NCBI RefSeq assembly: GCF_029991245.1
Contig: NZ_JAIVFO010000036.1
Coordinates: 1 to 34,260, forward strand
Direction of reading: 5' to 3'
DNA: 34,260 nucleotides
DNA from: Xanthobacter autotrophicus
GTDB lineage: Bacteria > Pseudomonadota > Alphaproteobacteria > Rhizobiales > Xanthobacteraceae
Part shown: positions 1 to 34,260 of the stretch, piece by piece
Layout of the letters: the number at the start of each line of letters is the position of its first letter
Position numbering within the stretch: position 1 is the stretch's first letter
Translations under genes and position numbers: made by a program
Notes under the pieces: model-generated
Databases searched by the model: none
The model's input: the letters and a program-made list of their open reading frames with translations, nothing else
What the model was told of the DNA's origin: nothing

Positions 1-92
1 CCGCCGCGCCGCCTTCGGCCCCCGAGGCCCGCCCCGATCCCGGGCCGGACCTCATCGAAGGGCTGAAGCGCCTGTTCTCCGGGGAACGCTGA
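1..92 (+). CDS. ftsL: C-terminal end of a probable FtsL cell-division protein (partial)
   Basis: An open frame enters from the left edge and stops with TGA at 90-92, giving about 29 residues ending LIEGLKRLFSGER, preceded by a Pro/Ala-rich stretch. The fragment alone is too short to identify. The assignment rests on position: in dcw clusters FtsL is the small bitopic divisome protein encoded immediately upstream of ftsI, and the ftsI start follows after only 10 bases. FtsL works with FtsB and FtsQ to activate FtsWI septal peptidoglycan synthesis. It could be another small protein. Confidence 0.5.
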   Translation, partial: AAPPSAPEARPDPGPDLIEGLKRLFSGER

Positions 93-102
93 AGAGGTCG
101 CC

Positions 103-2049
103 ATGGTCGAGAAGACGCCCTTTTCCGCCCGCATCGCCCGTTTCGCCGCCGATACGGCAGCTGCCATGGGTCCCGAAATCCAGAAGGCCGACGCCGCCTG
201 CGCCGTGCTGCTGGACACCGTCGGCCGCTATGCCGCCGCCGCCGGCCGCGTCCTGCTGCGCGCCTTGCGCCGCGCCGCCATCGCCACCTGGACCGTGGCG
301 GCGGCCATCGCGGTTCGCCTGAGCCACCTCGCCTGGCGCGCCGGCCGGCATGTGGTGCGCGGCCTGTTCGGCCTCGACCGGGGCGACATGGAGACGGTTG
401 CCCGCGGGCGCATCAAGCTGATCATGTTCGCCTTCTGCGCCGTGTTCATCGCCATCGCGACGCAGCTCTCGCATCTGGCCATCACCTCCGATCCCGGCGC
501 CACCCGCGGGCGCGGCTCGGACGCGATCGCCTCGGCACGCCCCGACATCATCGACCGCAACGGCGACATCATCGCCATCGACGTCAAGTCGCCGTCCCTG
601 TTCGCCGAGCCGCGCCGCCTCATCGATCCCGACGAGGCGCTGGAAGGCCTGCTCAAGGTGCTGCCCGACCTCGACGTGGAGGAAAGCCGCAAGCGCCTCA
701 ACTCGGGCAAGGGCTTCGCCTGGCTGAAGCGCGAGATCACCCCGGCGCAGATGCGCTCCATCCACCGGCTCGGCATTCCCGGCATCGGCTTCCTGAAGGA
801 AAACCGCCGCATCTATCCGGACGGGCCCATCCTGTCCCACGTCATGGGCGGCGTGAACGTGGACAACCAGGGCATCTCGGGCCTTGAAAAATACATCGAC
901 GGCCGGGGCCTCGCCGAGCTGCACCTCGCGGGGTTCGCCACCGACCTCCAGCAGGAGCCGGTCCAGCTGTCCATGGACATGCGGGTGCAGCACGCGGTGC
1001 GCGACGAGCTGATCCGGGCCAAGAACAAGTTCTCGGCGCTCCACGCCATGGCGGTGGTGACCGAGGTCAACACCGGCGAGATCATCTCCATGGTCTCGCT
1101 GCCGGACTTCGACCCCAACGTGCCCGGCAACCCGAAGGACGACGCCTATCTCAACCGGCTCACCACCGGCGTGTTCGAGATGGGCTCCACCTTCAAGGCC
1201 CTGTCCTTCGCCATGGCGCTCGATTCCGGCAAGATCGGCTTGAACTCCTCGTTCGACGCCCGCGGCGCCATGCATTTCGGCCGCTTCAAGATTTCCGACT
1301 ATCACGCCGAAAACCGCGTGCTGACGGTGCCCGAGATCTTCCTCGTCTCGTCCAACGTGGGCACGGCCAAGATGGTGCTGTCCCTCGGCGTGGAGGCCCA
1401 CAAGGCGTTCCTGAAGAAGATGGGCCAGCTCGACCGGCTGCGCACCGAGCTGCCGGAAAGCGCCGAGCCCATCGTGCCGCGGCGCTGGGGCGAACTGAAC
1501 TCGGCCACTATCGCCTTCGGCCACGGCCTGTCCGTCGCCCCGCTGCAGGCGGTGATGGCGGTGAATTCCATGGTGAACGGCGGCTATCTCATCACCCCCA
1601 CCTTCATCAAGCGCACCCCCGAGGAAGCGCAGAAAGTGGCCGTCCGGGTACTGAAGCCCGATACCTCGGACAAGATGCGCTACATCATGCGCCTCAATGC
1701 CGAGAAGGGCACCGCCTCCAAGGCGGAGGTGCCGGGCTATCTGGTGGGCGGCAAGACCGGCACCGCCGAGAAAGTGGTGAACGGGCGCTACGCCAAGAAC
1801 AAGCTGCTCACCTCCTTCACCGCGGTGTTCCCCATGGACAGGCCGCGCTACCTCATCCTCGTGATGCTGGACGAGCCCAAGGCGACCTCGGAAACCTACG
1901 GCTTCGCCACCTCGGGCTGGAACGCGGCGCCCACCGCCGGCAAGATCATCGAGCGCATCGCGCCGCTGCTGAACATCGCGCCCCGGCAGAACCTGCCCAA
2001 TGCGGAACAGCTGCTGCGCACGCCGCTCAAGGTGGCCGACCGGCACTGA
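103..2049 (+). CDS. ftsI: Peptidoglycan D,D-transpeptidase FtsI (PBP3)
   Basis: Septal class B penicillin-binding protein that cross-links peptidoglycan at the division site with FtsW. The 648-residue product has one N-terminal membrane anchor (about 104-126, after an unusually long Ala/Arg-rich cytoplasmic part), a pedestal region beginning near 145 (DIIDRNGDIIA), and the transpeptidase domain with all three active-site motifs: SxxK at 362-365 (STFK, nucleophile S362), SSN at 416-418 and KTGT at 551-554. It is somewhat longer than E. coli FtsI (588), mostly from the N-terminal extension. The ATG at 103 is preceded by GAAGAGG. Upstream is the probable ftsL end, downstream murE, as in a standard dcw operon. 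Confidence 0.95.
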   Translation: MVEKTPFSARIARFAADTAAAMGPEIQKADAACAVLLDTVGRYAAAAGRVLLRALRRAAIATWTVAAAIAVRLSHLAWRAGRHVVRGLFGLDRGDMETVARGRIKLIMFAFCAVFIAIATQLSHLAITSDPGATRGRGSDAIASARPDIIDRNGDIIAIDVKSPSLFAEPRRLIDPDEALEGLLKVLPDLDVEESRKRLNSGKGFAWLKREITPAQMRSIHRLGIPGIGFLKENRRIYPDGPILSHVMGGVNVDNQGISGLEKYIDGRGLAELHLAGFATDLQQEPVQLSMDMRVQHAVRDELIRAKNKFSALHAMAVVTEVNTGEIISMVSLPDFDPNVPGNPKDDAYLNRLTTGVFEMGSTFKALSFAMALDSGKIGLNSSFDARGAMHFGRFKISDYHAENRVLTVPEIFLVSSNVGTAKMVLSLGVEAHKAFLKKMGQLDRLRTELPESAEPIVPRRWGELNSATIAFGHGLSVAPLQAVMAVNSMVNGGYLITPTFIKRTPEEAQKVAVRVLKPDTSDKMRYIMRLNAEKGTASKAEVPGYLVGGKTGTAEKVVNGRYAKNKLLTSFTAVFPMDRPRYLILVMLDEPKATSETYGFATSGWNAAPTAGKIIERIAPLLNIAPRQNLPNAEQLLRTPLKVADRH

Positions 2050-2206
2050 GGGACTTCGCTCAAGTGCCGCGCGGGCCTGGCCCTGGTCGGCGAGAAAAGC
2101 GCGCCGGCTCTTGGAATAGTCCTCGGCCGCACGTTGATACCACCCGCGGGACGCGGCCTCAGGTCGAGGGTGACAACCGGCGCGGGTGGATGCCAAAAGA
2201 GGTCCG

Positions 2207-3691
2207 ATGACCAGCCATTCCCTCGGACACATCCTCGACGGCCACGCCCGCATCCTGTCCGCCGGCGCGGGCGACGACCCCGTTTTCGGCCTCTCCGCCG
2301 ACAGCCGCAGGATCACGCCCGGCGACCTCTTCGTCGCCATTCCCGGCACCCATGCGGATGGCAGCCGCTTCATCGCCGATGCCGTGGCCCGGGGCGCCGG
2401 CGCGGTGCTGATGGAGCCCACCGCGCCCCGTCCGGTCCTGCCGCCCCAGGTGGCGCTCGCCTTCTCCCTCGACGTGCGGCGCTCCCTGTCGCTGGCGGCG
2501 GCGCGCTTCTATCCGCGCCAGCCGGCCACGATCGCGGCGGTGACGGGGACGGCGGGGAAGACCTCCGTCGCCTTCTTCCTGCGGCAGATCTGGGAGCGGC
2601 TCGGCCACAGGGCGGCCTATCTGGGCACCATTGGCCTGGTGGCGCCGGACGGCTCCACCTATGGCAGCCTCACCACTCCCGATCCGGTGGAGCTGCACGC
2701 CACCCTCGACCGCCTCGCCGGCGAGGGCGTGACCCACATGGCGCTGGAGGCCTCCTCCCACGGGCTGGACCAGAAGCGGCTCGACGGGGTGCGCTTCACG
2801 GCCGGCGGCTTCACCAATCTCGGCCGCGACCATCTGGACTACCACCCCACCATCGACGCCTATTTCCGGGCCAAGCTGCGCCTCTTCACGCAGGTGATGC
2901 CGGATGAGGCCACCGCCGTGGCGGTGACGGGCGCGCCGTTCGCCGCCAATGCCCTGGCGTGGGCGCAGACGCGCGGCCTGAAACTGCTGCCCATCGGCGA
3001 GGGGCAGAAGGGCGGCCTCGACATCTTCGGCACCACCGGGTCCGGCACCGGGCAGAAGGTGATGTTCGCGGACGGCACCCATGCCATCGTGCCGCTGGTG
3101 GGCCGCTTCCAGCTGGACAACGCCTTGCTCGCCGCCGGCCTTGCCATCGCCTGCGGGGCGGAGCGGGCGGCGGCGCTCGATGCCCTTGCGCACCTCACGG
3201 GCGTGCCCGGCCGGCTGGAGCGCATCGGCGACGACCCGCGCCGGCCGGTGTTCGTGGACTACGCCCACAAGCCGGAGGCGCTGGCCACCGTGCTCGACAC
3301 CCTGCGGGCGGCGGTGCCGGGGCGCCTCATGGTGGTGTTCGGCTGCGGCGGCGACCGGGACAAGGGCAAGCGCCCCCTCATGGGCGCCATCGCCGCGTCC
3401 AAGGCGGACGTGGTGATCGTCACCGACGACAATCCCCGCAGCGAGGACCCCGCCACCATCCGCGCCGAAATCCTCGAAGGCGCCCACGGGGCCAGGGAAA
3501 TCGGCGACCGGGCGGAGGCCATCAAGGCGGCCGTGGCGCTGCTCCAGCCTGGGGATGCGCTCATTGTTGCCGGCAAGGGTCACGAAACCGGCCAAATCAT
3601 CGGCGACCGGACATATCCGTTCTCGGACGCGGCGGAAGTCCTCGCCGCTCTCGAGACGAGTTCTGCGAGCCCGTCTCTCAACTTGGGGTAA
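2207..3691 (+). CDS. murE: UDP-MurNAc-L-Ala-D-Glu:meso-diaminopimelate ligase MurE
   Basis: Cytoplasmic Mur ligase that adds the third stem-peptide residue using ATP. The 494-residue product shows the ATP-binding P-loop GTAGKTS (114-120, with Ala in place of the usual Asn), the YFRAKL segment around K222 (the Lys carbamylated in the family), the YAHKP motif (352-356), and DNPR at 408-411, the signature for meso-diaminopimelate rather than lysine. I chose the ATG at 2207 because AAGAGG lies just upstream; an in-frame GTG at 2186 would add seven residues. It follows ftsI after about 157 bases in which I see no gene, and precedes murF. Confidence 0.95.
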   Translation: MTSHSLGHILDGHARILSAGAGDDPVFGLSADSRRITPGDLFVAIPGTHADGSRFIADAVARGAGAVLMEPTAPRPVLPPQVALAFSLDVRRSLSLAAARFYPRQPATIAAVTGTAGKTSVAFFLRQIWERLGHRAAYLGTIGLVAPDGSTYGSLTTPDPVELHATLDRLAGEGVTHMALEASSHGLDQKRLDGVRFTAGGFTNLGRDHLDYHPTIDAYFRAKLRLFTQVMPDEATAVAVTGAPFAANALAWAQTRGLKLLPIGEGQKGGLDIFGTTGSGTGQKVMFADGTHAIVPLVGRFQLDNALLAAGLAIACGAERAAALDALAHLTGVPGRLERIGDDPRRPVFVDYAHKPEALATVLDTLRAAVPGRLMVVFGCGGDRDKGKRPLMGAIAASKADVVIVTDDNPRSEDPATIRAEILEGAHGAREIGDRAEAIKAAVALLQPGDALIVAGKGHETGQIIGDRTYPFSDAAEVLAALETSSASPSLNLG

Positions 3692-3738
3692 GAAGGACGC
3701 GTCATCCGATCGACGCGTGCTTCGGAGGAGGTAGCGGC

Positions 3739-5190
3739 ATGAACATGAGCGCTGGCATGAGCGGTCGGGTCCTGCATACCGTCGCCGAAATGGCGGAGGC
3801 CACCGGTGCCGCCGTGCGCGGCACGCCCCGCGATGTCACCGGCATCTCCATCGACAGCCGCACGCTTGCGCCGGGCGATGCCTTCTTCGCCATCACCGGC
3901 GAGAACAGCGACGGCCACGCCTATGTGGAGAAAGCCCTCGCCACCGGCGCGGCCCTCGCCGTGGTCGCCCGCGACAGGGCGGACGCCTTCCCCGAGGGCG
4001 CGCCGCTGCTGGTGGTGGACGACGTGCTCGCCGCCCTCACCGACGTGGCCCGCGCCGCCCGCGCGCGGTCCCAGGCGCAGATCGTGGCGGTGACCGGATC
4101 GGTGGGCAAGACCACCACCAAGGAGGCCCTGCGCATCGCGCTGGGCGCCGATGGGGAGACCCACGCCTCCGCCGCCTCCTACAACAATCACTGGGGCGTG
4201 CCCCTGTCGCTGGCCCGCTTCCCGCGGGAGGCGCGCTACGGCGTGTTCGAGATCGGCATGAACCATCCGGGCGAGATCACGCCCCTGGTGCGGCTGGTGC
4301 GCCCGCATGTGGCCATCGTCACCACGGTGGAGCCGGTGCACATCGCCCAGTTCGCCTCCATCGAGGAGATCGCCGACGCCAAGGCGGAGATCTTCGACGG
4401 CGTGGAGCCGGGCGGCGCGGCGGTGCTCAACCTGGACAATCCCCTGTTCGACCGCCTGAAGGCGGCGGCCGAGGCCCGCGGCATCTCGCACATCGTCAGC
4501 TTCGGCTCCGGCGAAGGGGCGGACGTGCGGCTGAAGGATGCCGCGCTCAAATCCTACTGCTCGGTGGCGGTGGCGGACGTGATGGGCACGCCGATCACCT
4601 TCAAGGTGGGCATGCCCGGCCGCCACATCGTGCAGAACATGCTGGCGGTGCTCGCCGCCGCCAGGCTCGCCGGCGCCGACATGGCCCTTGCCGCCCTCGC
4701 CCTGTCGCACCTCAAGCCGCCGCCGGGGCGCGGCGTGCCCCTGCGCCTGCAGGTGAAGAGCGGTCAGGCGACCCTGCTCGACGAAAGCTACAACGCCAAT
4801 CCCGCGTCCATGCGCGCCGCCCTCGACGTGCTCAGCCGCACCCCGGTGGGGACACGCGGGCGGCGCATCGCGGTGCTGGGCGACATGCTGGAACTGGGTC
4901 CGGACGGGGAGGCGCACCATGCCGGCCTCGCCACCGCCATCGTCGCCGCGAAGATCGACCAAGTCTATTGCTGCGGACCCCAGATGCACGCCCTGTGGCA
5001 GGCGCTCCCCTCGGATCGGCGGGGCGGCTATGCCATCCACGCCACCCACCTCGAACCCATGGTGGCCGCCGCCATCCGCGCCGGCGACACGCTCATGGTG
5101 AAGGGATCCAACGGCAGCCGCATGGGACCCCTGGTCAAGAAGCTCGCCGAGCGTTTCCACGCCGGCGAGGACGCGCTGCTCGAAGGATAA
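3739..5190 (+). CDS. murF: UDP-MurNAc-tripeptide:D-Ala-D-Ala ligase MurF
   Basis: Last cytoplasmic Mur ligase; it attaches D-Ala-D-Ala to give UDP-MurNAc-pentapeptide, the substrate of MraY. The 483-residue product has the P-loop TGSVGKTTT (119-127), then [44 protein letters not shown] and KGSNGSRMG, all typical MurF motifs in the correct order. The ATG at 3739 has a good ribosome-binding site (GGAGGAG, 3724-3730). Length is close to the family norm of about 450-480. It lies 47 bases after murE and 7 bases before mraY, so co-translation within one operon is likely. Confidence 0.95.
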
Positions 5191-5197
5191 ATTTTCA

Positions 5198-6283
5198 ATG
5201 CTCCAGTGGCTTGCCGAATTCCACGCGTCGTTTCCCGCCTTCAACGTCTTCCGCTACATCACCTTCCGCACCGGCGGGGCGGTGGTGACGGCGCTGTTGT
5301 TCGTGTTCCTGTTCGGGCCGGGCATGATCTCCACGCTCCGCCTGAAGCAGGGCAAGGGCCAGCCCATCCGCACCGACGGGCCGCAGTCGCACCTGCTCAC
5401 CAAGAAGGGCACGCCCACCATGGGCGGGCTCATGATCCTGTCGGGCATCGTGGTCGCCACCCTGCTCTGGGCGAACCTGTCCAACCCCTACGTCTGGGTG
5501 GTGCTGCTGGTGACGCTGGGCTTCGGCCTCATCGGCTTCTACGACGACTACCTGAAGGTGACGAAGCAGACCCACAACGGCCTGTCCGGCAAGGCGCGCC
5601 TCGGTATCGAGGCGGTGATCGCCGGCGTCGCGATGGTGATCATCATGACGGCGGGCAAGCCGGGGCTCGCCACCTCGGTGGCCTTCCCCTTCTTCAAGGA
5701 CCTGCTGCTGAACCTCGGCATGTTCTTCGCCATCTTCGGCATGTTCGTCATCGTGGCGGCGGGCAATGCGGTGAACCTCACCGACGGCCTCGACGGCCTC
5801 GCCATCGTGCCGGTGATGATCGCGGCCGGCTCGTTCGGCTTCATCGCCTATCTCGCCGGCAACGTGGTATTCGCCGACTATCTGCAGATCCACTATGTGG
5901 CCGGCGTGGGCGAGCTGGCGGTGGTGTGCGGGGCGCTGATGGGGGCGGGCCTCGGCTTCCTGTGGTTCAACGCCCCTCCCGCCCAAGTGTTCATGGGCGA
6001 CACCGGGTCGCTGGCGCTGGGCGGCCTGCTCGGCACGGTGGCGGTGGCGACCAAGCACGAGATCGTACTGGCGGTGATCGGCGGCCTGTTCGTGCTGGAA
6101 GCGGTGTCGGTGATCGTGCAGGTGGTGTCGTTCAAGCTCACCGGGAAGCGGGTGTTCAAGATGGCGCCCATCCACCACCATTTCGAGCAGCTCGGCTGGA
6201 CCGAGCCGCAGGTGGTGATCCGCTTCTGGATCGTCGCCGTGGTGCTGGCGCTCGCCGGACTGGCGACGCTGAAGCTGCGGTGA
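5198..6283 (+). CDS. mraY: Phospho-MurNAc-pentapeptide translocase MraY
   Basis: Integral membrane enzyme that transfers phospho-MurNAc-pentapeptide to undecaprenyl phosphate, making lipid I. The 361 residues match the family length of about 360 and form roughly ten hydrophobic segments. Catalytic and binding motifs are visible: the DD pair in FYDDYLK (D116, D117), [13 protein letters not shown] (190-202, including the catalytic-region Asp) and the HHHFE motif (326-330). It starts 7 bases after murF. Its TGA stop overlaps the GTG start of the next, unrecognised gene by four bases, whereas in most dcw clusters mraY is followed directly by murD. Confidence 0.96.
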
Positions 6284-7152
6284 GTGAATCTACGGAGAAT
6301 GACCTGGAACGGTTCGCCCGGCAGCATGACGGCCGGGCGACAGCGCCGCTGGTCTGTGTCGTGCGCACCCCCGGCGCGGAGCTGGTCGTCGACATCCTAC
6401 GCCACCTCGTCCCTGCCCTCGGCGCAGAAATCGAGACTCGCCCGTTCGCGGACTGTCCTCCGCGCGACTGTGTCTTCTCTGTTGCACTGATGGGTGCCGA
6501 CGACCTTGCTTATGCTCCCTCCATCGTTCCGACGACGACGGTCCTCGCCTTGCGCGACGCGCAGGACCGCTGTGACCTTGACGAGGCCGGCCTCGACCGC
6601 CTCATGGCCAAGGCGATCCGCATCGTTCATGTCGGGCCGGAGAACCCGCATTCCTTCTTCCAGAAGCACACTGGATCGAAATGGCTGCGCGGAACTCATC
6701 CGCATTTTCCGGGCCGCTGGTTCCTGTCGCAAAAAACGATCTTGTACGAGCAGGAGGACCCACGAGACATCGGCCCGTTGCTCGACCTCAAGGACAGCGC
6801 ATGGATGGCCACACCTCCATACGCCGCCTTCACCCTTGCCGCCATCGAGGTGGTTGTGCGCAATCCGGCCGCCTTTCCGTGGCATGCGCGCTGGCAGGAA
6901 CTGGGGCGCCAGATGAAAGAGAGCGAGTACAGCTCTCTTGAGCGCGATGCCTGGTGCCGCATTGGCACGGCAAGCATGAGCGTCATGCACAAGTTCCTGC
7001 ACGTCCAATCCGAACTCGCGCTCCATACGCAGGCCCTCGCCCACTACCGAGCACTGGAGGCGGAACGAACGCTCACCTACGAAAAGCCGCGTTGGCTGGA
7101 GACCATCCGCCGGGCGCTGGCGACGATGCCCTCCCCTGCCGGCTCCGGGTAA
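6280..7152 (+). CDS. Unrecognised 290-residue protein between mraY and murD
   Basis: I do not recognise this family. The GTG start overlaps the mraY stop (GTGA, 6280-6283), suggesting translational coupling, although no clear ribosome-binding site is seen beyond the end of mraY. The product is soluble-looking, with no signal peptide or membrane segment. Residues 24-48 look like a beta-alpha unit ([20 protein letters not shown]), CPPRDC lies at 59-64, a His/Trp/Pro-rich middle spans about 122-150, and a helical C-terminal third (about 205-260) is rich in charged residues and Leu. Codon choice is visibly less G/C-ending than in mraY or murD (runs such as CTT GCT TAT GCT), which suggests separate acquisition. 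It ends only 9 bases from the oppositely oriented small membrane-protein gene. A nucleotide-sugar or polysaccharide role would be a guess. Confidence 0.75.
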
Positions 7153-7161
7153 CCGCGCTCC

Positions 7162-7380
7162 TCACTCCCGCCCGCACGTCCTCACCCCGAACGGCACATA
7201 GGCCGGGCAGAAGCGGAAGATGGCGGTGAGCAGCATCACCACTCCCATCGCTCCGATGAGCCAGGCCCAGTTGCCCAGCCCCGCCAGCGCCGGGACCGAG
7301 GGCGCCACGAACGGCACCAGGATCAGCACCACCCCCGCGACGAACCGCAGCACGCGATCGATTCCACCCACATTGGCCAT
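7162..7380 (-). CDS. Small YgaP-like (DUF2892) inner-membrane protein
   Basis: The 72-residue product begins MANVGGIDRVLRFVAGVVLI and ends near FRFCPAYVPFGVRTC. This is the typical DUF2892 layout: NVGG(I)DR start, two transmembrane helices (about 12-28 and 36-54), and a C-terminal CP..(x)n..TC pair (C58, C69). The same module forms the membrane half of the rhodanese YgaP; its function alone is unknown. I chose the ATG at 7380 because GGAGG lies five bases upstream; a GTG two codons earlier (7386) would overlap that site. It is convergent with the preceding gene and divergent from murD. Confidence 0.85.
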   Translation of the reverse strand: MANVGGIDRVLRFVAGVVLILVPFVAPSVPALAGLGNWAWLIGAMGVVMLLTAIFRFCPAYVPFGVRTCGRE

Positions 7381-7665
7381 GCTCACCTCCTGTGTCCGAG
7401 CCGGCTCCGTCCCGATGGCATCGCCATGGGAGCGGCAAAACAGGCTCTCTCATTGACGTGGGATACGGATTTCCCGTTCAGGCAGATCCTCCCGAACCGA
7501 TCCGGCGCCCCGCGTTCAACATTCAATGTTCCGAATGTTGCGGGCGGTCAACCACGGGATTTCCCGTAAGACTTCTGTGGTTGCGAAAGGCATTCGCACT
7601 TTTGGCTGTCTTGCTCTAGACGGAAAAGAGACGATCCATTGCCGCACCGGAATTTTCGTAACGCC
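7381..7665. promoter_or_regulatory. Divergent intergenic region with nested inverted repeats upstream of murD
   Basis: These 285 bases separate the start of the DUF2892 gene from murD and must hold the promoter for any separate murD transcription. Visible structures are an 8-bp inverted repeat, CAACATTC (7517-7524) with GAATGTTG (7533-7540), and a second dyad, CAACCAC (7549-7555) with GTGGTTG (7577-7583), which also encloses the palindrome CGGGATTTCCCG (7555-7566). These look operator-like, but no regulator can be named. A TTGACG (7453-7458) resembles a -35 element but lacks a convincing -10. Confidence 0.35.
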
Positions 7666-9243
7666 ATGATCCCCGTCACCGTCTTCAAGGACCGGACCGT
7701 CGCCCTTTTCGGGCTCGGCGGCTCCGGGCTCGCCACCGCCGAAGCGCTCAAGGCCGGCGGCGCCCAGGTCATCGCCTATGACGATGCCGAGGCCTCCCGC
7801 CACAAGGCCGGCGAGGCCGGCATCCTGGTCCAGGACCTGCGGTCCATCGACTGGACGATCGTGGCCGCCCTCGTGCTCTCGCCCGGCGTGCCGCTCACCC
7901 ATCCGCAGCCGCACTGGTCGGTGAAGCTGGCGCGCGACGCTGGCGCGGAGGTGATCGGCGACATCGAGCTGTTCTGCCGGGAGCGGCACGCCATCGCCCG
8001 GCGCTCGCCCTTCATCGCCATCACCGGCACCAACGGCAAGTCCACCACCACGGCGCTCATCACCCACATCCTGCGGGTGGCCGGACGCGACGTGCAGATG
8101 GGCGGCAATATCGGCACCGCCATCCTCTCCCTCGCCCCGCCCAAGCCGGGCCGGGTGCATGTGGTGGAGTGCTCGTCCTACCAGGTGGACCTCGCCCCCA
8201 GCCTCGACCCGTCCGTGGGCGTGATGCTGAACGTCACCCCCGACCATCTCGACCGCCACGGCACGCTGGAGCATTACGCGGCGGTCAAGGAGCGCCTCGT
8301 CGCCGGCGTCGAGGGCGGCGGCACCGCCGTGGTGGGCGTGGACGACGATTTCTCCGCCGCCATGGCCGACCGGGCCGAGCAGGCGGGCAAGCATGTGATG
8401 CGCGTCTCGGTGAAGCGGCCGCTCGCCGATGGCATCTGGCTCGATGGCGAGACGCTGGTGGCGTCCGAGGGCGGGGCCGAGCGCTTCCGCCTGCCGCTCA
8501 CCGGCATCGGCTCCCTGCGCGGCACCCACAATGCGCAGAATGCCGCCGCGGCGTTTGCCGCCTGCCGCGGCGTGGGGGTCGCGCCCGAGGTGATCACCGT
8601 GGCCATGAGCCGCTTCCCCGGCCTTGCCCACCGCATGGAAGAGGTGGCGAACAAGGGTCCGGTCCTGTTCGTCAACGATTCCAAGGCCACCAACGCGGAC
8701 GCCGCCGAGCGGGCGCTGGCGAGCTTCACGAACATCTTCTGGATCGCCGGCGGCAAGCCCAAGGTCGGCGGCATCGCCCCGCTGGCGCCCTTCTTCGGCC
8801 GCGTCGCCAAGGCCTATCTGATCGGCGAGGCGGCCGAAGATTTCGCCGCGACCCTGGGCGACACGGTCGCCCACGAGATCGTCGGCACCCTCGACAAGGC
8901 GGTGGAAGCCGCCGCGCGGGACGCCGAGGCCTCGGGGCTGACGGAGCCGGTGGTACTGCTGTCGCCGGCGTGCGCCAGCTTCGACCAGTTCCCGAACTTC
9001 GAGGTGCGCGGCGACGCCTTCCGCGCGCTGGTGCGGCAGGTGCCGGGAGTGGAGGCGCGGACGCGGTCCACCACCCCCGTGGCCCAGAAGGAGCAGCCGA
9101 AAGGCGGCCATCCGGGTGGCCATCCCGGTGCGCATCCGGGCGGCGCGCCCCACGGCATGGGGCATGGCGGGCACGGCGGCGGGCATCCCCACGGCATGGG
9201 CAACCCGCATGGCGGCGGCCATCCGGGCAAGGGGCACCCCTAG
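7666..9243 (+). CDS. murD: UDP-MurNAc-L-alanine:D-glutamate ligase MurD with a His-rich tail
   Basis: Cytoplasmic Mur ligase adding D-Glu, the second stem-peptide residue. The product is 525 residues from the ATG at 7666; a TTG at 7639 would add nine. The N-terminal nucleotide-sugar domain has a Rossmann-like FGLGGSG (15-21). The central domain has the P-loop GTNGKSTT (121-128), followed by [19 protein letters not shown] and [10 protein letters not shown]. The C-terminal domain ends near [21 protein letters not shown], where MurD proteins normally stop. About 50 further residues follow, nearly all Gly, His, Pro and Met (47 residues at 479-525 with 11 His). E. coli MurD is 438 residues. The TAG stop is the first three bases of a hairpin repeat cluster. 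The gene normally following, ftsW, is absent. Confidence 0.94.
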
Positions 9244-9390
9244 AGCAATTCCAGCAAAAGTGCGAAGCAATTTTGCGTCCGGAATTGCGATGAAACAAAG
9301 GTTTAGAGCATGTTCGGCGAACCGGTGTTTGCCGAACATGCTCTAGAGCGTTTTCCGCTCCCATTGGCTCACGCTTGAAAGCGCTGGGCC
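9241..9390. repeat. Cluster of three TAGAGC-headed hairpin repeats after murD
   Basis: Three consecutive elements each begin with TAGAGC. The first (9241-9288) folds with arms GCAATTCC (9245-9252) and GGAATTGC (9281-9288) and an inner GCAAAA/TTTTGC pair. The second has perfect 15-base arms, 9304-9318 and 9331-9345 (TAGAGCATGTTCGGC and its complement), with a 12-base loop that could pair further. The third starts at 9344 (TAGAGCGTTTTCCGC). Such short intergenic palindromic elements are common in Rhizobiales genomes. Here they may also act as the transcription end for murD. Confidence 0.65.
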
Positions 9391-9586
9391 AAGCCGGCGA
9401 TCAGCTTGAGGCAATCTGGTCGGATACCGCTGCGGGCGCCGCCTGATGATCGGGGAACCGGACGGTGCCGCCCCTCCCCGTCACCATCGTACCCCGCCGA
9501 AACCAAAGGCTTTGCGGAGCCCGTCGCAGCCCTTGTGGTTCGGCGTCCGTCATGGCATTTCGCGGTGCACAAGAGGAGACGCCCCC
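9391..9586. other. Leader of the HAD hydrolase gene with an imperfect inverted repeat
   Basis: Together with the repeat cluster before it, this is a gap of more than 300 bases without a recognisable gene. An imperfect dyad lies at 9495-9511 (CGCCGAAACCAAAGGCT) and 9528-9545, close enough to complementarity to form a stem of about 16 pairs. Its position upstream of the next start could be regulatory, or it may be another remnant repeat. I see no promoter that I would defend. Confidence 0.3.
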
Positions 9587-10489
9587 ATGGCCGAACACTC
9601 TAACAGCACGCAGAGGTCTCACCCCCACGCACCGCCTCTGGTGTCCGGACTGTCCGCCTTTGCCGGCCAGTACGATCTCATCCTCTGCGATGTCTGGGGT
9701 GTGCTGCACAACGGCGTCGCCGCCTTCCCCTCCGCCTGCGACGCGCTCACCCGCATGCGCGCGGACGGGGCGTCCGTGGTCCTGGTTTCCAACGCGCCGC
9801 GGCCCCACCCCTTCGTCATGCAGATGCTGGACGGCCTCGGCGTGCCGCGCACCGCCTATGACGCCATCGTCACCTCCGGCGACGTGACCCGCGAGATGCT
9901 GGCGGCCCGCACCGGCGCGCGCACCTATCATCTGGGTCCCGAGCGCGACCTCGGCCTGTTCGAGGGCCTCGATCTCGTCCTCACCGATCTCGCCGGGGCC
10001 GACCTCGTGGTGGTCACCGGCCTCTTCCACGACGAAGTGGAGACCCCGGACGACTACGTCGAGGCCATCGCCGCCATGAAGGCCCGGGACCTGCCCATGA
10101 TCTGCGCCAATCCCGACCTCGTCGTGGAACGGGGCGAGCACCTCATCTTCTGCTCCGGCGCCATCGCCAAGGCCTATGAGGAGGTCGGCGGCAAGGCCAT
10201 CTGGTGCGGCAAGCCCTACCGGCCCATCTACGACACCGCCTTCGCCCATGCGGAGGTGATCCGCGGCGGCGCCATCGACCGCGCCCGCGTGCTCGGCATC
10301 GGCGATGCCCTGCGCACCGACATCGCCGGGGCCAACGATGCCGGCTTCGACAGCCTGTTCATCTCCGGCGGCATCCATGCCCAGGAGCTGAAATCAGTCG
10401 ACGGCGCCATTCCGGACACCGAAAGCCTCGCCGAGCTGTTCACCGGCCACGCCCATCCGCGGGGCGTCATGCCCCGCCTCACCTGGTGA
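9587..10489 (+). CDS. HAD-superfamily class IIA (NagD-like) hydrolase, TIGR01459 type
   Basis: A 300-residue predicted phosphatase. HAD motif I is DVWGVLHNG (35-43), motif II is SNAP (68-71), the motif III lysine is probably in CGKPYRPIY (207-215), and motif IV is GDALRTD (239-245). The pattern with Trp after the first motif Asp and a capping insertion between motifs II and III marks the class IIA/NagD group, matching the TIGR01459 alphaproteobacterial subfamily. The substrate is not known. In Rhizobiales this gene often sits beside ribF, as here, so a flavin-phosphate-related role is conceivable but is inference. The ATG at 9587 has AAGAGGAG (9571-9578). A longer in-frame extension from 9446 lacks this site and looks non-coding. 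Confidence 0.85.
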   Translation: MAEHSNSTQRSHPHAPPLVSGLSAFAGQYDLILCDVWGVLHNGVAAFPSACDALTRMRADGASVVLVSNAPRPHPFVMQMLDGLGVPRTAYDAIVTSGDVTREMLAARTGARTYHLGPERDLGLFEGLDLVLTDLAGADLVVVTGLFHDEVETPDDYVEAIAAMKARDLPMICANPDLVVERGEHLIFCSGAIAKAYEEVGGKAIWCGKPYRPIYDTAFAHAEVIRGGAIDRARVLGIGDALRTDIAGANDAGFDSLFISGGIHAQELKSVDGAIPDTESLAELFTGHAHPRGVMPRLTW

Positions 10490-10520
10490 GGTGCCCTTGA
10501 CGCCTCCCGGCGCCAGCGCC

Positions 10521-10610
10521 TAGAGCACCTGTTCCTCGTCGGCGCCGGCGCGCGTTTGCGCCGGGAGACGCCGCGTTTCGCCGAGATCATGTTTCACGAG
10601 ATCATGTTTC
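10521..10610. repeat. Fourth TAGAGC-headed element and a 15-bp tandem duplication before ribF
   Basis: Between the HAD gene and ribF a TAGAGC head (10521) recurs, as in the cluster after murD. Further on, CGAGATCATGTTTC occurs twice in tandem (10582-10595 and 10597-10610), separated by one A. The copies contain GTTTCACG, like half of a parS site, but no full palindrome. A role in ribF regulation is not evident, and I see no FMN-riboswitch core. Confidence 0.4.
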
Positions 10611-10650
10611 GCTCAGAGACGACAAGACAAGGCAAGGCCGCCGCCCGCCG

Positions 10651-11601
10651 ATGACAGGTGATCCCTCTTCCGACTTTCTCCTGGTGCGCGGCAGCGTGCC
10701 GCTTCCGCCCGCTTTGGCGCGGCCGGTGGTGGCCATCGGCAATTTCGACGGCGTGCATCGCGGCCACCGGGCGGTGTTCGATACCGCCCGCGCCATGGCA
10801 GCCGAGGCCGGTGTGCCGGCCATCGCCGTCACCTTCGAGCCCCATCCGCGCACCTTCTTCAATCCCGCCTCGGCGCCGTTCCGCCTCACGCCGGAGCCGC
10901 GCAAGCTGCGCCACATCGCCGAAAGCGGGTTGAAGGGTGCCATCGTGCTGCCCTTCGACGCCCAGCTGGCCGCCATGGAGGCGGAGGATTTCGTGCGCGA
11001 GATCCTGGTGGGCCGCTATGATGTGACCGGCGTCGCGGTGGGGTTCGACTTCCATTTCGGCCGCGCCCGCGCCGGCTCCCCGGCTTTCCTCGAAGACGCC
11101 GGGCGGCGGTACGGTTTCAAGGTCACGGTGGTGCCCCCCATGCGGGACGAGGACGACGCCATCTCCTCCACCGCCATCCGCAGCGCGCTGGCTTCCGGGC
11201 AGGTGGGCCATGCGGCGCACATGCTGGGCCGGCCGTTCGCGGTGGCGGCCGAGGTCCTGCACGGCGACAAGCGCGGCCGCACCATCGGCTTTCCCACCGC
11301 CAACCTCGCCCTCGCCGAGGACATGGAGCTGGCCTTCGGCATCTATGCGGTACGCGCGCTGACGCCGCTGGGCCGCTTCGACGGGGTGGCCAATTACGGC
11401 CGCCGGCCCACCTTCGACAATGGCCGCCCGCTGCTGGAAGTGCATCTGTTCGACTTTTCCGGCGACCTCTACGGCGCGATGCTGGAAGTGGAATTCCACG
11501 CCTACCTGCGGCCCGAGCTGAAATTCGACGGCGTCACGGCCCTCGTCGCCCAGATCGCGGCCGATGCACGGCAGGCCCGCGACGTCCTTGCCCGGATTTG
11601 A
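10651..11601 (+). CDS. ribF: Bifunctional riboflavin kinase / FAD synthetase RibF
   Basis: Converts riboflavin to FMN (kinase) and FMN to FAD (adenylyltransferase). The 316-residue product has the nucleotidyltransferase motif IGNFDGVHRGHR (29-40) and ISSTAIR (171-177) in the N-terminal FAD synthetase domain. These are followed by the riboflavin-kinase domain with GRTIGFPTANL (209-219) and VANYGRRPTFDNGRPLLEVHLFDF (about 246-270). Length and domain order match the usual prokaryotic enzyme (about 310 residues). The ATG at 10651 is preceded by purine-rich AAGGCAAGG at a rather long distance. It lies 161 bases after the HAD gene and 72 bases before the aminotransferase gene. Confidence 0.95.
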   Translation: MTGDPSSDFLLVRGSVPLPPALARPVVAIGNFDGVHRGHRAVFDTARAMAAEAGVPAIAVTFEPHPRTFFNPASAPFRLTPEPRKLRHIAESGLKGAIVLPFDAQLAAMEAEDFVREILVGRYDVTGVAVGFDFHFGRARAGSPAFLEDAGRRYGFKVTVVPPMRDEDDAISSTAIRSALASGQVGHAAHMLGRPFAVAAEVLHGDKRGRTIGFPTANLALAEDMELAFGIYAVRALTPLGRFDGVANYGRRPTFDNGRPLLEVHLFDFSGDLYGAMLEVEFHAYLRPELKFDGVTALVAQIAADARQARDVLARI

Positions 11602-11673
11602 GTGCGCAGGTCCCGCCCCTGCGATCTGAGTTAGCCGCACCTTAACCGGCGGGGCTTCATTCTCGCGACCACC

Positions 11674-12924
11674 ATGATCGCCGCGAGAAAAGACCGCTCC
11701 GCCGTGCCAGCCTCACCCGTCGCGCCTCCCGAGGACCGCCGCTCGCCCTTCATCCGCCTCGCCGACCTGTTGGCGGGGATCGATCCCGGCCGCCAGCCCC
11801 TGAGCGCGGCGGTGGGCGAGCCGCAGCACGCCATGCCCGCCTTCGTCGGCCCGGTGCTGGCGCAGGCGCTGCCCGGCTTCGGCCGCTATCCCCGTGCCGA
11901 GGGCACCCCCACTTTCCGCGCCGCCGCCGCCCGCTGGCTGGCGCAGCGCTATGCCCTGGCCCGCCCCATCGATGCGGACCGCGAGGTGCTGGCGCTCAAC
12001 GGCTCCCGCGAGGGCCTGTTCTCCGCCGCCATCGTGGCGCGGCGGCTGACCGATCCCAAGAAGGGAGCCAAGGGCCGCCCCGCCATGCTGCTGCCCAACC
12101 CCTTCTACGCCGCCTATGCCGCCGGCGCGGAGGCGGCCGGCTGCGAGGCGGTGGTGGTGCCCACCTCCCGCGACAGCGGCTGGCTGCCCGACCTCGACGC
12201 CCTCGACAAGGACCTCCTCGACCGTACGGTGGCGCTCTACATCGCCTCCCCCGCCAATCCGCAGGGCTCCATCGCGTCTGCCGCCTATCTCGGCCGGGCG
12301 CTGGAGCTGGCGCGCCGGCACGGGGCCTTCCTGTTCTCGGACGAGTGCTATTCGGAAATCTACCTGGGCGCGGAAAAGCCCGCCGGCATCCTGGAAGTGG
12401 CGGGCGGCGACTTCAGCCGGGCGGTGGCCTTCAACTCCCTGTCGAAGCGCTCGTCCCTGCCTGGCCTGCGCTGCGGCTTCTGCGCCGGCGATCCGGCCTT
12501 CCTGAAGGATTTCCTCGCCTTCCGCTGGGTGGCGGCGCCGCAGGTGCCGGAGCCGTTGCAGGCGGTGGCGGTGGCGGCGCTGGAGGACGAGGTCCATGTG
12601 ACCGCCTCCCGCGATCTCTACCGCGCCAAGTTCGACCTCGCCGACCGCCTGCTGGAGGGGCGCCTCGGCTATGAGCGGCCGGGCGGCGGCTTCTTCCTGT
12701 GGCTCGACGTGTCGCACCTCGCCTCCGACACCCTGTCGGGCGGCGAGGCGGCGGCGGTGAAGCTGTGGCGCGAGCAGGGCCTGCGCACGGTGCCCGGCGG
12801 CTATCTCGCCCGCCGCGACCTGACCGGCGCCAACCCCGCCGCAGACTTCCTGCGCGTCGCCTTGGTCCAGGATCTTCCCACCTGCGAGGAGGTGCTGACC
12901 CGCCTCGTCGCCGCCCTCACCTGA
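11674..12924 (+). CDS. dapC: PLP-dependent class I/II aminotransferase, DapC-like
   Basis: Fold-type I aminotransferase of 416 residues. Visible features are the substrate-loop Tyr region (FGRYPRAEGTPTFR, about 69-82), PNPFY (141-145), the PLP-binding SPANPQG (192-198), DECYSE (223-228) with the ring-stacking Asp, and the Schiff-base lysine in SLSKRS (K258) followed by GLRCGF. Proteins of this type next to ftsK in Rhizobiales are usually annotated succinyldiaminopimelate transaminase (DapC), which makes the DAP/lysine precursor. That substrate cannot be proved from sequence alone, so the symbol is tentative. The ATG at 11674 lacks a strong ribosome-binding site; a GTG at 11704 is an alternative. 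Confidence 0.82.
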   Translation: MIAARKDRSAVPASPVAPPEDRRSPFIRLADLLAGIDPGRQPLSAAVGEPQHAMPAFVGPVLAQALPGFGRYPRAEGTPTFRAAAARWLAQRYALARPIDADREVLALNGSREGLFSAAIVARRLTDPKKGAKGRPAMLLPNPFYAAYAAGAEAAGCEAVVVPTSRDSGWLPDLDALDKDLLDRTVALYIASPANPQGSIASAAYLGRALELARRHGAFLFSDECYSEIYLGAEKPAGILEVAGGDFSRAVAFNSLSKRSSLPGLRCGFCAGDPAFLKDFLAFRWVAAPQVPEPLQAVAVAALEDEVHVTASRDLYRAKFDLADRLLEGRLGYERPGGGFFLWLDVSHLASDTLSGGEAAAVKLWREQGLRTVPGGYLARRDLTGANPAADFLRVALVQDLPTCEEVLTRLVAALT

Positions 12925-12939
12925 AGGAGAGCTGCGCCG

Positions 12940-15423
12940 ATGCCGAGGGCCAGAAGCCGTTCCTCCACCGCCGATGCCGTGCTGAACACCCGCATGCCGC
13001 CCGCCGCCCCGCGCTTCGACCTCATCCCCGAGGGCGTGCGGCTCGCCGTGCGGCGGCGTGGCCGCGAAATCGTCGGCACCAGCCTCATCATCGCGACGCT
13101 GACCTCCTTCGTCGCGCTGGGCTCCTGGTCGGCCTCGGACCCCAGCCTGTCCAACGCCACCCATGCCCCGGTCACCAACCTTCTGGGCTGGCCCGGCGCG
13201 GTGGTGGCGGACCTGCTGGTGCAGTTGTTCGGCCTCGCCGCCCTCGCGGTGCTGCTGCCGCCGCTCTATTACGGCTGGCGGCTGGTGACCCACCGCCCCT
13301 TCAGCCGCGAGCGCATGCGCACCACCTGCTGGCTCATCGGCGTGCTGGGGGCCACCGCCTTCCTCGGCGCCCTGCCCCGGCCTGACACCTGGCCCGGCCT
13401 CACCGGCATGGGCGGGGCTCTGGGCGATCTGTTTCCCCGGGCGCTGGGCGTGGTGCGCGGCTCGGCGGCCTCGGTCATCGATGCCCTGGTCATCGGCGCG
13501 GCGGGCCTTGCCTTCGGCACCACCGGCCTGTTCCTCGCGGTGAGCGGCGGACGGCGCACGCCCCTGAAGGTCGCCCCCGACACCGAGCTGCCCGGCGAGA
13601 TGGGCGACGAGGACGAGGAGGACGACGGCGCCGCCGTGTCCCTCGGCGCGCTCACCCACACTTTTCTGTCCTGGAAGGCCCGCATCAACGTCGCCGGGCT
13701 CCTCGGCCGCAGGCGTGACGCGGCACCCCGCGGCGCGGACGCGGCAGGCGCGGCTCCAAGGCGCGGTGGCGAGCGCCAGGAACCCCGCCTCAGCGGCGCC
13801 GGTGCGACCCTGGAGCCGAAAGCCGAAGCCGCGCAGGATCTCGGCAGCGGCGACGCGCGCGGGCGCTCCAACCGGCGCGATGCCGGCGGACGGCGCGGGT
13901 CCCGTCGTGGCGGCTACCAGCACCCCGCCCTCGACCTCCTGACCCCTGCGGTTCAAACCAAGGCCCCGGCCATGAGCCCGGAGGCGCTGGCCGACACCGC
14001 CAAGGAACTGAAGGGCACGCTGGAGGACTTCGGCGTGCGCGGCGAGATCGGCCAGGTGCGCCCCGGCCCCGTGGTCACCCTCTACGAGCTGGAGCCGGCG
14101 CCCGGCATCAAGTCGTCCCGCGTCATCGGCCTGGCCGACGACATCGCCCGCTCCATGAGCGCGGTGTCGGCGCGCGTGGCCGTGGTGCCGGGCCGCAACG
14201 CCATCGGCATCGAGCTGCCCAACCAGAAGCGCGAGAAGGTGCTGCTGCGCGAGCTGCTCGCCACCAAGGATTTCGGCGATTCGGGCCACAAGCTCGCCAT
14301 CGCGCTGGGCAAGACCATCGGCGGCGATCCGGTGATCGTGGACCTCGCCCGCATGCCGCATTTGCTGGTGGCCGGCACCACCGGATCGGGCAAGTCGGTG
14401 GCCATCAATACCATGATCCTCTCCCTGCTCTACCGGCTGAAGCCGGAGCAGTGCCGCCTCATCATGGTGGACCCCAAGATGCTGGAGCTGTCCGTCTACG
14501 ACGGCATCCCGCATCTCCTCGCCCCCGTGGTCACCGATCCCAAGAAGGCGGTGGTGGCCCTGAAGTGGGCGGTGAAGGAGATGGAGGACCGCTACAAGAA
14601 GATGTCGAAGCTGGGCGTCCGCAACATCGACGGCTTCAACGCCCGGGTGAAGGATTCCACCGACAAGGGCGAGACCTTGGCCCGCACGGTGCAGACCGGC
14701 TTCGACCATGACACCGGCGAGGCCATCTACGAGCGCGAGGAGATGAACCTCGAGCCCCTGCCCTATATCGTGGTCATCGTGGACGAGATGGCCGACCTGA
14801 TGCTGGTGGCCGGCAAGGACATCGAAGGCGCCATCCAGCGCCTCGCCCAGATGGCCCGCGCCGCCGGCATCCACCTGGTGATGGCCACCCAGCGCCCCTC
14901 GGTGGACGTGATCACGGGCACCATCAAGGCCAATTTCCCCACCCGCATCTCGTTCCAGGTGACGAGCAAGATCGACAGCCGCACCATCCTCGGCGAGATG
15001 GGCGCCGAGCAGCTGCTCGGCCAGGGCGACATGCTCTACATGGCCGGCGGCGGGCGCATCTCCCGCGTGCACGGCCCCTTCGTCTCCGACGAGGAGGTGG
15101 AGAGCGTGGTGAAGCACCTGAAAGCCCAGGGCGTGCCCTCCTATGTGGAGGCGGTGACCGCCGAAACCGACGAGGAGGACGCGGACGGCGCGGTATTCGA
15201 CAAGGGCGGCTTCGGCGAGGAGGGGCAGGACCTTTATTCGCAAGCGGTCGCCGTGGTCATGCGCGACCGCAAGTGCTCCACCTCCTACATCCAGCGCCGG
15301 CTGCAGATCGGCTACAACCGCGCCGCATCCCTGGTGGAGCGCATGGAGAAGGAAGGCCTTGTCGCCGCCCCCAACCATGCCGGCAAGCGCGAGATCCTGA
15401 TGCCGGAAGAGGCGGCCGAGTAA
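12940..15423 (+). CDS. ftsK: DNA translocase FtsK
   Basis: Septum-anchored motor that pumps DNA toward dif and activates XerCD late in division. The 827-residue product has about four N-terminal membrane helices (near 46-63, 88-112, 129-145 and 179-203), an acidic then Arg/Ala/Gly-rich linker (about 215-340), and the alpha/beta motor. The motor carries Walker A GTTGSGKS (479-486), a Walker B-like [12 protein letters not shown], and [13 protein letters not shown]. The C-terminal winged-helix gamma domain ([25 protein letters not shown]) reads KOPS sites. The ATG at 12940 has AAGGAG (12924-12929) overlapping the stop of the previous gene. The linker is shorter than in E. coli, as is usual in Alphaproteobacteria. 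Confidence 0.97.
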
Positions 15424-15431
15424 AACCCTCC

Positions 15432-15456
15432 CGGCCCCGGTCAAAGACCGGGGCCG
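15432..15456 (+). terminator. Terminator-like hairpin after ftsK
   Basis: A perfect 11-base stem (CGGCCCCGGTC at 15432-15442, complement at 15446-15456) with an AAA loop lies eight bases past the ftsK stop. Only a weak T-rich tail (TTGGTAT) follows, so termination efficiency is uncertain. Confidence 0.6.
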
Positions 15457-15673
15457 TTGGTATAAAACCCCTGCGCTCTACACCCGGTGCCTGCAACGGT
15501 ATTCGCCGGCGGACTTGCGCGCACGCAATGCCAGGCCACAGGATCGCCATACGCCTTGGGCAAGGTCTATATTGACAAGATGTTCCTCCGATCAGCCTGC
15601 GCCGGGGCGGGGTCGGAACCAGACTTCAGGTTTCGCACTTCCCGTCCCGAACGCCGCGCGCCAGAGACCCTCA

Positions 15674-16498
15674 ATGATGCCGAGCCGCCCACCCGCCTCG
15701 TCCCGCGTCCGCCGCTGCCTGTCGCCGCTCGCGCGCAGCCTCGCCGGCGCCGGCTGCCTTGCTGCGACCTTCGCCGTGCTGTCGGGCGGCGCCGCCTCGG
15801 CCCAGACCATCCTGCCCCCCGGCGACCTGATGAAGCCGCAGGCCAAGCAGAGCGCGCCCAACGCCGCTCCCCTGCCGCCACAGAAGCCCGGCGCGCCCTC
15901 TGTCTCGGTCGCCCAGGCGGCGCCGCCGCAGGTGCAGGTTGCCGCCGCCAACCCGGACGGACGGGCGCCCCGCGCCACCGTCGATCGCATTACCAGCTAC
16001 TATAATTCGGTGCAGTCGCTGACCGGCAACTTCACCCAGATCGATCCGGACGGCACCCGCCGCACCGGCGACGTCTACATGCAGAAGCCCGGCCGCGTGC
16101 GCTTCGAATACGATGCGCCGAGCCCGGTGGAGCTGATCGCCAACGGCCAGTCGGTGGCGGTGCGCGACCGCAAGCTGAACACCCAGGACATCACGCCCCT
16201 GTCGCAGACGCCCCTGCGCTTCCTGCTGGCGGAGCGCATCGACCTTGCCAGCGATCCCCATGTGGCGGGCGTGTTCCAGGACGACAAGTTCATCTCGGTG
16301 ATCATTCAGGAGCAGGTGCCCATGATGGGCACCTATCGACTGCTGATCCTGTTCGATGCCAAGACATCCGCGCTGAAGCAGTGGATCATCACCGATCCGC
16401 AGGGCTACGATACACAGGTCACGCTTTCCAACCTGCAGGTTAACAAGAAGCCGGACCCCAAGCTGTTCGTGATCAATTTCGAACGGATGCTGCAGTAA
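15674..16498 (+). CDS. lolA: Outer-membrane lipoprotein carrier protein LolA
   Basis: Periplasmic chaperone that takes lipoproteins from LolCDE to the outer membrane. The 274-residue product begins with a signal peptide (Arg-rich n-region, hydrophobic about 20-38, likely cleavage after ASA at 41-43), then a low-complexity Pro/Ala/Gln segment to about residue 95. The LolA fold follows: YYNSVQSLTGNFTQIDPDGTRRTGDVYMQKPGRVRFEYDAPSPVELIANGQSVAVRD and a C-terminal LSNLQVNKKPDPKLFVI. The ATG at 15674 was chosen because it starts the signal peptide; an earlier in-frame ATG at 15515 would bury it. It is longer than E. coli LolA (about 200) because of the linker. A self-complementary GCGGCTGCAGCCGC (16501-16514) lies between its stop and the convergent recR. 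Confidence 0.9.
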   Translation: MMPSRPPASSRVRRCLSPLARSLAGAGCLAATFAVLSGGAASAQTILPPGDLMKPQAKQSAPNAAPLPPQKPGAPSVSVAQAAPPQVQVAAANPDGRAPRATVDRITSYYNSVQSLTGNFTQIDPDGTRRTGDVYMQKPGRVRFEYDAPSPVELIANGQSVAVRDRKLNTQDITPLSQTPLRFLLAERIDLASDPHVAGVFQDDKFISVIIQEQVPMMGTYRLLILFDAKTSALKQWIITDPQGYDTQVTLSNLQVNKKPDPKLFVINFERMLQ

Positions 16499-16529
16499 CA
16501 GCGGCTGCAGCCGCCCCCGCGGGAAACCC

Positions 16530-17135
16530 TCACATCTGCGTGCGGGCGCGGATGGCGGCAGACAGGGTGCCCTCGTCGAGATAGTCGAGTTCGCCGCCCA
16601 CCGGCACGCCCTGGGCGAGGCGGGTCACCCGCACGTGAGCCTCCCGCAGGAGATCGGTGATGTAATGGGCGGTGGTCTGCCCATCGACGGTGGCGCCGAG
16701 GGCCAGGATGACCTCGCCCACCTCGTCCTCATGCACCCGGGTGACCAGCCTGGCGAGGTTGAGGTCCTCCGGTCCCACCCCGTCGAGGGGCGAGAGCACG
16801 CCGCCAAGCACGTGATAGGGGGCATTGAGGGCGCCAGCCCGCTCCAGCGCCCACAAATCGCCCACGTCCGCCACCACCACGAGGGTGCGCCGGTCGCGCG
16901 AGGCGTCGGTGCAGATGGTGCAGGGATCGCAGACATCGACATTGCCGCAACGGCGGCATTCCACGATTTTCCCCAGCGCATCCGTCAGGGCGGCGGCGAG
17001 CGGCGCCATCAGGGCCTCGCGCTTCTTGATGAGATGCAGTGCCACCCGGCGCGCCGAGCGCGGCCCGAGCCCAGGCAGGCGGGCGATAAGCTGGATCAGG
17101 CGCTCGATCTCGGGGCCGGCGACGGCGCGGGGCAT
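16530..17135 (-). CDS. recR: Recombination protein RecR
   Basis: Recombination-mediator protein that, with RecF/RecO, loads RecA at gaps and replication-fork damage. The 201-residue product matches the family. It has an N-terminal helix-hairpin-helix ([21 protein letters not shown], about 15-36), a C4 zinc finger (C60, C63, C69, C72), a Toprim domain beginning near [13 protein letters not shown] (about 86-98), and a C-terminal [16 protein letters not shown]. The ATG at 17135 has AGGAG five bases upstream, so a longer frame reaching 17204 is not used. In many Proteobacteria recR follows dnaX and ybaB. Neither is present here; about 0.9 kb of apparently non-coding DNA precedes it. Confidence 0.96.
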
Positions 17136-17463
17136 GATGTCTCCTGGATCAGGTTCCGATGAGCGGGTTCCGATCGGGTCGGGGCAGATGCTCTCTTGCT
17201 CCAAGTTGCCGGCGCCGGTCTACCGCAGACTTGGCAATTCACGAGCAAAGCCCGCCAAGACACCCCAATAGACTGAAGCGGATGCCTTGCCATAACGTGA
17301 TCCCGGCGCGCCAAAGCATCTCCGGCCGATTTCTCGGCCGCTCCTGCGAAGCGGCGGAAGGCACCTGAAGCAAAGCCTGATCGGACGGGTCTGATCTGAC
17401 GAGGTCCGGCCCTGAACACCAGCGCAGTGAAAGCGGTATCCCATCGGCCCACACGCGGCAACG

Positions 17464-17522
17464 GCACTTGCCAGTATGCGACTTGCCAGGATGCGACTTG
17501 CCGGCGTCCGACTTGCCGGGAC
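17464..17522. repeat. Degenerate 15-bp tandem repeat, four copies
   Basis: Four adjacent units share the core ACTTGCC: 17464-17477 (14 bases), 17478-17492, 17493-17507 and 17508-17522. The middle two differ only in their last four or five bases (GCGACTTGCCAGGAT versus GCGACTTGCCGGCGT). Read on the minus strand they would give a five-residue repeat ending in ASR, but no credible gene contains it. Confidence 0.7.
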
Positions 17523-17946
17523 GCGGCAGGCCGAGGACGCAATGCAGGTCTGAACCGGTGCGATATCACCCATCTGCATGGACCATAGCTTTGCGGTATG
17601 CGCCTCTTCTTTGCCGTCGGATCTTGACAGATCATACCCGCTTGAAGGTTCTCCCGCACCCCATTGCGACCGAAAGTTGCGCACAGTGCGGCGTTGTACT
17701 TCCTTACAGGAAACAAGAAGAAGAGCCATCGGAAGGGGTTGAGCACCATCTCGCAGAGCGCGGCGCCGGCGCGCTACGCGGATGCCGGACGCCAACACTT
17801 CTCCTTCTCGATGTTTTCATCTGAGAAGGCGGCGATTCGCTGATGTCACAAGGATCAAATGTGGCCTTTCCGTGCCTCCCATGACGCCCGATGGCAGGCG
17901 CAAACCCGCATTATTGCTCGATCTTCAAGAGTTTTCACAGACAGGA

Positions 17947-17974
17947 TTGTATTTCTTTCGGCTGGTGCTATAGA
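17947..17974 (+). promoter_or_regulatory. Candidate promoter for mucR
   Basis: TTGTAT (17947-17952) and TATAGA (17969-17974), separated by 16 bases, resemble sigma70 -35 and -10 elements in the A+T-rich stretch about 100 bases upstream of the mucR GTG. MucR family members usually bind A+T-rich DNA and repress their own genes, so this stretch is a plausible operator too. Confidence 0.45.
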
Positions 17975-18069
17975 TTATTTGCGAAAAGTTCAGAAGCCGA
18001 TGTGGTGCCAGCCCGAAGCCGGAGCTCCCGCAACGCCCATCGCCACGAACAGACAGAAAGGGACTCCCC

Positions 18070-18537
18070 GTGAGCGACTCCGACTCCAATTCCACAACGC
18101 CGAGCTACATCGACTTCGCCACTGAAATTGTCGCTGCCTATGTGAGCAACAACAGTGTTTCGGCGACCGAGCTGCCGGCTCTCATCGAATCCGTCTACCG
18201 CGCCCTCGGCCAGCTCGGCACCCCGGCCGCGCCCGTGGTGGAAGAGCAGAAGCCCGCCGTGCCGGTGAAGAAGTCGGTGACGCCCGAATACATCATCTGC
18301 CTGGAAGACGGGAAGAAGTTCAAGTCGCTGAAGCGCCACCTGCGCACCAGCTACGGCATGACCCCCGAAGTCTACCGCGAGAAGTGGGGCCTGCCGAAGG
18401 ATTATCCCATGGTCGCGCCGGCCTATGCTGCCGCCCGCTCCGAGCTGGCCAAGAACATGGGCCTCGGCCAGACCCGCAAGAAGGCGCCCGTCGCCCCGGC
18501 CAAGAAGCCCGCCCGCCGCGCCAAGGCCGCGGCCTGA
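18070..18537 (+). CDS. mucR: MucR/Ros-family zinc-finger transcriptional regulator
   Basis: Small nucleoid-associated-type regulator. Family members control exopolysaccharide, motility, symbiosis or virulence genes and, in Caulobacter, are tied to the CtrA cell-cycle network. The 155-residue product has an acidic Ser-rich start, the N-terminal oligomerisation segment ([30 protein letters not shown], about 17-46), and the Ros/MucR finger region [36 protein letters not shown] (C77, D80 and H90 as likely zinc-site residues). The C-terminal tail is Lys/Ala-rich and basic. The start is GTG at 18070, preceded by AGAAAGGGA. It is convergent with parB and followed by a strong hairpin. Which MucR paralogue this is cannot be told. 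Confidence 0.93.
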
Positions 18538-18545
18538 TCCAAAGC

Positions 18546-18583
18546 GGCCGCGCCCGGGGCCAGTCCCGGCGCGGCCCTTTATT
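18546..18583 (+). terminator. Rho-independent-type terminator of mucR
   Basis: A G+C-rich stem (GGCCGCGCC at 18546-18554 plus GGG, pairing with CCC plus GGCGCGGCC at 18568-18576) begins nine bases after the mucR stop and is followed by CTTTATT. It lies between convergent mucR and parB. Confidence 0.75.
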
Positions 18584-18633
18584 GATCAACGCCGCCTGTC
18601 CACTGTCGTGATCTCGATCTTCCGCGGTAAAAC

Positions 18634-19557
18634 TCAGTCGAGACCCAGCTTCCGGCAGACTTCGTCAAGCTGATCCAGGCTTGTATAGCGGATGCGCAAT
18701 GCGCCCGCTTCGCCCTTGCCTTCAATGTCCACACTGAGGCCCAGCACATCGGTGAGGCGCTTTTCCAGCGCCCGGCTGTCCGCGCTCTTGCGCTCCGGCG
18801 CGCCGCTCCTGCTCCCCTTCCCGGCCTGAGTGCTTCCCGCCTGGCCCTTGGCCGGCGCCGCATTGAGCACGGTGCGGGCCTTGGACAGGGCTTCCACATC
18901 ACGGACCGTCAGCCCCTTCTCCACCACATCCCTGGCCATGCGCTCGGGATCGGCGCAGGCGAGCAGCGCGCGGGCATGGCCGGCACTCAGGCGCCCATCG
19001 GTGAGATAGGTCTTCACCCCCGCCGGCAGCTTCAGCAGGCGCAGGGTGTTGGCGATGTGGCTGCGGCTCTTGCCGATGATGCGCGCCAGGTCGTTCTGGT
19101 TGTAGTCGAACTCCCCCATCAGGGATTCATAGCCCTGGGCCTCTTCCACCGGATTGAGGTCGGCGCGCTGCACGTTCTCGATGATGGCGACTTCCAGCGC
19201 CTCCCGGTCGGACAATTCCAGCACCACCACCGGCACCTCGTGCAGGGCCGCGCGCTGGGCCGCGCGCCAGCGCCGCTCGCCGGCGACGATCTCGAAGCTG
19301 TCGCTGCCGTTCAGCTGGCGCACCACGATGGGCTGGATGATGCCCTTCTCGCGGATGGAGGCGGTGAGGTCCTCCAGCCCCTCCTCCAGGAAGGTCCGGC
19401 GCGGATTGCGCGGATTGGGCCGCACATGCTCGATGGGCACCCGGCGCGGCCCGCCGCGCCCTGCCCCCGATCGCGCCGCCGGGGCCGCCTGAGGCTCCAT
19501 CTCCCCGATGAGCGCCGCAAGACCGCGGCCGAGCCGCGAGCGCTGTTCATCCGCCAT
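18634..19557 (-). CDS. parB: Chromosome-partitioning protein ParB
   Basis: CTP-dependent parS-binding clamp that spreads on origin-proximal DNA, recruits SMC and is moved by ParA. The 307-residue product has an N-terminal RLGRGLAALIG motif (8-18) for ParA contact and the CTPase/ParB-N domain with RPNPRNPRRTF (46-56) and GERRWRAA (93-100). ENVQRADLNPVEEAQGY (about 127-143), a helix-turn-helix near 154-176 (NDLARIIGKSRSHIANTLRLL), an Ala/Gly/Ser linker and a C-terminal dimerisation segment ending VCRKLGLD follow. The ATG at 19557 has AAGGGACGG upstream. It follows parA by 31 bases. Two parS-like sites lie upstream in the same operon. Confidence 0.97.
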   Translation of the reverse strand: MADEQRSRLGRGLAALIGEMEPQAAPAARSGAGRGGPRRVPIEHVRPNPRNPRRTFLEEGLEDLTASIREKGIIQPIVVRQLNGSDSFEIVAGERRWRAAQRAALHEVPVVVLELSDREALEVAIIENVQRADLNPVEEAQGYESLMGEFDYNQNDLARIIGKSRSHIANTLRLLKLPAGVKTYLTDGRLSAGHARALLACADPERMARDVVEKGLTVRDVEALSKARTVLNAAPAKGQAGSTQAGKGSRSGAPERKSADSRALEKRLTDVLGLSVDIEGKGEAGALRIRYTSLDQLDEVCRKLGLD

Positions 19558-19588
19558 GACCGTGTCCCGTCCCTTCAGCACGCGGCGA

Positions 19589-20437
19589 TCAGGCCGCAGC
19601 ATCCGCCCGCGCCGCGCGCTCGCGCTGGATCACCTCCGAGGCGAGGCGCAGATAAGCTTGTGATCCCACACACTTGAGATCGTAGAGCAGCACCGGCTTG
19701 CCATAGGACGGCGCCTCCGACACCCGCACATTGCGCGGGATCACCGTCTCATAGACCTTGTCGCCCATGAACTGGCGCACGTCCTGCACCACCTGTTCGG
19801 ACAGGTTGTTGCGGCCGTCATACATGGTCAGAACGATGCCGTGGATGGTCAGGGTCGGATTGAGACTGACGCGCACCTGCTCCACCGTCTTCAGCAGCTG
19901 CGACAGGCCTTCCAGCGCGAAGAACTCGCACTGCAGCGGAACCACGATGGCGTCGGCCGCCGCCATGGCATTCACCGTCAGCAGGGAGAGCGAGGGCGGG
20001 CAGTCCACCAGCACATAGGTGAAGCGAGGCCCGGCACTGTCCACCGCCAGCGCCTTCAGCGCGCTGCGCAGGCGGAAGGCGCGATCGCGCTCGGCCGCAA
20101 TCTCCAGCTCCAGGCCCGACAGATCGAGGGTGGAAGGCGCCACATAGAGCTGCGGCACGCCGGTCTCCATCACCGTCTCGCGCATGCTGGCCTCGCCGGT
20201 CAGCACGTCATAGGTGGAGAGGTTGCGGGAGCGGCGATCGATGCCGAGGCCGGTGGAGGCATTGCCTTGCGGGTCGAGATCCACCACCAGCACCGTCTCG
20301 CCGATGGCGGCAAGCGCCGTGCCCAGATTGATGGCCGTGGTGGTCTTGCCCACCCCGCCCTTCTGGTTGGCAAGCGCCAGCACGCGCGGCGCGGCGGGGG
20401 TGCCACCGGCGGGGGAAGGGGTCTGTTGATCGATCAT
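19589..20437 (-). CDS. parA: Chromosome-partitioning ATPase ParA
   Basis: MinD/ParA-family ATPase whose nucleoid gradient pulls ParB-parS complexes apart. The 282-residue product has the deviant Walker A KGGVGKTT (26-33, with the signature lysine in ANQKGG), Walker A' [11 protein letters not shown] (53-63), and Walker B-like [18 protein letters not shown]. The start is ATG at 20437, which overlaps the stop of rsmG (ATGA), so the two are probably translationally coupled; AAGG lies five bases upstream. This is the chromosomal (Soj-like) type, judged by the rsmG-parA-parB context. Confidence 0.97.
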
Positions 20438-21183
20438 GGCGCCTTCATCCTCGACGCGTCGCATTCGGGCGGCCCGCCACCGGCATCCGGCTCCCCGGGG
20501 GAGCGCGCGCCGGACTGGGGTTCGATGGTGTCGGTCCCGCGCCTGGCGCCCCTTACCAGGAGGATCCGGCCTTCGGGATCGCTCGTACTGGGGCGCAGGT
20601 CACAGTCGAGTGTCCAGCTTCTTGCCGCCTCGGTCAATTCTCGTTCCGCATCCCGACCCTTGGGAAAAAGGCCAATGGCCCCTGCGGCGAGGAACGGCGC
20701 GGCCAGATCCAGCAGTTTGGGCAAAGGCGCCAGCGCGCGGGCGGAGACCACATGGGTCCCCGGCGCCAAGGTTTGCGCCACCTGCTCTATGCGCGCGGCA
20801 TGAACGGTGACAGGCAGTTGCGCCACCCGTGCCGCCTCCCGCAGGAAGGCAGCCTTGCGGGTGTCGCTTTCCACAAGATGCATGTGGGCGCCGTCCCGCT
20901 CCGCCAGCACCGCCGCCACCACCAGGCCGGGAAATCCGCCGCCGGACCCCAGATCCACCCAGCGCAAGGTGGTTTGCGGAACATGGTGAACGAGCTGGAG
21001 CGAATCACCCACATGCCGGGTCCACAGGTCGGGCAGGGAGGCGGGGGCGACGAGGTTGATGGTCTTCTGCCACTTCACCAGCAGATCGGCGATGGTGGTG
21101 AGCCGGCCCAGTGTTTCACGTGAAACCACCGCCGCAACGGCCTCGCGCGCCGCGCTCCCGCTCTCCCGCTTGCCGCCCTTCAT
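20434..21183 (-). CDS. rsmG: 16S rRNA (guanine-527-N7)-methyltransferase RsmG (GidB)
   Basis: SAM-dependent methyltransferase of 16S rRNA G527. The 249-residue product has NLVAP (43-47), RHVGDSL (56-62), the SAM-binding [12 protein letters not shown] (75-86), [17 protein letters not shown] (motif II region) and [12 protein letters not shown]. The ATG at 21183 was chosen because AGGGA lies just upstream; a GTG at 21222 would add 13 residues. About 30 C-terminal residues beyond the usual end are Pro/Gly/Glu-rich and overlap the parA start. The coding sequence near VVSRET (about 19-24) contains a 15/16 parS match. It follows mnmG by about 50 bases. Confidence 0.94.
21112..21127. promoter_or_regulatory. 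parS: parS-like site inside rsmG
   Basis: TGTTTCACGTGAAACC differs from the bacterial parS consensus TGTTTCACGTGAAACA only at the last base. It lies in coding sequence for VSRET of RsmG and is probably a second ParB nucleation site. The peptide VSRET is compatible with keeping such a site in the gene. Confidence 0.75.
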
Positions 21184-21232
21184 CGGGTCCCTCGCTCCGC
21201 CGCCGCTATCCCCATGATCCACAGGCGAGCCA

Positions 21233-23107
21233 TCAACAGCCTGCCCCGGCCCGCCGCGCGTGGGTGGCGAGAAGCGCCAGCGCCGCCGGGGTCATGCCCT
21301 CCATGCGCCCCGCCTGCCCCACCGTGCGCGGGCGAATGCGGGCGAGCTTCTGCTTCAGCTCGTTGGAGAGGCCCGGCAGGTCCGCGTAAGGCAGGTCCTC
21401 CGGCAGGCTCAGTTGCTCGTCCCGGCGCAGCATGGAAATGTCCGCCGCCTGCCGGTTGAGATAGACGGCGTACTTGGCATCGATCTCCACCTGCTCGGCC
21501 ACGGCCGTGTCGAGCCCAGCCAGTTCCGGCCAGATGGCGCCGAGGCGCGCCATGTCGATATCCGGATAGGCCAGGAGATCGAAGGCCGTGCGCCGCTGGC
21601 CATCGCGATTGACGCTGAGGCCGTGCCGCGCGCCTTCCGTAGGCGTCAGGCTGAGGCTTTCCGCCAGCGCCCGCGCTTCTTCCAGCGCCGCCGCGCGGCG
21701 GGCGAAATGGGCGGAGCGCTCGGCGCCCACGAGGCCGAGAGCTTCGCCGCGCCGGGTCAGGCGCTGGTCCGCATTGTCGGCCCGGAGCGTCAGCCGATAT
21801 TCGGCGCGGGAGGTGAACATGCGATAGGGCTCGCTCACCCCGCGGGTAACGAGATCGTCCACCATCACCCCGAGATAGGCTTCCGCCCGGTCGAACACCG
21901 TCCCGTCCGCCCCGCCGGCGCGCCGCGCCGCGTTGAGGCCGGCGAGCAGCCCCTGGGCGGCGGCTTCCTCATAGCCCGTGGTGCCGTTGATCTGGCCGGC
22001 GAGGAACAGGCCGGCCACGCGCTTGGCCTCCAGGGTGGGGGCGAGTTCGCGCGGGTCCACATGGTCGTATTCGATGGCGTAGCCCGGCCGCAGCACCGCC
22101 ACCTGCTCCAGCCCCGGAATGGTGCGCAGGAAGGCGGTCTGCACCTCGGCGGGCAGGGAGGTGGACAGGCCGTTGGGATAGACGGTGGGATCGTCCAGCC
22201 CCTCCGGCTCCAGGAAGATCTGGTGGCCGTCGCGATCGCCGAAGCGGACGATCTTGTCCTCGATGGACGGGCAATAGCGCGGGCCGCTGCTCTCGATACG
22301 GCCAGAATACATGGCCGAGCGGTTAAGGTTGGCCCGGATCAGCGCGTGGGTGGCATCCGTGGTGCGGGTGATGCCGCATTCCACCTGCGGGTTGGGCAGC
22401 CGCGTGGTGAGGGCCGAGAACGGCTCGGGCGGATCATCGCCGGGCTGCATCTCCAGGCTCGCCCAATGGATGGTGCGGCCATCGAGGCGCGCCGGCGTGC
22501 CGGTCTTCAGCCGGCCCAGCGCGAAGCCGAGGCGGGCGAGGGCAGGGGAGAGGCCCAGCGCCGGCTTCTCGCCCATGCGCCCGGCCGGATAGCTCACCTC
22601 GCCCATATGGATGAGGCCGTTGAGAAAGGTGCCGGTGGTGAGCACCACCGCGCCGCAGGACAGGTCCCGCCCGTCGGCAAGGCGGACGCCGATGATGCGG
22701 CCGGCGGCGACCAGCAGGTCGTCCGCCTCGCCCTCCACGATGGTGAGGCCATCCTGCGTGGCCAGGGCCGCCTGCATGGCGCGGGCATAGAGCTTGCGGT
22801 CGGCCTGGGCACGGGGGCCGCGCACGGCGGGACCCTTGCGGCGGTTGAGCACGCGGAACTGGATGCCGCCCTGGTCCGCCACCCGACCCATGAGGCCGTC
22901 CAGCGCATCGATCTCCCGCACCAGATGGCCCTTGCCCAGCCCGCCGATGGCGGGATTGCAGGACATGGCGCCGATGGTGGCGCGGAAATGGGTGAGCAGC
23001 GCCGTGCGCGCGCCGGTGCGCGCGGACGCGGCGGCGGCCTCGCATCCCGCGTGGCCACCGCCCACCACGATCACGTCGAAGGCATTCGCTGAAAGGGTTT
23101 CGGTCAT
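21233..23107 (-). CDS. mnmG: tRNA uridine 5-carboxymethylaminomethyl modification enzyme MnmG (GidA)
   Basis: FAD-dependent partner of MnmE that modifies wobble U34 in certain tRNAs. The 624-residue product has the N-terminal dinucleotide-binding motif [14 protein letters not shown] (about 12-25) and the family signatures [24 protein letters not shown] and [13 protein letters not shown]. It also carries a Gly-Thr-Phe-Leu-Asn-Gly patch, [17 protein letters not shown] and a helical C-terminal domain ending in a typical [15 protein letters not shown]. The length agrees with the family (about 620-630). The first two ATGs (23113 and 23107) are two codons apart and I cannot separate them; 23107 (MTETL) matches common starts better. 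It follows mnmE after about 120 bases that contain a perfect parS. Confidence 0.95.
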
Positions 23108-23190
23108 TCTCATCCGGGGCAGAAAGGCGGCCCGCGCCGCCCCTTCTGGAAACGCCCTCTTTCCGGCGCCGTCAAGGCCGCAACCCGCGA

Positions 23191-23206
23191 TGTTTCACGT
23201 GAAACA
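23191..23206. promoter_or_regulatory. parS: Perfect parS centromere site between mnmE and mnmG
   Basis: TGTTTCACGTGAAACA is an exact match to the 16-bp parS consensus. The dyad extends two bases further on each side (23189-23208). It lies in the short mnmE-mnmG gap, about 3.6 kb upstream of the parB start and about 7.5 kb from the candidate origin, as expected for the ParB loading centre of the chromosome. Confidence 0.95.
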
Positions 23207-23227
23207 TCCTCCGGGGTAGGGCGGCGC

Positions 23228-24523
23228 CTATTTCCCGATGCAGAAGGTGCTGAAAAGGGCGTCCAGAACGTCCTCCACATCCACCCGGCCGATGAGCTGG
23301 TCCAGCGCCCGCACCGCCAGGCGCACGTCCTCGGCCCGCAATTCCTCATGGCCGCCGAAGTCGCCAATGGCGCGTTCCAGATGGAGCGTGGCCACCTCCA
23401 GCGCCCGCCGCTGGCGCTCCCGGGTGATGAGCGCCGGCTCGCGCCCGCCCAGATGGTCCGCCTCCCGTTCCAGCCGGCCGATGAGGGCGTCCACGCCCGC
23501 GCCGGTGGCGGCGGAAATGCCCATCCAGCCTTCGGGAACGGTGTCGTCCTGGTCGATCTTGGTGCGCACCTTCACCGCGTGGGCAAGCGCTGGGGGCGGC
23601 TGCAAGCCGGTATCGCAGAGCCAGAGCACCACATCCGCCCCCTCGGCCCGCGCCAGCGCGCGACGCACGCCTTCGGCTTCCACAAGATCGGAGGTCTCAC
23701 GCAGGCCGGCGGTGTCCAAGAGGGTCACGGCCTGTCCGGCCAGCTCCAGATGCACTTCCAGCACGTCCCTTGTGGTGCCAGGCAGGGCGGAGACGATGGC
23801 CGCCTCGCGCCCCGCAAGGCGGTTCAGCAAGGTGGATTTGCCGGCATTGGGCGGGCCGGAAATGGCCACCACCAGCCCGTCCCGCACCCGCTCGCCCCGT
23901 GCCGCATCGGTGAGCGCGGCAAACAGCTCGTCCTTCAGCCGGGCAAGGAGGGCGATGGCATCCGTCGTGACCTCTCCGGACACATCACTCTCATCGGAAA
24001 AATCGATGCCGGCCTCGATCAGAGCCAGGGCAGAGACCAGCCCCATGCGCCAGCCCTCCACCCGGCGGGAGAGGGCGCCCGAGGCCAGCGCCAGTGCCTG
24101 CCGGCGCTGGGCCTCGCTCTCCGCCGCCACGAGATCGGCCAGGCCCTCCACCTCCGCCAGATCCAGCTTGCCGTTGGCGTGGGCGCGGCGGGTGAACTCG
24201 CCCGCTTCTGCCGGTCGCAGGCCGGGCAGGGCGGCCAGCGCCCGCACCACCGCCGCCACCACCGCACGGCCGCCATGGAGATGAAGCTCGGCCACATCCT
24301 CTCCCGTGGCGCTGTTGGGCCCGGGGAAGAACAGGATGAGGCCCCGGTCCAGCATCTCCCCGGTCCGGGGATCATTCAGCGCGCCGTAGCGGGCGACGCG
24401 GGGCGGGGGCAGCACGCCGGCAAGGGCGAGGACAGCCGCCGCCGCCGCGGGACCGCTGATGCGCAGCACCGCCACACCGGCCGGCAGGCGGCCCGACGAG
24501 AGGGCGAAGAGGGTGTCGGTCAT
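23228..24523 (-). CDS. mnmE: tRNA modification GTPase MnmE (TrmE)
   Basis: GTPase that works with MnmG on tRNA U34. The 431-residue product starts MTDTLFALSSGRLPAGVAVLRISGP, the typical MnmE beginning. It carries the folate-binding N-domain with AEAGEFTRRAHANGKLDLAEVEGLADL (about 105-131), a G domain with P-loop GPPNAGKST (223-231), PGTTRD (248-253) and DTAG (270-273), and the C-terminal CIGK with its conserved Cys (C428). The frame stays open far upstream under the divergent gene, but the ATG at 24523 is where family similarity begins. A ribosome-binding site is weak. It is slightly shorter than E. coli MnmE (454). Confidence 0.95.
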   Translation of the reverse strand: MTDTLFALSSGRLPAGVAVLRISGPAAAAAVLALAGVLPPPRVARYGALNDPRTGEMLDRGLILFFPGPNSATGEDVAELHLHGGRAVVAAVVRALAALPGLRPAEAGEFTRRAHANGKLDLAEVEGLADLVAAESEAQRRQALALASGALSRRVEGWRMGLVSALALIEAGIDFSDESDVSGEVTTDAIALLARLKDELFAALTDAARGERVRDGLVVAISGPPNAGKSTLLNRLAGREAAIVSALPGTTRDVLEVHLELAGQAVTLLDTAGLRETSDLVEAEGVRRALARAEGADVVLWLCDTGLQPPPALAHAVKVRTKIDQDDTVPEGWMGISAATGAGVDALIGRLEREADHLGGREPALITRERQRRALEVATLHLERAIGDFGGHEELRAEDVRLAVRALDQLIGRVDVEDVLDALFSTFCIGK

Positions 24524-24658
24524 GGCGTCGTTTCCCAAACTGGCGACGGATTTGCACGGCGCCGGCAGATGGCGGACCATGCGCCATTCATTGCCTGAAC
24601 CTTTCGTCGTCCTCTCCATTGCCACCAAAGCCGGCGTCAGCCGAGGGATTTTCAGATC

Positions 24659-26668
24659 ATGAGCGAGAACCGCCTCTCCCGCGAGACCAGCCCCTATCTG
24701 CTCCAGCACAGGGACAATCCGGTGCATTGGTGGCCATGGGGGCCGGAAGCGTTTGCGGAGGCGCAGGCCACCGGCAAGCCCATCCTCCTCTCGGTGGGCT
24801 ATGCGGCGTGCCACTGGTGCCATGTGATGGCCCACGAGAGCTTCGAGAATGCGGACGTGGCGGGGCTGATGAACGCCCTGTTCGTGAACATCAAGGTGGA
24901 CCGGGAAGAGCGGCCGGACGTGGACCAGATCTACATGTCCGCGCTCCAGCAGCTGGGCCAGAGCGGCGGCTGGCCGCTCACCATGTTCCTCGATCCGGAG
25001 GGAAAGCCGTTCTGGGGCGGCACCTATTTCCCTCCTGCCGCCAGCTATGGCCGCCCCGGCTTCACCGACGTGCTGCAGCAGGTCTCCACCGTCTTCACCC
25101 AGAACAAGGACAAGGTGGAGAAGAACACCGCCACCATCCTCGCCCGGCTGAAGAAGGCGGCCACGCCCGTGGCGGGCGCCGCCATCGGGCGGGCGGACCT
25201 CGATGACGCCGCCGCGCGCCTGCCGGCCATGTTCGATCCGGTCCATGGCGGGCTGAAGGGGGCGCCGAAATTCCCCCAGTCGGGCCTGCTGGAATTCCTC
25301 TGGAGGGTGGGCACGCGCCGCAAGGACGACACGCTGAAGGCCATCGTCGCCCTCACCCTCAACCGCATGTGCGAGGGCGGCATCTACGATCATCTGGGCG
25401 GGGGCTTTGCCCGCTATTCGGTGGACGAGATCTGGTTCGTTCCGCACTTCGAGAAGATGCTCTACGACAATGCGCTGCTCATGGAACTGCTGGCGCTGGC
25501 CTATTCCGACACCGGCGACGCCCTGTTCCTCACCCGCGCGCGGGAGACGGTGGGCTGGCTGAAGCGGGAGATGCTGACCCCTGAAGGCGCCTTCGCCGCG
25601 AGCCTCGACGCCGACAGCGAGGGCCATGAAGGCCGCTTCTATGTGTGGAGCGAGGTCGAGATCACGACCGTTCTGGGAGCTGAGGACGCCGCCTTTTTCA
25701 ACCGCTTCTATGACGTGACCCGGGCCGGCAACTGGGAGGTGGGCAACATCCTCAACCGCACCGAGGCCGGCGTGGTGAGCGCCGAGGACGAGGCGCGCCT
25801 CTTGCCCCTGCGCGAAAAGCTGCTGCTGGCGCGGGAAAAACGGGTGCGTCCGGGCCGGGACGACAAGGTGCTGGCCGACTGGAACGGCCTGATGATCGCG
25901 GCGCTGGCGCGGGCCGGCGGCTTCCTCGGCGAGACCGAATGGGTGGCGCTGGCGCAGCGCGCGTTCGATGCCGTTGTGGGCCACATGGTGGTGGAGGGGC
26001 GCCTTGCCCATTCCTGGTGCGGCGCCAAGATCGTGCTGCCGGGCCTCGCCTCCGACCTTGCCGCCATGGCCCGCGCCGGCATCGCGCTCCATGAGGCGAC
26101 GGGTGCACCGGAGCCGCTGGCCCACGCCACGCAGTTCCTGGAGGTGCTGGAAACCCACCATCTCGACCCCGAGACCGGCGCCTATTTCCTCACGGCGGAC
26201 GATGGCGACAGCCTCATCGTGCGGCCGCTCGCGACCCATGACGAGGCGGTGCCTAACTCCAATGCGGTGGCAGCCGACGCCCTCATCCGCCTCGCTGCGC
26301 TCACCGGAAACGACGGGCTGAGGGCGCGGGCGGACCGGGTGCTGGCCGGTGTCTCCGGCGCGACGGCGAAGAATGTGCTGGCCCATGGCGCCACGCTGAA
26401 CGCCATCGACACGCGCCTCGGCCTTGCCGAGATCGTGGCGGTGGGAGCCAACCGTGCGGCGCTTGCCGCAGCCGCGCTCAAGGTGCCTTTCCCGCTTCGG
26501 GTGGTGGCGCGGGCGAGCGACGAGGTGCCATCCGGCAGCGTGATGGCGGCCCGGATCGCCTCCGCACCGGCGGAAGGGGCGGCTTTCGTCTGCGTAGGGG
26601 AGCGCTGTTCGCTGCCGGTGAGCGATCCGGCCCAAATCGCGGCCGCGGTGGGCGAAATGATCGGTTGA
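24659..26668 (+). CDS. Thioredoxin-domain / DUF255 protein (YyaL, SPATA20 family)
   Basis: A 669-residue protein of the widespread YyaL/SPATA20 family. The N-terminal thioredoxin-like domain (DUF255) has [24 protein letters not shown], the CxxC-type motif ACHWCHVM (C51, C54), ESFEN and [14 protein letters not shown]. It is followed by a six-hairpin, N-acyl-glucosamine-epimerase-like alpha/alpha barrel with [33 protein letters not shown] and [15 protein letters not shown]. Biochemical function is unsettled; thiol-redox or sugar-related roles have been suggested for relatives. The ATG at 24659 has GAGGGA nine bases before it. It is divergent from mnmE (135-base gap) and ends at a clear terminator. 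Confidence 0.92.
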
Positions 26669-26719
26669 GGCGCCAATCTTCCGGACGGCGGGACCGACCC
26701 CTCTTCAAATCGCGTCAGG

Positions 26720-26743
26720 AAACCTCCTGCGGGAGGTTTTCTG
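26720..26743 (+). terminator. Intrinsic terminator after the DUF255 gene
   Basis: A perfect eight-base stem, AAACCTCC (26720-26727) with GGAGGTTT (26732-26739), has a TGCG tetraloop and is followed by TTCT. The reverse strand also reads as a hairpin with T-rich flank, so it may serve both directions. Confidence 0.75.
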
Positions 26744-26800
26744 CGGATGAAGAATGGATCGGATGAGATGCCTCTTGCCCGTCCACGGGCTTCCCAAGCG

Positions 26801-26826
26801 ATCAACTTTTAGTTGATTAAAAGTTG
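26801..26826. repeat. A+T-rich overlapping inverted repeats near the dnaQ 3' end
   Basis: Two mutually exclusive hairpins can form: ATCAAC (26801-26806) with GTTGAT (26812-26817), or CAACTTTTA (26803-26811) with TAAAAGTTG (26818-26826). The stretch is markedly A+T-rich against a G+C-rich background and lies 34 bases beyond the dnaQ stop. It may be a terminator or mRNA 3' stabiliser for the minus-strand operon, but no clean T tract follows. Confidence 0.5.
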
Positions 26827-26859
26827 TAATACCGCAAAACGAGTAGCACCGAGCCCCGC

Positions 26860-27582
26860 TCAGCTGCCCGTCTTCTCCGCGGGCGGCGCATCAGCGTATT
26901 TCAGCCAGAGCGCCTTCTCACCCATGCCGGCGACGAAGGCCGCATGGGCTTCCGCTTCGGCAGCGGTCAGGCGCGGGGCGAGCGGCACGGGACGGGGATG
27001 GGCGGCCCGGGCGGCGACCACCAGCCGCGGCGCCTCGCTCGTATCCTCCACCAGGCCGATGAGGCTCGCCTGCTTGCCGCCGAGCAGCTCGCCATAGACC
27101 TCGGCCAGAAGCTCGGCATCCAGCAGCGCGCCGTGCTTCACCCGGCGCGAGCTGTCGATGCCGTAGCGGTTCATCAGGTCATCGAGGCGATTGCCGCCGC
27201 CGGGATGCTTGCGCCGCGCCAGCGCCAGGGTGTCCACCACCCGGTCGCGGGCGATCGCCGGCCGGCCGAGGCGGTCCAGCTCCGCATTGAGGAAGCCGAT
27301 GTCGAACGCCGCGTTGTGAATCACCAAAGTATCTTCAGCGATGAAATTCAGGAATTCGTCGGCAACATCCTTGAATTTCGGCTTGTCCGACAAGAATTCG
27401 GCAGACAGGCCGTGGACGTTGAAGGCCTCCACCGGCATGTCGCGCTCGGGATTGATATAGACGTGGAACACCGTGCCGGTGAGGATGCGGTTGACCATCT
27501 CCACGCAGCCGATCTCCACCAGCCGGTCGCCGCCATAGGCTTCAAGGCCGGTGGTCTCGGTATCGAGCACGATCTCGCGCAA
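26860..27582 (-). CDS. dnaQ: DNA polymerase III epsilon subunit (3'-5' proofreading exonuclease)
   Basis: Proofreading exonuclease of the replicative polymerase. The 240-residue product has ExoI DTETTG (D7, E9), ExoII HNAAFDIGFLN (D94) and ExoIII-epsilon HGALLDAELLAEVY (H150, D155). The C-terminal tail should hold the polymerase-binding part. The start is taken as TTG at 27582: GGGAGGGG lies five bases upstream and the family begins MREIVLDTETTG exactly there. The longer open frame to 27741 would overlap coaE and adds an unrelated Arg-rich sequence. It is the last gene of the ppsR-maf-aroE-coaE-dnaQ operon, 13 bases after coaE. Confidence 0.95.
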   Translation of the reverse strand: MREIVLDTETTGLEAYGGDRLVEIGCVEMVNRILTGTVFHVYINPERDMPVEAFNVHGLSAEFLSDKPKFKDVADEFLNFIAEDTLVIHNAAFDIGFLNAELDRLGRPAIARDRVVDTLALARRKHPGGGNRLDDLMNRYGIDSSRRVKHGALLDAELLAEVYGELLGGKQASLIGLVEDTSEAPRLVVAARAAHPRPVPLAPRLTAAEAEAHAAFVAGMGEKALWLKYADAPPAEKTGS

Positions 27583-27595
27583 GGTGTCCCCTCCC

Positions 27596-28198
27596 TCAGC
27601 CGGCCACGCGGCGCCCCGGTCCCGACAGCGCCCGCACGATGCCGGCCACCTGATGGGCCGCCGCCGCGAAACCCCGGCCGGTGTCGATGACGAAATGCGC
27701 GCGCCGGCGCTTTTCGGCATCCGGCATCTGCTTGCCCACAATGGCCTCGAATTTTTCTTCCGTCATGCCGGCCCGCTCCAGCACCCTGGCACGCTGCACA
27801 GCTTTCGGCGCGCTGACCACAGCGACCGCATCGACGCGTCCGGTACCGCCCGTCTCGAACAGCAGCGGAATGTCCAGGACCACCAGCCGCGCCCCCGCCG
27901 CCTGAGCCTTCGCGAGGAAGGCTTCTTCCTCGGCCCGGACCAGGGGATGAACGATGGCTTCCAATCGCTTCATGGCCTCGGAGTCCGCCAGCACCCGCGC
28001 TCCCAATGCAGCGCGATCGATGGCACCGTCCCGCGTTACCCCGGGAAAGGCAGCCTCCACCGGCGCCACCGCTGCCCCGCGATAAAGCCCATGCACGGCC
28101 GCATCCGCATCATGCACCGGCACCCCCATGGCCCGGAACAGGCGCGCCGTAGCCGACTTGCCCATGCCGATGGAGCCGGTGAGACCGAGGACCCACAT
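27596..28198 (-). CDS. coaE: Dephospho-CoA kinase CoaE
   Basis: Last step of coenzyme A synthesis: ATP-dependent phosphorylation of the 3'-hydroxyl of dephospho-CoA. The 200-residue product has the P-loop [11 protein letters not shown] (5-15), the HDADAAVH segment (29-36), [13 protein letters not shown] (the CoA-domain patch) and [37 protein letters not shown], the typical lid and C-terminal region. Start ATG is 28198, three bases after the aroE stop, so co-translation is likely. Confidence 0.96.
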
Positions 28199-28201
28199 GG
28201 C

Positions 28202-29050
28202 TTACGCCTCCAGCTGGCCCATGGCCCTGAGATCGGAAATCAGCAGGTCGCGCAGCTCGGCGGTGACCTCGGGCCGCATGCCGAACCAGCGTTCAAAACC
28301 GGGTACGCCCTGGTGCAGCAGCATGCCGAGCCCATCCACCGTGCGAAATCCCCGCTCCGCCGCCGTCTTCAGCAACGGGGTGATCAGCGGCACATAGACG
28401 ATGTCGCTCACCACCGCCTCAGGCTTGAGGTGGGACAGATCCACGGTGAGCGGCGCCGCGCCCTTCATGCCGAGCGAGGTGCAATTCACCAGAATATCGG
28501 CATCCGCCATCACGTCGGCCGCCTTGTCGAAGGCCAGGGGAACCACTTTCGCGCCGAACGCGGCGGCGATGACCTCGGCCCGTCCCAGCGTGCGATTGGC
28601 CAGCACCACCCGTTCGAACCCGCGCTGCACCAGCGCATGGACGATGGCCCGGGATGCTCCGCCCGCGCCCAGCACCAGGGCCAGCTTTTGCTCCCCATCC
28701 CAACCCGGAACGGTGGCATCCAGATTGGCGATGAAGCCATAACCGTCGGTGCTCGCGCCATATAGCCGGCCGTCTTCAAGCCAAAGCGTGTTGGCCGAGC
28801 CCAGGATCACCGCGCTCTCGTCCGCCTCGTCGAGGACGGAGAAGGCGATCTCCTTGTTGGGCGCCGTCACGTTGCAGCCGGCATAGCCGCGCGCCGCAAG
28901 GCTGCGGTAGAAATCGGCCGCCTGCGCCGGAGGCACCTCCTCGCGGCCATAGTCCCCGTCGATCCCGTAGGCCTTCAGCCAATAGCCATGGAGCAGCGGA
29001 GAGCGGGAATAACTGACCGGCGAGCCCGTGATGCACACCCGCACCGTCAC
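28202..29050 (-). CDS. aroE: Shikimate dehydrogenase (NADP+) AroE
   Basis: Reduces 3-dehydroshikimate to shikimate in aromatic amino-acid synthesis. The 282-residue product has the shikimate-binding SRSPLLHG (15-22), the catalytic Lys in NVTAPNKE (K66), Asp of STDGYG (D102), the NADP-binding GAGGAS (128-133) with NRT (152-154), and C-terminal DGLGMLLHQG. The start is GTG at 29050, overlapping the maf stop as GTGA, so translation is probably coupled. The gene order maf-aroE-coaE-dnaQ is widely conserved in Alphaproteobacteria. Confidence 0.96.
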   Translation of the reverse strand: MTVRVCITGSPVSYSRSPLLHGYWLKAYGIDGDYGREEVPPAQAADFYRSLAARGYAGCNVTAPNKEIAFSVLDEADESAVILGSANTLWLEDGRLYGASTDGYGFIANLDATVPGWDGEQKLALVLGAGGASRAIVHALVQRGFERVVLANRTLGRAEVIAAAFGAKVVPLAFDKAADVMADADILVNCTSLGMKGAAPLTVDLSHLKPEAVVSDIVYVPLITPLLKTAAERGFRTVDGLGMLLHQGVPGFERWFGMRPEVTAELRDLLISDLRAMGQLEA

Positions 29051-29652
29051 GGAAGAAGCCCCTGTTCCCGGAAGAAGGGCAGCAGCTGCAGCAGCGGCAG
29101 GCCGAGGATGGTGAAATGGTCCCCGTCCACCCGGGTGAACAGGTGCACGCCCACCGATTCCAGCTGGTAGGCACCCACGGAGGTGAGCACCCGCGGCCCG
29201 GCCGCGGTGATGTAGGTGTTCAGTGCCTCGTCGCTCAAGGGCCGCATGGTGAGAAAGGCGCTGACCACCGTCTCGAACAGGATCTCGCCATCGCGCGCCA
29301 CCGCCACCGCCGAATGCAGCGCATGGGTCTGGCCCGCAAGCTCCTGAAGCTGCAGGCGTGCTGCTTCGATGCTGACCGGCTTGTGGTAGATCTTCGGCCC
29401 CAGCGCCAGCGTCTGGTCCGCGCCCAGCACCAGGCGCCCAGGCGCGGCGCGCGATCCGGCAAGGGCCTTCGCCCGGGACAGGATCACGGCGATGCCGGCG
29501 GGATCCACCGCGCCGGCATCGGCCTGGATGGAGCGTTCGTCCACCTCGGCAGCCACCGTTTCCACCGGCACGCCCGCATGCACGAGAAGGGTCAGGCGCG
29601 TCGCGCTCTTGGATGCCAGGACGAGCGGCTGTTCATCACGCCACACGAGCAT
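29047..29652 (-). CDS. maf: Maf-family nucleotide pyrophosphatase
   Basis: House-cleaning enzyme that hydrolyses non-canonical or modified nucleoside triphosphates. The 201-residue product has the family motif ASKSATR (13-19), the catalytic-region Asp in GADQTLA (D79) and KPVS (91-94). GAYQLESVGVHLFTRVDGDHFTILGLPLLQLL follows near the C-terminus. Which of the Maf subgroups (dTTP/UTP or 7-methyl-GTP) it belongs to is not clear; its place before aroE is usual for alphaproteobacterial Maf. The ATG at 29652 has GAGGGAG immediately upstream; a longer frame to 29724 is not supported. Confidence 0.93.
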   Translation of the reverse strand: MLVWRDEQPLVLASKSATRLTLLVHAGVPVETVAAEVDERSIQADAGAVDPAGIAVILSRAKALAGSRAAPGRLVLGADQTLALGPKIYHKPVSIEAARLQLQELAGQTHALHSAVAVARDGEILFETVVSAFLTMRPLSDEALNTYITAAGPRVLTSVGAYQLESVGVHLFTRVDGDHFTILGLPLLQLLPFFREQGLLP

Positions 29653-29800
29653 ATCTCCCTCTGCTGCCGCACTCCGGCCGGGGCCGATGCCTGTGGGTTT
29701 CTCCCAAAGCCGGCCGGGGTGCAAGCTGTGCTCTCGTCTCAGACCGCGCGGCGCTTGAGCTTAGCCAATTGGCATCGGTCAACGACCGAGACCGATGGTC

Positions 29801-30652
29801 TCAGGTCTCGGCGATGGCCCGGCGCCGGCGCTCGCTGTAGAGCGCGTAGATGGTCGCTGCGGTTTCTTCCACCGAGCGGCGGGTGACGTCGATGAGCGGC
29901 CAGCCATTGCGGGCGCACAGGCGCCGCGACAGGATGATCTCCTCGTTCACCGCCTCGCGATTGACATAGGATGCACCAAGATCGGCAGCGTTGAGCCCCA
30001 GAAGACGGTTCTGGCGAATCTCCACGATACGCTCCGGGCTTGCCACCAGGCCGACCACAAGCGGCTTCTTCAGCTTCTCGACGCCGGGCGGCAGGGGCAC
30101 GCCGGGCACCAGCGGGATGTTGGCGGTCTTGATGCCGCGATTGGCGAGATAGATGGAAGTGGGCGTCTTGGAGGTGCGGGACACGCCGAGCAGCACCACG
30201 TCGGCGCTTTCCAGATCGTCCGTCATGTGCCCGTCGTCGTGCATGACGGTGTAGTTCAACGCATCGATGCGCTTGAAATAATTGGCGTCCAGCGAGTGCT
30301 GCCCGCCCACGCGTGGGGTCGGGCTGCCGCCGAGATAGGACTGGAACAGCTGCACCACCGGCGCCAGCACCGACATGTAGGGCACGCCCAGCTCGCGGCA
30401 GCGCTCTTTCAGCCGCTCGCGGATCTCCTTGTCCACCAGCGTGTAGAGCACGATGCCGGGATTGCTCTCCACCTCGTTCAGCACGCGTTCGAGCTGCTTC
30501 ATGGAGCGGATGAGCGGATAGACGTGCTCGATGGGCAGCACGTTCGCATATTGCGCACAGGCCGCCCGCCCCACATTGATGAGGGTCTCGCCCGTGGCAT
30601 CGGAAACGAGATGCAGGTGAAAGTAACTCTCGCCGGGCGTTTTCGGATTCAC
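29801..30652 (-). CDS. ppsR: Pyruvate,phosphate dikinase / PEP synthetase regulatory protein (PSRP, DUF299)
   Basis: Bifunctional serine/threonine kinase and phosphorylase that switches PEP synthetase or pyruvate,phosphate dikinase off and on. The 283-residue product has an N-terminal [13 protein letters not shown] (12-24), [35 protein letters not shown] with the ADP-binding P-loop (156-166), NIPLVP and the C-terminal [13 protein letters not shown]. The start is taken as GTG at 30652: it begins the family match and has AGGAG and GGTGGA just upstream. This is the homologue of Rickettsia RP001, which with hemE flanks the origin in several Alphaproteobacteria. It leads the maf-aroE-coaE-dnaQ operon. 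Confidence 0.93.
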
Positions 30653-30818
30653 AATTATCCACCGCTCCTGTGGAACACTGTTGAAAAAGGCACGCCCGGT
30701 GGCGGGGTGCAAGTGTGGGCTCTGGATAACCCTGAAATCCATCCACACCCAGACCGTGCGGGACAGAATCCGGGAGCCCCCTGTGCGTCCATGTGGACAC
30801 CGTTCCGGGACCACCGCG

Positions 30819-30834
30819 TTAATCCTTTGTTAAC
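30819..30834. promoter_or_regulatory. CtrA box 1 in the candidate origin
   Basis: TTAATCCTTTGTTAAC matches the CtrA consensus TTAA-N7-TTAAC exactly. CtrA is the cell-cycle response regulator that, in Caulobacter, binds such sites in Cori and blocks replication initiation. Confidence 0.75.
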
Positions 30835-30922
30835 CGGCCTTTCGCCGGCTTCGCACCTGCGGCAAGTGCGCCTTCAGGACAGGGGATGCCTGTGGATCGG
30901 TTGTCGAGGGTCGCTCACATCG

Positions 30923-30937
30923 TTAATCAACCGTTAA
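30923..30937. promoter_or_regulatory. CtrA box 2, overlapping the hemE promoter
   Basis: TTAATCAACCGTTAA is a second exact TTAA-N7-TTAA. Its right half is also the candidate -35 of hemE, so CtrA binding should affect hemE transcription as well as the origin. Two of the GANTC sites (30938 and 30947) follow directly. Confidence 0.72.
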
Positions 30938-30963
30938 GACTCCAAAGACTCTCTCTCTATAAA
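30934..30963 (+). promoter_or_regulatory. Candidate hemE promoter
   Basis: TTAAGA (30934-30939) and TATAAA (30958-30963), with an 18-base spacer, are the best sigma70-like pair. They would give a leader of about 20 bases before the hemE ATG. In Caulobacter a promoter of this type lies inside Cori and is repressed by CtrA; the same layout is visible here. Confidence 0.5.
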
Positions 30964-30989
30964 AGATTCTATTAGATTGAAGGGACGGG

Positions 30990-32036
30990 ATGAACCGCGC
31001 TCTCGAGACACGATCCCCCTTCCTGCGGGTGCTCGACGGCACCCCGCTTGATCCCCCGCCGCTCTGGATGATGCGGCAGGCGGGGCGCTATCTTCCGGAA
31101 TATCGCGCTGTGCGGGCTGAGGCCGGTGACTTCCTCACCCTGTGCTACACGCCGAAGCTCGCCGCCGAGGTGACCTTGCAGCCGATCCGTCGCTACGGAT
31201 TTGATGCGGCCATCATCTTTTCGGACATTCTGGTGGTGCCCCATGCTCTCGGGGTCGGCCTCACCTTCGAGGCCGGAGAAGGTCCGCGGCTGACGCCGGT
31301 GACGGACCGGGAAGGTGTCGCCGCCCTGAAGGACCACCTTGATCGCGACAAGGTGGACCCGGTCTACGAGGCCATCGCCATGGTGCGCGCCACGCTTCCC
31401 GCCGAAGTGGCGCTGATCGGCTTCTGCGGCGCGCCGTGGACGGTCGCCACCTACATGGTGGCGGGGCAGGGCACCGACGACCAGGCTCCCGCCCGCATGC
31501 TGGCCCTGCGCGACGAAGCCCTGTTCCAGAGCCTCATCGACCGGCTGGTGGAAGCCTCCATCGTCCATCTGTCGGGGCAGGTGGCGGCGGGTGCCGACGT
31601 GGTTCAGATCTTCGACACCTGGGCTGGCGTGCTTGATCCCGTGTCCTTCGAGCGTTGGTGCGCCGAACCTCTGCGCCGTATCGTCGCGGGGCTGAAGGCC
31701 ATGCACCCCCACGTGCGGGTCATCGCTTTTCCGAAGGGGGCGACGCTGGAAGCGCTGGAACGGCTCGCCGATACCGGCATCCATGCCATCGGCCTCGACT
31801 GGGCGGCGGATCGCCTGGCGGCGCGGCGACGGCTTTCCGGCCGTGTGGCGCTCCAGGGCAATCTGGATCCGCTGCGGCTCATTGTCGGCGGGCCGGCTCT
31901 GGAGGAGGAAGTGGCGCGCATCCGCGAGGATTTTTCCGGCGCGCGGCACATCTTCAATCTCGGCCACGGCATCCGCCCTGAAACCCCGCTCGCCCATGTG
32001 GAGAAGCTGGTGGAAGCGGTGCGGCGGGCGCGCTGA
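30990..32036 (+). CDS. hemE: Uroporphyrinogen III decarboxylase HemE
   Basis: Cytoplasmic heme-pathway enzyme converting uroporphyrinogen III to coproporphyrinogen III. The 348-residue product shows the N-terminal signature PPLWMMRQAGRYLPEYR (22-38; R29 and R33 for substrate carboxylates) and the catalytic-region Asp in IIFSDILV (D79). FCGAPWTVATYMVAGQG is the second signature, and the C-terminal part has GHGIRPETPLAHVEKLV. The ATG at 30990 has AAGGGA upstream. It is followed by hemJ after 22 bases, so two heme-synthesis steps are co-transcribed beside the candidate origin. Confidence 0.96.
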   Translation: MNRALETRSPFLRVLDGTPLDPPPLWMMRQAGRYLPEYRAVRAEAGDFLTLCYTPKLAAEVTLQPIRRYGFDAAIIFSDILVVPHALGVGLTFEAGEGPRLTPVTDREGVAALKDHLDRDKVDPVYEAIAMVRATLPAEVALIGFCGAPWTVATYMVAGQGTDDQAPARMLALRDEALFQSLIDRLVEASIVHLSGQVAAGADVVQIFDTWAGVLDPVSFERWCAEPLRRIVAGLKAMHPHVRVIAFPKGATLEALERLADTGIHAIGLDWAADRLAARRRLSGRVALQGNLDPLRLIVGGPALEEEVARIREDFSGARHIFNLGHGIRPETPLAHVEKLVEAVRRAR

Positions 32037-32058
32037 TCGACCGAAGGTCAATCCCCCG

Positions 32059-32493
32059 ATGGCTCACGATTTATATAGCTGGATCAAGGCACTCCATGTC
32101 ATCGCCGTGATCTCCTGGATGGCGGGGATGCTCTATCTGCCGCGGCTCATGGTCTATCACTGCGCCGCCGAGGTGGGCTCGGTGCAGTCGCAGACGTTCA
32201 AGGTGATGGAACGGCGGCTGCTGAAAGCCATCATGAACCCCGCCATGATCGTCACCTGGGTCGCCGGGCTTTATCTGGCCTATGCCGGGGGCTGGTACTT
32301 GGCCGGCTGGTTCCACGCCAAGTTCGCGCTGGTGCTGGTCCTGTCCGGCTTCCACGGCGCCCTGTCGCGCTGGGTGCGCGACTTCGCGCAGGACAAAAAT
32401 ACCCGTGCGGCCCGTTTCTTCCGCGTTGCCAATGAGGTGCCGACGCTGCTGATGATCGGCATCGTCATTCTTGTGGTGGTCAAACCGTTTTGA
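32059..32493 (+). CDS. hemJ: Protoporphyrinogen IX oxidase HemJ (CopD-like membrane protein)
   Basis: Membrane hemoprotein oxidising protoporphyrinogen IX to protoporphyrin IX in bacteria lacking HemG/HemY. The 144-residue product has about four transmembrane helices, the N-terminal signature [28 protein letters not shown] with the conserved His pair (H13, H34), and a hydrophobic C-terminus near [23 protein letters not shown]. The length fits the HemJ/UPF0093 family (about 142-148). The ATG at 32059 has GAAGG upstream. Its place between hemE and rho matches many Rhizobiales. Confidence 0.92.
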
Positions 32494-32740
32494 TGCGCCC
32501 TTGAGTGGAAGGAGGACTTGCGCCGCCTTCCCGGCCCGCCTATCTTGGGGGCGCTTTCCTAAACGCAGGCGAACGCGCTTCTTTCATCCGGTGCCGTCAT
32601 TGGCCCGGCCGGCGTGTCAGGCGGCAGGCTGCGTGCCCCGGCTTCCCCTGAAGACCTGCGACCCCGTCCCTCCCCTACCGGCCATGCCTGATCCTTGCGA
32701 TCGGCTTCGGCATACTCAAGATTCATCGAGGCTTTCCCTT
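32494..32740 (+). promoter_or_regulatory. rho leader region, C-rich
   Basis: This 247-base gap has no gene that I can support. It is pyrimidine-rich in parts (notably 32621-32700, with many C and few G runs), the kind of unstructured C-rich RNA that Rho binds. Rho genes are known to limit their own expression through such leaders, so autoregulation is possible here. No clear -35/-10 pair stands out. Confidence 0.3.
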
Positions 32741-34009
32741 ATGCGGGAAGTGAAACTTCAAGACCTTAAATCCAAGACCCCCGTCGAACTCCTCGCCTTC
32801 GCCGAGGAGAACCAGGTGGAAAACGCCAGCACCCTGCGCAAGCAGGAGCTCATGTTCGCCATTCTGAAGCAGCTGGCGGCCACCGAAACGGAGATCATCG
32901 GCGAAGGCGTCGTCGAGGTGCTCCAGGACGGCTTCGGCTTCCTGCGTTCGCCCGAGGCGAACTATCTGCCGGGGCCGGACGACATCTATGTGTCTCCCTC
33001 CCAGATCCGGCGCTTCGGCCTGCGCACCGGCGACACGGTGGAAGGGCAGATCCGCTCGCCGAAGGAAGGCGAGCGCTATTTCGCGCTTCTCAAGGTCAAT
33101 ACCATCAATTTCGAAGACCCTGAGAAGACGCGGCACAAGATCAACTTCGACAATCTGACGCCGCTCTATCCCGACGAGCGCCTCAAGCTGGAGCATGAGG
33201 AAACCGTCGGAAAGAAGGATTTCTCGCCGCGAATCATCGACATCGTGGCGCCCATCGGCAAGGGCCAGCGCGGCCTCATCGTGGCCCCGCCCCGCACCGG
33301 CAAGACGGTGCTGCTGCAGAACATCGCCAAATCCATCACCGCCAATCATCCCGAATGCTTCCTCATCGTGCTGCTCATCGACGAGCGGCCGGAAGAAGTC
33401 ACCGACATGCAGCGCTCGGTGAAGGGTGAGGTGGTCTCCTCCACCTTCGACGAGCCGGCGACCCGCCACGTGCAGGTGGCCGAGATGGTGATCGAGAAGG
33501 CCAAGCGCCTGGTGGAGCACGGGCGCGACGTGGTGATCCTCTTGGATTCCATCACCCGCCTCGGCCGCGCCTACAATACTGTGGTACCGTCCTCCGGCAA
33601 GGTGCTCACCGGCGGCGTGGACGCCAACGCCTTGCAGCGGCCCAAGCGCTTCTTCGGCGCGGCGCGCAATATCGAGGAAGGTGGCTCCCTCACCATCATC
33701 GCCACGGCGCTCATCGAGACCGGCTCGCGCATGGACGAGGTGATCTTCGAGGAGTTCAAGGGCACCGGTAACTCGGAAGTCATCCTCGACCGCAAAGTTT
33801 CGGACAAGCGCGTGTTCCCGGCCATCGACATCACCCGCTCGGGCACCCGCAAGGAAGAGCTTCTGGTGCCGGCCGACACGCTCAAGAAGATGTATGTGCT
33901 GCGCCGCATCCTCAATCCCATGGGCACGGTGGACGCCATCGAGTTCCTGCTCGACAAGCTGCGCCAGACCAAGACCAACGCTGACTTCTTCGATTCCATG
34001 AACACCTGA
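32741..34009 (+). CDS. rho: Transcription termination factor Rho
   Basis: Hexameric RNA-dependent ATPase/translocase that ends transcription at C-rich sites. The 422-residue product (E. coli 419) has the Rho-N helical domain (1-48), the OB-fold RNA-binding domain with [29 protein letters not shown] (about 64-92), and Walker A PPRTGKTV (183-190). [17 protein letters not shown], Walker B VVILLDS (264-270), the Q-loop [18 protein letters not shown] (about 293-310) and [12 protein letters not shown] follow. The ATG at 32741 ([18 protein letters not shown]) matches the family start; a longer frame to 32471 is not used. No insertion is seen in the N-terminal domain. It ends the hemE-hemJ-rho group. 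Confidence 0.97.
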
Positions 34010-34044
34010 GGCGCGCCTGCGTCCTCCGTGGTTGGTGCAAGATG

Positions 34045-34083
34045 CAGCCGTCATGCTTCCGGGCGTGGCGGCTGTGCCGTTTT
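34045..34083 (+). terminator. Terminator-like hairpin after rho
   Basis: A 12-pair stem (34045-34056 with 34063-34074, two G-T wobbles, loop TTCCGG) is followed after five bases by TTTT (34080-34083). It begins 35 bases past the rho stop. Confidence 0.5.
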
Positions 34084-34229
34084 CGGGGGCCTGAACAAAG
34101 CGCCAACAGGGCCGTTCGGGCGATTCGCCCCGCTTGTGTTCCGGGCCTGTTCGCGGGCCGGTGGGGCTTGTCCGGACAAGGGACAGTGTCTCAGTTGGGA
34201 TCTGCTGCCTCGACCGGGCACGGTGCGAA

Positions 34230-34253
34230 CCCTCTCCCGCTTACGGGGGAGGG
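34230..34253. repeat. Short intergenic palindrome at the right edge
   Basis: CCCTCTCCCG (34230-34239) and CGGGGGAGGG (34244-34253) form a ten-pair stem with one wobble and a CTTA loop. This sequence type recurs between genes in many Rhizobiales genomes (REP-like). The remaining sequence from 34084 to the edge shows no gene. Confidence 0.5.
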
Positions 34254-34260
34254 CAGGGTG

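Follow-up and report, generated by a model that had tools for sequence, protein, structure and literature searches.

Sinorhizobium meliloti and Brucella belong to the same order as Xanthobacter, Hyphomonas neptunium lies outside that order, and the chromosomal oriC of S. meliloti adjoins hemE. The hemE-COG1806 rule for origins dates from Caulobacter and Rickettsia (PMC1914354). The Caulobacter crescentus origin, Cori, is described as a 404-bp stretch flanked by hemE and CC0001 (COG1806), with an A+T content of 43.6% compared with 32.8% for the genome (PMC1914354), and as holding weak DnaA boxes, CtrA sites of the form TTAA-N7-TTAA and an A+T-rich element, with parS about 8 kb away (PMC1914354, PMC4468827). 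In Caulobacter, CtrA is reported to close the weak DnaA boxes to DnaA, and IHF to be able to displace CtrA (PMC4468827, PMC4285127). Mutation of the CtrA sites in Cori is described as having changed replication only mildly (PMC4468827), so the presence of CtrA sites need not imply strong control.

Published accounts disagree on whether CtrA is a general feature of such origins. A review states that CtrA sites have not been seen in alphaproteobacterial origins except in Caulobacter and possibly Rickettsia (PMC4468827), whereas another paper predicts DnaA, CtrA and IHF sites in origins that, like the locus described here, have hemE on one side; the number of CtrA sites ranges from none to seven across Wolbachia, Ehrlichia, Anaplasma and Rickettsia, with predictions in Wolbachia, Anaplasma, some Ehrlichia and Rickettsia (PMC1914354). 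A CtrA ChIP signal is also reported to adjoin the origin of H. neptunium (PMC7200025), a setting comparable with the predicted CtrA sites of our locus. In contrast, the S. meliloti oriC is stated to be without CtrA motifs and unbound by CtrA (PMC4433202), and CtrA of Brucella abortus is reported not to bind the origin.

The 2008 genome paper on Azorhizobium caulinodans used GC skew, the gene cluster and KOPS to locate the origin, and the legend of its Figure 2A includes X. autotrophicus (PMC2443382). Its origin section is a prediction made without experiment and mentions neither CtrA nor DnaA sites (PMC2443382). The origin location is thus already predicted for this clade and is not new, and the location of the gap described here confirms the known rule for alphaproteobacterial origins. 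What matters more is a pair of predicted CtrA sites within it, whose layout appears to be a clade-specific and apparently unreported part of a known origin type; in our literature search, which had most subscription journals outside its reach, none of the best matches listed described CtrA sites at the origin of Xanthobacter or Azorhizobium.

Gene neighbourhood of the ppsR-hemE gap

The DNA analysed here (the window, 34,260 bp) is one entire contig (C295) of a 4.96-Mb draft genome of Xanthobacter autotrophicus in 495 contigs. The interval 30653-30989 (337 bp) is the gap that separates the divergent genes ppsR and hemE. The genes and sites that define its neighbourhood are as follows.

29801..30652, minus strand: ppsR, COG1806/RP001 type, PF03618 match at 29849-30616, putative GTG start at 30652
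30990..32036, plus strand: hemE, uroporphyrinogen decarboxylase, TIGR01464, scoring 395.6 bits where the cut-off is 303
29047..29724, minus strand: maf-like gene, family match below the curated cut-offs
28202..29050, minus strand: aroE, curated cut-off passed
27596..28198, minus strand: coaE, curated cut-off passed
26860..27741, minus strand: dnaQ open frame, curated cut-off passed
19589..20464, minus strand: parA-type ATPase, family match below the curated cut-offs
18634..19602, minus strand: parB, domain cut-off passed
23191..23206: parS, exact, 7.4 kb from the gap
21112..21127: parS, one mismatch, 9.5 kb from the gap

The order outward from ppsR is the maf-like gene, aroE, coaE, dnaQ, a trmE-type gene, gidA, gidB (both gid genes passing curated cut-offs), the parA-type gene and parB, and the hemE side carries a UPF0093 gene and rho. 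The dnaQ family match starts at residue 55, so the true start of that gene probably lies inside the open frame. The original prediction had placed a probable Caulobacter-type origin at exactly this interval, with hemE on one side, ppsR with maf, aroE, coaE and dnaQ on the other, and parS about 7.5 kb off. The family matches bear out the gene context; both ends of the gap agree with the gene starts, that of ppsR being the putative GTG; and the exact parS lies at very nearly the distance given. When the whole genome was searched for parS with up to two mismatches, one extra copy was found, with two mismatches, on a different contig. The dnaA gene is located on a separate contig (C454) and not beside the gap. 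An Rfam scan of the window at the gathering threshold returned no RNA, and neither promoters nor terminators turned up when 30600-31000 was scanned for them by a simple method.

This arrangement is widespread among relatives. From 96 relatives with ppsR we examined 49, chosen by match score, genus and low contig number, and 42 of these keep the divergent ppsR-gap-hemE arrangement. Two of the seven exceptions run off contigs (G067 and G069), and in the other five (G018, G036, G037, G038 and G053) hemE was not found beside ppsR. Upstream of ppsR in these five (loci L056, L021, L025, L057 and L065, respectively) we observed between four and seven DnaA-like boxes where about one is expected (1.5 in G053), and this persistence of boxes without hemE suggests that the origin stays with ppsR. 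All 12 relatives searched have at least one parS (up to one mismatch) no more than 15 kb from ppsR; in one of them, G051, just one of four one-mismatch copies does so.

Predicted elements within the gap

The elements predicted within the gap, in order from the ppsR side, are listed below.

30655..30663, plus strand: DnaA-like box TTATCCACC, one mismatch, four of nine positions kept in at least 24 of 26 genomes
30669..30677, minus strand: DnaA-like box TGTTCCACA, two mismatches, CTGTGGA core conserved
30679..30687, minus strand: weak DnaA-like box TTTTCAACA, two mismatches
30721..30729, minus strand: DnaA-like box TTATCCAGA, one mismatch, poorly conserved (two of nine positions)
30739..30747, plus strand: DnaA-like box CCATCCACA, matching the Caulobacter DnaA consensus
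30766..30770: GANTC (GAATC), pattern match
30792..30800, minus strand: DnaA-like box GTGTCCACA, two mismatches
30819..30833, plus strand: predicted CtrA site 1, TTAATCCTTTGTTAA, exact in 21 of 26 clade genomes and with at most one half-site change in all 26
30891..30907, minus strand: DnaA box CGATCCACA (30891-30899) with conserved flank GGTTGTCG, the best conserved box, between the two CtrA sites
30923..30937, plus strand: predicted CtrA site 2, TTAATCAACCGTTAA, exact in 22 of 26 clade genomes and with at most one half-site change in all 26
30938..30942: GANTC (GACTC), pattern match
30943..30982: A+T-rich segment adjoining hemE, candidate unwinding element, lowest-stability 40-mer of the window
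30947..30951: GANTC (GACTC), placed 24 bp past the start of site 2 in each of the 26 genomes
30965..30969: GANTC (GATTC), pattern match

The claim that the gap holds DnaA-box-like nonamers on both strands stands up well against chance. Seven nonamers lie within two mismatches of TTATCCACA, compared with a mean of 0.64 in shuffled sequence, and none of 100 shuffles reached seven; outside the gap, no 337-bp stretch of the window holds more than three. There is no perfect TTATCCACA among these boxes. The GANTC sites that had been noted are also present, although their excess is modest when taken alone (four compared with 1.35 expected, with 4 of 100 shuffles getting to four). The A+T-rich segment claimed next to hemE proved to be the least stable 40-mer of the window.

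The predicted CtrA boxes were likewise found, as two exact copies of TTAA-N7-TTAA with no others in the window (shuffle mean 0.00). Genome-wide, this pattern occurs exactly 13 times, two of them in the gap, against six for a reversed control pattern, and the contig that carries the gap is the only one with two exact sites. The hemE start codon lies 171 bp past the start of site 1 and 67 bp past that of site 2. A CtrA protein is encoded in the genome (C81:1899-2570), with 82% identity to Caulobacter CtrA over query residues 1-224. We also considered IHF, for which the consensus is WATCARNNNNTTR. The gap holds no exact IHF match, and one-mismatch matches overlap both CtrA sites; site 2 (TTAATCAACCGTTAA) is one mismatch from this consensus and likewise from WATCAN5WTR.

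Set beside Cori, the gap has the same flanking gene types, a comparable length (337 bp compared with 404 bp), a similarly raised A+T content (0.44, compared with 0.32 for the window, the figure here being relative to the window and not to the whole genome as in Cori), weak DnaA boxes, TTAA-N7-TTAA sites, an A+T-rich element and a nearby parS. The differences lie in the number and arrangement of sites. Five CtrA sites are described for Cori compared with two here, and Cori is described as having two G-boxes (TGATCCACA) where the gap has only the variants CGATCCACA and CCATCCACA. Here, moreover, the CtrA sites form a pair at near-fixed spacing around one DnaA box. The description of the locus as a Caulobacter-type origin therefore holds for gene context and parts list, and not for the number and layout of the CtrA and DnaA sites.

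The CtrA pair across relatives

The pair of CtrA sites is present in the gap of all 26 genomes of the clade, which come from five genera (g1, 14 genomes; g2, two; g7, five; g14, three; g19, two), with at most one half-site change per site. The start-to-start spacing is 104 bp in 21 genomes, 105 bp in two, 102 bp in one and 93 bp in two; in A. caulinodans (G026), where the origin call falls in the same gene cluster and has KOPS support both in the genome paper (PMC2443382) and in our analysis, the pair is 105 bp apart. The two gaps with the short spacing are those of G014 and G060 (L293 and L295), where it is 11 bp under the usual 104 bp. We read 104 bp as about ten turns, and 93 bp as about nine turns, of 10.4 bp.

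The distances from the pair to the flanking genes, corrected for unaligned N-termini, were compared in the same 26 genomes. The distance between site 1 and ppsR is 161-197 bp. That between site 2 and hemE is 66-72 bp in 23 genomes, and 61, 94 and 97 bp in the other three. The position of site 2 is thus nearly as fixed relative to hemE as relative to site 1, so that a promoter role is conceivable. The sequence between the sites drifts, with a mean gapless identity of 0.61 and a minimum of 0.40 among the 21 genomes with 104-bp spacing, apart from a conserved island, TGTGGA-N-CGGTTGTCGA, made up of the DnaA box and its flank. Across the gap as a whole, 24 or more of the 26 genomes agree at 67 of the 102 positions that belong to named elements and at 44 of the 235 outside them, a contrast that is partly built in because the element borders were drawn after the genus alignment.

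When mapped on a 60-row tree of ppsR proteins, the CtrA pair needs one change and marks a single branch with support of 100/100; one locus, L187, was left out of the tree since its gap resembles those of G014 and G060. Among the 34 tree rows outside the clade, the 32 with gap or upstream DNA have no pair 90-108 bp apart. A scan of 391 genomes of the family with a loose form of the pair pattern gave 27 matches, 24 of them in the five genera, compared with 7 of 391 for a reversed control. The remaining three (G340, G352 and G357) were set aside because the DnaA-box block is absent from their first 80 letters, and look like chance matches. Two g14 genomes that the loose pattern missed also carry the pair. 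In the survey of relatives' loci, for which we used the 18 of 80 with divergent ppsR within 2.5 kb, isolated CtrA-like sites occur at different positions in some other relatives, so it is the pair, and not CtrA sites as such, that marks the clade.

Replichore polarity in relatives

Since our own genome, in 495 contigs, is too broken for whole-replicon skew, polarity was assessed in relatives. GC skew was set aside as the deciding test because it was too weak and partly contrary in the five relatives sampled in 20-kb pieces (G001, G003, G012, G026 and G079). Its best origin was not at the gap in three of the five: G003 had it at about 3.2 Mb, G001 at 0.16-0.20 Mb and G079 at 2.3 Mb. The score in G001 was marginally higher at dnaA than at the gap (0.0107 compared with 0.0102), that in G079 was negative at the gap, and an unbroken 400-kb stretch of G003 had its cumulative skew minimum at 2.638 Mb, 250 kb off the gap at 2.387 Mb. 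We therefore adopted the polarity of the FtsK-orienting octamer (KOPS), GGGCAGGG, which was the most polarised of all octamers when the gap was taken as the origin (162:50 in samples from four relatives).

In G001, placing the origin at the gap accounts for 82 of 87 genome-wide copies of the KOPS 10-mer GGGGCAGGGC, as many as any freely placed origin reached, compared with 79 for dnaA; the last minus-strand copy lies at 5,180,742 and the first plus-strand copy at 5,278,123, with the gap at 5,225,150. In G040 the sign changes around the gap, which fits 40 of 41 sites compared with 39 for dnaA, a margin of one site. For G026 the gap fits 89 and dnaA 85 among the 100 sites listed of 111, and in samples from that genome the best KOPS origin is 30-70 kb off the gap (85 compared with 77 of 123). 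Samples from G079 and G003 also favour the gap over dnaA (86 compared with 68 of 113, and 100 compared with 96 of 147, respectively). The sign change in G012 falls no more than 24.5 kb from the gap, between 2,040,998 and 2,065,459 (100 of 104 positions listed), and the overall fit of its samples is poor, with 65 of 126 sites for the gap, 64 for dnaA and 74 for the best origin at 3.26-3.30 Mb. Taken together, KOPS fits the gap better than dnaA in all six relatives scored, with small margins in five and no reversal, and is best or near-best at the gap in G001, G026, G040 and G079.

Some local departures from this pattern were also seen. In G012, both KOPS and GC skew over C1:0-1.9 Mb (0-1.86 Mb) run opposite to the direction that a gap origin would predict, and the sign turns from minus to plus a second time near dnaA; we read this misfit as a large inversion inside one replichore or a misassembly. 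The distance from dnaA to ppsR is 166-168 kb in G001 and G003 and about 2 Mb in G012. KOPS polarity also weakens toward the gap and is gone within 30 kb of it, with 15 sites pointing away and 31 toward it in four genomes (1:16 in G026 alone, and 14:15 without G026). The window itself has 10 copies pointing away and seven toward, and all six of those at 20413-24224 lose polarity or point toward the gap.

Discussion

The best explanation for these data is that the gap at 30653-30989 is, very probably, the chromosome origin. This prediction draws on features computed directly, namely the parts themselves, how far they exceed chance, how they are conserved and laid out, the 82% identity of the encoded CtrA and the replichore polarity of relatives, and from these we infer binding, unwinding, methylation and repression. 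DnaA-ATP would assemble on the weak boxes between 30655 and 30899, and this assembly would open the A+T-rich segment at 30943-30982 beside hemE. Phosphorylated CtrA dimers may sit at 30819 and 30923, about ten helical turns apart, where they would flank the DnaA box at 30891-30899 and border the unwinding segment; as in Caulobacter, they could thereby keep cells that are not replicating from initiating. The fixed GANTC at 30947 may, through its methylation, report whether the origin has been copied, and ParB bound to the parS sites 7.4 and 9.5 kb away would move the new origins apart.

Placing the origin at dnaA on contig C454 instead, with the gap serving only as a conserved regulatory region, is very improbable. 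The polarity change near dnaA in G012 and the ambiguity of GC skew, which marginally favours dnaA in G001, would speak for such an arrangement, but dnaA was rejected as the origin because its KOPS fit is lower in each of the six genomes scored, albeit by a single site in two of them (of 126 in G012 and of 41 in G040). In the relatives searched, parS is also close to ppsR, with dnaA at least about 90 kb away from it, save for scattered weak copies in G051, and the published origin call in A. caulinodans falls in the ppsR-hemE gene cluster (PMC2443382). If the gap is accepted as the origin, there is still the matter of what the CtrA-like pair does there. It is possible, though we think it doubtful, that the pair regulates only the transcription of hemE (and ppsR) and has no part in initiation. 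The distance from site 2 to hemE is nearly as constant as the spacing of the pair, a GANTC lies at a fixed distance past site 2, and CtrA of S. meliloti and Brucella is reported not to bind the origin, all of which would suit a promoter function. However, G031 and G112 keep the spacing of the pair even though their site 2 is shifted to 94-97 bp from hemE, site 1 starts as far as 171 bp before that gene, and the pair encloses the best conserved DnaA box. That the simple scan gave no sigma-70-type promoter also counts against a promoter function, but says little.

Site 2 might alternatively serve chiefly for IHF, or for both IHF and CtrA with CtrA binding secondary, a reading that we regard as unlikely. 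Within site 2, all 26 genomes share TTAATCAAC unchanged, and four of them differ in the right TTAA half; the site stands one mismatch from both forms of the IHF consensus, and an IHF site is reported to overlap a CtrA site in Caulobacter (PMC4285127). Against this, both exact half-sites are kept in 22 of 26 genomes, exact TTAA-N7-TTAA is very rare in the genome, and the presence of a second such site at fixed spacing would need an explanation of its own.

Returning to an origin at which CtrA acts on initiation, we tentatively suggest, with rather less than even confidence, that such control was gained once in the ancestor of the Xanthobacter/Azorhizobium clade, separately from Caulobacter. It would take the form of a two-site, same-face switch, ten turns apart (nine in one genus) around a DnaA box, with a CcrM site fixed beside the unwinding element. 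If this were true, a different layout would have reached the same control logic as that of Caulobacter. A strictly kept CtrA pair in a clade of the order that includes S. meliloti and Brucella makes it testable whether CtrA has been wired to the origin more than once, and also whether helical-turn spacing matters for the block.

A further observation concerns the parS region. An exact copy of the Caulobacter-type DnaA G-box TGATCCACA lies at 21215-21223 of the window, 103 bp from the second parS. In each of the four same-genus genomes compared (our own, G001, G003 and G012) one is kept at 84-103 bp from parS, and the 300 bp around the parS copies observed in G026 and G079 hold none. In Caulobacter, DnaA is said to act at the DnaA boxes of parS (PMC6399470).
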